DNA from: Bradyrhizobium manausense
GTDB taxonomy: Bacteria; Pseudomonadota; Alphaproteobacteria; Rhizobiales; Xanthobacteraceae
Direction of reading: 5' to 3'
DNA length: 64,000 bases
NCBI RefSeq assembly: GCF_018131105.1
Contig: NZ_JAFCJI010000001.1
Span: forward strand, 930,001 to 994,000
Positions 1 through 64,000 of the stretch are shown piece after piece. A model generated the notes under the pieces. It did not search any database. It had not been told where the DNA came from and was given only the letters and a program-made list of their open reading frames with translations. Position 1 is the first letter of the stretch. Each line of letters starts with the position of its first letter. Position numbers and translations under genes: made by a program.

Positions 1-918
1 CTCGTTCAGGCGCGGCAGGCGGGCCGCCGGCTTGGCGTAGTTCGGATCGGTCTTCCAGGTCGGCTCGCCGATCACGTCGCAGATCTTCTCCCAGACCGGG
101 GCCTGGGTGATGAAGTAGATATAGGCGTTGGGATCGGTCTCGAAACCCTTGCACTTCAGGATGCGGCCGGGCTGGCCACCGCCGGAATCGTTGCCGGCGC
201 GCGGCACGGCATCGCCGAACGGAATGCCTTCGCCGAACTGGCTGTATTCCTTGAGCGGACCGTGGGCGAGGCGCTGCTGGTCGCGCAGCTTGACGCGGGC
301 GAGGTTGAGCACGCCGTCCTGCATCGCAGCCGTGACGCGCTGGCCCTTGCCGGAATGGGTGCGGTGATAGAGCGCGGTGACGATGCCGAGCGCCAGATGC
401 AGGCCGGTGCCGCTGTCGCCGATCTGTGCGCCGGTGACGAGCGGCAGACCGTCGCGGAAGCCGGTGGTGGAGGCGGCGCCGCCGGTGCACTGCGCGACGT
501 TCTCATAGACCTTGCAGTCTTCGTACGGTCCGGGGCCGAAGCCCTTGATCGATGCGACGATCATCTTCGGGTTGATCGCCTGGATCTTCTCCCAGGGGAA
601 GCCCATGCGGTCGAGCACGCCGGGGCCGAAGTTTTCGACCAGCACGTCGCACTTCTTGATGAGCTCGGTGAGGACTTCCTTGCCCTTGGGGTTCTTGGTG
701 TCGAGCGTGATCGAACGCTTGTTGTGGTTGAGCATGGTGAAGTACAGGCTGTCCACGTTCGGGATGTCCTGCAGCTGGCCGCGGGTGATGTCACCCACGC
801 CCGGGCGTTCAACCTTGATCACGTCGGCGCCGAACCAGGCGAGCAGCTGCGTGCAGGTCGGTCCCGATTGAACGTGGGTGAAGTCGAGAATGCGAACGCC
901 CTCGAGCGCTTTGGTCAT
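1..918 (-). CDS. frc: Formyl-CoA:oxalate CoA-transferase, partial (C-terminus beyond window)
   Basis: This class III CoA-transferase moves CoA from formyl-CoA to oxalate, giving oxalyl-CoA for the decarboxylase encoded just upstream. The visible 306 residues start at the ATG ending at 918. The family is usually about 425 residues, so roughly 120 are missing past the window edge. The N-terminus reads [20 protein letters not shown], typical of the family. Asp168 in GAQIGDSG corresponds to the catalytic Asp169 of Oxalobacter Frc, and the glycine-rich loop appears as NDSGGGQPG. The gap to the oxc stop is 61 nt on the same strand, so it is likely the third gene of a gntR-oxc-frc operon. The identity is secure from the sequence and its neighbour. 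Confidence 0.93.
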
Positions 919-979
919 GATGTTGCTCCGTACTCTGTCTGCCCCTGCGAACCACAGGGAATAAAGGGTTGAGGGGGAC

Positions 980-2713
980 TTACTTCTTCTTCTGCAGAAC
1001 ACTCTGCGGATTGAGGTTGCCGATGCGGCCGCTCTCGGAACCGGCAGCCGGATCGATCACCGCGTTGATGAGCGTCGGCTTGCCCGAGGCCATCGCCTCG
1101 TTGACGGCGCGCTTGAGCTCGTCGGGCGAGGTGGCATTCACGCCGACGCCGCCGAAGGCTTCCATCATCTTGTCGTAACGCGCGCCCTTGACGAACACGG
1201 TCGTCGCCGGATCGGCGTTGACGCTGTTGACGTCGGTGCCGCGATAGATGCCGTCATTGTTGAAGATGACGACGCAGATCGGCAGGTTGTAGCGGCAGAT
1301 GGTCTCGACCTCCATGCCGGAGAAGCCGAAGGCCGAGTCGCCTTCAACCGCGAGCACGGGGTGGCCGGTTTCGAGCGCAGCCGCGATCGCCTGGCCCATG
1401 CCGATGCCCATCACGCCCCAGGTGCCGACGTCGAGACGCTTGCGCGGACGGTACATGTCGATGACGCCGCGGGCGAGGTCGAGCGTGTTGGCGCCTTCGT
1501 TGACGAGGATCGCCTCGGGATGATCCTTGATCACGTTCTTCAGCACGCCGAGCGCGCCGTGATAATCCATCGGCGACTTGTTGTTCATGAGCTTCGGCGC
1601 CATCTTGGCGACGTTCTCGTCGCGCTTGGTCACGATGGCCTTGGTCCATTCGGCGGGCGGGGCGGTCCAGCCCGAAGCGATCGCCTGATTGAAGGCGGCA
1701 ACGACCGAGCCGATATCGCCGACGACGGGCGCGACGATCTCGACGTTGGAGTCCATCTCACGCGGTTCGATGTCGACCTGGATGAACTTCTTGGGGGTCT
1801 CGCCCCAGTTCTTGCCCTTGCCGTGCGAGAGCAGCCAGTTCAATCGCGCGCCGATCAGCATGACGACGTCGGAGTCCTTCAGCACGGTCGAACGGGCCGC
1901 GCCTGCGCACTGCGGATGCGTGTCGGCGAGGAGGCCCTTGGCCATGCTCATCGGCAGGAAGGGCACGCCGCTCTTCTCGACAAAAGTCTTGATCTCCTCG
2001 TCGGCCTGCGCGTAGGCGGCGCCCTTGCCGAGGATGATCAACGGACGCTTGGCGCTCTTCAGCACGTCGAGTGCGCGCTTGATCGAAGCGGGCGAGGGGA
2101 TCTGCGCCGGCGCAGCATCGATCACCTTGACCAGCGACTTCTGGCCGGCATCGGCGTTCATCACCTGACCGAACAGTTTCGCCGGCAAGTCGAGATAGAC
2201 GCCGCCCGGACGGCCCGAGACCGCGGCGCGGATGGCGCGGGCGAGACCGATGCCGATGTCCTGGGCGTGCAGCACGCGATAGGCCGCCTTGCACAGCGGC
2301 TTTGCGATCGCGAGCTGGTCCATCTCTTCGTAGTCGCCCTGCTGGAGGTCGACGATCTCGCGCTCGGAGGAGCCCGAGATCAGGATCATCGGGTAGCAGT
2401 TGGTGGTGGCGTGCGCGAGCGCGGTGAGACCGTTGAGGAAGCCTGGCGCGGAGACGGTGAGGCAGATGCCGGGCTTCTTGGTGAGGTAGCCGGCAATGCC
2501 TGCGGCGTAACCGGCGTTCTGCTCGTGGCGGAACGAGATCATGCGAATGCCGGCGGCCTGCGCCATGCGGCCCAAATCCGTGATCGGGATGCCCGGCACA
2601 TTATAGATGGTGTTGATGCCGTTCAGCTTGAGCGCGTCGATGACGAGATGGAAGCCATCCGTCAGTTCCTGCTCGGTGCCCGGTGCTTCGGACTTGGTCG
2701 CGGTGTTCAGCAT
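980..2713 (-). CDS. oxc: Oxalyl-CoA decarboxylase
   Basis: A ThDP-dependent enzyme converting oxalyl-CoA to formyl-CoA and CO2 in the cytoplasm. The protein is 577 residues, close to the family's usual 565-585. The ATG ending at 2713 was chosen because GGGAGA lies about 7 nt upstream and the product then starts [12 protein letters not shown]; an in-frame extension to 2824 has no support. The N-terminal ThDP domain keeps the catalytic glutamate (Glu64 in SFRHEQNAG). The C-terminal ThDP/Mg motif is [13 protein letters not shown] ending in NN. The C-terminal tail [16 protein letters not shown] is typical of Oxc. It sits between the GntR regulator and frc on the same strand with 61-nt gaps on both sides, which implies co-transcription. 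Confidence 0.96.
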
Positions 2714-2774
2714 GGGCCTTATCTCCCTGGTCTCAAGTAGTGGGGCGAGTTTCTCGCCCTTCTGGTGAACGTTG

Positions 2775-3506
2775 CTAGGTGAACAGTTCTTGACCATGCG
2801 CTTCGACGTAGGCGGCAAGGCCAAGGGTGTGGTCGCGGGCGCGCTTCTCGGCGAGCTCGGTGTCGCGGGCTTCCAGCGCCTCGATCATGGCGAGATGCTC
2901 GGGCAGTGAGGTCGCGGTGCGGTCCTTGCGGCCGATCGTCAGTTGCCGGTAGCCGCGCACGTGCAGCAAGAGGTCGTTGGTGAGGTCGACCAGCACGGGG
3001 GATTCCGACAGCGAGATCAGCGCCTGGTGGAAAGCGATGTTGGCGCGCGAATATTCCTCGACGTGATCCTCGGGCAGGCGGTCCTTGCCGAAGTCCTTGA
3101 AGAAGTCGCGCAGCGCCGAGATGTCCTTCTTGCGCGCGGTGTTGGTGATGAGGCGGGCCGCCATGCTCTCCAGCGCCGCCCAGGCGCGGATCATGTCGAC
3201 GATCTCGCTCTTGGTCCTGCGCACCACCATGATGCCGCGACGCGGCACAGTCTTCACGAAACCGTCCTGCTCGAGCATCGCAATGGCTTCGCGGATCGGC
3301 GTGCGGCTGACACCCAGACGTTCGGACAACGCGCGCTCGTCCAGCATGACCGGCTCGGGCGTCGAATAGATGTCCATCCTGAGGATGGCTTCCTTCAAGG
3401 CGTCGTACGCCTTGTTCTTGAAGCTGCTCTCCGGGGCAATACGAACGATTGCGATGTCTGCCTCGGCCATGTTCGGCAACGCCTTGGTTGATTTCCGCAG
3501 TGACAC
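2775..3506 (-). CDS. GntR-family (FadR/FCD) regulator of the oxalate genes
   Basis: A 243-residue regulator with an N-terminal winged helix ([18 protein letters not shown]) and a C-terminal all-helical FCD ligand domain with the usual His/Asp metal ligands (for example [16 protein letters not shown] and [10 protein letters not shown]). The GTG ending at 3506 is preferred because GGAGGAG lies 7 nt upstream; a longer form from the ATG ending at 3575 would run into a palindromic operator. It is the first gene of the gntR-oxc-frc unit and diverges from the acyl-CoA synthetase at 3815. Two matching palindromes in the shared intergenic space suggest it controls itself, oxc-frc and the synthetase. 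The ligand is presumably oxalate, oxalyl-CoA or a related acid (inference). Confidence 0.88.
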
Positions 3507-3562
3507 GACGATTCTCCTCCAGTGGGAGTCGTCTTTTACAGGATTATTTACCGGAAAGTTTT

Positions 3563-3588
3563 TGGCATACCACATGCCAGAATGTCAA
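3563..3588 (-). promoter_or_regulatory. Candidate GntR operator 1 with -35 element of the gntR-oxc-frc promoter
   Basis: TGGCAT-ACCAC-ATGCCA (3563-3579) is a perfect 6-bp inverted repeat with a 5-nt spacer. On the minus strand TTGACA lies at 3588-3583, just upstream of it. A convincing -10 box is not clear, although TAAATAAT occurs nearer the gene. The location fits an operator blocking the minus-strand promoter. Confidence 0.7.
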
Positions 3589-3627
3589 GCTGGCTATTTT
3601 TTGCGGCGTTCTAGGTGGTGCTTCGAC

Positions 3628-3660
3628 TTGACAAGTTGGCTTCTGGCATACCAAATGCCA
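3628..3660 (+). promoter_or_regulatory. Candidate GntR operator 2 overlapping the acyl-CoA synthetase promoter
   Basis: TGGCAT-ACCAA-ATGCCA (3644-3660) is a second copy of the 17-bp palindrome, with 81 bp between equivalent positions. A consensus TTGACA (3628-3633) precedes it at a distance that places the palindrome over the -10 region. Fifteen of the 17 positions up to the spacer edge are shared with copy 1, and both arms are identical. Confidence 0.72.
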
Positions 3661-3814
3661 TCGCTAGCCATTTTTGATCCAAGCTGGCGGAGTAATCAAG
3701 GCATTTCGCCGCTTCGTTCCGCTAGATGGAACAGAGTGCGGCGATGGCAAGTGTCACGGCAGCCGCATCACGCGCGCTTCGCAAAGCAAGAACTGAAGGT
3801 CAAGGGAGAAGCCT

Positions 3815-5944
3815 ATGTCCAATTCCAAAGACGTCGTCCGCAAGGTCCTTGACCAGGTCAAGGTCGACAACCGCACCAGCCTGACCGCGCCCGAGGGCAA
3901 GGTAGTCTGCGACGCCTATGGCATTCCGGTGCCGAAAGAGGGCGTGGCGAAGTCGGCCGGCGAGGCCGGCAAGATGGCGTCGTCGATGGGCTTCCCGGTG
4001 GTGATGAAAATCGTCTCGCCGGACATTCTGCACAAGACCGAAGCCGGCGGCGTCATCGTCGGCGTCAAGACGGCGCAGGATGCCGAGAAGGCCTACGAGA
4101 CCATTCTCGGAAACGCGAAGAAGTACAAGGCCGATGCCAAGATCGAGGGCATCCAGGTGCAGCAGATGCTGGCCGGTGGCACCGAAGTCATCGTCGGTTC
4201 GATCACCGACGGCTCGTTCGGCAAGCTGGTGGCCTTCGGCCTCGGCGGCGTGCTGGTCGAAGTGCTGAAGGACATCACCTTCCGCCTTGCGCCCGCGACC
4301 AAGGAAGATGCGCTGTCGATGCTCGACGGCATCCAGGCACACGAAATTTTGAAGGGCGTTCGGGGCGGTGAACCGGTGAACCGTACCGCGCTGGCCGACG
4401 TCATCGTCAAGGTCTCGCAGCTCGTCACCGATTTCCCGGAGATCGTCGAGCTCGACCTCAACCCGGTGTTCGCCACCGCAAAGGACGCGATCGCTGCCGA
4501 CGTGCGCATCGTCGTCGACTTCGCCTACGTGCCGAAGCCGAAGCCGCGCCCGACCGAAGAGATCGTCGCGGCCATGAACCGCATCATGCAGCCGAAGGCG
4601 GTTGCCGTGGTCGGCGCCTCAGCCGAGGATGGCAAGATCGGCAACTCCGTGATGAAGAACCTCATCAACGGCGGCTACAAGGGAGAGATCTATCCGATCC
4701 ACCCCAAGGCGGCCGAAATCCTCGGCTATAAAGCCTACAAGAGCGTCAAGGACGTGCCTGGCGTGATCGACACCGCGGTGTTTGCGATTCCCGCGAAGTT
4801 CGTGGCGGCCGCGCTCACCGAATGCGGTGAGAAGAAGATCCCCGGCGCCGTGCTGATCCCGTCAGGCTTCGCTGAAGCCGGTGCGCCGGAGCTGCAGGCC
4901 GAGATCGTCGAAGTCGGCAAGAAGTACGACATCCGCCTGATGGGGCCGAACATCTACGGCTTCTATTATACGCCGGCGAATCTTTGCGCGACCTTCTGCA
5001 CGGCCTACGACGTGAAGGGCCACGCGGCGCTGTCGTCGCAGTCGGGTGGCATCGGCATGGCCATCATCGGCTTCTCGCGCTCGGCCAAGATGGGCGTCTC
5101 CGCGATCGTCGGCCTCGGCAACAAGTCCGATATCGACGAGGACGATCTGCTCGCCTTCTTCGAGCAGGATCCGAACACCAACCTGATCGCGCAGCACTGC
5201 GAAGATCTCAAGGACGGCCGCGCTTTTGCGGAAGCCGCCAAGCGCGTCTCCAAGAAGAAGCCGGTCGTCGTGCTGAAGGCCGGCCGCACCTCGGCTGGCG
5301 CGAAGGCTGCCTCGTCGCACACCGGCGCGCTCGCCGGTAACGACAAGATCTACGAGGATGTCCTGGCGCAGTCCGGCGTGATCCGCGCCCGCTCGCTTCG
5401 GCAGTTGCTCGAATTCGCCCGCGGCGTTCCGGTGCTGCCGACGCCGAAGGGCGAAAACGTGCTGATCATCACCGGTGCGGGCGGCTCGGGTGTGTTGCTG
5501 TCGGACTCCTGCGTCGACAACGGCCTGTCGCTGATGTCGATGCCGCCGGATCTCGATACGGCCTTCCGCAAGTTCATCCCGCCGTTCGGCGCGGCCGGAA
5601 ATCCTGTGGACATCACCGGCGGCGAGCCCCCGATCACCTACGTCAACACGGTGAAGCTCGGCCTGTCGGACGAGCGCATCCACTCGCTGATCCTGGGCTA
5701 CTGGCACACCATCGTCACGCCGCCGATGGTGTTCGCCCGCAACATGGTCGAGGTGAAGAAGGAGATGGAGGCCAAGGGCTTTGTGAAGCCGATCGTCGCC
5801 TCGCTCGCCGGCGACGTCGAAGTCGAGGAGGCCGCCGAATATCTCTACCAGAACGGTATCCCGGCCTATGCCTACTCGACCGAACTGCCGGTCGAGGTGC
5901 TCGGTGCCAAGTACAAGTGGGCCCGCGGCGCGGGCCTGCTCTGA
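3815..5944 (+). CDS. NDP-forming acyl-CoA synthetase, beta-alpha domain order; possible oxalyl-CoA synthetase
   Basis: A 709-residue single-chain acyl-CoA synthetase (NDP-forming) that would make an acyl-CoA from acid, CoA and ATP through a phosphohistidine. The ATP-grasp part comes first (about residues 15-230, with GFPVVMKIVSPDILHKTEAG and ELDLNPVFA). The CoA-binding Rossmann domain (VAVVGASAEDGKIGNSV) and succinyl-CoA-ligase-like domains follow. The phosphorylatable histidine is His502 in SSHTGALAG. Many fused homologues have the alpha half first, so the order here is the other one. The gene faces gntR-oxc-frc and shares a palindromic operator type with it, which suggests a substrate in oxalate metabolism such as oxalate, formate or glyoxylate-derived acids. 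Acetate cannot be excluded from sequence alone. Confidence 0.85.
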   Translation: MSNSKDVVRKVLDQVKVDNRTSLTAPEGKVVCDAYGIPVPKEGVAKSAGEAGKMASSMGFPVVMKIVSPDILHKTEAGGVIVGVKTAQDAEKAYETILGNAKKYKADAKIEGIQVQQMLAGGTEVIVGSITDGSFGKLVAFGLGGVLVEVLKDITFRLAPATKEDALSMLDGIQAHEILKGVRGGEPVNRTALADVIVKVSQLVTDFPEIVELDLNPVFATAKDAIAADVRIVVDFAYVPKPKPRPTEEIVAAMNRIMQPKAVAVVGASAEDGKIGNSVMKNLINGGYKGEIYPIHPKAAEILGYKAYKSVKDVPGVIDTAVFAIPAKFVAAALTECGEKKIPGAVLIPSGFAEAGAPELQAEIVEVGKKYDIRLMGPNIYGFYYTPANLCATFCTAYDVKGHAALSSQSGGIGMAIIGFSRSAKMGVSAIVGLGNKSDIDEDDLLAFFEQDPNTNLIAQHCEDLKDGRAFAEAAKRVSKKKPVVVLKAGRTSAGAKAASSHTGALAGNDKIYEDVLAQSGVIRARSLRQLLEFARGVPVLPTPKGENVLIITGAGGSGVLLSDSCVDNGLSLMSMPPDLDTAFRKFIPPFGAAGNPVDITGGEPPITYVNTVKLGLSDERIHSLILGYWHTIVTPPMVFARNMVEVKKEMEAKGFVKPIVASLAGDVEVEEAAEYLYQNGIPAYAYSTELPVEVLGAKYKWARGAGLL

Positions 5945-5955
5945 GACGAAGACTT

Positions 5956-5983
5956 CACCTCTCCCCGTCCGCGGGGAGAGGTG
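5956..5983. repeat. Palindromic CTCTCCCC/GGGGAGAG hairpin (copy A)
   Basis: CACCTCTCCCC, a loop of GTCCGC and GGGGAGAGGTG form a perfect 11-bp stem between the synthetase stop and the IclR start. There is no T-tract. A near-identical core with loop GTTCGC occurs at 35371-35396, and a related stem at 55107-55130, so this is a dispersed element that may also act as a terminator or mRNA stabiliser. Confidence 0.7.
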
Positions 5984-6000
5984 ATAACTGTCAGGTCGCG

Positions 6001-6840
6001 ATGAGCAAGAACGTGATCCGGCGCAAATCCATCGAGCCACGATCGGCATCAGAGGCTGACCGCGACGGCGGCGTGCAGTCGGTCGACCGTGCGCTGTCGA
6101 TCCTCGAGACGCTGGCGGAGGACGACGAAGGCTATCGCCTCAGCGATCTCGCGGTCCGCACGGGGCTCTCAGCCTCGACCGTGCACCGCCTGCTGGCGAC
6201 ACTGGAAAGCCGGCGCTTCGTGCAGTTCGATCGCGCCGAGTCGAAATGGCATGTCGGCGTCCGCAGCTTCACGGTCGGCGCCAGCTTTGCGCGGAGGCGC
6301 AATTTTAGCGCGCAGGCAATTCCTTATTTGCGCAAGCTGCGCGATCTCACCCGCGAGACCGCCAATCTGGCGGTCGTCGACGATGAATTCATCATCGTTC
6401 TGACCCGCATGGAGAGCCGCGAGATCATGCGCTCGCTGACCAAGGTCGGCGGCCGCGTGGCGATGGTGACCTCAGGCGTCGGCAAGGCCGTGCTCGCGAC
6501 TTATTCCGACGAGGACGTCGGTGCCGTCATCCGCCATCACGGTATGCCAAGGCTTACGGAAAAATCCATCGTGCGGCCGGGCGACCTGTTCAAGGAGCTC
6601 GCGACGGTCCGCAAACAAGGTTTTGCGATCGACGACGAGGAGGCACAGATGGGCCTGCGCTGTGTCGCCGCTGTGGTCTACAACGCGCTCGCCGAGCCGC
6701 TCGCCGCGATCTCGGTATCAGGCATGACCAGCCGCATCACCGATGAGCGGCTCCCCGAGGTCGGCCGTATGGTGCGCGAGGTGGCGGCGGAACTTACAGC
6801 GGCGCTCGGCGGCGTGACGCCGGCGGTGAAACAGGATTGA
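6001..6840 (+). CDS. IclR-family transcriptional regulator
   Basis: A 279-residue protein with an N-terminal winged helix (about residues 22-85: SVDRALSILETLAE then GLSASTVHRLLATLE) and a C-terminal IclR effector domain (about 100-270, including TSGVGKAVLATYSDEDV and DDEEAQMGLRCVAAVV). The ATG at 6001 gives the usual family length; the frame is open further upstream but that part reads through the hairpin and is not protein-like. It follows the acyl-CoA synthetase by 56 nt on the same strand, with a hairpin between. IclR members often govern glyoxylate or allantoin genes, so control of gcl-hyi-glxR, adenine deaminase or the synthetase is plausible but not shown. Confidence 0.88.
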   Translation: MSKNVIRRKSIEPRSASEADRDGGVQSVDRALSILETLAEDDEGYRLSDLAVRTGLSASTVHRLLATLESRRFVQFDRAESKWHVGVRSFTVGASFARRRNFSAQAIPYLRKLRDLTRETANLAVVDDEFIIVLTRMESREIMRSLTKVGGRVAMVTSGVGKAVLATYSDEDVGAVIRHHGMPRLTEKSIVRPGDLFKELATVRKQGFAIDDEEAQMGLRCVAAVVYNALAEPLAAISVSGMTSRITDERLPEVGRMVREVAAELTAALGGVTPAVKQD

Positions 6841-7021
6841 GGAAGCGGCTTGGGTCAAACCCGCCACCGCCGAGAGACGGAACTCGTGCAGATCTACAGG
6901 GTCGGGGATAGCGGGCGGCCCACCGCCTAGGGCTTAAGCACGCGTGCTGCTATATTTGAGCTTGCCCGCTTTGGCGCGGAGCGTAACCATCGTTGGGTCG
7001 TAACACCACGCGAGGGCTCTG

Positions 7022-8824
7022 ATGACCAGACTCACCCGCTTTGCCGTCGCGCCGTTGCATACGATGACACGACGCCTTGCCGACGTCGCCTCGGCGCGCG
7101 CCGCGCCGGACCTCGTCATAACGGGTGCGAGGGTGCTCTCAACCTATTCGGAGCGGATTCATCCGGGACGGGAGGTCTGGATCACCAGCGGCCGTATCGC
7201 GGCGGTGAAGCCATCAGGCGCGGCAAAGAAGACTTGGAGCGACGTCGCAGTTTACGACGCCGCCGGCGGCATCATCGCGCCGGGGCTGGTCGATCCGCAC
7301 ATCCACATCGAATCCTCGATGGTGACGGCCTGCGCCTATGCCGAGGCCGCGTTGCTGAACGGCACTACCACGATCTTCTGCGACAGCCACGAGATCGGCA
7401 ATGTCATGGACGTCGCCGGCGTCGAAGCCATGCTGGAGGATGCGCGCGAGGCGCCGCTCTCGATCTTCTTGACGGTGCCGAGCACTGTGCCAGCGACCTC
7501 GGCGGAACTGGAGACGGCCGGTGGCGACCTCACGCCCGACAAGATCGCCGGTCTATTCGACCGCTGGCCTGAAGCCGTCGCGCTCGGCGAGAAGATGGAT
7601 TTCGTGCCTGTGACCATGGGTGACGAGCGCAGCCACGCGATCCTGGCGGCGGCCTTGAAGCGAGGGCGGCCGGTGTCCGGCCATATCTACGGCCGCGAAT
7701 TCGTCGCGGCGTATGCAGCGAGTGGCGTCACCGACACCCATGAGGCGATCGACCGCGACATCGCCGACGATTTGCTCGACGCCGGCGTCTGGCTCTTCCT
7801 GCGCGGCGGGCCTCCGACAACGCCCTGGCATTCGCTGCCGCAGGCGATCCGGACGATCACCGAGCTCGGTGCCTCGCACAAGCGCACTGCCGTGTGCACC
7901 GACGATCGCGATGCCGATGATCTCCTGCTGTTCGGCCTCGACTGGGTGGTGCGCGAGGCCATGAAGACGGGGATGTCGCCTGAGCAGGCCTGGTCGATGG
8001 GCTCGTTACATGGCGCCACGCGCTTCAACATGGAGGGCGATATCGGCGGGCTTGGCGGCGGCCGCCGAGCCGATATCGTGCTGATGGACGACAATCTCGA
8101 GCCGCAGTCGACCTGGTATGGCGGTGAGCTCGTCGTTGAGAACCGCAAGATCACGCCGCGCCTCGATCAGGCGCTGTCGCAGCGGTATCAATATCCCAAG
8201 TCAGCCTATGTCACCGTCAAGCTGCCGGAGAAGCTCAAGCTGACGCCGGAACTCCCGACGAAGGTCTGTACGGTCAACGCGATCAAGACCGCGCTGCCCG
8301 GCATCACGCTGATCCATGAGAAGGTCGTGATCGAGCCAGCCAAGGATTGGCCGTCGCTGTTCGCGCGCTATGGCCTGTGCTTCGTTACTGTCGTGGAGCG
8401 CCATGGCAAGTCTGCCGGCAACGTCGCCTATGGTCTGTTGAAGGATTTCGGCCTGAAGCGGGGTGCGGTCGCCTCCAGCGTCGGCCACGACAGCCACAAC
8501 ATCATCGTCGCCGGCACCAACGAGCCAGACATGCAGGTGGCGATATCGGCGATCAAGGAGCAGCAGGGCGGTGTCTGCGTCGTCGTCGACGGCAAGGTGA
8601 GGGCGCTGGTCCCGCTACCGATTGCGGGGCTCTTGTCGGACAAGCGCGTCACGGAAGTGGCCGAAGAAGTTAAGGTACTGAAGAAGGAATGGACGGAGGT
8701 CGGCTGCACCATCCCCTACATGGGCTTCAATTTGATTCCTCTATCGGTCATTCCGGAAATTCGCATCACCGACAAGGGCCTCGTGCTGGTGCCGCAGATG
8801 GTGCTGGCACCGCTGTTCGAGTGA
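7022..8824 (+). CDS. ade: Adenine deaminase
   Basis: An amidohydrolase of 600 residues, the usual size for AdeC-type adenine deaminase, converting adenine to hypoxanthine and ammonia. The metal site motif is HIHIESS with His93 and His95. Further expected elements are [32 protein letters not shown] and [11 protein letters not shown]. The C-terminal domain ([20 protein letters not shown]) is also typical. The ATG at 7022 has GAGGG 5 nt upstream; a second in-frame ATG lies at 7064. It stands between the IclR gene and gcl with clear gaps on both sides (181 and 153 nt), so it may be its own unit. Purine breakdown can feed glyoxylate, which would fit the neighbours. Confidence 0.92.
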
Positions 8825-8871
8825 GCAGCTTTCACGTATTTTTCGGTCTAACTGCTTGAGACTGCCGCGAC

Positions 8872-8908
8872 TTTTCCACGGCTGCCGCATCGTGGAAAAT
8901 AAAATCCA
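8872..8908. promoter_or_regulatory. Inverted repeat upstream of gcl, possible IclR-type operator
   Basis: TTTTCCACG (8872-8880) and CGTGGAAAA (8891-8899) are perfect 9-bp arms separated by 10 nt, 79-106 nt before the gcl start. The right arm also begins TGGA-AAATAAAA-TCCA (8893-8908), which resembles the TGGAAAT/ATTTCCA half-sites known for IclR proteins. An IclR gene lies 2 kb upstream. The assignment to that protein is inference. Confidence 0.45.
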
Positions 8909-8977
8909 TTTCGTTGAGATCGCAGCCTGCGCACCCGATGATCTCGCTCGCTGATTTAAAACAAAGCGAGGTCCGAT

Positions 8978-10768
8978 ATGGCGAAGATGCGAGCTATCGA
9001 TGCGGCCGTGCGCATCCTGGAGAAGGAAGGCATCTCGACCGCCTTCGGCGTCCCCGGCGCTGCGATCAATCCGCTGTACTCGGCGCTGAAAAAGCGCGGC
9101 TCGATCCGCCACATCCTGGCGCGCCATGTCGAGGGCGCCTCGCACATGGCCGAAGGCTATACGCGGGCCAAGGCCGGCAATATCGGCGTCTGCATCGGCA
9201 CCTCGGGGCCGGCCGGCACCGACATGATTACCGGGCTCTATTCCGCGATCGCCGATTCCATTCCGATCCTCTGCATCACCGGGCAGGCGCCGCGCGCGCG
9301 TCTCTACAAGGAGGACTTCCAGGCGGTCGATATCGAGTCGATTGCAAAGCCCGTGACCAAATGGGCCGTGACGGTGCGCGAGCCGGCGCTGGTGCCGCGC
9401 GTGTTCAGCCAAGCGTTTCACGTGATGCGGTCGGGCCGGCCGGGGCCGGTGCTGATCGACATGCCGCTCGATGTGCAGCTCGCCGAGATCGAATTCGACG
9501 ACGAGACCTATGAGCCGCTTCCGGTCTACAAGCCGACCGCGACGCGCAAGCAGGTCGAGAAGGCGCTTGAGATGCTCAACGCGGCGGAGCGGCCGCTGAT
9601 CGTGGCGGGCGGCGGCATCATCAATGCCGATGCTTCGGACCTGCTGATCGAGTTCGCCGAGATCACCAACGTGCCTGTTGTTCCGACGCTGATGGCGTGG
9701 GGTGCGATTCCCGATGATCACGTGCTGATGGCCGGCATGGTCGGTCTTCAGACCAGCCACCGCTACGGCAATGCGACGATGCTCGAATCCGATTTCGTGC
9801 TCGGGATCGGCAATCGCTGGGCCAACCGGCACACCGGCTCGGTCGAGACCTACACCAAGGGCCGGACCTTCGTGCATGTCGACATCGAGCCGACCCAGAT
9901 AGGGCGCGTGTTCAATCCCGATCTCGGCATTGTCTCGGACGCGAAGGCCGCGCTCGAGCTCTTCGTCACCGTCGCCAGGGAGTGGCGACGTTCCGGCAGG
10001 CTTCGCGAGCGCCAGGCGTGGCCCGCGGCCTGCCGTGATCGCAAGAAGTCCATGTTGCGCAAGAGCCATTTCGACAATGTCCCGATCAAGCCGCAGCGCG
10101 TCTACGAGGAGATGAACAAGGCGTTCGGTCGCGACACCTGCTACGTCTCGGTGATCGGCCTGTCGCAGATCGCTGGTGCGCAGTTCCTCGGCGTCTACAA
10201 GCCGCGCAACTGGATCAATGCAGGGCAGGCGGGACCGCTCGGCTGGACGTTGCCGGCGGCGCTCGGCGTACGCGCGGCGTGTCCGGATCGCGAGATCGTC
10301 GCGCTGTCGGGGGATTACGACTTCCAGTTCCTGATCGAGGAGCTCGCGGTCGGAGCGCAGTTCAATCTGCCCTACATCCACGTCGTCGTGAACAATTCCT
10401 ATCTCGGCCTGATCCGCCAGTCCCAGCGCGGTTTCGACATGGACTATCACGTTCAGCTCTCCTTCGAGAACGTCAACGCGCCGGAACTCGGTGGCTACGG
10501 CGTTGACCACGTCGCTGTCGCCGAAGGCCTCGGCTGCAAGGCGATCCGCGTCACTGATCCCAAGGACACGCAGGCGGCGTTCGCCACTGCGCGCGAATTG
10601 ATGGCCAAGCACCGCGTGCCTGTGGTGGTCGAGTTCATCCTCGAACGCGTCACCAACATCGCGATGGGGACGGAGATCGACAACATCGTCGAGTTCGAGG
10701 AGGTGCTGGATCTGCCGCTTGACGAAGTCGGGACCATCAGGCCCGGCGTGTTGCAGCCGGCAGAATAG
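8978..10768 (+). CDS. gcl: Glyoxylate carboligase (tartronate-semialdehyde synthase)
   Basis: This ThDP- and FAD-dependent enzyme condenses two glyoxylates to tartronate semialdehyde and CO2. It has 596 residues, as expected for Gcl. The position of the catalytic glutamate of other ThDP enzymes is a valine (Val51 in [14 protein letters not shown]), the hallmark of Gcl. The C-terminal ThDP motif is [15 protein letters not shown] followed by [10 protein letters not shown]. The ATG at 8978 has GCGAGG 6 nt upstream. It is the first gene of a tight gcl-hyi-glxR operon, 11 nt before hyi. The order matches the glyoxylate-to-glycerate pathway. Confidence 0.96.
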
Positions 10769-10779
10769 GGAACAGCATC

Positions 10780-11565
<786 letters not shown>

Positions 11566-11577
11566 GGATATCCTGAC

Positions 11578-12465
11578 ATGATCGACATCGGTTTCATCGG
11601 ACTTGGTACAATGGGACGGCCGATGGCCGGCCATCTTCTGGCCGCGGGCCATCGCGTTCTCCTGCACGATGTTGCGCCGGTCGCGTCAGACCTGATTGCT
11701 GCCGGCGGTGTCGCGTGCAAATCGGCCAAGGAGGTGGCGGAAGAGGCGGACGCCGTCATCATCATGGTGCCGGATACGCCGCATGTGGAGGCCGTGCTGT
11801 TCGGCAAGGACGGTGTCGCGGGCGGCATCTCCAAGGGCAAGATCGTGGTCGACATGAGCTCGATCTCGCCGCTGGCGACGAAAGAATTTGCGAAGAAGAT
11901 CGAGGCGCTCGGCGCGGACTATCTCGATGCGCCGGTGTCGGGCGGCGAGGTCGGCGCGAAGGCCGCGAGCCTCACCATCATGGTGGGCGGGCCGGAGCGG
12001 GCCTTTGGCACCATGAAGCCGATCTTCGACAAGATGGGCAAGAACGTCACCCATGTCGGCGCCAATGGTGACGGCCAGACGACGAAGGTCGCCAACCAGA
12101 TCATCGTCGCGCTGACGATCGAGGCGGTGAGCGAGGCGCTCCTATTCGCATCCAAGGCCGGTGCCGACCCTGCGCTGGTGCGCAAGGCGCTGATGGGCGG
12201 CTTTGCCTCGTCGCGAATTCTCGAGGTGCATGGCGAGCGCATGGTGAAACGCAATTTCGATCCCGGCTTCCGCATCGAGTTGCACCAGAAGGATCTCAAC
12301 CTCGCGCTCGAAGGCGCCCGAGCGCTCGGCCTGTCGTTGCCGAGCACGGCGGTGGCACAGCAATTGTTCTCGTCCTGCACCGCGCATGGCGGTAAGGGCT
12401 GGGATCATTCGGCGATGGTGCGGGCGCTGGAACTGATGGCGGGCCACGAGATTGCCGCGGCTTGA
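11578..12465 (+). CDS. glxR: 2-hydroxy-3-oxopropionate (tartronate semialdehyde) reductase
   Basis: A beta-hydroxyacid dehydrogenase of 295 residues that reduces tartronate semialdehyde to D-glycerate with NAD(P)H. The N-terminal Rossmann motif is IGFIGLGTMGRPMAGHL. The substrate-binding segment is DAPVSGGEVGAKAASLTIM, and the catalytic lysine is Lys170 in GDGQTTKVANQ. It closes the gcl-hyi-glxR operon. The symbol garR would also be defensible; glxR is chosen because of gcl and hyi. A perfect 19-bp palindrome starts directly after its TGA. Confidence 0.94.
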   Translation: MIDIGFIGLGTMGRPMAGHLLAAGHRVLLHDVAPVASDLIAAGGVACKSAKEVAEEADAVIIMVPDTPHVEAVLFGKDGVAGGISKGKIVVDMSSISPLATKEFAKKIEALGADYLDAPVSGGEVGAKAASLTIMVGGPERAFGTMKPIFDKMGKNVTHVGANGDGQTTKVANQIIVALTIEAVSEALLFASKAGADPALVRKALMGGFASSRILEVHGERMVKRNFDPGFRIELHQKDLNLALEGARALGLSLPSTAVAQQLFSSCTAHGGKGWDHSAMVRALELMAGHEIAAA

Positions 12466-12484
12466 ACTGTTACGCGGTAACAGT
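12466..12484. promoter_or_regulatory. Perfect 19-bp palindrome after glxR
   Basis: ACTGTTAC-GCG-GTAACAGT begins at the first base after the glxR stop codon. It has no T-tract, so a terminator role is weak. It lies 93 nt before the start of the next gene and could be an operator for that gene. Confidence 0.45.
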
Positions 12485-12519
12485 CGTCAGTGTTGATGTG
12501 AGTTTCATCATGCGGAACC

Positions 12520-12544
12520 GGAACATTGCTCCCGTCCCGCGGTT
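12520..12544 (+). promoter_or_regulatory. Possible EcfG-type general-stress promoter
   Basis: GGAAC (12520-12524), a 16-nt spacer and GGTT (12541-12544) match the alphaproteobacterial EcfG pattern GGAAC-N16/17-CGTT at all but one position. It lies 33 nt before the start of the secreted DUF1236-like gene. A second GGAAC occurs 6 nt upstream. The match is short, so this is tentative. Confidence 0.35.
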
Positions 12545-12576
12545 GGTGGCGCACAACAACACTGGAGAGTGTGGAT

Positions 12577-12960
12577 ATGAAGACCCGACTTGCGATTTCG
12601 TTGGCTGCCGCTTCGCTGCTGGCGTCGAGTGCAGCCTTTGCTCAGTCGACGACCGAACAAGGCGCCAGGAATGGCGCGCGCGCGGGTGGCGACATCGGCG
12701 GCCCGATCGGCGCGATGGTCGGCGGCACCGTTGGTGCGGCCGTCGGCGCAGGCCTCGAGATTCCGAACGCGGTGCTGGGTGGTATCCCGCGCGATGACTC
12801 CGTCGTGATCCATGAGCGCGTCGTCGTCGGCGAGCCGCTGCCTGCGACCGTGGTGCTGCGCCCTGTGCCGAACTACACCGAATATCGTTATGCGGTCGTC
12901 AACGATCGTCGCGTGATCGTCGAGCCGCGCACGCGCCGCGTCGTCAAGATCATCGACTGA
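12577..12960 (+). CDS. Small exported DUF1236-like protein
   Basis: A 127-residue protein of unknown function. It has a signal peptide (MKTRLAISLAAASLLASSAA, cleavage likely after AFA), then a glycine/alanine-rich stretch resembling glycine-zipper segments (GGPIGAMVGGTVGAAVGAG), and a C-terminal part ending AVVNDRRVIVEPRTRRVVKI like DUF1236 proteins of rhizobia. The ATG at 12577 has GGAG a few bases upstream; the frame is open further upstream but without a signal peptide. It is monocistronic, ended by a strong hairpin at 12985. The location is periplasm or envelope. Confidence 0.8.
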   Translation: MKTRLAISLAAASLLASSAAFAQSTTEQGARNGARAGGDIGGPIGAMVGGTVGAAVGAGLEIPNAVLGGIPRDDSVVIHERVVVGEPLPATVVLRPVPNYTEYRYAVVNDRRVIVEPRTRRVVKIID

Positions 12961-12984
12961 TCGGCGCATCAGCGACTGAAAGTG

Positions 12985-13019
12985 AATGGCCCCGCGGAGT
13001 GACACTCTGCGGGGCCATT
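12985..13019. terminator. Bidirectional terminator-like hairpin
   Basis: AATGGCCCCGC (12985-12995) pairs with GCGGGGCCATT (13009-13019). The inner G-T pair and GAG/CTC extend the stem to 15 bp around loop TGACA. It lies between two convergent genes, as expected for a shared terminator. Confidence 0.75.
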
Positions 13020-13038
13020 GTCGTCAATGATGGGACAT

Positions 13039-13647
13039 TCAGAGCGGCTCGCGCACGCCGAGGCCGTGCATGAAGCGCTCGCGGATCTGCACGGGATCCC
13101 TGCGGGTGGCGCCGACGCCGGGCTTGTCGTCGATGCGCAGCGCGATCAGGCTCGGCTCGTCAGCCGACATGGCTTCGTCGACCAGCCGTTCGAAATCCTC
13201 CTCATCCGCGGCCCAGGCGCTGTTGGTGAGCCCGGAGCCCAGGGCGATCGCAACAAGATCGGCAACACCGGCGGCCGGCGTCGGCTGTGCGCCGGTGATC
13301 TGGTAGATGCCGTTGTCCATCACGATCATGATGAGGTTTTTGGGCTTCAACGCCGCGATCGTCGCGAGCGCGCCTAGCTGCATCAATAGCGAGCCGTCGC
13401 CTTCCAGCGCGAACACGCGACGTTCGGGCTGCGCCAGCGCCACGCCGAGCGCGATTGGGAAGGCGAGGCCCATGCTGCCCAGCATGTAAAAATTTTGCGG
13501 GCGGTGGCCTGCGGCCCAGAGATCGAAATTCGTGTTGCCGATGCCGCCGATCACCGCTTCCTCGTGCTTGAGCTTCGTGATCAGGCGCGAGGTCACATCG
13601 AAGCGGTTCATGACTTTGGTGTTGCGGGTATTCATGCTCGGGCTCAC
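13039..13647 (-). CDS. ThDP-dependent decarboxylase, C-terminal (ComE-type) subunit
   Basis: A 202-residue protein with the C-terminal ThDP-binding fold of sulfopyruvate/phosphonopyruvate decarboxylases. The ThDP/Mg motif is GDGSLLMQLGALATIA ending in MDNGIYQIT; GSMGLAFPIALGVALAQP precedes it. The GTG ending at 13647 overlaps the TGA of the upstream subunit (GTGA), which implies translational coupling; an alternative ATG ends at 13635. The partner at 13644-14210 supplies the N-terminal half. The substrate cannot be read from sequence. Sulfopyruvate is the namesake, but no coenzyme M or phosphonate genes are nearby. Confidence 0.82.
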   Translation of the reverse strand: MSPSMNTRNTKVMNRFDVTSRLITKLKHEEAVIGGIGNTNFDLWAAGHRPQNFYMLGSMGLAFPIALGVALAQPERRVFALEGDGSLLMQLGALATIAALKPKNLIMIVMDNGIYQITGAQPTPAAGVADLVAIALGSGLTNSAWAADEEDFERLVDEAMSADEPSLIALRIDDKPGVGATRRDPVQIRERFMHGLGVREPL

Positions 13648-14210
13648 TTGTCAAAAACCTTGCCGCCCGTGAGCAGCGGATTGAGGATCAGTGCCACCGG
13701 CGCCTGCGTGGTGACGGCCTGCTTGATCGAGCGGTCGGCGATGAATTCGAGTTCGTCGAGCCGGGTGATGGTGTGGTGCTCCAGCGCCAGCGAATCCAGC
13801 ACCGGGCGCATGGTGCGGCAGACCAGCGACTGGCCGTAATTGAACTCGCCGAGCGTGCCGCGCTCGGAGACGAACATGATCAGCGGGATCTGATAGGGCA
13901 CGGCCAGCGACGCGAGCGTGTTGGCGAGCGTGGCAAAGCCCGAGGTCTGCATCAGCACGGCGCCACGCCGCCCGCCCATCCAGGCGCCGGAGACGATGCC
14001 GACGGCCTCTTCCTCGCGAGCGGTCGCAAAGGTCGTGAAGAACGGATCGACGTGGAGGTTCTTGATCAGCGGCGTCAGCACACGGTCCGGCACGTAGGGG
14101 ATGAGGCTGATCTCGTTGCGCTTCAGGGTTTGCAGGACGATGCTGTGCCAGCTTCTGTCGCCGGACCCCGGTCCCGCCTGGGACGAGGTCTGCTGTTCTG
14201 CAATCGCCAT
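13644..14210 (-). CDS. ThDP-dependent decarboxylase, N-terminal (ComD-type) subunit
   Basis: A 188-residue protein corresponding to the N-terminal pyrimidine-binding ThDP domain, separated from its C-terminal partner as in ComD/ComE. The catalytic glutamate is in TAREEEAVGIVSGAW, followed by GRRGAVLMQTSGFATLANT. The ATG ending at 14210 has GGAGAA 4-6 nt upstream. It is the first gene of a two-gene coupled operon, divergent from the hydroxyacid dehydrogenase at 14452 across a 241-nt space. A 2-oxo acid decarboxylase acting with the neighbouring 2-hydroxyacid dehydrogenase is plausible but is inference. Confidence 0.82.
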   Translation of the reverse strand: MAIAEQQTSSQAGPGSGDRSWHSIVLQTLKRNEISLIPYVPDRVLTPLIKNLHVDPFFTTFATAREEEAVGIVSGAWMGGRRGAVLMQTSGFATLANTLASLAVPYQIPLIMFVSERGTLGEFNYGQSLVCRTMRPVLDSLALEHHTITRLDELEFIADRSIKQAVTTQAPVALILNPLLTGGKVFDK

Positions 14211-14451
14211 CGCGTTCTCCCTTGTGCCGCGCATGTTTCTTCTTTGTCCGTCGCGGCGGTCAGCCGAACTTGACGGAGCGGGCGGGATTGTCAACATGTC
14301 CGGGCCGGCACCGTGATCTGCGCCAGACGGCCTGCCGAGGCCGGCATCGTCGTGTCATAAGCATGATAATGAGAAAACGGAGGGACGCAGGGACGGAGCG
14401 CGCATTTGCGCTGACCTTGCGGGTCTCCACGAGAGAGACGGAAGGGTCCTG

Positions 14452-15501
14452 ATGTCGGTCAACAGCAAGCGTGTCTTCTACGTCAAATACCTGGCCAATC
14501 CTGTTTATGTCGACATCCTGAAGGCGCGGCCCGACGTCCGGCTCGACCGCATCGAGAACGAGAGTCCCGAGGATTTTTATGCTCCGATCCTGAACGCGGC
14601 GCATGTCTACCAGATCGGTGCCGCCCGCGACGAGTTGGCACCGCATTTCCACGTCGACGCTGCCTTTTTGAAGCGGACGCCGAACCTGCTGCTGGTCTCC
14701 AGCAACGGCGCCGGTTTCGACCCGGTCGACGTCGAGGCCTGCACGGATGCAGGCGTGCTGGTCGTGAATCAGTCCGGCGGCAATGCGCATTCGGTGGCTG
14801 AGCACGCGCTGGCGATGATGCTGACCTTGTCCAAGCGCATCATTCAGTCCGACCGCCGGCTCCGCCGCGAGCCCAACGTCAACCGCAACGAGCTGGTCGG
14901 CAACGAGGTCGAGCACAAGACCGTCGGCATTATTGGCCTCGGCAATGTCGGTCGCCGCATCGCAGCACTGTGCAAGGGCTTGCTCGGCATGAAGGTGCTG
15001 GCCTACGACCCTTATCTCTCGAAAGAGGTGATGGCCGAGCGGGGTGGCGAGAAAGTCGAGCTCGACGAGTTGCTCCGCCGCGCCGATTTCGTCTCGATCT
15101 CCTGTCCGTTGAACAAGGGCAGCCGTAACATGATCAGCGTGCGAGAGTTCGGCTTGATGCAGCCACATGCCTATTTCATCACCACGGCGCGTGGCTTCAT
15201 CCACGACGAGGACGCGTTGCTCCAGGCATTGCGCGACAAGCGCATTGCCGGCGCCGGCCTCGATGTCTGGTCCAAGGAGCCGCCGCCGCCGGAGCATCCG
15301 CTGCTCCAGTTCGACAATGTGCTGGCGAGCCCGCACACGGCAGGCGTTACGATCGAGGCACGCCAGAATATGGGCCGCATCGCCGCCGAGCAGGTGCTGG
15401 AAACGCTCGACGGCAAGCGGCCGCCGCGCATCATCAATCCCGAAGTCTGGCCTGTGTATGCCGAGCGCTTCAAGCAGGCCTTCGGGGTGACGCCGGGGTA
15501 G
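14452..15501 (+). CDS. D-isomer-specific 2-hydroxyacid dehydrogenase
   Basis: A 349-residue NAD(P)-dependent dehydrogenase of the phosphoglycerate/glyoxylate/hydroxypyruvate reductase family. The Rossmann motif is VGIIGLGNVGRRIAALC. The catalytic triad is visible as Arg247 (TTARGF), Glu276 (WSKEPPPPE) and His295 (ASPHTAG). It lacks the C-terminal ACT domain of long SerA proteins. The ATG at 14452 has GGAAGGG upstream. The intergenic region 14211-14451 is shared with the divergent ComDE-like operon and should hold both promoters; TTGAC and GTCAA flank a GC-rich stretch there. The substrate is uncertain: glyoxylate/hydroxypyruvate would fit the gcl genes, a pyruvate analogue the ComDE neighbour. 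Confidence 0.87.
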   Translation: MSVNSKRVFYVKYLANPVYVDILKARPDVRLDRIENESPEDFYAPILNAAHVYQIGAARDELAPHFHVDAAFLKRTPNLLLVSSNGAGFDPVDVEACTDAGVLVVNQSGGNAHSVAEHALAMMLTLSKRIIQSDRRLRREPNVNRNELVGNEVEHKTVGIIGLGNVGRRIAALCKGLLGMKVLAYDPYLSKEVMAERGGEKVELDELLRRADFVSISCPLNKGSRNMISVREFGLMQPHAYFITTARGFIHDEDALLQALRDKRIAGAGLDVWSKEPPPPEHPLLQFDNVLASPHTAGVTIEARQNMGRIAAEQVLETLDGKRPPRIINPEVWPVYAERFKQAFGVTPG

Positions 15502-15549
15502 GGACAGCCAGCTTGCCATTCCCGGGCAACGTGGAACCGTCTCCCGACT

Positions 15550-15563
15550 TTGATCCGCATCAA
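15550..15563 (+). promoter_or_regulatory. FixK/FNR-type box
   Basis: TTGATCCGCATCAA is a perfect TTGAT-N4-ATCAA palindrome, the binding pattern of FixK2/FNR proteins in rhizobia. CTAAAC (15585-15590) lies at the distance expected for a -10 box in a class II activated promoter. The next gene starts at 15627. Confidence 0.75.
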
Positions 15564-15626
15564 AATCTCTCTCCCGCGTCCGGGCTAAACGGGATTAGAG
15601 TGCCGCCGGGGCAGGCAGGAGGTCCC

Positions 15627-15839
15627 ATGTCAACTTATGTCGTCAGGTTCATGAAGGACGTGCTCGGCCAGTACGGGCGGCAAATCGAGGTTTGCCAGGG
15701 CGCGCTCGAGATCGACGCCGCCGACGAGGACGAAGCCAAGGAGCGGGCGAAGGCGAGATTTTGCCAGGACCAGGCGTTGCATCACTGGTCGCTGCATGCC
15801 GACCGTATCCAGGTCAGACCGGCCGACTTTCCGTCCTGA
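15627..15839 (+). CDS. Conserved small protein of unknown function, likely FixK-controlled
   Basis: A 70-residue protein starting MSTYVVRFMKDVLGQYGRQI. GGAGG lies 5 nt before the ATG at 15627, which decides this start over a longer open frame. The middle is acidic and charged (EIDAADEDEAKERAKARF), and there is no signal peptide or membrane segment, so it is probably cytoplasmic. The sequence resembles small rhizobial proteins with a short alpha-beta fold, but I do not recognise a named family. A perfect FixK/FNR-type box lies 64 nt upstream of the start. That suggests induction under low oxygen. Confidence 0.75.
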   Translation: MSTYVVRFMKDVLGQYGRQIEVCQGALEIDAADEDEAKERAKARFCQDQALHHWSLHADRIQVRPADFPS

Positions 15840-15842
15840 AGT

Positions 15843-16427
15843 CTAGCGGCCCGGTGCTGCGACAGGTGGCGGCGCGGTGACGCCGGCGCCGAGCGAACGC
15901 TGCACCATGGCAGTATCAGACCAGCGGCCATGCCGATAGGCCACGCCGCAGAGCAGGCCGACGCGCGCAAATCCAAACTTCTCGTGCAACGCCAGTGATG
16001 GCGCGTTGTCGGAATCGATATAGCCGATCATCTGGCGGAAACCAGCCGCCGCGCAGGCGTCGATCAACTCCTGGAGCAGCAGTCGTCCGACACCGCGGCC
16101 GAGATGCGCGTGGTGGACGTAGATCGAGTGCTTGGCCGTGTAGCGATAGGCCGGGCGCTTGCGAAACAGCACGGCATAGGCATAGCCGACGACCTCGCCG
16201 CGCCAGGTCGCGACCAGATGCGGCAGGCGGGTCTGCTTCAAATTCTTACGCCGGTCGCGAAGATCATCCGGCTCCGGCGCGCCGGTTCCCTCGACATCGC
16301 GCGGCACGCCATTGCGGACGTGATGGCGATAAATCGCCAGCATCGCCTCGACATCGTTTTCGCGGGACGGCCGGACCAGGACCGGCTCGTCATCGGGACG
16401 TACCATCGCTGTTTCGTTCATCGGCAC
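15843..16427 (-). CDS. GNAT-family N-acetyltransferase (phosphinothricin acetyltransferase-like)
   Basis: A 194-residue acetyltransferase using acetyl-CoA. The core motif for CoA pyrophosphate is HHAHLGRGVGRLLLQELIDA (R/Q-x-x-G-x-G/A type). The C-terminal part GYIDSDNAPSLALHEKFGF and GVAYRHGRWSDTAMVQRSL is typical of Pat/YncA-type enzymes. The GTG ending at 16427 overlaps the stop of the upstream decarboxylase gene by 1 nt; an ATG ending at 16421 is an equally good start. Coupling to the amino-acid decarboxylase suggests it may act on the amine made there, such as agmatine or a diamine. That is inference; the Pat family acts on amino-acid-like substrates. Confidence 0.8.
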   Translation of the reverse strand: MPMNETAMVRPDDEPVLVRPSRENDVEAMLAIYRHHVRNGVPRDVEGTGAPEPDDLRDRRKNLKQTRLPHLVATWRGEVVGYAYAVLFRKRPAYRYTAKHSIYVHHAHLGRGVGRLLLQELIDACAAAGFRQMIGYIDSDNAPSLALHEKFGFARVGLLCGVAYRHGRWSDTAMVQRSLGAGVTAPPPVAAPGR

Positions 16428-18784
16428 TATTCGGCAACGACGTAGGTATAGAGCCCGATGCGGCCACGCGCATCGACCTCCTTGTAGACACCCTGGATTT
16501 CCACATCGAAACCCGGAAATGTGTTGAAGCAGGTCTCGAACATCTTGAGATAATCCACCATGGGCTTGGCCCGTTCCGTCAGACGCTCACCGGGGACGAT
16601 GGTGGCGATCCCGGGCGGATAGACCACGAAGGGCGTGGTGGCGATACGACCCGCGATCGCCTCGATCGGCAGATAGTCGACGTCGTTCTTGAACAGATAA
16701 CGCGCAGCATCGCGCGGCGACATCGCGATCTCAGGCATGTGCTCAGGCATGAACTGTCGCGCCTGAAGCGCGCTGACGTCGGCCGCGCGGAAGAAGCGGT
16801 GCATCTCGCCGCAGAGGTCGCGCAGCCGCACGCCGGCATAGCGCGTCTGCCGCCGCTGATAAAATTCAGGGATCGCGTCGGCAAGCAGCGCATTGTCATC
16901 GTGCAGCTTCTTGAAGGCGACCAGGCCGGAGATCAGCGTGCCGGCCTTGCTCGCCTCGACCCCGGGCGTGAGCAGGAAGAGCAGGGAGTTGAGGTCGTTC
17001 TTTTCAGGCACGATGCGGTTCTCACGCAAATACTGCGCGACGACAGGCGCAGGGATGCCGTGCTCGGCATATGTGCCGGTGGCGCGGTCGAAGCCGGGGG
17101 TGAGCAGCGTCAGCTTGTTCGGATCGGTCATGGCAAAGTCTTCGGCCATTCTGGGGAAGCCGTGCCAGTTGGTATCGAGCGAAAGCTGCCAGAGCGCGGA
17201 ATTGGTTGCGAGCTCGTCGGTCGACAGCGTCTCCCAGGCGACGTTGTGCGCAGTGCCCGGACGGCTGACATCGGGGATGGCGACGCGATCGGGAACGAAG
17301 GGCTCGAAGAACCAGCGACGATCCGGATTCTGCTCTTTCTCCTCGAACTCCCGGCGCATCGCGCGGATCTTCTTGCGCAGCTCGATACCCAGGCGAATGG
17401 TGTCGTCCCACAGCACTTCGCCGGAGCGGCCCTTCATCATCTGCGCGCCAACATCGAGGGATGCGAACAGCGGGTAGAACGGCGAGGTCGAGGCGTGCTG
17501 CATGAAGCTTTCGTTGAAGCGGCGATGCTCGACCCGGCGCTTCTGGCCGCGGATGTGGCGGTCTTTGATATGAATCTGGGAAGCTTGCGAAAAGCTCGCG
17601 AGCTGCTTGTGCGTCGACTGCGTCGCGATGATGCCCGGCGCTTCCGGAGGAAGGTTGGCGAGCCCCATGGCGAAGCGGCCGGCATAGAGCGGATGAAACT
17701 TCATGAAGCCGGCCCAGGCCTCGTCGAACAGGATGTATTCGCAGAGATGGCCGATGCGCTTCAAGATCATTTCGGCATTGTGGATCGTGCCGTCATAAGT
17801 GCACTGCTCGACCACGGCGACGCGGAATGGGCGCTCCTTGCGCCAGGCGCCATTGTCCGTGACCAAGGGATGATTGCGGATCGCCTCGCGCAGCGCCTGC
17901 TCGTCGAGCAGGTCCCAGCGCATCGGGCCGATCAGGCCCCAGGCATTGCGGATGGTCGGCACATAGACCGGGATGCCGCCGCCGATCATCAGCGCGCCGT
18001 GATGGGCGGCCTTGTGGTTGTTGCGGTCGAACAGCACGAGGTCGCCGTCGGTGACGAGCGCGCCGAGCGCGACCTTGTTCGAGGTCGACGTGCCGTTGAG
18101 GACGAAATAGGTTTTTTCGGCGCCGAAGATCTGTGCGGCTTCCTTCTGCGCCCTCAGGGCGGGTCCTTCATGGGTGAGGAGGTCGCCGAGATCGAGAACG
18201 GAATTGTCGAGGTCGTCGCGGAATACGGATTCGCCGAGATGCTCGACGAAGACCCGGCCGATCGGGCTGCGGTTGTAGAATACGCCGCCATTGTGGCCCG
18301 GGCAGGTCCAAAGCTGGTTGCCTTCCTCGGCATAGTCCACCAGCGCGCCGAAGAACGGCGTCTTGAGCGTCTCGGCATATTGCTTCAGCCGGCTGATCAG
18401 ATTCTTGGCGATGAAGGTCGGGGTTTCCTCGGAGAGGAAGACATACCCGTCGATGAAGTCGAGCACTTCGACCGGCAGATCCTCGAAGCGCTTGCGGCGA
18501 ATCAGCAGGATGATCGGGAAGTCGAGGCCGCGGCGCCGCATCAGATTGATCAACGCCGAGGTCTTGCCCTCGAGACCCTTCTTGCCCCAGTCCACCACCA
18601 TGCAGCCGATGGCGGCATCGGTCTGCACCGCGATCTCGGCATCTTCCAGCTTGCGGGCGCGGACCACCTCGAAGCCGGAGCGCTGGATTTCCTCGATGAT
18701 CTGGTTGAAGCGGACACCTTCGAGGTCGTCGGCGTCGAAGACGGGTGCTGCGAACAGGAAGTTGAAGCGCTTGAAATAGTCCAT
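16427..18784 (-). CDS. Orn/Lys/Arg decarboxylase (fold-type I, PLP-dependent)
   Basis: A 785-residue group III amino-acid decarboxylase, long form as in AdiA/CadA/SpeC. The N-terminal receiver-like wing domain spans about residues 1-130. The PLP domain follows, with the Schiff-base lysine Lys393 in ATQSTHKQLASFSQ, and a C-terminal domain of about 150 residues closes the protein. The ATG ending at 18784 starts MDYFKRFNFLFAAPVF; an open extension to 18826 runs through a hairpin and is not protein-like. It lies downstream of the Lrp gene on the same strand. Whether it uses arginine, lysine or ornithine cannot be told from what I see; a role in acid resistance or polyamine synthesis is likely. 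Confidence 0.9.
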   Translation of the reverse strand: MDYFKRFNFLFAAPVFDADDLEGVRFNQIIEEIQRSGFEVVRARKLEDAEIAVQTDAAIGCMVVDWGKKGLEGKTSALINLMRRRGLDFPIILLIRRKRFEDLPVEVLDFIDGYVFLSEETPTFIAKNLISRLKQYAETLKTPFFGALVDYAEEGNQLWTCPGHNGGVFYNRSPIGRVFVEHLGESVFRDDLDNSVLDLGDLLTHEGPALRAQKEAAQIFGAEKTYFVLNGTSTSNKVALGALVTDGDLVLFDRNNHKAAHHGALMIGGGIPVYVPTIRNAWGLIGPMRWDLLDEQALREAIRNHPLVTDNGAWRKERPFRVAVVEQCTYDGTIHNAEMILKRIGHLCEYILFDEAWAGFMKFHPLYAGRFAMGLANLPPEAPGIIATQSTHKQLASFSQASQIHIKDRHIRGQKRRVEHRRFNESFMQHASTSPFYPLFASLDVGAQMMKGRSGEVLWDDTIRLGIELRKKIRAMRREFEEKEQNPDRRWFFEPFVPDRVAIPDVSRPGTAHNVAWETLSTDELATNSALWQLSLDTNWHGFPRMAEDFAMTDPNKLTLLTPGFDRATGTYAEHGIPAPVVAQYLRENRIVPEKNDLNSLLFLLTPGVEASKAGTLISGLVAFKKLHDDNALLADAIPEFYQRRQTRYAGVRLRDLCGEMHRFFRAADVSALQARQFMPEHMPEIAMSPRDAARYLFKNDVDYLPIEAIAGRIATTPFVVYPPGIATIVPGERLTERAKPMVDYLKMFETCFNTFPGFDVEIQGVYKEVDARGRIGLYTYVVAE

Positions 18785-18796
18785 GGCGTGTCCCGG

Positions 18797-18826
18797 ATGT
18801 GCAGAGACGGACAGGTCTCTGCACAT
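18797..18826 (-). promoter_or_regulatory. Leader hairpin before the amino-acid decarboxylase
   Basis: ATGTGCAGAGAC and GTCTCTGCACAT form a perfect 12-bp stem around loop GGACAG (plus-strand view), ending 12 nt before the start codon. No T-tract follows, so it is less likely a terminator of the upstream lrp gene than an RNA control element or an operator. Confidence 0.5.
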
Positions 18827-18882
18827 TCGATGACAGTTCTATGACGGTGACGCAGCGTCGCCTGCGGCGGGGATGCGAACGA

Positions 18883-19440
18883 CTATCGCTTCGTCTCGCC
18901 GAATACCACCGTCGGTACCGCGCGGTTGACGACCTCGCGCAGTGCGAAGCTTGATTGCACCCGCGCGACGCGCGGCAGGCGCGAGAGCTCGGTGCGGTGG
19001 ATACGCTCGAAATCCTGGATGTCGCGGGCGAGCACGATCAGGATATAGTCGTCGGTGCCCGACATCAGGAAGCAGCGAACGACGGAAGGACACTTCACCA
19101 CTTCCGCCTCGAATGCCTTGAGGGCTTCGTCGCTCTGGCTCTCCAGCGCAATGCGCACCAGCACCGTCGTGGTGAGGCCGAACTGCGCCAGATCCAGTGA
19201 GGCCTGATAGGCCTGGATGTAGCCATCGTCCTCCAGCGTCTTCTGCCGCCGCGCCAGCGCGGTACTGGAGAGACCGACCTTGTTGGCCAGCTCGGTATGG
19301 CTGGCGCGCGCATTGGTCGTGAGTTCCGCGAGAATGGCGAGATCTTTCCGGTCGAGGGCCAAGGTTTCGTTTCCAGCGTGAAAGGGCACTTCCGCGACCG
19401 AAACCGGCGCGGAGACGCCAAAGCTAGCGGATATTTGCAC
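18883..19440 (-). CDS. Lrp/AsnC-family regulator, likely of alanine dehydrogenase
   Basis: A 185-residue regulator with helix-turn-helix (ASHTELANKVGLSSTALARR) and a C-terminal RAM/AsnC ligand domain (about residues 95-170, with FLMSGTDDYILIVLARDIQD). It is 20-30 residues longer than usual, so the true start may lie inside the predicted N-terminus, for example near LALDRKDLAIL. That would also widen the very short (55-nt) gap to the divergent ald gene and leave room for a promoter. Lrp-type regulators adjacent to and divergent from ald are common activators of it, responding to alanine. The gene downstream is an amino-acid decarboxylase that could also be a target. Confidence 0.87.
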   Translation of the reverse strand: MQISASFGVSAPVSVAEVPFHAGNETLALDRKDLAILAELTTNARASHTELANKVGLSSTALARRQKTLEDDGYIQAYQASLDLAQFGLTTTVLVRIALESQSDEALKAFEAEVVKCPSVVRCFLMSGTDDYILIVLARDIQDFERIHRTELSRLPRVARVQSSFALREVVNRAVPTVVFGETKR

Positions 19441-19495
19441 GAAACCAAACCGGCCGCGTCGGTAGCATCTCCTGGTGAATCAAAAGGAGACGAGA

Positions 19496-20611
19496 ATGCG
19501 TGTCGGTGTGCCCAAGGAGATCAAGGTGCAGGAATATCGCGTCGGGCTCACCCCGGGCGCCGTCCGTGAATATGTCGCAGCCGGGCACCAGGTGACGGTG
19601 GAGACCGGCGCGGGCCGCGGCATCGGCGCGTCCGACGAGGTGTATCAGCGGGCAGGGGCCTCCATCGCCGCGAGTGCGCGCGACATCTTCGCCAAGTCCG
19701 ACATGATCGTGAAGGTGAAGGAGCCGCAGAAGAGCGAATGGGCCCAGCTCCGCGAAAACCAGATACTGTTCACTTACCTCCATCTCGCGCCGGATCCCGA
19801 TCAGGCGAAGGGCCTGCTGGCCTCCGGCTGCACTGCGATCGCCTATGAAACCGTCACCGACGCGGCCGGTCACCTCCCCCTGCTTGCGCCGATGAGCGAA
19901 GTCGCCGGCCGCCTCGCCATCGAGGCCGCCGGCGCCGCGCTCAGGCGCACCACCGGCGGTCGTGGTCTGCTGCTAGGCGGCGTACCCGGCGTGCAGCCGG
20001 CGCGGGTCGTCGTGCTCGGCGGCGGCGTGGTGGGGACGCAGGCCGCACGCATGGCTGCGGGCCTTGGCGCCGAGGTCACCGTAATTGACCGCTCAATTCC
20101 GCGCTTGCGCGAGCTTGATGATCTCTTCGCCGGACGAGTTCGCACGCGCTTCTCCACGATCGAGTCCGTCGAAGACGAGGTGTTCGCCGCTGACGTCGTG
20201 ATCGGCGCGGTGCTGGTGCCCGGCGCGAGCGCGCCAAAGCTCGTCACGCGCGCGATGCTGACATCGATGCGGCCGGGCGCCGTGCTGGTCGATGTCGCGA
20301 TCGACCAGGGCGGCTGTTTCGAGACCTCGCATGCCACCACGCACGCGGAGCCGACTTATGAAGTCGACGGGGTGGTGCACTATTGCGTCGCCAACATGCC
20401 CGGCGCGGTGCCGGTGACGTCGAGCCAGGCGCTGAATAATGCGACGTTGCCGTTCGGCCTGATGCTCGCGAGCAAGGGCTTTGCCGCAGTGCTGGAAAAT
20501 CCGCACCTGCGCAACGGGCTGAACGTCCATCGCGGCCGTATCACCAACAAGGCGGTGGCTGAGAGCCTCGGGCTGGAGTTTGCGCCCGTTGGGAGTGGGC
20601 TGGCGGCATGA
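19496..20611 (+). CDS. ald: Alanine dehydrogenase
   Basis: A 371-residue NAD-dependent enzyme interconverting L-alanine and pyruvate plus ammonia. The start [20 protein letters not shown] is diagnostic. The catalytic residues are Lys75 (KVKEP) and His96 (FTYLHLAPD). The NAD motif is [32 protein letters not shown] directly precedes the ATG at 19496, which decides the start over a GTG 21 nt upstream. It diverges from an Lrp regulator and is followed by a large inverted repeat at 20621. In rhizobia AldA is linked to alanine catabolism. Confidence 0.95.
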
Positions 20612-20620
20612 TAGGGCCGT

Positions 20621-20694
20621 CATTGCGAGCGTAGCGAAGCAATCCAGAATCCCTCCGCGGAAAGACTCTGGATTGCTTCGCTCCGCTCGCAATG
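20621..20694. repeat. Long inverted repeat between convergent genes
   Basis: Two 28-bp arms (20621-20648 and 20667-20694) pair with one mismatch around an 18-nt loop. The arm begins CATTGCGAGCGTAGCGAAGC. I recall this CATTGCGAGC...GCAATCC palindrome as a dispersed repeat in Bradyrhizobiaceae; only one copy lies in this window. It may end transcription of ald and of the convergent monooxygenase. Confidence 0.8.
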
Positions 20695-20709
20695 GCGATG
20701 TCGTGAGAC

Positions 20710-22620
20710 CTACGCCTTCGTCAGCCTGTACTGCCGCATGTCCGGGTCATGCGTCATGCGCCAATAGTCCACGAACCGCCACGGCATCGCCGAAAACACG
20801 CGGCCGCTCGAGTTGCGGTAGTAGGTGCTCATGCCCGGATGGGTCCAGATCATGGCCTCGTGCTCGGCATCGACCCTGCGGACGTAGTCGTCGAGCACGT
20901 CCGGGCGGACGTCGATGGCGGAGACGTCGTGCTCGATCATGCTGGCGAGGCAGGCAGAGATGTAGCGGCTCTGGCATTCCGACTGGAAGATGACGCTGCC
21001 GCCATGCGCCGGGCCGGAGTTCGGGCCGAGCATGCAGAAGAAGTTCGGGAAGTCCGGAATGGTGAGGCCGAGGAATGCAGTTGGATTGTCGTTGGCCCAG
21101 GCCTCGCGCAAATTCTTGCCGTCGCGGCCACTGATGTTGAGACGTGCCGCCATCTCCGTGACCTTGAAGCCGGTTGCGACGACGATAATGTCGGCGGGGC
21201 GGTGCTTGCCGTCGGCGGTGACGACGCCGCTTTCGTCGAAATGGTCGATCGCGTCGGTGACGAGTTCGACATTGTCCCGCGTCAATGTCCTGAACCACTT
21301 GTTGTCGAGCAGGATGCGCTTGCCGTACGGTGGATAGGTCGGAACGCATTTTGCGATCAGGTCGGGCCGGTCCTTCAACTCGGTGAGAATGAAGTCGGTC
21401 AGCTCCTGGCGATGCCGATCATTGCCCTTGTTGACGGCGCGATCCGGATGCGGCCAGGCTGGATCCTTGCGCAGGAACGGCAGCAGCCCGTCGCCATAGC
21501 GCCAGAACATGTTGAAGCGATACCACTGCACATAAAACGGCAGATGTGCGAGCAGCCAGCGTGCGCCTTCGGTGATGGGATCGGCATAGCCGTTCACCGG
21601 CCGCGCCCATTGCGCGCTGCGCTGGTAGACCGTGACCGAGGCAACGCGGCCGGCGATCGTCGGGACCAGCTGCATCGATGTCGCGCCGGTGCCGATCACG
21701 GCGACATGTTTGCCGTCGAGCTCGATGGTATCAGACCACAGCGCTGAGTGCAGGATTGTGCCTTTGAACTGCTCTTCGCCCTTGAAATGCGCGCGCGAGG
21801 GATCGTTGAGCTGGCCGATAGCTGAGACGAGCGCGGTGGATTCAAAGGTCTCTTCGCCGTTGCTGGTCTTCAGCGTCGAGATCCAGCGCCGCCTTTCTTC
21901 ATCCCAGCGCGACGAGGTCAGCTCGGTGTTGACGCGCAGATGCTTTCGGATGCCGTATTCGTCGGCGACCTTCAGGAGATAGCCGAGCAGTTCCTCGCGC
22001 TGGCAGAAGTAGCGCGTCCAGGGGTTGCCCGAGCCGAACGAGTAGGAATAGGAATGGTTCGGGGTATCGACTCCGCAGCCGGGATAACGGTTGATCCACC
22101 AGGTGCCGCCCAGCTCGGCGTTCTTCTCGACGATGGTGTAGGGGATGCCGAGGTGGCCGAGCGCGACACCGAGCGCGATAGCGCAGACACCGGCGCCGAC
22201 GATAAGCACATGCTGTTCGGCGAGCTTCTCGTCCGGGGGACGTTTGGTCCATCGCGCCTCGCGGGAGACAAAGCCCATCTCCTCGCGCATCAGCGGCGCA
22301 TATTCCGGCGCGACGTTCTCGCCGAGGCAGGCCCGCATCATCTTGAGGAGCAGTTCTTCGCCGGGATCGGTGATCACGGGTGTCGGCGCGCCATCGGCAA
22401 ACAGCTTGACCGCGGCGGCGCGGATCTCGTCCTGGATCTCGCGGGGCACGCCGGCTTCCGGATCCGGGATCAATCGGATGTCGCGCTTGGGCAAATAGGG
22501 CGGTTCGAGCCAGCGCGTATCGCCCGTCATGTGCACCAGCACCATTAACAGGCAGCGGATGTCGGCTTCCGCGATGGCCGAGGCGAGGTCGAGTGGCTTG
22601 CGGGGAGATTCGATGTTCAT
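20710..22620 (-). CDS. Baeyer-Villiger type flavin monooxygenase (4-hydroxyacetophenone monooxygenase-like)
   Basis: A 636-residue FAD/NADPH monooxygenase. The first Rossmann motif is at about residues 139-146 (LIVGAGVCAIALG), followed by GGTWWINRYPGCGVDTPNH, typical of Baeyer-Villiger enzymes. The fingerprint F-x-G-x3-H-x3-W is present at Phe285-Trp295 (FKGTILHSALW), with Ser instead of Pro/Asp after the Trp. A second Rossmann motif is GTGATSMQLVP (about 310-320). The roughly 135-residue N-terminal extension matches 4-hydroxyacetophenone monooxygenase more than cyclohexanone monooxygenase. The ATG ending at 22620 begins MNIESPRKPLDL. It is a single gene, so the ketone substrate is unknown. 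Confidence 0.87.
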   Translation of the reverse strand: MNIESPRKPLDLASAIAEADIRCLLMVLVHMTGDTRWLEPPYLPKRDIRLIPDPEAGVPREIQDEIRAAAVKLFADGAPTPVITDPGEELLLKMMRACLGENVAPEYAPLMREEMGFVSREARWTKRPPDEKLAEQHVLIVGAGVCAIALGVALGHLGIPYTIVEKNAELGGTWWINRYPGCGVDTPNHSYSYSFGSGNPWTRYFCQREELLGYLLKVADEYGIRKHLRVNTELTSSRWDEERRRWISTLKTSNGEETFESTALVSAIGQLNDPSRAHFKGEEQFKGTILHSALWSDTIELDGKHVAVIGTGATSMQLVPTIAGRVASVTVYQRSAQWARPVNGYADPITEGARWLLAHLPFYVQWYRFNMFWRYGDGLLPFLRKDPAWPHPDRAVNKGNDRHRQELTDFILTELKDRPDLIAKCVPTYPPYGKRILLDNKWFRTLTRDNVELVTDAIDHFDESGVVTADGKHRPADIIVVATGFKVTEMAARLNISGRDGKNLREAWANDNPTAFLGLTIPDFPNFFCMLGPNSGPAHGGSVIFQSECQSRYISACLASMIEHDVSAIDVRPDVLDDYVRRVDAEHEAMIWTHPGMSTYYRNSSGRVFSAMPWRFVDYWRMTHDPDMRQYRLTKA

Positions 22621-22880
22621 CGTCTTCTTCTGATCTCCGGCGATCCGGCAACGGACCTGCGGGCGACGGGCACGGTAGTCGACACCGATGGAATCGTCCA
22701 TGCGGCCACCCCCGGCGCCGGCCCTCCGGTGCCCAAATAGGGCAGAAGAAGAAAACTATTGTCGGAGGATAATCTGGCGGAAGGAGTTTCCCCGCGACGG
22801 GGCAAAAAAGCCAATCGCTTCCATTGCCGTCTGGGGCCGAAACGACGACATTTCACCCAGAAATTGATGGATTGACGGCC

Positions 22881-23099
22881 ATGGAACGCACTGGATTTGA
22901 GCCTTTCGGCGAGCAACTGGTGTCCACAACGGACACCCAGCCGCGGTCGCGTGCGTCAAAGATGCTGCTGCGGGCCGGCACCGGCCTGTTCTGGTCGCTG
23001 GTTGCCGCCATCGTTCTGGCGCGCGCCGCGTTCTTCGAGCCGGGCGTCTATGACAGCTTCAGCCACGTGGCCTCGATCGCCAAGAATCTGTTCTTCTAG
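22881..23099 (+). CDS. Small single-span membrane protein, unknown
   Basis: A 72-residue protein beginning MERTGFEPFGEQLVSTTDTQ. The hydrophobic stretch AGTGLFWSLVAAIVLARAAFF would span the membrane once, and the short C-terminus contains FEPGVYDSFSHVASIAKN. The ATG at 22881 is chosen over an open extension to 22824. There is no recognisable family. It is an isolated gene: the divergent monooxygenase starts 260 nt away, and the transporter gene follows after 130 nt. Confidence 0.6.
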   Translation: MERTGFEPFGEQLVSTTDTQPRSRASKMLLRAGTGLFWSLVAAIVLARAAFFEPGVYDSFSHVASIAKNLFF

Positions 23100-23203
23100 A
23101 ACCGACCTGCTGTCCTGCGCTTGATTATTCCGGGCTGAGGATAGAACTTCCCTCGGCCCTGATATGCCGAAAACTTATTCCCCAACCCGCGCGCCGTGCG
23201 TAT

Positions 23204-23229
23204 AAATCTTTCTCCTCTGGGAGAGATTT
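23204..23229 (+). promoter_or_regulatory. Hairpin covering the ribosome-binding site of the YeiH-type gene
   Basis: AAATC-TT-TCTCC pairs with GGAGA-GATTT (loop TCTG, TT bulge), immediately before the GTG at 23230. The GGGAGAG Shine-Dalgarno sequence is inside the stem. TATAAAT (23201-23207) could be a -10 element, in which case the hairpin would lie at or just after the transcript start. Confidence 0.35.
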
Positions 23230-24288
23230 GTGTCGCAGAATCAAGCATCCAGTCCGGCCGACGACAAGCCGACCACTGCCTTTAGCCGCATCGTTGCGCT
23301 GATTCCCGGCATCCTCCTGTGCATCGCGGTCGCTGGCGTCTCAGCCCTGCTGGAACGGGCCGAACTCGGCGTGTTCGAGCATCCCTATGTCGAAGCGCTG
23401 GTTATGGCGATCCTGCTGGGGATGGCCCTGCGCAGCTTCTGGAAGCCGGCATCCCGCTGGCAGGCCGGCATCGCCTTCAGCGCCAAGCAGCTGCTCGAAG
23501 TCGCCGTCATGCTGCTGGGGGCCTCGATCAGCTTTGCCGCCATCGCCGCCTCCGGAATTGCGCTTCTGGCATCGATCGCCGCGATCGTCGTGATCGCGCT
23601 CTGTATCTCCTTTGGCCTCAGCCGGATGCTTGGCCTGTCGACGCGGCTGTCCATCCTGATTGCCTGCGGCAACTCCATCTGCGGCAATTCCGCCATCGCG
23701 GCGGTGGCACCCATCATCGGCGCCAACAGCGACGAAATCGCGTCCTCGATCTCCTTCACCGCGATCCTTGGCGTGATGATGGTGCTGGGCCTGCCGCTTC
23801 TGATCCCGCTGTTGCAACTCTCCGCCACGCAATACGGCATCCTCGCGGGCCTGACTGTCTATGCCGTGCCGCAGGTGCTCGCGGCCACGGTGCCGGCGGG
23901 CCTGATCTCCACGCAGATCGGCACGCTGGTCAAGCTGATGCGTGTGCTGATGCTCGGCCCCGTGGTCGTCGGCCTCTCGCTGGTTGCCTCGCGCTGGCAG
24001 ACCGGCGCCAAGAAAGCCAATGTCGGTTTCTTCCGCCTCGTCCCCTGGTTCATCCTCGGTTTCCTCGCGCTCGCGACCTTGCGGTCGCTCGAGATCGTGC
24101 CGGGCACCGTGGTTGGCCCGGTGACGAAGATCACGAGCTTCCTGACGGTGGTTTCGATGGCGGCGCTGGGCCTGGGCGTCGACGTGCGCGTGCTGGCCAA
24201 CGTCGGGGGCAGGGTGACGGCGGCGGTGACGCTGTCGCTGCTGCTGCTGCTCGGCATCAGCATCACGCTGGTGCACTGGTTCAAGTAA
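23230..24288 (+). CDS. YeiH-family membrane transporter (putative sulfate exporter family, UPF0324)
   Basis: A 352-residue, very hydrophobic inner-membrane protein with about 10 transmembrane segments. Typical family elements are AMLLGMALRSF-like (here VMAILLGMALRSFW), ISFGLSRMLGLSTRLSILIA with CGNSICGNSAIAAVAPII, and YAVPQVLAATVPAG. The start is GTG at 23230 with GGGAGAG upstream. The family is annotated as sulfate/sulfonate exporter, but the true substrate is poorly established. No sulfur metabolism gene is adjacent and it appears monocistronic. Confidence 0.87.
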   Translation: MSQNQASSPADDKPTTAFSRIVALIPGILLCIAVAGVSALLERAELGVFEHPYVEALVMAILLGMALRSFWKPASRWQAGIAFSAKQLLEVAVMLLGASISFAAIAASGIALLASIAAIVVIALCISFGLSRMLGLSTRLSILIACGNSICGNSAIAAVAPIIGANSDEIASSISFTAILGVMMVLGLPLLIPLLQLSATQYGILAGLTVYAVPQVLAATVPAGLISTQIGTLVKLMRVLMLGPVVVGLSLVASRWQTGAKKANVGFFRLVPWFILGFLALATLRSLEIVPGTVVGPVTKITSFLTVVSMAALGLGVDVRVLANVGGRVTAAVTLSLLLLLGISITLVHWFK

Positions 24289-24412
24289 TCGCGCGCATGA
24301 ATTGCGGCGCACTGCCGCTCTGGACTTCCCCTGCCAGACCGCTATTGGTTTTTGCCAATGTGGTTGGCCGCGAGCAAGCACGACCGATCCGAGAACAAGC
24401 GAGGACGCCGCC

Positions 24413-25585
24413 ATGACGACACTGACCGTGAAAGACCTTCTCCCCGAGGATGGCACGAAGGGAACGCTGGTCGGCCGCGTCTGGCTGCCGCAGGCGAACG
24501 GTCCGGCCGTGGTCGCTGTGCGTGGCGACGGCGTCTTTGACGTCACCGCAAAGTTTCCGACCGTCAGCGCCCTTTGCGACGAGGACAACCCGGCCAAGGC
24601 GCTTGGCACAACCAAGGGCGAGCGTATCGGCGATCTCGAAGCGATCGTCGCCAACACGGCGCCTGATGGGCGCGATACGAAAAAACCCTGGCTGCTCGCG
24701 CCCGTCGATCTCCAGACTCTGAAGGCCGCGGGTGTCACCTTCGCGATCTCGATGCTGGAACGCGTGATCGAGGAGCGGGCCAAGGGCAATCCGGCTTCGG
24801 CCGAAGCGATCCGCAAGGAAGTGACGCGGCTGATCGGCGACGATCTGTCAAAGCTCAAGCCGGGCTCGGACCAGGCGATGCATCTGAAGCAGGTGCTGAT
24901 CGACCAAAACGCCTGGAGCCAGTATCTCGAAGTCGGCATCGGCCCCGATGCCGAGGTCTTCACCAAGGCGCCGACCCTGTCCTCGGTCGGCACCGGCATG
25001 GATGCCGGGCTGCATCCGAAATCGACCTGGAACAATCCTGAGCCTGAGCTGGTGCTGTTCGTCTCCAGCCGTGGCAAAATCGTCGGCGGCGCGCTCGGCA
25101 ACGACGTGAACCTGCGCGACTTCGAGGGGCGTTCGGCGCTGCTGCTATCGAAGGCCAAGGACAACAATGCGTCGTGCTCGATCGGTCCGCTGCTGCGCCT
25201 GTTCGATGATAGTTTCACGCTCGACGATGCACGCAAGCTCGACATCAGCCTGAACGTGAAGGGCACGGATGGCTTCGTGCTCGACGGCCATTCCTCGATC
25301 AGCATGATCAGCCGCGATCCGACCGATCTTGTCGCACAGACCATCGGCAAGGTGCATCAATATCCTGATGGTTTCGTGCTGTTCCTCGGTACGATGTTCG
25401 CGCCGGTCAAGGATCGCGATGCGCCGGGGCAGGGCTTCACCCACAAGCGCGACGACATCGTTACTATCGCCGCGCCTCAACTCGGCAAGCTCGTCAACCG
25501 GATGCGCACCAGCGATGAGTGCGAACCCTGGACGTTTGGCTTCAGTGCGCTGATGAAGAACCTCGCGCAGCGGAAGCTGATCTAG
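24413..25585 (+). CDS. Fumarylacetoacetate-hydrolase family protein, probable 2-keto-3-deoxypentonate dehydratase
   Basis: A 390-residue protein with the FAH fold at its C-terminal half. Probable Mg ligands are the acids in NNPEPELVLFV and GNDVNLRDFEG, and DDARKLDISLNV is also typical. The N-terminus MTTLTVKDLLPEDGTKGTLV and the length resemble XylX-type enzymes, which dehydrate 2-keto-3-deoxy-pentonate to alpha-ketoglutarate semialdehyde in oxidative pentose pathways. The ATG at 24413 is the best start. It lies 390 nt before the arabinose-type transport and oxidation operon, which supports that step, although it is a separate unit with a dispersed repeat between. A short ATTGG-N6-CCAAT repeat lies upstream at 24344-24359. 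Confidence 0.8.
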   Translation: MTTLTVKDLLPEDGTKGTLVGRVWLPQANGPAVVAVRGDGVFDVTAKFPTVSALCDEDNPAKALGTTKGERIGDLEAIVANTAPDGRDTKKPWLLAPVDLQTLKAAGVTFAISMLERVIEERAKGNPASAEAIRKEVTRLIGDDLSKLKPGSDQAMHLKQVLIDQNAWSQYLEVGIGPDAEVFTKAPTLSSVGTGMDAGLHPKSTWNNPEPELVLFVSSRGKIVGGALGNDVNLRDFEGRSALLLSKAKDNNASCSIGPLLRLFDDSFTLDDARKLDISLNVKGTDGFVLDGHSSISMISRDPTDLVAQTIGKVHQYPDGFVLFLGTMFAPVKDRDAPGQGFTHKRDDIVTIAAPQLGKLVNRMRTSDECEPWTFGFSALMKNLAQRKLI

Positions 25586-25639
25586 CTTCTTCGCCTCTCC
25601 GCCGCTCGTGCAGCGGGTCGCACGCGCAAGTTTCTATGA

Positions 25640-25730
25640 TCGTCATGCCCGGGCTTGCCCCGGGCATCCACGTTCTTGGGCGCGCGAAGTCAGGCGTGGA
25701 TGGCCGGGACAACTAGACCGGCCATGACGA
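25640..25730. repeat. Dispersed composite palindrome (GTCATGCCCGGGC type), copy 1
   Basis: Left part 25640-25672 and right part 25695-25730 are inverted copies of each other with mismatches. Each half is itself palindromic (CATGCCCGGGC / GCCCCGGGCAT and GGATGGCCGGG / CCGGCCATGACG). The same layout occurs at 40214-40298. Region 25586-25755 holds only this element. Confidence 0.8.
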
Positions 25731-25829
25731 CAAGAGGCCGCGCTGCCTCACAAATTTTCCTTCATCTATAAATTGTATTTGTAGAATTAATCGTGCTTGG
25801 CGTGCCGTTCGCACGCCGTACCTGCGAGC

Positions 25830-25867
25830 TTGCGTTATTCGCCTGAATAGTCAGATAATATGACTAT
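25830..25867 (+). promoter_or_regulatory. Promoter-operator of the YtfQ-type operon
   Basis: TTGCGT (25830-25835), an 18-nt spacer and GATAAT (25854-25859) form a good sigma-70 promoter 117 nt before the binding-protein gene. The -10 box sits inside the spacer of a perfect inverted repeat ATAGTCA-GATAATA-TGACTAT (25847-25867). A bound regulator would block the promoter. The surrounding 25755-25870 region is AT-rich and otherwise empty. Confidence 0.6.
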
Positions 25868-25975
25868 ACGAGAGTGAACTTCCGTGAAATAGTCCCTCCC
25901 GCCGCCTCGAAGGCCGGCCTGAGGGTGTCATGATACCGATTGACGCCCCGGATAACACCTTGGGAGACACGCCTG

Positions 25976-26941
25976 ATGACCCTCAAAGCCCTTTTTGCGG
26001 CCAGCGCCACGGCCGCGTTGTTGCTCGCATTGCCGGCCAATGCCGCCGAGCTCACCATCGGCTTCTCGCAGATCGGATCGGAATCCGGCTGGCGCGCAGC
26101 CGAGACGTCGGTCTCCAAGCAGGAGGCCACCAAGCGCAAGGTCAATCTCAAGATTGCAGACGCACAGCAGAAGCAGGAAAACCAGATCAAGGCGATCCGC
26201 TCCTTCATCGCGCAGAACGTGGATGCGATCTTCCTCGCGCCTGTCGTCGCGACCGGCTGGGATTCGGTGTTGAAGGAAGCCAAGGAAGCCAAGATTCCGG
26301 TCGTGCTGCTCGACCGAGACATCGATCCGTCGGGCAAGGACCTCTATCTCACTGCCGTCACCTCGGACAGCGTTCACGAAGGCGAGGTCGCCGGCGACTG
26401 GCTGGCCAAGACCGTCGGCGACAAGGCCTGCAACATCGTCGAATTGCAGGGCACGGTCGGCGCGAGCGTCGCGGCCAACCGCAAGAAGGGCTTCGACACG
26501 GCGATCGCCAAGCACGCCAATCTGAAGATTGTGCGCAGCCAGACCGGTGACTTCACCCGCGCCAAGGGCAAGGAAGTCATGGAGAGCTTCATCAAGGCCG
26601 AAAGCGGTGGCAAGAATATCTGCGCGGTTTACGCCCACAACGACGACATGATGGTCGGCGCGATCCAGGCGATGAAGGAAGCTGGCCTCAAGCCGGGCAA
26701 GGACATCCTCACGGTGTCGATCGACGCGGTTCCGGACATCTTCAAGGCGATGGTTGCGGGCGAGGCCAATGCCACGGTCGAACTGACGCCGAACATGGCT
26801 GGTCCGGCCTTCGATGCCGTTGCGGCCTTCAAGGCGAAGGGCACCGTTCCGCCGAAGTGGATCCAGACTGAATCGAGGCTGCTCACGGCCACCGACAATC
26901 CGCAGAAGGAATACGACAGCAAGAAGGGCCTCGGTTACTGA
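25976..26941 (+). CDS. ytfQ: Periplasmic furanose-sugar binding protein, YtfQ-like
   Basis: A 321-residue substrate-binding protein of the CUT2 (ribose-type) ABC family. The signal peptide is MTLKALFAASATAALLLALP with cleavage after ANA. The mature start AELTIGFSQIGSESGWRAAE and the segments ADAQQKQENQIKAIRSF, APVVATGWDSVLKEAK and YAHNDDMMVGAIQAMKEAGL match E. coli YtfQ closely. YtfQ binds galactofuranose, and relatives bind arabinofuranose. The ATG at 25976 has GGGAG upstream. It is the first gene of an eight-gene operon, separated from the ATPase gene by 117 nt containing a strong hairpin. Confidence 0.93.
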   Translation: MTLKALFAASATAALLLALPANAAELTIGFSQIGSESGWRAAETSVSKQEATKRKVNLKIADAQQKQENQIKAIRSFIAQNVDAIFLAPVVATGWDSVLKEAKEAKIPVVLLDRDIDPSGKDLYLTAVTSDSVHEGEVAGDWLAKTVGDKACNIVELQGTVGASVAANRKKGFDTAIAKHANLKIVRSQTGDFTRAKGKEVMESFIKAESGGKNICAVYAHNDDMMVGAIQAMKEAGLKPGKDILTVSIDAVPDIFKAMVAGEANATVELTPNMAGPAFDAVAAFKAKGTVPPKWIQTESRLLTATDNPQKEYDSKKGLGY

Positions 26942-26951
26942 GGCGGGCGTC

Positions 26952-26980
26952 TTGCCGGACCACGTCTTGTGGTCCGGCAA
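26952..26980 (+). terminator. Intercistronic hairpin after the ytfQ-type gene
   Basis: TTGCCGGACCAC and GTGGTCCGGCAA form a perfect 12-bp stem with loop GTCTT, 11 nt after the stop codon. No T-run follows, so partial termination or protection of the binding-protein mRNA is more likely than a full stop. Confidence 0.7.
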
Positions 26981-27058
26981 CCCCCTTCGCAATCGTTGCG
27001 CGAACGAATAGGCTGGGTATCCGCAGCATAAGCGGACGCCGGTGGGAGTGATGTCGTT

Positions 27059-28600
27059 ATGGAGAATAGCCTTGATCCCGCTTCGGCCCTCCTGGAGGTG
27101 CGCGGGATCAGCAAGAGCTTCGGTGCGGTGCGCGCGTTGCAGGAGGTCGACTTCACGCTTCGCCCCGGCGAGATCCATGCGCTGCTCGGCGAGAACGGCG
27201 CCGGTAAATCCACGCTGATCAAGGTCGTCACCGGCGTCTTCCCGCGCGATGCCGGGGTTGTGAGGCTGGGCGGCGAAGAGGTCGCGCCGCGTTCGGCCAA
27301 GGCGGCGGTGCAGGCCGGCATTGCCACGGTCTACCAGGAAGTCAATCTTCTGCCGAACCTCTCGGTGGCGCAGAACCTGTTTCTCGACCGCCAGCCCATG
27401 CGCTTCGGCGTGGTGCGCGAGGGCGAGATGCGCCGCCGAGCAAAACAACTGCTCGCGGATTTCGGCCTCGACATCGACGTCGCGGCGCCCCTCGGCAATT
27501 ATTCGGTGGCGATTCAACATGTCACCGCGATCGCGCGCGCCGTCGATCTCTCTGCGCGCGTTTTGATCCTGGACGAGCCGACCGCGAGCCTCGACCGTCA
27601 CGAGGTCGAGGTTCTCTTTCGCATCATGCGCCAGTTGGCCAAGCGCGGCATCGGTATCGTCTTCGTCAGCCATTTCCTCGACCAGGTCTACGAGATCTCC
27701 GATCGCATCACCGTCTTGCGCAATGGCCGGCTGGTCGGCGAGCGCGAGACCGCCTCGTTGCCGCGGCTTGAACTGATCCGGATGATGCTTGGCCGCGAGC
27801 TGGCCGAGACCACCAACACACGGGCTGCGGCCGGCGAGCAGAAAGCGCGCGAGGTCTGCGCCAGTTTCGACAATTACGGCAAGGCCGGTTATGTCGCGCC
27901 GTTCAATCTCGAATTGCGCCACGGCGAGGTCGTCGGCCTCGCCGGTCTGCTCGGCTCGGGCCGGACCGAGACCGCGCGGCTGGTGTTCGGCGCCGAGCGA
28001 GCCGATGGCGGGCAGGCGAGGGTGGAGGGCGCGCCGGTGCGGCTCCAGTCGCCGCGCGACGGCGTGCGCCATGGCTTTGGGTATTGTCCGGAGGAGCGCA
28101 AGACCGACGGGATCGTCGCCGAGCTCACCGTGCGCGAGAACATCATACTCGCGCTTCAGGCCAAGCGCGGCCTGCATCGGCCGCTATCGCGTCGCGAGCA
28201 GGACGAGCTTGCAGGCCGTTACGTCAAGATGCTCGACATCCGTCCGCCCGATCCCGAGCGCCCCGTGGGCCTGCTCTCCGGCGGCAATCAGCAAAAGGTG
28301 CTGCTGGCGCGCTGGCTCGCGACGGCGCCGCGGCTCCTGGTGCTGGACGAGCCCACCCGCGGCATTGATGTCGGCGCGCATGCCGAGATTATCCGCCTGA
28401 TCCGCGAACTCTGCGACGACGGGCTGGCGTTGCTCGTAATCTCCTCGGAGCTCGACGAGATCGTGACGTATTCAGATCGCGTGGTCGTGCTGCGCGATCG
28501 CGCCCATGTCGAAGAGCTCGCGGGCGAGGCGATCGACGTCACCAACATTCTCTCGGCCATCGCCGCCGATGGCGCGGCGATGCAAGAGGCCCGGGTATGA
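27059..28600 (+). CDS. ytfR: Sugar ABC transporter ATP-binding protein, YtfR-like (two ABC domains)
   Basis: A 513-residue duplicated ATPase of the CUT2 family. The first domain has an intact Walker A (GENGAGKS, residues 44-51) and Walker B region ILDEPTASLD, but a degenerate signature (NYSVAIQHVTAIARA). The second domain lacks a good Walker A (GLLGSGRTETAR) but has an intact signature LSGGNQQKVLLARW (about 406) and VLDEPTRGID. This asymmetry is normal for RbsA/YtfR proteins. The ATG at 27059 is preceded by GGGAG. The stop overlaps the next gene's start (ATGA). It energises import of the sugar bound by the YtfQ-like protein. Confidence 0.93.
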   Translation: MENSLDPASALLEVRGISKSFGAVRALQEVDFTLRPGEIHALLGENGAGKSTLIKVVTGVFPRDAGVVRLGGEEVAPRSAKAAVQAGIATVYQEVNLLPNLSVAQNLFLDRQPMRFGVVREGEMRRRAKQLLADFGLDIDVAAPLGNYSVAIQHVTAIARAVDLSARVLILDEPTASLDRHEVEVLFRIMRQLAKRGIGIVFVSHFLDQVYEISDRITVLRNGRLVGERETASLPRLELIRMMLGRELAETTNTRAAAGEQKAREVCASFDNYGKAGYVAPFNLELRHGEVVGLAGLLGSGRTETARLVFGAERADGGQARVEGAPVRLQSPRDGVRHGFGYCPEERKTDGIVAELTVRENIILALQAKRGLHRPLSRREQDELAGRYVKMLDIRPPDPERPVGLLSGGNQQKVLLARWLATAPRLLVLDEPTRGIDVGAHAEIIRLIRELCDDGLALLVISSELDEIVTYSDRVVVLRDRAHVEELAGEAIDVTNILSAIAADGAAMQEARV

Positions 28601-29589
28601 CAGCGCTGTTGCCGCGTCGCGGCCTTGCCCAGATCCTCGCGCTGATTGTCATCCTCGCGGTCGACCGCCTGGTGTCGCCGCAGTTCTTCGATCTGCGCCT
28701 CCAGGACGGCCGCCTGTTCGGCAGCGTGATCGACGTGCTCAACCGCGGCACACCGGTGGCGCTGCTCTCGCTCGGCATGGTGCTGGTGATCGCGACGCGC
28801 GGCATCGATCTCTCCGTCGGCGCGGTGATGGCGATCTGCGGCGCGATTGCCGCAAGCCTGGCCGACAGCCACAGTTTGCCGGTGGTGCTGGCGGCGGCGC
28901 TCGGTGCGGGTTTGATCTGCGGACTGTGGAACGGCTTCCTCGTCGCCGTGCTCGGCATGCAGCCGATCGTGGCGACGCTGATCCTGATGGTGGCGGGGCG
29001 CGGCATCGCGCAGCTCATCACCGAAGGCCGTATCGTGACCTTCACCTCGCCGGATCTGGTCTGGCTCGGCAATGGCGCCATTCTCGGCGTGCCGGTGCCG
29101 ATCGCGATTGCGCTCGGCATGCTGATCCTGACCGGCGCCGTTGTGCGCGGCTCGGCCCTCGGACTTCTGATCGAGGCAACCGGCGGCAACGCGCGGGCGA
29201 GCGAGCTTGCAGGCGTCGGCACGCGCGCGATGATCCTGGCAGTCTATGTCTGGTGCGGCGTCTGCGCCGCGCTCGCCGGCGTGATCGCGGCAGCCGACAT
29301 CATGGGCGCCGATGCCAACAATGCCGGCCTCTGGCTCGAGCTCGATGCCATTTTGGCCGTCGTGATCGGCGGCACCTCGTTGTTCGGCGGGCGCTTCAGC
29401 CTGGTGCTGGCGGTGTTGGGTGCGCTGATCATTCAGACCATGAACACCGGCATTTTATTGTCCGGCTATCCACCGGAGTTCAATCTGCTGGTCAAAGCCG
29501 TGGTAGTGCTCGCAGTGTTGCTGCTGCAATCGCCGAAATTGCCCGGCTTTGCCGGTATCATGGCGCGGCTGCGGGGGACGAAACCATGA
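28597..29589 (+). CDS. ytfT: Sugar ABC transporter permease, YtfT-like
   Basis: A 330-residue inner-membrane permease of the RbsC/CUT2 type with about 8-10 transmembrane segments. Typical segments are ALLSLGMVLVIATRGIDLSV and LDAILAVVIGGTSLFGGRFS, and the C-terminal region ILLSGYPPEFNLLVKAVVV closely follows YtfT. It overlaps the ATPase gene by ATGA and the next permease by 4 nt, so translation is coupled. It forms the membrane pore with the second permease. Confidence 0.92.
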   Translation: MTALLPRRGLAQILALIVILAVDRLVSPQFFDLRLQDGRLFGSVIDVLNRGTPVALLSLGMVLVIATRGIDLSVGAVMAICGAIAASLADSHSLPVVLAAALGAGLICGLWNGFLVAVLGMQPIVATLILMVAGRGIAQLITEGRIVTFTSPDLVWLGNGAILGVPVPIAIALGMLILTGAVVRGSALGLLIEATGGNARASELAGVGTRAMILAVYVWCGVCAALAGVIAAADIMGADANNAGLWLELDAILAVVIGGTSLFGGRFSLVLAVLGALIIQTMNTGILLSGYPPEFNLLVKAVVVLAVLLLQSPKLPGFAGIMARLRGTKP

Positions 29590-30566
29590 AAGGCCTGCCG
29601 CCCGTCCTGATCACGGCCATCGTCCTTGTCGCCGGCTTCGCAGCCTGCGCGGCGCAGTTTCCCAACATCGCTTCCACCCGTGTCGTCGGCAACCTCCTGA
29701 CTGACAATGCCTTCCTCGGTATCGTTGCGGTCGGAATGACCTTCGTCATCATCTCCGGCGGTATCGATCTTTCGGTCGGCTCGGTGATCGGTTTCACCAC
29801 AGTGTTCGTGGCGCTCGCCATCGAACGCTGGGGCGTTCCGCCGCTGGTCGCTTTCGTCGCCATCCTCGCGCTGTCGGCGGCCTTTGGCGCGGCGATGGGC
29901 GCGGTCATTCACGTCTTCGACCTGCCGCCCTTCATTGTAACCCTCGCCGGCATGTTCCTCGCGCGCGGTGCAAGCTTCCTGCTATCGACGGAGTCGGTGC
30001 CGATCAGCGCGCCTGTCTATTCGACCGTGTCCGATTTCGCGCTGCGCATGCCCGGCGGAGGGCGACTGAGCGCGATCGCCATCATCATGCTCGTTATCGT
30101 GATCGGCGGAGCGCTGCTGCTGCAGCTCACCCGGTTCGGTGCCAATGTCTATGCGCTCGGCGGCAGCCGCGCGACCGCAAGCTTGATGGGCGTCGCGGTC
30201 GGCAAGATGACGGTGAAGATCTACATGCTGTCGAGCCTGCTCGCAGGGATCGCCGGCATCGTGTTCTCCTTCTACACCAGCGCCGGCTATTCGCTCTCCG
30301 CCGTCGGCGTCGAGCTCGACAGCATCGCTGCCGTGGTGATCGGCGGTACGCTGCTCACGGGCGGGCAGGGCTCGGTGATCGGCACCTTCCTCGGCGTGCT
30401 CATCCAGGGCATGATCCAGACCTACATCAATTTCGACGGCACGCTGTCGAGCTGGTGGACCAAGATCGCGACCGGCATCTTGCTGTTCGCCTTCATCGCA
30501 CTTCAGCAGGGATTGGTCGCGCTGGCGCGCCGGCCGGCGGCGAAGCGCGCGGGAGCTGCCTCATGA
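29586..30566 (+). CDS. yjfF: Sugar ABC transporter permease, YjfF-like
   Basis: A 326-residue second permease of the same system. Family segments are GMTFVIISGGIDLSVGSVIG, VTLAGMFLARGASFLLSTES and ELDSIAAVVIGGTLLTGGQG. The ATG at 29586 overlaps the preceding stop (ATGA). The same frame is open for about 1 kb upstream inside the previous gene, but that stretch is arginine- and alanine-rich shadow sequence and is not part of the protein. It overlaps the regulator gene downstream by 4 nt. Confidence 0.92.
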   Translation: MKGLPPVLITAIVLVAGFAACAAQFPNIASTRVVGNLLTDNAFLGIVAVGMTFVIISGGIDLSVGSVIGFTTVFVALAIERWGVPPLVAFVAILALSAAFGAAMGAVIHVFDLPPFIVTLAGMFLARGASFLLSTESVPISAPVYSTVSDFALRMPGGGRLSAIAIIMLVIVIGGALLLQLTRFGANVYALGGSRATASLMGVAVGKMTVKIYMLSSLLAGIAGIVFSFYTSAGYSLSAVGVELDSIAAVVIGGTLLTGGQGSVIGTFLGVLIQGMIQTYINFDGTLSSWWTKIATGILLFAFIALQQGLVALARRPAAKRAGAAS

Positions 30567-31330
30567 CCTCGCGCATCGTCGTCATTCCAACACCACGGGC
30601 TCATTCCAACCACGCGGAGGTGGCCCGTTCGATCGGCGTCGACATCATCGCCGGCCGCTATGCGGAGGGGGTGCGGCTCCCGGGGGATGCCGAACTGACG
30701 GCGATGTTCGGTGTGTCGCGGCCGGTGCTGCGCGAAAGCGTCAAGACGCTGGTCGCCAAGGGGTTGCTCACCACCAAAGCGCGGGTCGGCACGGTCGTGC
30801 GCGAGCGCGCCGCCTGGAACATGTTCGATGCCGACGTGCTGGCCTGGCATCTGGATGCCGGCATCGACAGGCGCTTTCTCAACGATCTCGCCGAAATACG
30901 TCTTGCGGTCGAGCCGCGCGCGGCGGCCCTTGCGGCCAAGCGTCGTTCGGAGGAGGACATCGCCGAGCTTCAGCGCAGCATGGACCGCATGAGGCAAGAG
31001 CCGTCCGAGTCCGCCGGCTTTGCCGACGCCGACCTCGCCGTGCACCTTGCGGTGGCGCGAGCGTCCGGCAATCCGTTCATGCGCTCCGTCGGTCATGTGA
31101 TCGAAGCCGCCTTGCGCGCGGCATTCATGCTCAGTGCCCCGGCCGGGTCGGAAGACCGCGAGACCGCCTTGATCTGGCACCAGAAGATCGCCGATTCGAT
31201 CGCGGCCGGTGATGCGGACGCAGCGGCCGAGGCCATGGCCTTCGTCATTCACAATGGCATGCGCCGGCACAAGGGAATGGCCGCCGAAGCAGCACCGGCA
31301 GCCTCAACGGAATTTGGAGAAAGTTCGTGA
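30563..31330 (+). CDS. FadR/GntR-type regulator within the sugar operon
   Basis: A 255-residue protein with an N-terminal winged helix (ELTAMFGVSRPVLRESVKTL) and a C-terminal FCD domain (LNDLAEIRLAVEPRAAALAA, DLAVHLAVARASGNPF, ALIWHQKIADSIAAGDADAA). The ATG at 30563 overlaps the yjfF-like stop (ATGA), and its own stop overlaps the next start. It is thus co-expressed with the transporter and the sugar-oxidising enzymes, which points to autoregulation by a sugar acid. The palindrome over the operon promoter at 25847-25867 is a candidate binding site. Confidence 0.88.
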   Translation: MTSRIVVIPTPRAHSNHAEVARSIGVDIIAGRYAEGVRLPGDAELTAMFGVSRPVLRESVKTLVAKGLLTTKARVGTVVRERAAWNMFDADVLAWHLDAGIDRRFLNDLAEIRLAVEPRAAALAAKRRSEEDIAELQRSMDRMRQEPSESAGFADADLAVHLAVARASGNPFMRSVGHVIEAALRAAFMLSAPAGSEDRETALIWHQKIADSIAAGDADAAAEAMAFVIHNGMRRHKGMAAEAAPAASTEFGESS

Positions 31331-32253
31331 CAGCAATTCGTATCGCCATCGTCGGCTTCGGCAAGATCGCGCGCGATCAGCATGTCGGCGCGATCGCCGC
31401 GACGCCTGGCGCGGTGCTCGCCGCCGTTGCCAGCCGTAACGCGTCGCTGCCGGGCCTGCCGCATTTCGCGACCATCGAGGAGCTTCTGGAGAAAGGCCCG
31501 GAGATCGATGCGGTGTCGCTCTGCACGCCGCCGCAGGTGCGCCGAGCCCAGGCCGCTGTGGCGCTCGCCGCCGGCAAGCACGTCATGCTGGAGAAGCCGC
31601 CCGGCATCGGCGTTGCCGAGCTCGATCCGCTTGTGGCGATGGCGGCGAATGCAAAGCGCACCTTGTTTGCGACCTGGCATTCCCGCCACGCGCCGGCGGT
31701 CGAGCCGGCCCGTGAATGGCTTGCGACACGCCGGATCAAGTCGGTCCACATCATCTGGAAAGAAGACGTTCGTGTCTGGCATCCCGGCCAGACCTGGATC
31801 TGGGAGCCCGGCGGGCTCGGCGTGTTCGATCCCGGCATCAACGCGCTCTCGATCCTGACCCGCATCCTGCCGAAGCCGGTGTTCGTTACCGCGGCTGAAC
31901 TGGCCTTTCCGGCCAATTGCCAGTCACCGATCGCCGCCAACTTGACGCTGACCGACATCGACGGCATGGCGGTGACCGCCGAATTTGACTTTCGTCAGAC
32001 CGGGCCGCAGAGCTGGGACATCGTCGCGGAAACGGACCAGGGCCGCATGACATTGTCTCGTGGTGGCAGGATCATGGAGGTCGATGGCAAGGTTGTTGCC
32101 GACGCGCCTGATGAGGAATATCGCGAGCTCTATCGACGTTTCGTCAAACTCGCCGCCGCTGGCGAGCGCGATGTCGACCTGGCGCCGCTTCGTCTCGTCG
32201 CCGATGCGTTCCTGCTCGGCAAGCGCAATATCGTCGAACCGTTTGTGGACTAG
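31327..32253 (+). CDS. L-arabinose / D-galactose 1-dehydrogenase (Gfo/Idh/MocA family)
   Basis: A 308-residue NAD(P)-dependent sugar dehydrogenase that oxidises the aldose to its lactone. The N-terminal Rossmann motif is IVGFGKIARDQH (residues 8-19), and the conserved catalytic lysine is Lys90 in MLEKPPG. Segments LFATWHSRHAPAVEPAREWL and WHPGQTWIWEPGGLGVFDPG match the L-arabinose 1-dehydrogenase of Azospirillum as I remember it, and D-galactose dehydrogenases are close relatives. The start is GTG at 31327, overlapping the regulator's stop (GTGA). A lactonase and mutarotase follow in the same operon. Confidence 0.9.
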   Translation: MTAIRIAIVGFGKIARDQHVGAIAATPGAVLAAVASRNASLPGLPHFATIEELLEKGPEIDAVSLCTPPQVRRAQAAVALAAGKHVMLEKPPGIGVAELDPLVAMAANAKRTLFATWHSRHAPAVEPAREWLATRRIKSVHIIWKEDVRVWHPGQTWIWEPGGLGVFDPGINALSILTRILPKPVFVTAAELAFPANCQSPIAANLTLTDIDGMAVTAEFDFRQTGPQSWDIVAETDQGRMTLSRGGRIMEVDGKVVADAPDEEYRELYRRFVKLAAAGERDVDLAPLRLVADAFLLGKRNIVEPFVD

Positions 32254-32255
32254 AC

Positions 32256-33332
32256 ATGGCCAACGCAAAAATAGCGAAGGACGTATTCGGAAAGCTGCCT
32301 GACGGACGCAACGTCGAGCGTATCGTGCTGCGCGGAGAGGGCGGGTTTGAGGCTCGTATCATCACCCATGGCGCGGTGATCCAGGCACTGATCACGCCGG
32401 ACGCCAGGGGCGGCTGCGACGACGTCGTGCTCGGTCATGACACCTTCGCCGGCTATCTCGCCGAACGGAAGTTCTTTGGCGCCACCGTCGGCCGTTACGC
32501 CAACCGCATCGCCAACGGCCAGTTTTTGCTCGACGGCGAGACGTTCCAGCTTGCCGTCAACAACGGTCCCAACGCGCTGCATGGCGGCCTCGACGGTTTC
32601 GACCGCAAGCTTTGGGACATTGCCGAGATCGAGGACGGCGCCAGCCCTGCGGTGACGCTGACCTATACGAGCCGGGACGGTGAGGAGAATTATCCCGGCA
32701 AGCTCGACGTACGCCTGACTTATCGCGTCACCGGTCCGACCGAGCTGTCGCTGATCATGGAGGCACGCACCGACCGGCCAACCATCGTCAACCTGACCAA
32801 CCACAGCTTCTTCAATCTGGAAGGCGCGACCTCGGGCACGCCCACGCTCGATCACCGGCTGACGGTCAACGCCGAACATTTCCTGGCCATCGATCCGACT
32901 GCCATTCCACTGCCGGAGCCGCCGCGCGGCGTGGCCGGCACACCATTCGACTTCCGCCAGACTCACGCCGTCGGGGCGCGCATCCGCGAGGGTGACCAGC
33001 AATTGCGCAACGGCAAAGGCTACGACCACACCTATTGCCTCGCGCGCGACGGCAAGCTAGCGCTCGCGGCCCGGCTGGAGGCGCCGCTGTCAGGGCGGAT
33101 TATGGAGCTGTTGACCAATCAGCCCGGCCTTCAGGTCTATTCCGGCAACTATCTCGATGGCACGATCTCGGGTAAAGGCGGCAAGCTGATCCGGCAGTCC
33201 GACGCGTTGTGTCTCGAGCCGCATATCTGGCCCAATTCGCCGAACCGGCCGGACTTTCCGAGCCCGCGCCTTGATCCCGGCGGGGTCTATCGGCATCATA
33301 CCGTCTATCGCTTCGCAGTGAGGGCGCCATGA
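32256..33332 (+). CDS. galM: Aldose 1-epimerase (mutarotase)
   Basis: A 358-residue beta-sandwich enzyme interconverting the alpha and beta anomers of the imported sugar, which speeds supply of the anomer used by the dehydrogenase. Family motifs are FFGATVGRYANRIANGQF, NALHGGLDGFDRKLW, LTNHSFFNLEG (catalytic His) and LCLEPHIWPNSPN (catalytic Glu). No signal peptide is present, so it is cytoplasmic. It starts 2 nt after the dehydrogenase stop and overlaps the lactonase start by 4 nt. Confidence 0.93.
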   Translation: MANAKIAKDVFGKLPDGRNVERIVLRGEGGFEARIITHGAVIQALITPDARGGCDDVVLGHDTFAGYLAERKFFGATVGRYANRIANGQFLLDGETFQLAVNNGPNALHGGLDGFDRKLWDIAEIEDGASPAVTLTYTSRDGEENYPGKLDVRLTYRVTGPTELSLIMEARTDRPTIVNLTNHSFFNLEGATSGTPTLDHRLTVNAEHFLAIDPTAIPLPEPPRGVAGTPFDFRQTHAVGARIREGDQQLRNGKGYDHTYCLARDGKLALAARLEAPLSGRIMELLTNQPGLQVYSGNYLDGTISGKGGKLIRQSDALCLEPHIWPNSPNRPDFPSPRLDPGGVYRHHTVYRFAVRAP

Positions 33333-34210
33333 TGGACGAGGTACCGACCTCGGTTCTCTCCGCCGAACGCTGTCACCTCGGCGAAGGCCCGACCTATGAC
33401 GTCACAACCGACACCGCCTGGTGGTTCGACATTCGCGAGGGGCGCCTGTTCGAGGCGCATCTTGGCGGCGGCAGCATCCGCACCCACGCGCTTGGCCGGA
33501 TGGCGAGTGCGCTCGGACGGATCGATGCCGAGCGCCAGCTCATCGTCGCGGAGGATGGATGTTATATCCGCACGCTCGCCGATGGCGCGATGACGCGGTT
33601 TTGTTCGCTTGAAGCGGACAATCCCGCGACGCGTTCCAATGATTGCCGCGTGCATCAGTCCGGCACGTTCTGGATCGGGACCATGGGACGCAAGGCCGAG
33701 CGAGGTCTGGGGGCGATCTATGCGCTCCACCGCGGCAAGATCTCGACGCTGTTTCCCGGCATCAGCATTCCCAACTCGATTTGCTTCTCGCCGGATGGCA
33801 CCACAGGCTACTTCACTGACACCGCGCGTGCGGTGCTTTATGCGGTGCCGCTCAATGCCGAGACCGGCCTGCCGCGCGGCGAGCCCGAGGTGCTGCTGCG
33901 CCACACCGGTATCGGTGGGCTCGACGGCTCGGTCTGCGACGCCGACGGGCAGATCTGGAACGCCTGCTGGGGCGCCAGCCGCGTCGATGTCTATTCTCCG
34001 CAAGGCGAGCGTTTGCGCTCGCTGCGCGTGCCGGCCAGGCAGGCGAGTTGCCCCGCCTTCGTCGGCCCCGATCTGTCAGGCCTGCTCGTCACCTCCGCCT
34101 GGCAGGATATGGATGCGGAGGCACGCGCTGCCGATCCGCAAGCTGGTTGTACCTTTCTGTTACAAGCCTCCGCGCGCGGTCGCGCGGAGCCCGATGTCAA
34201 GCTCGCATAG
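33329..34210 (+). CDS. SMP-30/gluconolactonase family sugar lactonase
   Basis: A 293-residue beta-propeller lactonase hydrolysing the aldonolactone made by the dehydrogenase two genes upstream. Metal ligands typical of the family are visible: Glu in CHLGEGPTYD, Asn in RSNDCRVHQSG, and Asp in LDGSVCDADGQIWNACWG. The ATG at 33329 overlaps the galM stop. It is the last gene of the ytfQ-type operon. The pathway logic (arabinose to arabinonolactone to arabinonate) is inference from the neighbours; galactonolactone is the alternative. Confidence 0.9.
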   Translation: MMDEVPTSVLSAERCHLGEGPTYDVTTDTAWWFDIREGRLFEAHLGGGSIRTHALGRMASALGRIDAERQLIVAEDGCYIRTLADGAMTRFCSLEADNPATRSNDCRVHQSGTFWIGTMGRKAERGLGAIYALHRGKISTLFPGISIPNSICFSPDGTTGYFTDTARAVLYAVPLNAETGLPRGEPEVLLRHTGIGGLDGSVCDADGQIWNACWGASRVDVYSPQGERLRSLRVPARQASCPAFVGPDLSGLLVTSAWQDMDAEARAADPQAGCTFLLQASARGRAEPDVKLA

Positions 34211-34283
34211 GAGATTCGAAACCGACCTCTACCCACGTACTGGACGACCGAAGAAACAGTCTGACACCCAACGGGAGTGAAGC

Positions 34284-35357
34284 ATGTTGAAATTGAAGAC
34301 GACATTTCTCGCGATGGCGCTGGCCGGCGCCGCAACGATGGCCACGGGCCTCACGGCCTCCGCACAGGACAAGGCGACCGTCGGCATCGCGATGCCGACC
34401 AAATCCTCGGCGCGCTGGATCGACGACGGCAACAACATGGTCAAGGTGCTGAAGGAGCGCGGCTACAACACCGACCTGCAATATGCCGAGGACGACATTC
34501 CGAACCAGCTCTCGCAGGTCGAGAACATGGTGACCAAGGGCGCCAAGGCGCTGGTGATCGCCGCGATCGACGGCACCACGCTGTCCGACGTGCTCAAGCA
34601 GGCCAAGGCCAAGGGCATCACCGTGATCGCCTATGACCGCCTGATCCGCGGCACGCCGAATGTCGACTATTACGCGACCTTCGACAATTTCCAGGTTGGC
34701 GTGCTCCAGGCTCAGTCGATCGAGAAGGGGCTTGGTCTCAAGGAGGGCAAGGGTCCGTTCAACATCGAGCTGTTCGGCGGTTCGCCCGACGACAACAACG
34801 CCTTCTTCTTCTACAACGGCGCGATGAGCGTGCTGAAGCCCTACATCGACAGCGGCAAGCTCGTGGTCGCCTCCGGCCAGATGGGCATGGACAAGGTCGC
34901 GACCCTGCGTTGGGATCCCGCCACCGCCCAGGCTCGCATGGACAATCTGCTCAGCGCCTACTACGGCAACAAGAAGGTCAACGCCGTGCTGTCGCCCTAT
35001 GACGGCCTGTCGATTGGCATCATCTCGTCGCTGAAGGGCGTTGGTTACGGCACCGCGGATCAGCCCATGCCGATCATCAGCGGCCAGGATGCCGAAGTCC
35101 CGTCGATCAAGGCGATGATCCGCGGCGACCAGTATTCGACCATCTTCAAGGACACCCGCGACCTCGCCAAGGTGACCGCCGACATGGTCGATGCGGCGCT
35201 CGCCGGCAAGCAGGTCACGGTCAACGACACCAAGACCTACGAGAACGGCGCCAAGACCGTGCCGTCCTATCTCCTGAAGCCCGTCGTGGTGTATAAGGAC
35301 AACTGGGAAAAGACCCTGGTTGACAGCGGCTACTACAAGAAGTCGCAGTTCCAGTAA
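34284..35357 (+). CDS. chvE: Multiple-sugar binding periplasmic protein ChvE
   Basis: A 357-residue binding protein of the CUT2 family. The signal peptide is [20 protein letters not shown] with cleavage near TASA-QD. The mature protein begins [20 protein letters not shown], and the segments [40 protein letters not shown] and [20 protein letters not shown] match Agrobacterium ChvE. Relatives bind glucose, galactose, arabinose and xylose. It is the first gene of chvE-gguA-gguB and lies 73 nt after the lactonase gene, so read-through from that operon is possible. A hairpin follows at 35371. Confidence 0.93.
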
Positions 35358-35370
35358 GCCTCTCGAGTTT

Positions 35371-35396
35371 CCCTCTCCCCGTTCGCGGGGAGAGGG
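35371..35396. repeat. CTCTCCCC/GGGGAGAG hairpin (copy B) between chvE and gguA
   Basis: CCCTCTCCCC, loop GTTCGC and GGGGAGAGGG make a perfect 10-bp stem 13 nt after the chvE stop. The core is the same as at 5956-5983 with one loop change. Its position between binding protein and ATPase parallels the hairpins at 26952 and 41774. Confidence 0.72.
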
Positions 35397-35420
35397 ACGT
35401 AACGGACGGGACACAACGCA

Positions 35421-36998
35421 ATGACCGCCATGCTGGAGATGCGCAACGTCAGCAAGAGCTTTGCTGGTGTGCAGGCGCTGCGCGACGTCAATTTTTCGGT
35501 CGAGGCGGGCCAGATCCACGCTCTCGTCGGCGAGAACGGCGCCGGCAAGTCGACCTTGATGAAGGTGCTGAGCGGGGTCTACCCGGCGGGCAGCTATGAG
35601 GGCACCATCGTCTTCGAGGGCCAGGAGCGCCGTTTCCGCGACATCAACGATTCCGAGGCGCTCGGCATCATCATCATCCACCAGGAGCTGGCGCTGATCC
35701 CGCTGATGTCGATCGCGGAGAATATCTTTCTCTCGCATCCGCCGTCGAAGTTCGGCGTGATTGATCGCGACGAGGTCTACAAGCGCACGCGCGATCTTCT
35801 CGCACAGGTCGGCCTGAAGGAATCTCCGGATACGCTGATCACCGATCTCGGCGTCGGCAAGCAGCAGCTTGTCGAGATCGCCAAGGCGCTGTCCAAGCGC
35901 GTCCGCATGCTGATCCTGGACGAGCCGACGGCGAGCCTGAACGAGGCCGACAGCGCTGCACTGCTCGAACGCCTGATGAAATTCCGCGAGCAAGGCATCG
36001 GCTCGGTCCTGATCTCACACAAGCTCAATGAGGTGGCCAAGGTCGCCGACCACATCACGGTGCTGCGCGACGGTCGCACGGTTGACGGTATCGATTGCCG
36101 CGCCGAACCGATCCAGGAAGACCGTATCATCCGCAGCATGGTCAACCGCGATCTCGCCCATCGTTTTCCGGAGCGAAGCCCCAAGATTGGCGAGCCCGTT
36201 CTCGAGGTTTCGAACTGGTCGGTCTATCACCCCATCCATCCTGACCGCCAGGTCATCAAGAACGTCAATTTCGGCGTCAGGCGCGGCGAGGTCGTCGGCA
36301 TCGCCGGGCTGATGGGGGCCGGCCGTACCGAGTTCGCCATGAGCCTGTTTGGTCGCTCCTGGGGCACCAATATTAGCGGCCGGATCACGCTTGAGGGGCA
36401 TGAGATTGCGCTGACGAGCGTGGCGGCCGCGATCGACGCCGGGCTTGCCTATGTCACCGAGGATCGCAAGCAACTCGGTCTGATCCTGGCCGACGACGTC
36501 CGCAAGAACATTACGCTGGCGAGCCTCGACCAGGTTGCGCCGGGGCGTGTGATCGACGACATCGCCGAGCTGAAGGTCGCCACCGACTATCGCAACCGCA
36601 TGCGCATCCGCTGTTCCGACGTCTACCAGGAGACCGGCCAGCTTTCCGGCGGGAACCAGCAGAAGGTCGTGCTGTCGAAATGGCTGATGACTGACCCCAA
36701 GGTCCTTATCCTGGATGAGCCGACACGAGGTATCGACGTCGGTGCCAAATACGAGATTTACTGTATCATCAACGAGCTTGCGGAGGCCGGCCGCGGCGTG
36801 GTGGTGATCTCATCGGAGATGCCCGAGCTACTCGGCATCTGCGACCGCATCTGTGTCATGAACGACGGCGCCTTCGTCGGCGAGTTCCCGGCCACGGATG
36901 CGACACAGGAAAAGATCATGCGCGCTATCATGCGCAACGAACGAAGCAACGGTAACGGCGCGGTCGAGGCCGCAGAGATGGGAGGGTCGCAGCCATGA
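35421..36998 (+). CDS. gguA: Multiple-sugar ABC transporter ATP-binding protein GguA
   Basis: A 525-residue duplicated CUT2 ATPase. The first domain has Walker A GENGAGKS (residues 37-44) and Walker B MLILDEPTASLNEAD. The second domain has the signature LSGGNQQKVVLSKWL and LILDEPTRGIDVGAKYEIY. The start is ATG at 35421 after the hairpin. It overlaps gguB by 4 nt (ATGA). GguA energises import of sugars delivered by ChvE. Confidence 0.93.
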   Translation: MTAMLEMRNVSKSFAGVQALRDVNFSVEAGQIHALVGENGAGKSTLMKVLSGVYPAGSYEGTIVFEGQERRFRDINDSEALGIIIIHQELALIPLMSIAENIFLSHPPSKFGVIDRDEVYKRTRDLLAQVGLKESPDTLITDLGVGKQQLVEIAKALSKRVRMLILDEPTASLNEADSAALLERLMKFREQGIGSVLISHKLNEVAKVADHITVLRDGRTVDGIDCRAEPIQEDRIIRSMVNRDLAHRFPERSPKIGEPVLEVSNWSVYHPIHPDRQVIKNVNFGVRRGEVVGIAGLMGAGRTEFAMSLFGRSWGTNISGRITLEGHEIALTSVAAAIDAGLAYVTEDRKQLGLILADDVRKNITLASLDQVAPGRVIDDIAELKVATDYRNRMRIRCSDVYQETGQLSGGNQQKVVLSKWLMTDPKVLILDEPTRGIDVGAKYEIYCIINELAEAGRGVVVISSEMPELLGICDRICVMNDGAFVGEFPATDATQEKIMRAIMRNERSNGNGAVEAAEMGGSQP

Positions 36999-38185
36999 CC
37001 GACAAGACGGTTTCGCTGCCCGAGGAGCGCCGGAACGGCAGCTTTATCAAGAACAACCTGCGCAACTACGGCATGCTGATGTCGCTGGCCGCGATCATGC
37101 TGTTCTTCCAGGTCATGACCAGCGGCACGCTGCTGCAGCCTCTCAACCTGACCAATCTTGTGCTCCAGAACAGCTACATCGTCATCATGGCGCTCGGTAT
37201 GCTGCTGGTGATCGTCACCGGACACATCGACTTGTCGGTCGGATCGGTCGCGGGATTCGTCGGCGCGGTCGCCGCGCTCCTCATGGTGACCTACAAGGTC
37301 GACTATACGGTCGCATTCATCGCCTGTCTCATCGTCGGCGCCGCCATCGGTGCTGCGCAAGGCTATTGGGTGGCGTATTTCAAGATCCCGTCCTTCATCG
37401 TGACACTGGCCGGCATGCTCGTATTCAAGGGTCTCGCGCTCGCGGTGTTGCAGGGCCAGTCGCTCGGGCCGTTCCCATCGACTTTCCAAAAACTGTCGTC
37501 GGGCTTCATTCCGGAACTTTTGCCCGAGGCCGGCACGCTGCATCCGACATCGATGCTGATCGGCGCGTTGCTGGCGCTGGGGCTGGTCTACGCGAGCGCC
37601 AAGGGCCGCGCACGCGAAGTGTCTCACGGCATCGAGGCCGAACCCTACGCGTTCTTCCTCGGCAAGAGCGTCGTGCTCGCCTGCGCCGTGCTGTACTTTA
37701 CCTATCTCATCGCGACCTATCGCGGCCTACCCAACGTGCTGGTGATCATGAGCGTCCTGATCGCGCTCTATGGCTTCGTCACCCGCCGCACCGTGATCGG
37801 CAGGCATATCTATGCCGTCGGCGGCAACGCCAAGGCGGCAGGCCTGTCGGGTATCAAGACCGAGCGGCTGACCTTCTTCACCTTCGTCAACATGGGCGTG
37901 CTTGCGGCGCTGGCTGGTCTCGTCTTCGCCGCGCGCCTCAACACCGCGACCCCCAAGGCGGGCCTCGGCTTCGAGCTCGACGTCATCGCCGCCTGCTTCA
38001 TCGGCGGCGCCTCGGCCTATGGCGGCGTCGGCCGCGTCGGCGGGGCCGTGGTCGGCGCCATGATCATGGGCGTGATGAACAACGGCATGTCCATCCTCGG
38101 CATCGGCATCGACTACCAGCAGGTCATCAAGGGCCTGGTGCTGCTCGGGGCGGTGTGCATCGACGTGTATAACCAGCGGCGGTAG
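36995..38185 (+). CDS. gguB: Multiple-sugar ABC transporter permease GguB
   Basis: A 396-residue permease, about 65 residues longer than the YtfT/YjfF-type permeases nearby, as is usual for GguB/XylH. It has about 10-12 transmembrane segments. Family segments are MALGMLLVIVTGHIDLSVGS, FIVTLAGMLVFKGLALAVLQ and FELDVIAACFIGGASAYGG. It overlaps gguA by ATGA and ends the operon. A modest hairpin follows at 38232. Confidence 0.93.
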   Translation: MTDKTVSLPEERRNGSFIKNNLRNYGMLMSLAAIMLFFQVMTSGTLLQPLNLTNLVLQNSYIVIMALGMLLVIVTGHIDLSVGSVAGFVGAVAALLMVTYKVDYTVAFIACLIVGAAIGAAQGYWVAYFKIPSFIVTLAGMLVFKGLALAVLQGQSLGPFPSTFQKLSSGFIPELLPEAGTLHPTSMLIGALLALGLVYASAKGRAREVSHGIEAEPYAFFLGKSVVLACAVLYFTYLIATYRGLPNVLVIMSVLIALYGFVTRRTVIGRHIYAVGGNAKAAGLSGIKTERLTFFTFVNMGVLAALAGLVFAARLNTATPKAGLGFELDVIAACFIGGASAYGGVGRVGGAVVGAMIMGVMNNGMSILGIGIDYQQVIKGLVLLGAVCIDVYNQRR

Positions 38186-38231
38186 GAAGCGCGCGACTTC
38201 GACGCTGTCGCTGGAAGTCGATCACGGTATT

Positions 38232-38255
38232 GGCATTGCTGCGGGCGCCAATGCC
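38232..38255 (+). terminator. Weak terminator-like hairpin after gguB
   Basis: GGCATTG and CAATGCC form a 7-bp stem around a GC-rich 10-nt loop, 46 nt after the gguB stop. There is no clear T-run, so its role as a terminator is uncertain. Confidence 0.35.
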
Positions 38256-38260
38256 TCGCC

Positions 38261-38461
38261 TTGACCATGATTTGGGACCTAGATCCTGCCGGTCGAGTAC
38301 TGCCGGGCAGGGTAGCGCTGATGGCGGCTCAGTACCATGAGATGACGGAGCAGGAATACGCGGACCGGCTTCGCGCCCTCATCCGTATCGTTTCTGCCTC
38401 GACCTTGGGGCTTTGCTCCTTTGCCGTGGGTCTGCTGATCGGGGCATTTTTTCTGTTTTGA
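38261..38461 (+). CDS. Possible small membrane protein
   Basis: An open frame of up to 66 residues whose C-terminal end, IVSASTLGLCSFAVGLLIGA followed by FFLF, looks like a single transmembrane helix. An acidic/basic helix (EMTEQEYADRLRALIRI) precedes it. The start is unclear: TTG at 38261, ATG at 38267, or ATG at 38321 giving 46 residues. No family is recognised. It lies alone between gguB and the HAD gene. Coding status is likely but unproven. Confidence 0.5.
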   Translation: MTMIWDLDPAGRVLPGRVALMAAQYHEMTEQEYADRLRALIRIVSASTLGLCSFAVGLLIGAFFLF

Positions 38462-38581
38462 ATAGGGTCTCGTCGCGGCTTGGCGCTCTGTTGCGCGTGA
38501 TTCCGGCCAGGGGAGATCAAGGAGCAAAGCCTCCCCGGCCGAGCTATTGCTCAGCATCTGGGTATATGATCGAATGCCCGA

Positions 38582-39238
38582 ATGGACCCGGGTCGGCCAG
38601 ATCTGATCATCTTCGATTGCGACGGCGTGCTCGTCGATAGCGAGCTGCTCAGTTGTCGCTGCCTGTCCGAGATTCTGTCGGAATTCGGCTTTCTACTGAG
38701 TGTGGAGCAGGCGCTCGAATTTTTTCTTGGACGCAGTACCAAGGCTATTGAGCAGCACTATCGTGATCTCGGGCAGGCCTTGCCTGACGACTTTCTTCCG
38801 CGTCTCAAGGCCCGCGTGCTCCAGACATTTGCGGCCGCGCTCCAGCCGATCCCCGGCGTAGCTGCGGTGCTGTCCGGATTGGTGACGCCGCGCTGCGTCG
38901 CATCGTCGAGCGATCTCGACCGCGTCTCGTTGTCGCTTGATGTCACCGGCCTTGCGCCGCACTTCGGTGGCCGGCTCTACACCGCGCAGATGGTCAGGCA
39001 CGGCAAGCCGGCGCCGGATCTCTTTCTCCACGCCGCCGGGAAGATGCAGGCCGATCCCGCACGCACGCTGGTGATCGAGGACAGTGCCAGCGGCGTGCAG
39101 GCCGCCAAGGCGGCAGGCATGATGGTCTGGGGATTTGTCGGCGGTGGCCATTATCGCGCCCGCGATGGTCGGGCTATATTGTCCGCCGCCGGGGCCGATC
39201 GGGTCTTCGCGCACATGAGCGATTTCTGGGAGGCGTGA
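38582..39238 (+). CDS. HAD-superfamily phosphatase, beta-phosphoglucomutase-like
   Basis: A 218-residue HAD hydrolase. Motif I is DCDGVLVDSE with the nucleophile Asp; motif II is the Ser in ASSSDLDR; motif III is Lys in HGKPAPDLF; motif IV is VIEDSASGVQAAKAAG. A helical cap lies between motifs I and II. It starts 6 nt... upstream neighbours are distant, but the SorC regulator begins 6 nt after its stop, so the two are co-transcribed ahead of the polyol operon. A sugar- or polyol-phosphate phosphatase role is likely; the exact substrate is unknown. Confidence 0.87.
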   Translation: MDPGRPDLIIFDCDGVLVDSELLSCRCLSEILSEFGFLLSVEQALEFFLGRSTKAIEQHYRDLGQALPDDFLPRLKARVLQTFAAALQPIPGVAAVLSGLVTPRCVASSSDLDRVSLSLDVTGLAPHFGGRLYTAQMVRHGKPAPDLFLHAAGKMQADPARTLVIEDSASGVQAAKAAGMMVWGFVGGGHYRARDGRAILSAAGADRVFAHMSDFWEA

Positions 39239-39244
39239 GGCCGC

Positions 39245-40195
39245 ATGGCCGTCGAGAACGAAAAATCCAGGCTCGACGACGCCGCGCGTGCCGGCTGGCT
39301 CTATTTCATTGCCGGCCACACCCAGGACGAGATCGCAAAGATGCTGCAGGTGTCGCGCGCATCCGCGCAGCGGCTGGTGTCGCTGTGCCTCGCCGAGCGG
39401 CTGATTACCTTCCGGCTTGAGCATCCCATCGCCGCCTGCATGGAATTGGCGGCGCGCCTGAAGGAGCGGTTTGACCTTAATCATTGCGAGGTGGTGCCGG
39501 CCGATCCTGCAGCGCCCCAGGCCAACGCGGGTATCGCCGAGCGCTGCGCCAATCTGCTCGACGCGACGCTGCGCTCGGAAACGCCCGTGATCGTTGCGCT
39601 CGGGACGGGGCGGGCGGTGCGCGCCGCGGTCGAACGCGTCACGCCGATCGACCGGCCCAACCACCAGATCGTCTCGCTGGTCGGCAACATCTCCGCCGAC
39701 GGTTCGGCGAGCTTCTACGATACCGTCGGCCGGCTCGCCGACCGCACCGGCGCGCGGCATTACCCGATGCCGTTGCCGTTTCTGATGTCGTCGGAGGACG
39801 AGCGCAACAAGATGGTCCGCATCGAGCCGATCGCGAAGGTGAAGGCGGTCGCGGCCAAGGCGGATTTGCGTCTCGTCGGGATCGGCCAGATGGACCAGAA
39901 GGCTCAGGTTCATGTCGATGGCTTCGTCACGCGTGATGAGCTGTTCGAGATGATGCGGCAGGGCGCGATCGGAGAAATCACCGGCTGGGCCTATGATTCC
40001 AAGGGTCGCCTGCTCAAGGCCGGCACCAACAAACGCCTCACGAGCATTCCGCCGGAAGTGCCAGCGAAAACCACGACCATCGGTGCCGCGGTCGGCGCGG
40101 CCAAGGTGTCAGCGATCGCGGCGGCGTTGAACGGGGGGCTGATCAACGGCCTGATCACCGACGAGACTACCGCACGGGCGATTCTGGAGCGCTAG
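39245..40195 (+). CDS. SorC/DeoR-type sugar-binding transcriptional regulator
   Basis: A 316-residue regulator with an N-terminal helix-turn-helix (TQDEIAKMLQVSRASAQRLV) and a SorC-type sugar-phosphate-binding domain (IVALGTGRAVRAAVERVTPI, QIVSLVGNISADGSASFYDT, GQMDQKAQVHVDGFVTRDEL, NGGLINGLITDETTARAILE). It is co-transcribed with the HAD gene (6-nt gap). The polyol ABC operon starts 240 nt downstream, preceded by a 25-bp palindrome over its promoter, the probable operator. The effector is likely a phosphorylated ketose from the pathway. Confidence 0.9.
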   Translation: MAVENEKSRLDDAARAGWLYFIAGHTQDEIAKMLQVSRASAQRLVSLCLAERLITFRLEHPIAACMELAARLKERFDLNHCEVVPADPAAPQANAGIAERCANLLDATLRSETPVIVALGTGRAVRAAVERVTPIDRPNHQIVSLVGNISADGSASFYDTVGRLADRTGARHYPMPLPFLMSSEDERNKMVRIEPIAKVKAVAAKADLRLVGIGQMDQKAQVHVDGFVTRDELFEMMRQGAIGEITGWAYDSKGRLLKAGTNKRLTSIPPEVPAKTTTIGAAVGAAKVSAIAAALNGGLINGLITDETTARAILER

Positions 40196-40213
40196 GGCGG
40201 CCAGGCTCGACGT

Positions 40214-40298
40214 CGTCATGGCCGGGCTTGAGCCGGCCATCCACGCCTATCCTGCAGCACTGAGATCGTGGATGCCCGGGGGAAGCCCGGGCATGACG
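40214..40298. repeat. Dispersed composite palindrome (GTCATGGCCGGGC type), copy 2
   Basis: Left half 40214-40245 and right half 40267-40298 are inverted copies (CGTCATGGCCGGGC ... and ... GCCCGGGCATGACG), each also internally palindromic. It is the same family as 25640-25730. It sits between the SorC gene and the polyol promoter and may insulate them. Confidence 0.8.
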
Positions 40299-40357
40299 GG
40301 CTCGCACCTCTCCCGCACCGCAGCACTCATAAGTTGCGGGAATGGCTGCGCGCCTGC

Positions 40358-40411
40358 TTGACAAGCGGCAAGGCTCGACCGAACATACGCCCAACGCGTG
40401 GGCATATGCTC
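40358..40411 (+). promoter_or_regulatory. Promoter and operator of the polyol ABC operon
   Basis: TTGACA (40358-40363) is a consensus -35 box. The -10 region expected 17-18 nt later (GAACAT/AACATA) lies at the left end of a palindrome: CATACGCCCA-ACGCG-TGGGCATATG (40384-40408), paired at 9 of 10 positions, with two more pairs outside one mismatch. GTG of the binding-protein gene is at 40436 with GGGAGG 5 nt upstream. The neighbouring SorC protein is the obvious ligand (inference). Confidence 0.65.
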
Positions 40412-40435
40412 AAGAGCGCGGATAGGGAGGTCACC

Positions 40436-41746
<1,311 letters not shown>

Positions 41747-41773
41747 ACCTGAGCTCTCCCTGAGCTCAAACTT

Positions 41774-41807
41774 GCGGCCATCCACTCCTTGCGCGATGGA
41801 TGGCCGC
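41774..41807 (+). terminator. Intercistronic hairpin after the polyol binding-protein gene
   Basis: GCGGCCATCCA and TGGATGGCCGC form a perfect 11-bp stem with a 12-nt loop, followed by a short pyrimidine tract (TTCTTCCC). It starts 28 nt after the stop codon and likely lowers expression of the downstream membrane genes relative to the binding protein. Confidence 0.65.
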
Positions 41808-41895
41808 CTTCTTCCCGAATCTTAATTTCGATGCGTTTTCTTCCCGCGAACCGGCCTCCACTTCGCTCGAAAACGCTATGAAGGAGAGCCTGAGG

Positions 41896-42768
41896 ATGGC
41901 AACCCGGCAGACGCAATTCCTTGCGCGGTCGCTCCTGACCCCGGCCGTCGGACTGCTCTTCATCTGGATGATCGTCCCGCTCGCGCTGACGCTGTACTTC
42001 TCGACGCTGCATTACAGCCTGCTCGATCCCGGTTCGGAATCATTCGTTGGTCTCGAAAATTTCCGCTACTTCCTCACCGATCCCGCCTTCCTCGCCTCGC
42101 TGCAGAACACGCTGGTGCTGGTCGGATCGGTGCTGGCGCTGACGATCGTGCTCGGCATTCCCCTAGCGCTGCTGATGGATCAGCCGGTGATCGGACGCAA
42201 TTTCGTGCGGCTGATGGTAATCGCGCCGTTCTTCGTGATGCCGACGGTGAGCGCGCTGGTCTGGAAGAATCTGCTGATGCATCCGGTGTCGGGTCTGTTC
42301 GCCTGGCTCGCCAAGTCCGTTGGGCTGACGCCGGTCGACTGGTTCAACGATGTGCCGCTGTTCTCGGTGATCCTGATCGTGGCCTGGCAATGGCTGCCGT
42401 TCGCGACGCTGATCCTGCTCACTGCGCTGCAATCGCTCGATGAAGAGCAGAAGGAGGCGGCCGAGATGGATGGCGCGAGCGCAATCTCGACCTTCATCTA
42501 CATCACGCTGCCGCATCTGGCGCGCCCGATCACCGTGGTGATCCTGATCGAGACCATCTTCCTGCTGACCGTGTTCGCAGAGATCTTCGTCACCACTGGC
42601 GGCGGACCGGGCCTGCAGACCACCAACATTGCCTTCCTGATCTATTCGCAGGCGCTGATCCAGTTCGACGTCGGCAGCGCCTCGGCGGGCGGCCTCGTAG
42701 CCGTGGTCATCGCCAACGTCGTCGCCTTCTTCCTCGTCCGCATCGTCGGCCGCAACCTGGAAGCCTGA
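41896..42768 (+). CDS. Polyol/sugar ABC transporter permease 1 (CUT1)
   Basis: A 290-residue permease with six transmembrane segments. The EAA loop that contacts the ATPase is EAAEMDGASAISTFIYITLP. The start at 41896 (MATRQTQF) has AGGAG about 9 nt upstream; an ATG at 41878 is an alternative. It is followed by the second permease after 4 nt. Sequence features such as SLLTPAVGLLFIWMIVPLAL and TTGGGPGLQTTNIAFLIY match SmoF/MtlF-type permeases. Confidence 0.9.
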   Translation: MATRQTQFLARSLLTPAVGLLFIWMIVPLALTLYFSTLHYSLLDPGSESFVGLENFRYFLTDPAFLASLQNTLVLVGSVLALTIVLGIPLALLMDQPVIGRNFVRLMVIAPFFVMPTVSALVWKNLLMHPVSGLFAWLAKSVGLTPVDWFNDVPLFSVILIVAWQWLPFATLILLTALQSLDEEQKEAAEMDGASAISTFIYITLPHLARPITVVILIETIFLLTVFAEIFVTTGGGPGLQTTNIAFLIYSQALIQFDVGSASAGGLVAVVIANVVAFFLVRIVGRNLEA

Positions 42769-42772
42769 CATC

Positions 42773-43603
42773 ATGGCGCGCAAGTCAACGACACAGCGGG
42801 TGGTGATCTCGACGATCGGGGCGTGGTTCTTCGGCTTCCTGATCTTCTTCCCGATCCTCTGGATGGTGCTGGCGAGCTTCAAGACCGAGCTCGAAGCCTT
42901 CGCCATTCCGCCGTCTTTCCTGTTCTTCCATTGGACCACCGAGAACTACGCGACGGTGCAGGAGCGAAGCGACTATCTGCTCCATGCGATGAACTCGATC
43001 ATCATCGCCGGCGGCTCGACGCTGATTGCGCTCCTGATCGCGATCCCCGCCGCCTGGTCGATGGCGTTCTCGCCGACCAAGCGCACCAAAGACATTTTGC
43101 TTTGGATGCTCTCGACCAAGATGATGCCGCCGGTCGGCGTGCTGGTGCCGATCTATCTGATCTACAAGACCTTCGGTTTGCTCGATTCCCGCATCGGCCT
43201 CATCTTCATCCTCTGCCTCGGCAATCTGCCGATCGTGATCTGGATGCTGTTCACCTACTTCAAGGAGATCCCGCGCGATATCCTCGAGGCCGCGCGCATG
43301 GACGGTGCCACCATCGGTCGCGAGCTGGTCTATGTGCTGACGCCGATGGCGATCCCGGGACTGGCATCGACCATGCTGCTCAATCTGATCCTGGCCTGGA
43401 ACGAGGCGTTCTGGACATTGAACCTGTCGACGTCGAACGCCGCGCCGCTCACCACGTTCATCGCATCCTATTCCAGTCCGGAAGGACTGTTCTGGGCAAA
43501 GCTATCGGCGGCCTCGACGCTGGCGATCGCGCCCATTCTCGTCCTCGGTTGGTTCAGCCAGAAGCAGCTCGTGCGCGGGCTCACCTTCGGCGCGGTGAAA
43601 TAG
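42773..43603 (+). CDS. Polyol/sugar ABC transporter permease 2 (CUT1)
   Basis: A 276-residue partner permease with six transmembrane segments. The EAA motif is EAARMDGATIGRELVYVLTP. The N-terminal region GFLIFFPILWMVLASFKTEL and the internal MLSTKMMPPVGVLVPIYLIY are typical of MalG/SmoG proteins. It lies 4 nt after permease 1 and 15 nt before the ATPase gene. Confidence 0.91.
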   Translation: MARKSTTQRVVISTIGAWFFGFLIFFPILWMVLASFKTELEAFAIPPSFLFFHWTTENYATVQERSDYLLHAMNSIIIAGGSTLIALLIAIPAAWSMAFSPTKRTKDILLWMLSTKMMPPVGVLVPIYLIYKTFGLLDSRIGLIFILCLGNLPIVIWMLFTYFKEIPRDILEAARMDGATIGRELVYVLTPMAIPGLASTMLLNLILAWNEAFWTLNLSTSNAAPLTTFIASYSSPEGLFWAKLSAASTLAIAPILVLGWFSQKQLVRGLTFGAVK

Positions 43604-43618
43604 AGGGGCTGCCGGCTC

Positions 43619-44626
<1,008 letters not shown>

Positions 44627-44646
44627 CAAGAAACGGGAATAAGACC

Positions 44647-45420
44647 ATGTACCTGGAAAAATTCAAGTTGAGCGGCAAGACCGCGTTCATCACCGGCGGC
44701 GGGCAGGGCATTGGCCTTGCCTGCGCCGAAGCGCTGGCCGAAGCCGGCGCCAAGGTCATCATCGGCGACCGCGACAGCAAGGTCGCCGGCGACGCCAAGG
44801 CCAGCCTGAAAGCGAAGGGTTTTGACATCGAGACCGCGATCATGGATGTCACCGACACCAACCGCGTGGCGGAGGTCGCAAACGACCTCGTCGCCCGCCA
44901 TGGCAAGGTCGATATCCTCGTCAACAACGCAGGCATTGCCCGGAGTGAGACGCCGGCCGAGACCGTGACCGACGAGCACTGGCTCAACGTCATCGACGTC
45001 AACCTCAACGGCACCTTCTGGTGCTGCCGCGAGTTCGGCAAGCACATGCTCAAGGCCAGGAGCGGCGCCATCGTCAACGTCGGCTCGATGTCCGGTTTCA
45101 TCGTCAACAAGCCGCAGGAGCAGTGCTTCTACAATGCGTCCAAGGCCGGTGTGCACCATCTGACCAAGTCGCTCGCCGCCGAATGGGGCACACGTGGCAT
45201 CCGTGTCAACGCTGTGGCCCCGACCTATATCGACACACCGCTCAACGCCTTCGTGAAAAGCACCCCGAGAATGTATGACGCCTGGATCGGTGGAACCCCG
45301 ATGGCGCGGATGGGGCAAGTCGAGGAGATCGCCTCGGTCGTGTTGTTCCTGGCATCCGAGGCCGCGAGTCTGATGACCGGCAGCATCGTGCTGGTGGATG
45401 GCGGCTACACTTGCTGGTAG
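44647..45420 (+). CDS. SDR-family polyol dehydrogenase
   Basis: A 257-residue short-chain dehydrogenase. The NAD-binding motif is TGGGQGIG, NNAG follows, and the catalytic residues are Ser in NVGSMSGF and Tyr/Lys in YNASK. C-terminal RMGQVEEIASVVLFLASEAA is typical. In this operon it probably oxidises the imported polyol to a ketose. The FGGY kinase downstream favours a pentitol (ribitol, arabitol or xylitol) giving a pentulose, and the PfkB kinase allows a hexitol giving fructose. The exact substrate is unresolved. Confidence 0.88.
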   Translation: MYLEKFKLSGKTAFITGGGQGIGLACAEALAEAGAKVIIGDRDSKVAGDAKASLKAKGFDIETAIMDVTDTNRVAEVANDLVARHGKVDILVNNAGIARSETPAETVTDEHWLNVIDVNLNGTFWCCREFGKHMLKARSGAIVNVGSMSGFIVNKPQEQCFYNASKAGVHHLTKSLAAEWGTRGIRVNAVAPTYIDTPLNAFVKSTPRMYDAWIGGTPMARMGQVEEIASVVLFLASEAASLMTGSIVLVDGGYTCW

Positions 45421-45458
45421 GCTTGCGTCAAAATTGACGAGAGCTTCCGGGAGCGACA

Positions 45459-47105
45459 ATGCCGCGAGCGTATATCGGCGTCGATGTAGGGACCACGAGC
45501 ACGCGGGCAGGGGTGTTTGACGAGGCGGGAACGCTGCTTGCGACCGCCAGGCATCCGATCCGGATCTGGCACGAGGCCGGCGATATCGTCGAGCAGTCGT
45601 CCCAAGATATCTGGGAGGCTTGTGTCAAATCGGTGCGGGCGGCGATGGCGGAAGCGGCGATTGCGCCCGATAGCGTCGGCGGCATCGGTTTCGACGCGAC
45701 CTGTTCCCTGGTGGTGCTCGACCGCGAGGGAGAACCGGTCACGGTCAGCGCTTCCGGCGACAAGCAGCGCAACGTCATCGTCTGGATGGATCACCGCGCC
45801 ATCGCGGAGGCTCGTCTCATCAACGAGACGGCCGACGATGTGCTGCGCTATGTCGGCGGCTCGATCTCGCCCGAGATGGAGATGCCGAAGCTCTTGTGGC
45901 TGAAGCGGCATCTGCGCGCGAGCTTTGACGCCGCCGGACATTTTTTCGATCTGGCGGACTATCTGACCTGGCGCGCGACCGCATCGCTGCAGCGCTCGAC
46001 CTGCACGGTTACCTGCAAATGGAATTACCTCGCGCATGACGGCGGCGGCTGGAGTGCGCCGTTCTTCCAGCGTATCGGCCTGTCTGACTTCGTCAGCGAG
46101 AAATACGCGCGCATCGGCACCGAGATTGTCGCGCCCGGCACGCGGCTTGGCGCCGGTCTCACCCGCGCGGCTGCGGCCGATCTCGGACTGCCCGCCGGCA
46201 TTCCGGTCGGTGCCTCCTTGATCGATGCCCATGCCGGCGGAATCGGCGCGATCGGGGGACGGGACGGGTCGGGTGGAACGACCGATGTCACCGATCGCCT
46301 CGCCTACATCATGGGAACGTCGGCGTGCATCATGGCGACGACGAAAGAGCCGTGCTTCGTGCCCGGTGTCTGGGGGCCCTATTATTCAGGCATGGTACCG
46401 GACTTCTGGCTGAACGAGGGTGGCCAGTCGGCCGCGGGCGCGGCGATCGACCATCTTCTCAAGTCGCATCCCGGGCATGCCGAGGCGAACGCGGCGGCGA
46501 AGAGCGATGGCGTCGACCTCATCGAGTTCCTCGAACGCCGCATCATCGCGCGTGCCGGCGACGCCAGCCGCGCGGCGCTGCTCGCCCGTGACGTCCATGT
46601 GCTCCCCGAATTCATTGGCAACCGCTCGCCGTACGCTGACCCCGATACCCGCGCCGTGATCGCGGGCCTCGATCTCGACACTGATGTTGGTTCGATGGAG
46701 CGGCTATTTCTCGCCGGCCTGTGCGGGCTCGCCTATGGGCTCGCCGAGGTAATCGAGGCCTTTGCCGCTCATGGCGTTCATGCAGGCATCATGATCATGG
46801 GTGGCGGCGCCAGCCGCAGTCCCTTGGTGCGGCAGATCATGGCTGACACAACGGGCCTCACGGTCGCGCTGCCACAAACCAAGGAGCCGGTGCTGCTCGG
46901 CGCTGCGATGCTGGGGGCGGTTGCCGGGGGGGCATATGCCTCGATCGGCGAGACCATGGCAAAGATGTCTGCTCTCGGACGCAAGAGCGAGCCGACCGCG
47001 CCTGACATGGCCGCGTTTCACAGCAGGAAGCGTGAGGTTTACAAGCTGCTGCGCGAGGTCGATCGCGGCAGCCGTGCCGCAATGTACGGCATCGCCAAAG
47101 GTTGA
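45459..47105 (+). CDS. FGGY-family pentulose kinase (D-ribulokinase type)
   Basis: A 548-residue sugar kinase with two FGGY domains. The N-terminal phosphate-binding motif is GVDVGTTSTRAGVFD, and the C-terminal ATP-side motif includes MIMGGGASRSPLVRQIMAD. NRSPYADPDTRAVIAGLDLD and IMGTSACIM are typical of the pentulose-kinase branch that includes ribulokinases and the FGGY protein itself. It lies 38 nt after the SDR gene and 6 nt before the PfkB gene. It likely phosphorylates the ketose formed by the dehydrogenase. Confidence 0.88.
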   Translation: MPRAYIGVDVGTTSTRAGVFDEAGTLLATARHPIRIWHEAGDIVEQSSQDIWEACVKSVRAAMAEAAIAPDSVGGIGFDATCSLVVLDREGEPVTVSASGDKQRNVIVWMDHRAIAEARLINETADDVLRYVGGSISPEMEMPKLLWLKRHLRASFDAAGHFFDLADYLTWRATASLQRSTCTVTCKWNYLAHDGGGWSAPFFQRIGLSDFVSEKYARIGTEIVAPGTRLGAGLTRAAAADLGLPAGIPVGASLIDAHAGGIGAIGGRDGSGGTTDVTDRLAYIMGTSACIMATTKEPCFVPGVWGPYYSGMVPDFWLNEGGQSAAGAAIDHLLKSHPGHAEANAAAKSDGVDLIEFLERRIIARAGDASRAALLARDVHVLPEFIGNRSPYADPDTRAVIAGLDLDTDVGSMERLFLAGLCGLAYGLAEVIEAFAAHGVHAGIMIMGGGASRSPLVRQIMADTTGLTVALPQTKEPVLLGAAMLGAVAGGAYASIGETMAKMSALGRKSEPTAPDMAAFHSRKREVYKLLREVDRGSRAAMYGIAKG

Positions 47106-47111
47106 CGGATC

Positions 47112-48047
47112 ATGCTGATTTCCTGCGGCGACGCGCTGATCGATTTCGTGCCGACGAAAAACGCGGAAGGACGCGAGGCGGTGATGCCGGCGGTTGGCGG
47201 CTCCTGCCTCAACGTCGCGATCGGCATCGCCCGGCTCGGCGCGCCGACCGGTTTTGTCGGCGGCATCTCGAACGACCTGTTCGGGCGCATGATCGCGGAC
47301 CATGCCGCCGCATCAAACGTCGAGCTGGGTCTTGCCACCCGCAGCGATCACCAGACCACGCTCGCCTTCGTCCGCATCGTCGCGGGCGAGTCGCATTACG
47401 CCTTCTATGACGCCGAGACCGCGACGCGAAATTGGACGTTTCGGCGTGGGAGCATTCCCTTCAACGCGGTCGACGCTGTTCATGTCGGCTCGACCACGCT
47501 GGTTAACGACCAGGGCGCTGCAGAGACGAAGGCCCTGATTGCGGATGCGCGGGTGACGTCGATGATCTCGTTCGATCCGAATTGCCGCCCCAATCTGGTC
47601 GCGGACAAGCCGGCCTATCTCGCTCGCATGGCCGAGTTCGCCGCCAGCGCAGATCTTATCAAGATGTCGGATGTCGACTTCGCCTATCTCTTCGGGGAGG
47701 AGCCGTATGAGCAACGCGCAAGCGCGCTGCTGGGGCAGGGGGCCAGCCTCGTCGTCATCACCCGCGGCAACCACGGCGCCATCGCCTGGCATGCAAAGGC
47801 AGGCCAGATCGAGGTCGAGGCGCCGAAGATTGAGGTCGCCGACACCATTGGCGCCGGCGACAGCTTTCAGGCCGCATTGCTGTTTGCTCTGTACAAGCAG
47901 GGCCGTCTTGACCGACAGCAATTGAAGGACACCGGCACTGAGGAACTCCGCCGCGCGCTGTCCTTTGCCGCCAATTGCGCCGGCCTGACCTGCACCCGGC
48001 CTGGAGCCGATCCCCCCTGGAGCCGCGAGATCAGCTGGAGTTGGTAA
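47112..48047 (+). CDS. PfkB-family carbohydrate kinase (fructokinase-like)
   Basis: A 311-residue ribokinase-family enzyme. The N-terminal signature region is GGSCLNVAIGIARLGAPTGF; the C-terminal signature with catalytic Asp and anion hole is DTIGAGDSFQAALLFALYKQ. It begins MLISCGDALIDFVP, common in fructokinases. It ends the polyol operon, 6 nt after the FGGY kinase. Together the two kinases suggest that the pathway handles both pentulose and fructose. Confidence 0.88.
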   Translation: MLISCGDALIDFVPTKNAEGREAVMPAVGGSCLNVAIGIARLGAPTGFVGGISNDLFGRMIADHAAASNVELGLATRSDHQTTLAFVRIVAGESHYAFYDAETATRNWTFRRGSIPFNAVDAVHVGSTTLVNDQGAAETKALIADARVTSMISFDPNCRPNLVADKPAYLARMAEFAASADLIKMSDVDFAYLFGEEPYEQRASALLGQGASLVVITRGNHGAIAWHAKAGQIEVEAPKIEVADTIGAGDSFQAALLFALYKQGRLDRQQLKDTGTEELRRALSFAANCAGLTCTRPGADPPWSREISWSW

Positions 48048-48159
48048 GCCGCCTCACGGCCTCGGGATGTTCCCAACGGACTGCCGCCATGCGCCAGCCG
48101 AAATGGACAGGTGAGGTGCCCGCTGGCAAGGTCCGCGCGTCCCGACGTGAGCCTGTCCT

Positions 48160-49581
48160 ATGACCAACGATCTCTGCTTCCTCTCCGCCACCGAACTGCG
48201 TGAACGCATTGCCAGCAAGAGGGTCTCGCCCGTCGAGATCACCAGCGCCGTGCTCGCGCGCGCTGAGGCGCTTCAGCCCAAGCTGAACTGCTTCATCACC
48301 CTCTGTGGCGAAGAGGCAATGGCAGCGGCACGCGAAGCCGAGCGCAAGGTCATGGCGGGCGAGCCGCTCGGCCTGCTGCATGGACTCCCTGTTACGGTCA
48401 AGGACATCGTCAACACCAAGGGTGTGAAGACAACATTTGGCGCCGTTCCCTACAAGGACAATGTGCCGACGGAGGATGCCGTCGCTGTCGCAAAGCTACG
48501 CGCCGAAGGCGCGATCCTGATCGGCAAGACCACAACGCCGGAGTTTGGCAGCAAATGTCTGACTGACTCGCCACTGTTCGGTCGCACCCGCAATGCCTGG
48601 AGTGCGGAGCGCTCATCCGGCGGCTCGAGCGGCGGCGCAGCGGTGGCGGTGGCGAGCGGCATCGGGCCGCTGGCGATCGCGACCGATGGCGGCGGTTCGA
48701 CACGGATTCCGGCCGCCTGTAACGGCGTCGTTGGCTTGAAGCAAAGCAACGGCGTGATCGCGCACAGCCAGGCGCTGGATGCGTTCGGCAACCAGACCTA
48801 TGTCACGCCGACCACGCGCACCGTCGCCGACACCGCCTTGATGATGCAGGCGATGGCCGGCGAGGACGCCTGCGATCCCTGGTCGATCGGCGTGCCCATG
48901 CCTGATTTCATCGGCACCGCCGCTCCGCGCGGCGACCTGCGTGGGCAAAAAATCCTGTTCTGCGAGTCCCCTCCAGGACGTCCCGTATCATCGGATGTTG
49001 CCGCCGCCTTCAGGGCGAGCCTCGATCGGCTTGCGAGCCTGGGCGCAGAGCTGGAAGAATTCTCTGGCGAGGGCTACGACGTCGAGCCGATCTGGCGTGC
49101 CATCAACCACACCGTGTGGCGTTCGCGCTTCTCAAAGCTGGTTGCTGAGCATGGCGACGTCCTCAGCGAGGCCTTCGTCAAACAGATCGCGCTGGCAACC
49201 CATGTCAGCGGCGTTGACTATCAGGAGGCGATGTTCGCGCGCACGGCGTTGTTCCGTCACGTGCAATCCCTGCTTGCGGGCGGGCATCTTCTGGCGATGC
49301 CGACCATCACCCGCACCGCGCTGCCGATCGACCAGGATTTGTTCGGCAAGATCGAGATCGACGGCCAGCATTTTGACAGCGTTCGGCCGCACTGGTTCCC
49401 TTGGACGATGCCGTTCAACATGACCGGCCACCCCGCCGTCAGTCTGCCCTGCGGTTTTGGTCGCGACGGCCTGCCGATCGGGCTCCAGCTCGTCGGCCGC
49501 TTCCGAGCCGATGCAGAATTGCTACGCGTCAGCGCGCTGTTTGAGGCCTCGTCCGACCTCCTGTCCCGCCGCCCGGCTTAA
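48160..49581 (+). CDS. Amidase (amidase-signature family)
   Basis: A 473-residue hydrolase of C-N amide bonds. The Ser-cisSer-Lys triad is intact: Lys81 (VTVKDIV), Ser156 (RSSGGSSGGAAV) and Ser180 (TDGGGSTRIPAACNG). There is no signal peptide, so it acts in the cytoplasm. It stands 86 nt before a five-gene peptide-type ABC importer on the same strand, which suggests that the imported compound is its substrate. The substrate range of the family (amides, nitrile products, peptides, carbamates) is too broad to choose. Confidence 0.9.
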   Translation: MTNDLCFLSATELRERIASKRVSPVEITSAVLARAEALQPKLNCFITLCGEEAMAAAREAERKVMAGEPLGLLHGLPVTVKDIVNTKGVKTTFGAVPYKDNVPTEDAVAVAKLRAEGAILIGKTTTPEFGSKCLTDSPLFGRTRNAWSAERSSGGSSGGAAVAVASGIGPLAIATDGGGSTRIPAACNGVVGLKQSNGVIAHSQALDAFGNQTYVTPTTRTVADTALMMQAMAGEDACDPWSIGVPMPDFIGTAAPRGDLRGQKILFCESPPGRPVSSDVAAAFRASLDRLASLGAELEEFSGEGYDVEPIWRAINHTVWRSRFSKLVAEHGDVLSEAFVKQIALATHVSGVDYQEAMFARTALFRHVQSLLAGGHLLAMPTITRTALPIDQDLFGKIEIDGQHFDSVRPHWFPWTMPFNMTGHPAVSLPCGFGRDGLPIGLQLVGRFRADAELLRVSALFEASSDLLSRRPA

Positions 49582-49667
49582 GGGGTTGACGATGGGCCGC
49601 AAGGGGCTTGCGTCCGGCGTCCGGACATGTTGATCGTGCCGCTGATGAGCCCTGAAGCCGACCGCGC

Positions 49668-50618
49668 ATGAGCGTATTTGTCCTCCGACGTGTCCTGACA
49701 TTGCTGGCGACGCTGGTCGGCGCATCCGTGATCATTTTCCTGGTGCTGGACGCGCTGCCGGGCAATGCCGCGCAGACGTTGATGGGCGCCGATGCGTCGG
49801 CCGACGCGGTGCGCGCGCTCACCGTCAAGCTCGGGCTCGACCAGCCGCTGGCGGTCCGCTATTTGTTATGGATCAAGGGCCTGTTCGTCGGCGATCTCGG
49901 CAATTCCTATGTCTACGGCAGCCCGGTCGCGAGCCTGATCGCGGAGCGGCTGGTGCTGACGATTCCGCTCGCGATCATGTCGATGCTGATCACGGTGGTA
50001 CTGGCCCTCTCGGCCGGCATCTACACCGCCGCCAACCACAACAAGCTCGGCGATGTCGGCGTGATGTCGCTGACGCAGATCGGCATCGCACTACCGAACT
50101 TTTGGTTTGCCATTCTCCTGGTGCTGCTGTTCGCCGTGCGGCTGCAATGGCTGTCCGCGGGCGGCTTTGCCGGCTGGGATGACGGTGCCTGGCTTGGGAT
50201 CAAATCATTGCTGCTGCCGTCAGTCTCGCTGGCCGTGGTGCAGGCGGCGATTCTCGCCCGTGTTACCCGCTCGGCCGTGCTCGAAGTGTTGCGCGAAGAT
50301 TTCGTCCGCACCGCGCGCGCGAAGGGGCTCGGAAAGCGCGAGGTGCTGTGGAGCCACGTGTTACGCAACGCCATGATTCCCGTGATGACGGTGATGGGCC
50401 TGCAATTCGCCAATCTGCTCGCCGGCACCATCGTGATCGAGAACGTTTTCTATCTGCCGGGCCTCGGCAGGTTGATCTTCCAGTCGATCGCTAACCGCGA
50501 CCTGATCGTTGTGCGCAATTGCGTGATGCTGCTGGCGGCCATGGTCGTGATCGTCAATTTCGTGGTCGACGTGCTTTATGCCTTCATCGATCCCCGCATC
50601 AAGGTGCACGACCTGTGA
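49668..50618 (+). CDS. Dipeptide/oligopeptide-type ABC permease (DppB-like)
   Basis: A 316-residue inner-membrane permease of the peptide/nickel family with six transmembrane segments. The N-terminal segment (VFVLRRVLTLLATLVGASVI) and the EAA-type loop ARAKGLGKREVLWSHVLRNA are characteristic. It overlaps the second permease gene by 4 nt (GTGA). It is the first component of a five-gene importer running permease, permease, ATPase, ATPase, binding protein. Confidence 0.92.
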   Translation: MSVFVLRRVLTLLATLVGASVIIFLVLDALPGNAAQTLMGADASADAVRALTVKLGLDQPLAVRYLLWIKGLFVGDLGNSYVYGSPVASLIAERLVLTIPLAIMSMLITVVLALSAGIYTAANHNKLGDVGVMSLTQIGIALPNFWFAILLVLLFAVRLQWLSAGGFAGWDDGAWLGIKSLLLPSVSLAVVQAAILARVTRSAVLEVLREDFVRTARAKGLGKREVLWSHVLRNAMIPVMTVMGLQFANLLAGTIVIENVFYLPGLGRLIFQSIANRDLIVVRNCVMLLAAMVVIVNFVVDVLYAFIDPRIKVHDL

Positions 50619-51508
50619 GCGCGCAGCTTTCCACGCCGGTCGACGCACCGGTCGCAACGCGGCCCTTGTCGGCCCGGACCTTCTGGGGCCGTGCGCTGCG
50701 CCATCGCAGCTTCGTAGTGGGCGGCGTGCTCAGCCTGCTGGTGGTCGCTTCGGCGCTGCTCTCGCTGGTGTGGACGCCGTGGTCGCCCTACGAGATCGAT
50801 ATCGCCTCGAAACTGCGGCCGCCGTCGGCGGCGCACTGGCTCGGCACCGATACCTTTGGCCGTGACATCGTCTCGCTGCTGCTCGCGGGCGCGCGCTCGA
50901 CCATTCTGGTCGGCATCATCGCCGTCAGCATCGGTCTCACCTTCGGCGTCTGCCTCGGCCTGATCGCGTCGGCCAAGCGCGGCTGGACCGAAGAGATCAT
51001 CATGCGCTTCTCCGATTTCACCTTCGCCTTTCCGGCCGTACTGTCGGCGATCATGCTTGCAGCGGTCGCAGGGCCAGGCATGGTGACCTCAATCATCGCG
51101 ATCGGCATTTTCCAGATCCCGACCCTGACCCGGCTGACGCGCGGTTCGGCCAATGCGATCTGGGCGCGCGAATTCGTGCTGGCGGCGCGCGCCTCGGGGA
51201 AGGGCGCCTTCCGCATCACCATCGAGCACGTGCTGCCGAACGTCCTGTCGATCCTGATCGTGCAGGCAACGATCCAGTTCGCGCTCGCGATTCTGGCCGA
51301 AGCCGCGTTGTCCTATCTCGGCCTCGGCACGCAGCCGCCACAGCCGTCCTGGGGCCGCATGCTGAACGATGCACAGACCATGCTGTTCCAGTCGCCGATG
51401 CTCGCGGTCTATCCAGGAGCCGCGATCGCGATCGCCGTGCTCGGTCTCAATCTGCTCGGCGACGGATTGCGGGATTTGCTCGATCCCCGACTGGCGCGGG
51501 AGCGGTGA
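50615..51508 (+). CDS. Dipeptide/oligopeptide-type ABC permease (DppC-like)
   Basis: A 297-residue partner permease. The GTG at 50615 overlaps the preceding stop and gives a protein starting with a soluble tail (SAQLSTPVDAPVATRPLSAR) before the first membrane segment. The region HWLGTDTFGRDIVSLLLAGA and the EAA loop AARASGKGAFRITIEHVLPN are diagnostic of DppC/OppC. The stop overlaps or abuts the ATPase gene. Confidence 0.92.
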   Translation: MSAQLSTPVDAPVATRPLSARTFWGRALRHRSFVVGGVLSLLVVASALLSLVWTPWSPYEIDIASKLRPPSAAHWLGTDTFGRDIVSLLLAGARSTILVGIIAVSIGLTFGVCLGLIASAKRGWTEEIIMRFSDFTFAFPAVLSAIMLAAVAGPGMVTSIIAIGIFQIPTLTRLTRGSANAIWAREFVLAARASGKGAFRITIEHVLPNVLSILIVQATIQFALAILAEAALSYLGLGTQPPQPSWGRMLNDAQTMLFQSPMLAVYPGAAIAIAVLGLNLLGDGLRDLLDPRLARER

Positions 51509-51510
51509 CG

Positions 51511-52518
51511 ATGGCTGATCCCGCAACCCTGATCGAGGTCGACAATCTCGGCGTCCGCCTCAACACCAGCCGTGGGCCGGCACAGGCCGTGCGCGGTGTC
51601 AGCTTTGCGTTGAAGCGTGGCGAGACGCTCGGGCTCGTTGGTGAATCCGGCTGCGGCAAGTCGGTCACGGCTCTGTCGCTGATGGGGCTGTTGCCGGACA
51701 GCGCGGTCGTCACCGGCAGCATCAAGCTTGATGGCAACGAGCTCGCGCGGCTGCCGGATGCCGATTACTGCAAGCTGCGCGGCAACCGCATCAGCATGAT
51801 CTTCCAGGAGCCGATGACGGCGCTCAACCCGATGCACACGATCGGCCATCAGGTCGCCGAGCCGTTGCGGCGTCACAAGAAATATTCCGCCACGCAGGCG
51901 CGCAAGGAGGCGATCGCCTTGCTCGACCGTGTCGGGCTGCCCGATCCGGCCAAACGCATCGACGCCTATCCGCATCAATTCTCCGGCGGCCAGCGCCAGC
52001 GCGTCACCATCGCTATGGCTCTGGCTTGCGAGCCCGATCTGTTGATTGCGGATGAGCCGACCACGGCACTCGACGTCACCATCCAGGGCCAGATCCTCGA
52101 CCTCATTGCCGATCTCGTCGAGGAGCGCGGGATGTCGATGATCCTGATCTCGCATGATCTCGGTGTCATCGCCGAGAACGTGCAGCGCATGATGGTGATG
52201 TATGGCGGCACGGTGGTCGAGAGTGGACCGACCGACCAGGTCTTCCGCCGTATGGGACATCCCTACACGCAGGGCCTGTTTCGCGCCCGTCCGCGGCTCG
52301 GTGCGCGCAAGGGGACGCGGCTGACGACGATCTCGGGCACCGTGCCGGAGCTCGCCGATCTGCCTGTGGGGTGCGCGTTCGGCGATCGCTGTCCGCTGGT
52401 CCTGGACAAATGCCGCGCGGCACTGCCGCCGATGGTCGAGGTCGGCCCGGGTCATGTCGTGCGTTGCGTGCGCACCGATGTCTCGATGGCCGCGAATGTC
52501 GGGGCGCTGTCCGCATGA
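51511..52518 (+). CDS. Peptide-type ABC ATPase (DppD-like)
   Basis: A 335-residue ATPase. Walker A is GESGCGKSVT, signature [19 protein letters not shown], Walker B LLIADEPTTALDV. The C-terminal oligopeptide/dipeptide cysteine motif is present (CAFGDRCPLVLDKCRAALPP with a later Cys), which binds an iron-sulfur cluster in some relatives. The ATG at 51511 is chosen; a GTG at 51505 overlapping the previous stop is possible. It overlaps the second ATPase gene by ATGA. Confidence 0.91.
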   Translation: MADPATLIEVDNLGVRLNTSRGPAQAVRGVSFALKRGETLGLVGESGCGKSVTALSLMGLLPDSAVVTGSIKLDGNELARLPDADYCKLRGNRISMIFQEPMTALNPMHTIGHQVAEPLRRHKKYSATQARKEAIALLDRVGLPDPAKRIDAYPHQFSGGQRQRVTIAMALACEPDLLIADEPTTALDVTIQGQILDLIADLVEERGMSMILISHDLGVIAENVQRMMVMYGGTVVESGPTDQVFRRMGHPYTQGLFRARPRLGARKGTRLTTISGTVPELADLPVGCAFGDRCPLVLDKCRAALPPMVEVGPGHVVRCVRTDVSMAANVGALSA

Positions 52519-53519
52519 GCACGGCACCTCTTCTCGACGTCAAGGATCTCGAACAGCGCTATACGCTGCCGCGCGAAAGCCTGTTTCGTCCGCCCGGCCA
52601 GGTGCGCGCGCTGAACGGTGTCAGCGTGCAGGTCCGGGCGGGCAAGAGTCTCGGCATCGTCGGCGAATCCGGCTCGGGCAAGTCGACCTTCGCGCGGGTG
52701 GTGATGGCGCTGGAGCGACCGACCGCGGGCGAGGTCACGCTGCTTGGCCGCGACCTCAACCGCATCCCTCCCGATGAATTGCGCCGCGCGCGTCGCGATT
52801 TCCAGATGGTGTTCCAGGATCCCTACGGATCGCTCGACCCGCGCCAGACCATCGCGCGCATCGTCGCCGAGCCGCTCACCGTGCTTGACGATGCCGATCG
52901 CGCCACGTTCAGCGCCCTCGTCGCCGCGGTGCTGAAGCAGGTCGGCCTGCGCGAAGCGGACATGGACAAATATCCGCACGAATTTTCTGGCGGGCAGCGC
53001 CAGCGCATCGCCATTGCGCGTGCGCTGATTACGCAACCAAAGCTGATCGTGGCGGACGAGCCCGTCTCCGCGCTCGACGTCTCCGTCCAGGCTCAGGTCC
53101 TGAATTTGATGCAGGACCTCCAGGAGCAATTCGGCCTCAGCTACATCCTGATCAGCCACGACCTCGCGGTGGTCGACTATCTCTGCGACGAGGTCGCGGT
53201 GATGTATCTCGGCCGGGTCGTCGAGCAGGGGCGGCCGGAGGATCTGTTCGAGCGCTGCGCCCATCCCTATACGCGGGCGCTGCTCGATGCCGTGCCGCGC
53301 GCACGGGCCGGCGGCGGCCGGCGGCGGCGCGGGGCCCAGGCGATCGCCTCGCAATCGGCCGCCGCGACCGGATGTCCTTACGTGGCGCGCTGCCCGCTCG
53401 CCGACCAGCATTGCCGCGAGGTTCCGCCCTTGCTACGCAGGGTGGGCGAGGAACATCTCGCCGCCTGCCACAAGGCGGAGGCCGTGATGGCATTGCCGCG
53501 GGCGGCCATGGAAGGTTAA
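52515..53519 (+). CDS. Peptide-type ABC ATPase (DppF-like)
   Basis: A 334-residue second ATPase. Walker A is GESGSGKST, the signature FSGGQRQRIAIARALITQP, Walker B LIVADEPVSALDVSVQAQVL. The C-terminal cysteine motif is CPYVARCPLADQHC. An arginine/glycine-rich linker (RAGGGRRRRGAQ) precedes it. The ATG at 52515 overlaps the preceding stop; a longer open frame upstream is a shadow. The binding-protein gene follows after 58 nt. Confidence 0.91.
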   Translation: MSTAPLLDVKDLEQRYTLPRESLFRPPGQVRALNGVSVQVRAGKSLGIVGESGSGKSTFARVVMALERPTAGEVTLLGRDLNRIPPDELRRARRDFQMVFQDPYGSLDPRQTIARIVAEPLTVLDDADRATFSALVAAVLKQVGLREADMDKYPHEFSGGQRQRIAIARALITQPKLIVADEPVSALDVSVQAQVLNLMQDLQEQFGLSYILISHDLAVVDYLCDEVAVMYLGRVVEQGRPEDLFERCAHPYTRALLDAVPRARAGGGRRRRGAQAIASQSAAATGCPYVARCPLADQHCREVPPLLRRVGEEHLAACHKAEAVMALPRAAMEG

Positions 53520-53577
53520 GGTCGGCTACGGAATTCGCGTAGCCTCAAGAACGTAGAAGAAGGCCGGGGAGACAGGC

Positions 53578-55071
53578 ATGTTGAAGAAGCTAACAATCGT
53601 CGCTTTTGCCGCAGCATTGGCCGCGGCGCCGCTACCGGTGCTGGCGCAGAGCAAGAAGGACAGCGTCGTCATGGGTATGACGCTGGAGCCGCCGGGGCTC
53701 GATCCCACCAACGCAGCCGCTGCCGCGATCGCCGAGGTTACGCTCTACAACATCTATGAGACCCTGACCAAGATCAACGAGGACGGCTCGGTCGCACCGC
53801 TGCTCGCCGAGAGCTGGACCGCGTCCCCCGATCTCAAGACCTATACGTTCAAGCTGCACAAGGGCGTCAAATTCCAGAATGGCGAGGCCTTCAATTCCGC
53901 CGCCGTGAAATTCTCGTTCGAACGCAACGCGGCCGCGAACAGCACCAACAAGGACAAGAGCCTGTTCCAGGCCTTCGAGAAGATCGACGCGCCCGACGCC
54001 GACACGATCGTGCTCACGCTGAAATATCCCGAGCCGAACCTGCCGTTCCTGCTCGGCCAGGCGAGCGGCTCGATCGTCGAGCCGAAGAGCGCGGCGACCA
54101 ATGTCACGCAGCCGGTCGGCACCGGGCCGTATCAGCTCGGCGCCTGGGTCAAGGGCTCCTCGCTGACGCTGAACAAATGGGCCGACTATCGCAACGCCTC
54201 CGCGATCAAGCTGTCCAAGGTGACGATCCGCTTCATCGGCGATCCCGCCGCGCAGATCGCGGCGCTGCTGTCCGGTGACGTCGACGCGTTCCCGCGCGTC
54301 ACCACCCGCGGCGTCGCGCAGTTCAAGAGCGATCCGCGCTTCACCGTGCTGGTCGGCGGCTCCAAGGCCAAGACCATCGTCGCCATCAACGAAAAGAAGA
54401 AGCCGCTCGACGACGTCAGGGTGCGCCGCGCGATCCTCGCCGCCATCGACCGCAAGGCGATGATCGAAGGCGCGGTCGAAGGCTTCGGCACGCCGATCGG
54501 CAGCTTCTATACACCGGGATCGCTCGGCTATGTCGACACCACCGCCATCAACCCCTACGATCCCGAGAAGGCGAAGAAGCTGCTGGCCGAGGCCGGCGTC
54601 ACCACGCCGCTCGAGCTCAGCCTGAAGCTGCCGCCGCCGCCTTACGCGCGGCAGGGCGGCGAGATTCTGGCAGCCCAGCTCGCCAAGGTCGGGATCAACG
54701 CCAAGATCGAGAACGTCGAGTGGGCGCAGTGGCTGTCGCAGGCGTTCGCGCCCAACGGCCCGCACAACTACGACCTGACCATCGTCTCCCACGTCGAGCC
54801 GTTCGATCTCGTCAAGCTGACCGAGCCGGACTTCTATCTCGGCTACAACAGCGAGGCGTTCAACGCACTCTACAAGCAGATCGTGTCGACGCCCGATGAG
54901 GCCGGCCGCGCAAAACTGCTCGGCGATGCCCAGAAGATGCTCGCGACCGATGCGGTGGCCGGCTTCCTGTTCCAGCCGCAATGGCCGACGGTCATCAACA
55001 AGAAGCTGAAGGGCGTCTGGAAGGAAGTCCCGCAATTCGAGAACGACTTCTCGGCCTGGTCCTGGGAGTAG
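53578..55071 (+). CDS. Peptide-type ABC substrate-binding protein (family 5)
   Basis: A 497-residue periplasmic binding protein with signal peptide MLKKLTIVAFAAALAAAPLP (cleavage after VLA-QS). Family-5 features are GMTLEPPGLDPTNAAAAAIA, TYTFKLHKGVKFQNGEAFNS and LNKWADYRNASAIKLSKVTI. It is the last gene of the importer, not the first, unlike the three sugar systems. Ligand type cannot be told; the upstream amidase hints at an amide or small peptide. A terminator follows at 55107. Confidence 0.9.
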   Translation: MLKKLTIVAFAAALAAAPLPVLAQSKKDSVVMGMTLEPPGLDPTNAAAAAIAEVTLYNIYETLTKINEDGSVAPLLAESWTASPDLKTYTFKLHKGVKFQNGEAFNSAAVKFSFERNAAANSTNKDKSLFQAFEKIDAPDADTIVLTLKYPEPNLPFLLGQASGSIVEPKSAATNVTQPVGTGPYQLGAWVKGSSLTLNKWADYRNASAIKLSKVTIRFIGDPAAQIAALLSGDVDAFPRVTTRGVAQFKSDPRFTVLVGGSKAKTIVAINEKKKPLDDVRVRRAILAAIDRKAMIEGAVEGFGTPIGSFYTPGSLGYVDTTAINPYDPEKAKKLLAEAGVTTPLELSLKLPPPPYARQGGEILAAQLAKVGINAKIENVEWAQWLSQAFAPNGPHNYDLTIVSHVEPFDLVKLTEPDFYLGYNSEAFNALYKQIVSTPDEAGRAKLLGDAQKMLATDAVAGFLFQPQWPTVINKKLKGVWKEVPQFENDFSAWSWE

Positions 55072-55106
55072 ATCCGCTCACCTGGTCGATCCGGCGTCGC
55101 AATTTT

Positions 55107-55130
55107 GGCCTCTCCCCTTCGGGAGAGGCC
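55107..55130 (+). terminator. Terminator hairpin after the peptide-type importer
   Basis: GGCCTCTCCC, loop CTTC and GGGAGAGGCC form a 10-bp stem followed by ATTTTG, 35 nt after the stop. It is a good Rho-independent candidate and also belongs to the CTCTCCC/GGGAGAG hairpin type seen at 5956 and 35371. Confidence 0.7.
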
Positions 55131-55433
55131 ATTTTGCTTGCCGGCATCGAATCAAAATCTGAAAACAACCCCATGCACCGTAGCCGGGCTCAGTCATTTC
55201 AACGACTTGTACGATCGGCCCGGTCGATTTCGAAAATCAGAAATTCCGATTGACCCGTCGGGCAAAACACTGGCATGATGACATCATCGAAGAAGGCCGC
55301 GGCCGCTTTCGCCTGAGGGCGCTCCCTCGATTGATTCCCCGATGTTGAACGATTGGAACCCTCGTGCGTTAGCCCGGCGTGGGAAGGCCGCATGCCGTGC
55401 GATCCGGCGTGAAGGGCAGACGGAGTTCGGTCA
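55131..55433. other. Intergenic region with no recognised feature
   Basis: About 300 bases between the terminator and the CorA-like gene. I see no convincing ORF, tRNA or repeat. The stretch 55140-55260 is relatively AT-rich and may hold the promoter of the downstream gene, but no clear -35/-10 pair stands out. Confidence 0.5.
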
Positions 55434-56408
55434 TTGCTGAAACTGCACAGGTGGCCGTCCGACGACTGGCAGGGTATCGGCGCCGAAATGCCCTCGGAGA
55501 TCATCTGGGCGGATCTGCTGAATGGGACCGCGGAGGAAAAGCAGTTCATCGAGCGACTGCTGAAGATACGCATCCCGTCCGAGGAGTCGCTCAGCGAGAT
55601 CGAAGCGTCGAGCCGCCTGATCCTCGAGCACGGCAACCTCTATCTCAGCTCGCCGGCGGTGCGGCTCAACGAGGTTAACGAAGCCGAGATCACGCCGGTC
55701 GGGTTCGTGATCGGCCCGCATGTGCTGGTGACAGTGCGCTTTGCCGAACTGCCGATCTTCGACCAGATCAGCAAGCGCGTCGGCTCCGACGACAGCCTCG
55801 AGAACGGCATGTGCGTGTTCACCAGCCTGCTCGAGGCCATGATCGACCGCGGCGCTGACGCGCTGGAGCATCTCGGCGCCAAGGTCGACCAGCTTTCGCG
55901 CGGCGTCTTCAAGGGCGGTCTCGTTCGCACCAAGCGGCCGGTCCGCTCGAGCCGAAGGATGCGCGAGGCGCTGGAGAATATCGGCGAGCTCGCCGATCGC
56001 CTCGCCAAGGCGCGCGACGTGCTGCTCGGCGTCGGGCGTATCGCGTCCTACGCCGACAATGTCGGCAGCGAGTGGATCACGGCGGCGTCGAAGAAGCGCC
56101 TCGAGGCGGTCTCGAAGGACGTCGCGTCGCTGAGCGACTACGAGACGCGCCTGTCCGACAAGATCCAGCTCCTGCTCGATGCGGTGCTCGGCTTCATCAA
56201 CATCCAGCAGAACGAGCTGTTCAAGATCCTGACGATCGTCTCCGTCGTCGGCGTGCCGCCCACAATCCTGGTCGGTATCTGGGGCATGAACTTCAAGAAC
56301 ATGCCGGAGCTGAGCTGGACGTTCGGCTATCCGCTCTCATTGCTCGCGATCATCGCCAGCGGCGTGCTACCGCTGATCTGGTTCAAGCGGCGCGGCTGGT
56401 TCGAGTGA
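55434..56408 (+). CDS. CorA-family magnesium transporter
   Basis: A 324-residue CorA-like divalent-cation channel. The long soluble N-terminal part carries the funnel helices, and two C-terminal transmembrane helices end the protein. The GMN signature at the end of the first helix is intact (GIWGMNFKNMPELSWTF), followed by the second helix and a basic tail (WFKRRGWFE). The start is TTG at 55434, supported by GGAG 8 nt upstream. It is monocistronic. Mg2+ is the expected ion; Co2+ or Zn2+ are alternatives in the family. Confidence 0.9.
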   Translation: MLKLHRWPSDDWQGIGAEMPSEIIWADLLNGTAEEKQFIERLLKIRIPSEESLSEIEASSRLILEHGNLYLSSPAVRLNEVNEAEITPVGFVIGPHVLVTVRFAELPIFDQISKRVGSDDSLENGMCVFTSLLEAMIDRGADALEHLGAKVDQLSRGVFKGGLVRTKRPVRSSRRMREALENIGELADRLAKARDVLLGVGRIASYADNVGSEWITAASKKRLEAVSKDVASLSDYETRLSDKIQLLLDAVLGFINIQQNELFKILTIVSVVGVPPTILVGIWGMNFKNMPELSWTFGYPLSLLAIIASGVLPLIWFKRRGWFE

Positions 56409-56681
56409 CCAAGGCCGCGATCACGTTGTCGATCGGCGAAGTACTCGACTTGATGACCGGCGACGACCGCCATTGATGGCGGTGGCGGACGGTGTGCCGG
56501 CGGTCGCAAGGCATCCGGCGAAACCGGGCTGGTCGCCTGTGGCTGTGCGCTGCAATACAGCTCGATCCACGTCTGTGGCGCTTTGGATGTCGACAGGTTC
56601 GTCAGTTGACTTGCCGCGATGATTGTTGACCGAACCTTTCGCCACGGATAGCTTTTGGCTTTCATTTCAAAGGATTTAAGA

Positions 56682-57155
56682 ATGCATATCCGGAATTCTA
56701 TGGGAGCATGTTTGAGGGTCGGTGCTTGCTGGAGCGCGAATCGTTCTGCAATGGTTTGCCTGCTGGCTCTGTTTTCAGCGCTGACCTGGTTTTGTGAAAA
56801 CGCGCTCGCTCAGGAAACGTCGTCCCGGTACGGCATGGGCGGTCGCACGGGACAGTTCGGCGAGATCCGTCAGCAAATCGCTGTGAGCGGTCAACCTTTT
56901 AGAATTGAAGGTCACTGTCAGTCGGCCTGTACCATGTTTTTGAAACTCAAGACTGCGTGCGTCGAGCCGAGCGCTGAACTCCTGTTTCATGCCGGCAGCA
57001 ACCAAAAGGCTACGCAGCAGATGCTGAATTCCTACAATGGCGCCTTGCGCAATTATCTCGTCGCAAATCATATTATGGAGACGACGTCATTCACGACCAT
57101 TTCTGGAAGAGATATCATCCAGAAATTTGGTTATCGGTCGTGTGCAGCAAAGTAG
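56682..57155 (+). CDS. Exported ClpP-fold-like small protein
   Basis: A 157-residue protein with an N-terminal signal anchor (AMVCLLALFSALTWFCENAL then AQ-ET). The segment GHCQSACTMFL ... CVEPSAELLFHAGS resembles the nucleophile-Ser (G-x-C-x-S-A-C) and His regions of periplasmic ClpP/crotonase-fold proteins of the COG3904 type. I see only that local similarity, so the assignment is tentative. AAAGGA lies 7 nt before the ATG at 56682; a later ATG in the signal region is an alternative. The gene precedes the CHAT protein by 55 nt on the same strand. Region 56409-56681 before it holds no recognised feature. Confidence 0.6.
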   Translation: MHIRNSMGACLRVGACWSANRSAMVCLLALFSALTWFCENALAQETSSRYGMGGRTGQFGEIRQQIAVSGQPFRIEGHCQSACTMFLKLKTACVEPSAELLFHAGSNQKATQQMLNSYNGALRNYLVANHIMETTSFTTISGRDIIQKFGYRSCAAK

Positions 57156-57210
57156 CGCATCAACCGTTCCACTTTATTGGTCGTCGGGCGGCACTTTTCA
57201 TGGGTCGCAA

Positions 57211-60200
57211 ATGAGCAGCTTGTCACGGTGGGCACTCGTGCTTTGCCTTGTGCTGAGCTTTGGCACAAAGGCGTCGAGCCAGGAGTCTGCCGAATGCTCC
57301 TTCAATGCCGCGACGACGCAGCAGGCCTGCGAGCCAAATGGAGGCGCGTCGAGCGTTAGCGATCGCCCGGCGAAAAGTCCGCTGCCGCCGAGTTTTCTTC
57401 CTCCGCCGCGATCGATTGCGGATATCACGGCGATTCTCGACAGCGAAAAGCCGGACCCCGCCACCCTGGCCAGAATGAAATCTGCCGCCGACGCTGAGCC
57501 TGCCGATGGTCTTTCGCAGGAATCGCTGGCGAAGTTCTACTATGCCCGATCCGAGGCGAGGGAAATCCTGGGGCGCTCGGTTGATGCATTGGCCGATAGT
57601 CAGCAAGCACTCATCGCCGTGCGACACGTCGACAACGATCGTCTTACGATGCGTATCGCGATGGATATCGTAAGTCGGCTTAAGTCGACGGGGGACTATA
57701 AACGCGCTCTCGCGATGGTAGAGCCGCTTATTGCTGAAGCTGATCAGCCGCGCACAAGGGGAAACTTGTTCCCTCTGCATCATCTTGCTGTTGGAACTGC
57801 GATTGCAATGGGGAATCTGCCGTTGGCGGAGGAGCACCTGCGGCGAGCGCTGGTCCTCATTTCGGAGGCGCGCAACGGTGACCCTCGCTGGCGGTCCTAC
57901 CGCATCAGGGGCAACTCCTGGGAAACTTCAATTGCATTGATGCAAGCGGCAATCTTCGCCGCGCGAGGCCACTTTAGGGATGCCGAGCTCGCTTTTGTCC
58001 AGGCGCGCGAGCTTCGAATTAAATCGATCGATGTTTTCAACAAGCTGGCAAAAACGGACCCGGACGTGCCCCTGGCTTCGGATATGCAAAGACAGGCAGA
58101 TGGATTTTTACTTAACATCGCTACGATGAAATCGCGGCAGGGCCGGTTGGCCGAGGCTGAGTCGGATGCACGCATCGCGTTGTTTTCTCGCCTGAATGCG
58201 GATGGCAAGTACAATCCTCTGACGACCCCCTACGTGACTGGTCTTGCAAAAATCCTGAATTGGGAAAGCCGCTTCTCAGAGGCCGAGAAGCTCGCACGAA
58301 CGAGCCTCGACATCCAGCACACACTTGGCATCGACGATGACCGCCCCAATAATGCCCACGCTCTCTTCTCACTCGGTTCCAGCCTGACTGGCGAGGGGAA
58401 GTCAGATGAAGCGATAAGGGTTTTCGACCAATTGGACCAGGCGATTGCCGCGTGGGATCCTCGACAGAGAGCAACAGTGCTATCCAGCGTCACTCGGATC
58501 AGTGCGCTTTTGGCGTCGAGCCGAAGTGACGAAGCTCTTGGCGCTTCGCAGGCACTCGTCCAACGCGAGATCGCGCGTGTCGGTGAGGGCCATTATGATA
58601 GCGCCTCTGCACACGGCATTCTAGCCATTGCCTTGATGCGCGCAGGCAGGGACGCCGACGCACTTCGCGAGTTCAAGATCGCGCTGCCGGTACTGCAGGC
58701 AGCGGAGCAACAGAACGCCGATGATGGCGATGCTGAAGGGGTGGGACGGGTTCAGGCCCGGTTGAGGTTCGTCGTAGAGAACTACATCAAGCTATTGGCA
58801 ACAGCCCGAAGCCCAGCTGACGATGTCGCCGCTCAGACCTTTATCATGGCCGATTCCATTCGCGGGCACGCGGTGCAGCAGGCTTTGGCGGAGTCGAGCG
58901 CGCGTGTGGCGGCAAAGGATCCGGCACTCGCGGAGCTTGTGCGAAACGAGCAGGATCTGAGCAAGCAACTCAGGGCACAGCTCGGTTCGCTCAACAATCT
59001 TCTGAGCGTGCCGTCGAACGAGCGCGACGAGCAGGTTCTGCGCGATATCGAGAATTCGATCGGGCGATTGCGTATGGATCGCGACGTGGCTCGTGCCGAG
59101 ATCAACAAGCGTTTCCCCGCCTATGCCGATCTCGTCAACCCGAAGCCACCAGGTATCGAGCAGATCAGGGAGGCTCTTCACGACGGCGAAGCGGCGCTGT
59201 CGTTCTACTTCGGAGGCGAGGCAAGCTTCGTGTGGGCGGTACCCAAGAGTGGACCGGTGGCTTTTGCTTCCGTTGAGGCGAAGCCCGACGAGCTCAGACG
59301 CAAGATCCAAAAGCTGCGGGAGGCATTGGAGCCGGACGCGGCGCTGATTTCCGATATCCCGCCGTTCGACGTCGATCTCGGCTACCAGCTCTACTCCATC
59401 CTCCTAAAGCCCGTTGAGGAGGGTTGGAAGAGATCGAAAAGCCTCATCGTGGTGACGAACGGTGCGCTCGGATTGCTGCCGTTGTCACTGTTGCCGACCG
59501 CACCGTCCACGCTGAAGTCCGACGAAGACCCGCCCTTCGCGGCCTATCGAAACGTGCCTTGGTTAGCTCGCACCCATGACATCGCCACTCTGCCATCGTT
59601 GTCGGCGCTCGTCACTCTGCGGTCGCTACCGGCAGGCGCTTCCGGACGCAGGCAACTCATCGCATTCGGCGACCCGCTTTTCAGCGAACAGCAGGCCACG
59701 GAAGCAGAAAGGAAGATCGCGCATGTTGCTCCCTCGGCCGCTGCAATCACGCGCGGCGTGCCGTTCAGGCGGAGATCGATTCCAAGGCTGGAAGGCGTTG
59801 ACAGCGCCGAGCTTGCGATGTTGCCGCGGCTTCCGGACACCGCCGATGAATTGAGGTCGATCGCGATCGCGCTGCACGCCGATCCGTCAAGAGTGCTGAA
59901 GCTCGGGAAGGACGCCAACGAAGAGGTCGTCAAGTCGACGAACCTGTCCGGGTTCAGGGTCGTCGTGTTTGCAACCCATGGCCTCGCGGCGGGTGAACTC
60001 AACGGGCTGACGCAGCCGGCTTTGGCGCTCACCGCGCCAGCCGTCGCCGGCGTCGAGGGTGACGGATTGCTCACCATGGAGGAAATCCTGCAACTGAGGC
60101 TCGACGCGGACTGGGTCATTCTTTCGGCTTGCAACACCGGCGCCGGAGAGGGCGCCGGCGCGGAGGCCGCCTCCGGGCTGGGCCGCGCATTTTTTTATGC

Positions 60201-60450
60201 AGGGACGCGGGCCATCCTCGTCACCAATTGGTCGGTTCATTCGCAGTCGGCAAAGGATCTGGTCACTGATCTGTTCAAGCGGCAAGCCGATGATCCCAAG
60301 CTGACGCGCGCGGAGGCGCTGCGGCAGGCAATGATGGCTCTGATAGACGGGCGGGGCTATGTCGGCGCCGACGGGAAGACCGAATTCGCCTATGCCCACC
60401 CGTTGTTCTGGGCTCCCTACACAATTTTGGGGGACGGCGGGACACGTTGA
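57211..60450 (+). CDS. Exported TPR-CHAT domain protein (caspase-like peptidase)
   Basis: A 1079-residue protein. The signal peptide is MSSLSRWALVLCLVLSFGTK with cleavage after ASS. Residues about 60-560 form helical, TPR-like repeats (for example ARSEAREILGRSVDALADSQ and AHALFSLGSSLTGEGKSDEA). A coiled-coil-like stretch follows near residues 560-640. The C-terminal CHAT domain (about 690-1075) holds the caspase-like dyad His923 (VFATHGLAAGEL) and Cys974 (ILSACNTGAGEGAG), then FFYAGTRAILVTNWSV. The ATG at 57211 gives the signal peptide. A protease acting in the periplasm is likely, with the small upstream protein as possible partner. Codon use in the first part is less GC-rich than the surrounding genes. 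Confidence 0.85.
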   Translation: MSSLSRWALVLCLVLSFGTKASSQESAECSFNAATTQQACEPNGGASSVSDRPAKSPLPPSFLPPPRSIADITAILDSEKPDPATLARMKSAADAEPADGLSQESLAKFYYARSEAREILGRSVDALADSQQALIAVRHVDNDRLTMRIAMDIVSRLKSTGDYKRALAMVEPLIAEADQPRTRGNLFPLHHLAVGTAIAMGNLPLAEEHLRRALVLISEARNGDPRWRSYRIRGNSWETSIALMQAAIFAARGHFRDAELAFVQARELRIKSIDVFNKLAKTDPDVPLASDMQRQADGFLLNIATMKSRQGRLAEAESDARIALFSRLNADGKYNPLTTPYVTGLAKILNWESRFSEAEKLARTSLDIQHTLGIDDDRPNNAHALFSLGSSLTGEGKSDEAIRVFDQLDQAIAAWDPRQRATVLSSVTRISALLASSRSDEALGASQALVQREIARVGEGHYDSASAHGILAIALMRAGRDADALREFKIALPVLQAAEQQNADDGDAEGVGRVQARLRFVVENYIKLLATARSPADDVAAQTFIMADSIRGHAVQQALAESSARVAAKDPALAELVRNEQDLSKQLRAQLGSLNNLLSVPSNERDEQVLRDIENSIGRLRMDRDVARAEINKRFPAYADLVNPKPPGIEQIREALHDGEAALSFYFGGEASFVWAVPKSGPVAFASVEAKPDELRRKIQKLREALEPDAALISDIPPFDVDLGYQLYSILLKPVEEGWKRSKSLIVVTNGALGLLPLSLLPTAPSTLKSDEDPPFAAYRNVPWLARTHDIATLPSLSALVTLRSLPAGASGRRQLIAFGDPLFSEQQATEAERKIAHVAPSAAAITRGVPFRRRSIPRLEGVDSAELAMLPRLPDTADELRSIAIALHADPSRVLKLGKDANEEVVKSTNLSGFRVVVFATHGLAAGELNGLTQPALALTAPAVAGVEGDGLLTMEEILQLRLDADWVILSACNTGAGEGAGAEAASGLGRAFFYAGTRAILVTNWSVHSQSAKDLVTDLFKRQADDPKLTRAEALRQAMMALIDGRGYVGADGKTEFAYAHPLFWAPYTILGDGGTR

Positions 60451-60507
60451 CTGGAAGCGCATTGGGCGCGCCGCGTCGCGGCCGTCCTGAATGAAGCGGC
60501 ACCACGC

Positions 60508-62244
60508 TCATGACCTGTGCACCTCGGTCGAACGCTGACGGATGGAAGTCTGCCGTGGGACGGCGGCGTTGAGCTCCCCCCGTCGCGCCAGAGCGCGAAT
60601 GCGGTCCGCGGTCCGGCAGGCGATCGCCTGGATCGTCAGCGACGGATTGGCGCCTCCGACCGTGGGAAAGACCGAGCCGTCACAGATCCACAAGTTCGGA
60701 ATGTCCCAGCTGCGACAATCCGCATCGACGACGCTGGTGCGGGCATCGCTCCCCATGCGCGCGGTTCCGTTGAGATGGCAGGTATCGTCGTCCTGGATCC
60801 AGATGTCGTCTGCGTCGGCCGCCTCCAGCGCACGGCTCATGAATTTGAGGGAGTGGTCGATCAGGCGCTTGTCGTTGTCGCACCAGGAATAGGTGACCCG
60901 GGGAATTCGCAATCCATACTGGTCGACCTCGTCGGCCAGGCTCACCCGATTGGATTCCTGAGGCAGCATCTCGCCGACGATCCTGAGACCGACGACATGA
61001 TTGTAGTCTTTCATGGCCTCGACCAGGCTCTCCCCCCAAAGGCCGCGCGCGCTGAACAATGTGTTCGCCCAGAGCTGCGGCAACGGGCCCTGGCTCATGT
61101 AGGAATAGCCGCCGAAGAAATCCTTGCCCTTGTCTTCGTAGTTCCAGTGCTCGGTGATGGCGAGCGACGGCGGCCCCTTGTAGGAGCGTACCTCGTGCTC
61201 GAGCCGTCCCCACACCGCCTGATTGGACTGCGCCATCAGGTTCTTTCCGACCAGGCCCGAGCTGTTGGCGAGGCCCTCCGGAAAGCGGGCCGTCGCGGAG
61301 TTCAGCAGAAGCCGGGGCGTTTCGATGGCATAACCCGCGACGACGACGTTGCGCGCGCGCTGAAAGCGCCACACGCCGTCCCGATGATAGTGAACCCCGG
61401 ACACGAGCCCGGACGGCTCGACCTCGACGCGACCGACCATCGCGAGATCGCGGATCTCCGCGCCTGCGGCGATTGCGCGTGGAATCCATGTGACCAGTGC
61501 GCTCTGCTTGGCGTTGGTCGAACAGCCGGAGATGCAGAAGCCGCGATAGACGCAAGGGTGGGCCAGACCTCGCGGGGCCGACAGCGTTGCGAGCGGCGTC
61601 TCGGTCCAATTGATGCCCAGCGCCTCGCAACCTTTGGCCAGTGCCCGCGCCGCGCCGTTCAACGGATGAGCGCGGTACGGGTAGCGCGGACGCGGCGGAC
61701 CCCAGGGATAGGTCACCGGGCCCGATATCTTCAGGGCCTGTTCGACTTCGGTGTAGTAGTCCCACATCTCGCGCCAATCGAGCGGCCAGTCGGCGCCGTA
61801 ACCGAGCAAGGTGCGTGACTTGAACCATTCGGGACGGAAGCGGAGCGAGACCATCGCGAAGTGCACCGTCGAGCCGCCAACGGCCTTGCCGCTGTTGTTG
61901 CCGCCAAGCTGCAACGGATTGGCGCCGTCGACGATGCGGTCGTCAGTCCAGTAAAGCTTGGTCTGCTCGGATTCATCCGAGGCGAAATCCTCCAGCGGCC
62001 TGAAATAAGGGCCCGCGTCGAGAGCGACGACAGAGAAACCGTATTCGGCAAGCTTGCAGGCGAGTGTGCCGCCGCCGGCGCCCGTGCCGACGATGGCGAA
62101 ATCGACCGGCTCGCTCTCTCGGTATTGCCGCATCGGCACCCAGCCGCCCGGATGGAACACGTCCGGTGCCCGGCCATCGTGCGCCCTCGTCGCATGGAAG
62201 GGATCACCGGACACGGCGGTTACTCCGGCGCGCCGCGGCATCAT
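60508..62244 (-). CDS. GMC-family FAD dehydrogenase with 3Fe-4S-type cysteine motif
   Basis: A 578-residue GMC oxidoreductase, like the catalytic subunit of gluconate 2-dehydrogenase or FAD-glucose dehydrogenase. The FAD motif is FAIVGTGAGGGTLA (about residues 49-62). Cys231, Cys237 and Cys241 (CVYRGFCISGC) have the C-x5-C-x3-C spacing of the 3Fe-4S ligands in Burkholderia FAD-glucose dehydrogenase. The C-terminal active site shows CHLNGTARMG and GGANPSLTIQAIACRTADRI. The ATG ending at 62244 overlaps the upstream gene by 41 nt; a later ATG ending at 62133 would avoid this. It ends a cluster with a subunit-3-like protein and a membrane protein. The substrate is likely a sugar or sugar acid. 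Confidence 0.87.
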   Translation of the reverse strand: MMPRRAGVTAVSGDPFHATRAHDGRAPDVFHPGGWVPMRQYRESEPVDFAIVGTGAGGGTLACKLAEYGFSVVALDAGPYFRPLEDFASDESEQTKLYWTDDRIVDGANPLQLGGNNSGKAVGGSTVHFAMVSLRFRPEWFKSRTLLGYGADWPLDWREMWDYYTEVEQALKISGPVTYPWGPPRPRYPYRAHPLNGAARALAKGCEALGINWTETPLATLSAPRGLAHPCVYRGFCISGCSTNAKQSALVTWIPRAIAAGAEIRDLAMVGRVEVEPSGLVSGVHYHRDGVWRFQRARNVVVAGYAIETPRLLLNSATARFPEGLANSSGLVGKNLMAQSNQAVWGRLEHEVRSYKGPPSLAITEHWNYEDKGKDFFGGYSYMSQGPLPQLWANTLFSARGLWGESLVEAMKDYNHVVGLRIVGEMLPQESNRVSLADEVDQYGLRIPRVTYSWCDNDKRLIDHSLKFMSRALEAADADDIWIQDDDTCHLNGTARMGSDARTSVVDADCRSWDIPNLWICDGSVFPTVGGANPSLTIQAIACRTADRIRALARRGELNAAVPRQTSIRQRSTEVHRS

Positions 62245-62854
62245 TCCCATCCTTCGCCTCGGCGGCCTCCCAAGGGTCGCGCTCGTCGATATCGAGCCGC
62301 ACATAGCCGCGCGGGCTCGCGGGGCCGCCCCAACCGATCTCGCTCCAGGCGGTCGGGTGAGCGTAATAGGCGAACACGATGTCCCGCCCCATGCGGGCCT
62401 TGAAGAAGACGTCACAGCGCAAGCCGCCCCATTGATCTGCTTTCAGCTCACCAGCCTGGGCGGAGCGAAGCAGCCTGTCCTGTAACGCCTGCGGCAACTG
62501 CGCAAAGCGCTTGCCATAGGCTGTGGAGGCTTCAGCGTTCAGTGCCTTCAGTCCGAGACGCCACGCATCGCCGTCCCTGGGCATATCGGGCCTGCGAAAC
62601 CCGTCCATGACCCGGTCGTGCAGCTTGCGGTCGACCAGCGCGGCGATCGGCACCGGGGGACGATCGGGCGGCTGTGGAATGAGGTGGTCCGCGATCGCCA
62701 CGACGGTGTCGTATTCGTCGCGTGTGAAGAAGCGCGGCTCAGGCGCGATGGATAATCGCCGCGTGATGACCTCGCGCGTCTTGTCGTTCCAGGACGGTCC
62801 CGACCATTTGGCGAGAACGTCATATCCGGGATAGCGGTCGCGACTTTCATGCAT
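62204..62854 (-). CDS. Gluconate 2-dehydrogenase subunit 3 family protein
   Basis: A 216-residue protein of the small-subunit family that accompanies GMC dehydrogenases. The conserved core is FFTRDEYDTVVAIADHLIPQ, then GLKALNAEASTAYGKRFAQL and the C-terminal GRDIVFAYYAHPTAWSEIGW with GPASPRGYVRLDIDERDPWE. Typical relatives carry a Tat signal on this subunit that exports the complex; none is visible here (start MHESRDRYPGYDVLAKW). It overlaps the membrane-protein gene by 8 nt and the GMC gene by up to 41 nt, so all three are translationally coupled. Confidence 0.87.
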   Translation of the reverse strand: MHESRDRYPGYDVLAKWSGPSWNDKTREVITRRLSIAPEPRFFTRDEYDTVVAIADHLIPQPPDRPPVPIAALVDRKLHDRVMDGFRRPDMPRDGDAWRLGLKALNAEASTAYGKRFAQLPQALQDRLLRSAQAGELKADQWGGLRCDVFFKARMGRDIVFAYYAHPTAWSEIGWGGPASPRGYVRLDIDERDPWEAAEAKDGNDAAARRSNRRVR

Positions 62855-63812
62855 CGGGATGCGCCCTCATGAGGCCGAGTGCAGCCAGACCGGCAAGTGC
62901 GAGGCCAGTGAAGCTCAGCGGCGCGGGAAGCGGCGGTCCGTTCAGAATGTTCTGGCTCCAGTTGCGCCAGCCACCCATGTTTCGTGACACGCCGTACGCG
63001 TGGAAGCCGACACCAGCCAAACCCATGGCCGTCAACACACGCATCCACCCGCGTGTGAAGCGATGCGTCCTGCCGGATCCGCCTGCGGCCGCCGACAGCA
63101 GCAGCGCTGCGCCGACCGGCGGCAGCGTCACCGGGAGAAGCATGAAGGGGTTGTGATAGGCCCCCCGGAAATGGAGCAGGCCGGCCTCGCCAGTCGTGCC
63201 GAGCAGGCCTGCGCCCGCGACCGCGGCGATGGTGCGTCCCGCCGGCAGACCGAAGATGCGCGGGCGAGTTCGGGCCGCTTCCCGCACTCGCTCCGAACAG
63301 AAGCCGAGCAGGCCCGAGAGCAGGATCGCCATCGGCGCGCCGATCGGGGCACCGTAGAATACGTTCTGCCAGCTGAAGCCGCCGACGCGCTTGCCGACGT
63401 TGTAGAGATGAAATCCCGAACCGATCATCCCGGTCGCTGCTGCCAGCAGGTAGGTCGCGTCGCGCGCCTTGTGCGCGAACGGACGCATGTCGGCCGTGCC
63501 ATGGATGCTCGTCGCGAGGGTCAACGCCGAAACTGCAAGGGGCGTGTACATGGCTTTGTTCTTGAACGATCCGCGGTAATGCTCGACGCTGGAATCGGCG
63601 AGCACGGAGGCGGCGAGAGTTCCCGCGGCGCGGTTGAGTTCCTGCGCGGTCTTGACCGTCGCTGCGCGGCCGGACCGAATGCGACGCGGCGCGCGGCGCG
63701 GGCCAGAGCTGCCAGCCGGCGCGGAGGCTGCCGAAAGGAGTGAGACAAGCGCCACGCCGGATGCAGCGATCGCGGCCAGAGCAAGCAGATCGCGTTCCGC
63801 CGGTGGGCTCAT
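62847..63812 (-). CDS. Duplicated histidine-containing integral membrane protein, possible redox partner of the dehydrogenase
   Basis: A 321-residue inner-membrane protein with about eight predicted transmembrane segments. I do not recognise the family. The two halves are internal repeats with a constant offset of 136 residues: HYRGSFKN at 78 matches HFRGAYHN at 214; His114 matches His250; and GFHLYNVGKRVGG at 133 matches GFHAYGVSRNMGG at 269. The second match continues into W-x2-N and GAPIGAP versus GPPLPAP. Thus three histidines per half are conserved with identical spacing. No CxxCH motif is present. The ATG overlaps the upstream enolase-type gene's stop (ATGA), and the stop overlaps the subunit-3 gene. 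A heme- or quinone-binding anchor role is inference. Confidence 0.8.
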   Translation of the reverse strand: MSPPAERDLLALAAIAASGVALVSLLSAASAPAGSSGPRRAPRRIRSGRAATVKTAQELNRAAGTLAASVLADSSVEHYRGSFKNKAMYTPLAVSALTLATSIHGTADMRPFAHKARDATYLLAAATGMIGSGFHLYNVGKRVGGFSWQNVFYGAPIGAPMAILLSGLLGFCSERVREAARTRPRIFGLPAGRTIAAVAGAGLLGTTGEAGLLHFRGAYHNPFMLLPVTLPPVGAALLLSAAAGGSGRTHRFTRGWMRVLTAMGLAGVGFHAYGVSRNMGGWRNWSQNILNGPPLPAPLSFTGLALAGLAALGLMRAHPDA

Positions 63813-64000
63813 GCTGCCTCCGATACTGCGTAAGCGGCGGCATCGGCGCGCTTGAACACCAGGCCGTGTCCCGGCGCCGTCAGATCGGGCGCGATCCGGC
63901 CATCGCGGGGCTGCGGAGCGCCATCGAAAAACATGCGCTCGATCCGGACGTGGTCGTGAAACCATTCCAGATGACGCATGCGGGGTGAAGCACAGGCAAG
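63809..64000 (-). CDS. Enolase-superfamily (mandelate racemase-like) enzyme, C-terminal fragment
   Basis: The last 63 codons and stop of a gene that enters from the right window edge. The peptide includes LEWFHDHVRIERMFFDG and APDLTAPGHGLVFKRADAAA, the C-terminal pattern of mandelate racemase / muconate-lactonizing enzymes, including many sugar-acid dehydratases. The catalytic part is outside the window, so the reaction cannot be named. Its TGA overlaps the ATG of the membrane protein, so it belongs to the same operon. A sugar-acid substrate would agree with the GMC dehydrogenase downstream. Confidence 0.75.
   Translation of the reverse strand, partial: LACASPRMRHLEWFHDHVRIERMFFDGAPQPRDGRIAPDLTAPGHGLVFKRADAAAYAVSEAA

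Follow-up and report, generated by a model that had tools for sequence, protein, structure and literature searches.

An unnamed membrane protein family with a two-histidine module, encoded beside GMC-type dehydrogenase genes

The FAD glucose dehydrogenase of Burkholderia cepacia (6a2u) and fructose dehydrogenase (7w2j) are the closest known parallels to the locus described here; both combine a GMC-type catalytic subunit, three cysteines for a [3Fe-4S] cluster, and a small subunit of the Gluconate_2-dh3 family, all of which recur in our operon. In the known enzyme a cytochrome c accepts electrons from the [3Fe-4S] cluster, while export by the Tat route depends on the small subunit, and enzymes of this GMC type are used in glucose sensors (PMC9727119). 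The cluster ligands of the Burkholderia glucose dehydrogenase are Cys212, Cys218, and Cys222 (PMC6719666). A second point of reference is the "pyruvate oxidase" operon of Asaia bogorensis (Asbog_02184-02187), described as a candidate membrane-associated quinone reductase with an expression profile resembling that of cyo-2 (PMC4596401, 2015). We analysed a 64,000-nucleotide stretch of the Bradyrhizobium manausense genome (the window; positions 930,001 to 994,000 of contig NZ_JAFCJI010000001.1), in which genes for a GMC-type enzyme and its small subunit follow the gene for a membrane protein, here termed Q.

The operon and its dehydrogenase subunits

Q, a predicted membrane protein of two tandem modules, is encoded by a 321-residue open reading frame on the minus strand (62847..63812). 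The reading frame is real, with GGAGG positioned 5′ of its ATG. This ATG shares bases with the stop codon (TGA) of the enolase-superfamily gene upstream, whose 3′ end occupies 63809..64000 (minus) and which continues past the window. The visible fragment of that gene shares 57% identity with a protein from locus L031, itself assigned to PF13378/PF02746, and further upstream, outside the window, comes a gene for a thiamine diphosphate (TPP)-dependent enzyme. On the other side, the end of Q overlaps by eight bases the start of SUB3 (62204..62854, minus), which belongs to the gluconate 2-dehydrogenase subunit 3 family (PF13618, E 4.8e-24; 85.7 bits against a cut-off of 23.4). SUB3 in turn overlaps the gene for the GMC-family catalytic subunit (60508..62247, minus, start codon uncertain), identified by PF05199 (E 8.4e-27) and PF00732 (E 3.8e-17). 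Converging on the GMC gene from the plus strand is a 1137-residue open reading frame (57037-60450) that looks TPR/CHAT-like by eye.

The solved chain nearest to the GMC protein is that of the Burkholderia FAD glucose dehydrogenase (6a2u, E 1.3e-52). Cys227, Cys233, and Cys237 of GMC (numbered from window:60508-62232; codons within 61522..61554, minus) align with Cys212, Cys218, and Cys222 of that enzyme, and are kept in 82/82, 81/81, and 80/80 ungapped rows, respectively, among GMC matches of at least 60% identity. The retention of these predicted [3Fe-4S] ligand cysteines is a new finding for this operon. SUB3, for which a phmmer search of the PDB returned no relatives, carries no recognised export signal: its N-terminal hydropathy reaches a maximum of 1.15 across 84 rows versus 1.45 in the Tat-type paralog of the same genome, a simple hydropathy comparison as distinct from a signal predictor. 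Twin arginines do occur in 26 of the 84 rows, inside a conserved TRRxV segment.

An earlier note on this DNA had seen no cytochrome c subunit beside the dehydrogenase, and the wider sample bears this out for the triheme type, of which there is no match less than 3.9 kb from Q in 80 loci. The tblastn query, the triheme cytochrome of the same B. manausense genome, detects only its own relatives; it matched in five of the 80 loci, the nearest at 3.96 kb. Other cytochrome c types were screened only by CXXCH motifs within recurrent groups of open reading frames, and CXXCH is present in 4/9 reading frames of the oxidase subunit II type. By way of internal contrast, this genome also holds a canonical set (L097) comprising a Tat-type small subunit, a GMC enzyme, and a triheme cytochrome. 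Elsewhere in the same genome a GMC paralog (L095 3257-5381; C1 466756-468880) possesses three similarly placed cysteines and no adjoining Q; its small, signal-less downstream neighbour has no Pfam match.

An unnamed family built from one or two modules

The earlier note called Q an unrecognised membrane protein, and profile searches agree. A Pfam search returned no matches, NCBIfam gave a single sub-threshold match (E 0.37), and sequence and profile searches of the PDB found no relatives. Scans of 27 and 42 aligned members against Pfam and NCBIfam yielded best E-values of a weak 0.0063 to 1, with any one family common to at most three members. A database search in which 8000 candidates were scored nevertheless gave 4012 relatives, and a second one, with the single-module form described below, gave 1956; for neither set did we find a Pfam or NCBIfam model. 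According to annotated records the family spans four phyla, the duplicated form occurring in Acidobacteriota, Pseudomonadota, and some Deinococcota, and the single form in Actinomycetota and Deinococcota. Q belongs to a real, widespread, and unnamed membrane protein family, and its operon is a variation on an established dehydrogenase architecture.

The internal duplication, first noticed as two halves offset by 136 residues, is real. The best ungapped offset between the halves is indeed 136, and their local alignment score of 127 far exceeds those of 2000 shuffles (mean 32.4, maximum 62). Profile-profile alignment of module A (residues 50-187; 63252..63665, minus) with module B (residues 188-321; 62850..63251, minus) using hhalign gave a probability of 99.2% (E 3.3e-19 over 123 columns), compared to 0.3% and 0.6% for reversed-sequence controls, the latter being half B against reversed half A. 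Twelve positions are invariant in 30/30 half-rows, in the order H (78/214), R, G, M, G, H (135/271), G, W, P, A, P, G.

Three histidine pairs had been proposed per protein (78/214, 114/250, and 135/271), and in the window Q all three do lie at the 136-residue offset; when homologues were checked for loss of these residues, two pairs held and the third failed. In an alignment of 85 rows (the window Q and 84 loci), His78 (codon 63579..63581; motif EHxRG), His135 (63408..63410), His214 (63171..63173; motif HxRG), and His271 (63000..63002), all on the minus strand, are each present in 85/85 rows and in 120/120 close relatives. His114 is found in 79/85 rows, and His250 in 17/85, with Arg at that site in 55. 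Among the best 120 of the 4012 relatives, however, His114 occurs in 116 and His250 in 118, so that conservation of the third pair is confined to close relatives. Two further histidines are less constant, His104 being kept in 76/85 rows and His220 in 57/85. The Q protein of Granulicella (Acidobacteriota) keeps all four invariant histidines at 28.8% identity over the matched part; the GMC gene of that locus (L103 8624-10301) is annotated as two overlapping reading frames. Each Q module therefore contains two invariant histidines, not three. Glycines 128 and 131, and their counterparts 264 and 267, lie seven and four residues before His135 and His271, and are conserved in both halves. Small residues similarly surround the hemes of cytochrome b.

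The same unit also stands alone. One such gene, 157 codons long and carried on a Deinococcus plasmid (L104 6908-7381), corresponds to one module, and with its product as query 1956 related proteins were found among 2145 candidates. Within the best 120 of these, 114 have 140-179 residues and all 120 keep both histidines; the names given among the matches listed include Deinococcus and several Actinomycetota. A profile of the single-module family recognises both halves of Q (E 1.1e-21 for A, E 8.7e-20 for B), and one representative, P0311, has no Pfam matches. Three plasmid loci were inspected, and in each the single module precedes the same partners: an 865-residue SUB3-GMC fusion protein in Deinococcus D7000, SUB3 and GMC sequence in Deinococcus AJ005, and SUB3 and GMC genes in Frondihabitans. 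Deinococcus peraridilitoris carries the duplicated form instead. Q is probably two copies of this unit joined by fusion, the unit elsewhere standing alone and there probably forming a dimer. Two other genes were seen in these surroundings. Directly 5′ of the D7000 module lies a gene for a 132-residue VKOR-like protein (L104 6526-6924; PF07884 E 4e-5, below cut-off), and a sensory rhodopsin transducer (ASRT) gene occurs near the operon in four of the plasmid loci inspected (L106 3157-3534, PF07100 E 4.8e-52; by annotation, L104 10031-10417, L107 4676-5053, and L111 10142-10528).

AlphaFold models of fair confidence were obtained for Q (mean pLDDT 84.8, pTM 0.82) and for P0311 (pLDDT 87.2, pTM 0.79). 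Q is predicted to form two tandem four-helix bundles, the eight long helices being accompanied by two short helices and optionally by one more at the start, and the single module to form four long helices. The four invariant histidines sit near the C-terminal ends of long helices 1 and 3 in each half, at a distance of 1 to 7 residues, which would place them on one side of the membrane if the helices alternate. Conservation is 0.81 on this histidine side compared to 0.51 on the other, and Lys/Arg values are 8.0 on the histidine side versus 17.6 on the opposite side of Q, and 5.6 versus 11.2 in single modules. This charge bias suggests that the histidine face is periplasmic. SUB3 and GMC, neither of which shows an export signal, are presumably cytoplasmic, and a periplasmic histidine face therefore creates a real tension. 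Foldseek searches with the models gave no clear match to a solved structure and no heme-protein fold (best E 0.23 and 0.26).

Linkage, distribution, and genomic neighbours

The proposed coupling of Q to a GMC dehydrogenase was borne out by co-occurrence in 80 loci taken from named records. Among the 79 loci whose downstream flank reaches 700 bases, 78 have SUB3 sequence within 2.8 kb after Q, and among the 78 with a flank of 1500 bases or more, GMC follows Q in 76; both also follow Q in four further loci (L099-L102). The sole clear exception (L016 8148-8921) comprises Q and an enolase-family gene with neither SUB3 nor GMC in the 4.2 kb downstream, while the second GMC miss (L035) is a locus at which the contig ends. 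Q was found in two of 100 related genomes, a set that includes the B. manausense genome itself. SUB3 matches occur in ten of these 100, two close and eight weak, and the close two are the Q genomes. GMC matches are present in 92 of the 100, but a close ortholog (92-100%) occurs only in the two Q genomes, the remaining rows listed showing at most 40% identity. Class-wide, Q is present in 4/385 genomes, and phylum-wide in 5/398, which characterises it as a scattered accessory trait.

Other neighbours are frequent but less constant. A TPP gene occurs near Q in 56/69 loci (upstream in the same orientation in 48, divergent in seven, and between in one), and was not found near Q in the other 13, each of the 69 loci having at least 3.2 kb upstream; a 14.4-kb Frondihabitans stretch likewise gave no TPP matches. 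In L033, L035, L048, L072, and L074, a TPP gene sits between Q and SUB3. The TPP protein passes NCBIfam NF006129, with pyruvate oxidase models as the next matches, below their cut-offs. An enolase-family gene lies at most 2.5 kb upstream of Q in 56/74 loci, its product being nearest to L-talarate/galactarate dehydratase, below the cut-off of that model. At some loci the recurrent neighbours encode an SDR, a GH15 protein of trehalase/glucoamylase-like type, and a protein of the SMP-30/gluconolactonase type. The operon likely serves sugar or sugar-acid metabolism. In three of 80 loci (L029, L036, and L075), the genes directly after GMC are of the quinol-oxidase type, for subunits II and I; the tested proteins match COX2 or COX1 in Pfam above cut-off and come closest to CyoA and CyoB, where they score under the NCBIfam cut-offs.

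Possible roles and comparison with known systems

We tentatively propose, at a confidence approaching but short of even, that Q takes electrons from the predicted [3Fe-4S] cluster of GMC and delivers them to the quinone pool, replacing the triheme cytochrome c of the known glucose, fructose, and gluconate dehydrogenases. The proposal rests mainly on a predicted cluster that lacks its usual acceptor and occurs beside a membrane protein that has paired invariant histidines. Under this scheme, the GMC cluster would hand electrons to Q, and Q would pass them to quinone; each module would carry a single heme b, placed between the two helices that bear its histidines, with the single module working as a homodimer and Q as the fused version. 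The invariant histidine pairs fit bis-histidine heme b, which Q would then probably bind. The dehydrogenase would sit on the cytoplasmic face and act in sugar or sugar-acid breakdown with the neighbouring TPP-dependent and enolase-family enzymes. Support comes from the quinol-oxidase-like genes after GMC in 3/80 loci, and from the classing of the Asaia operon with quinone reductases in PMC4596401. The proposal is weakened by the locus in which Q stands alone (L016), the GMC paralog lacking Q (L095), the twin arginines in 26/84 SUB3 rows, the oxidase proteins falling below the CyoA and CyoB cut-offs, and the lack of heme-protein fold matches; the charge bias that puts the histidine face outside counts against its simplest version. 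A broader formulation, that four-helix, two-histidine modules acting as homodimers or tandem fusions, each with a heme b, form a new class of respiratory electron entry from cytoplasmic GMC/[3Fe-4S] enzymes to quinone, is possible, though we lean towards doubting it.

Q may instead be a membrane anchor that has no heme but a quinone site, formed by the conserved His and Arg, at which the cluster reduces quinone directly. The same SUB3/GMC linkage and cluster cysteines would be expected, the invariant H-x-R-G adjoins a predicted helix end, and both the VKOR-like gene directly 5′ of the D7000 single module (with its below-cut-off PF07884 match) and the quinol-oxidase-like genes at three loci fit a quinone-reactive partner. 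Nonetheless, the strict pairing of histidines on helices 1 and 3 in every module would seem to exceed what known quinone sites need, and we consider this reading rather unlikely. The Lys/Arg bias, insofar as it places the conserved face outside, would also suit a non-redox protein, such as a permease for substrate or product or an assembly factor, as would the eight long predicted helices and optional first one. We regard such a role as decidedly unlikely: no transporter family matched above a curated cut-off, a four-helix single module appears small for a carrier, and it leaves unexplained the closer association of Q with SUB3 and GMC than with the catabolic genes.

The name given to the Asaia operon in PMC4596401 raises a further alternative, in which a PoxB-like TPP oxidase is the quinone-linked enzyme, and Q, SUB3, and GMC are its subunits or helpers. 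The TPP gene is indeed near Q in 56/69 loci, and its product passes NF006129 with pyruvate oxidase models next, albeit below cut-off. However, it was not found near Q in 13/69 loci compared to 1/79 for SUB3, the Frondihabitans stretch has no TPP match, and GMC retains both cluster cysteines and FAD-type domains of its own; we consider this the work of a TPP oxidase with very little confidence. Should the electron-entry role of Q be correct, FAD/[3Fe-4S] dehydrogenases would have a second route into respiration, which probably starts on the cytoplasmic side. The single and duplicated forms would present a clean case in which a likely homodimer has become a single fused polypeptide. The tentative "pyruvate oxidase operon" label would become a testable complex.

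The Asaia operon, likened to ours by description only, has the same order of PoxB-like TPP gene, gene for a protein with seven predicted helices, subunit-3 gene, and GMC gene. Since that paper lists such an operon, its status as a quinone-linked candidate has already been published; section 3.5 of PMC4596401 and the literature searched make no mention of the duplication, the histidines, the single-module relatives, or the retained cluster ligands. Glucose dehydrogenase has itself been likened to fumarate reductase (PMC6719666), and the diheme cytochrome b of the latter offers a functional analogy only, comprising flavin, iron-sulfur, and a membrane b-heme subunit; Q has no sequence match to any PDB chain and is modelled as two tandem four-helix bundles. 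Compared to the three-subunit complexes of 6a2u and 7w2j, the Q operon lacks a recognisable Tat-type signal on the small subunit and a triheme-type cytochrome c gene, and has a duplicated membrane protein instead.
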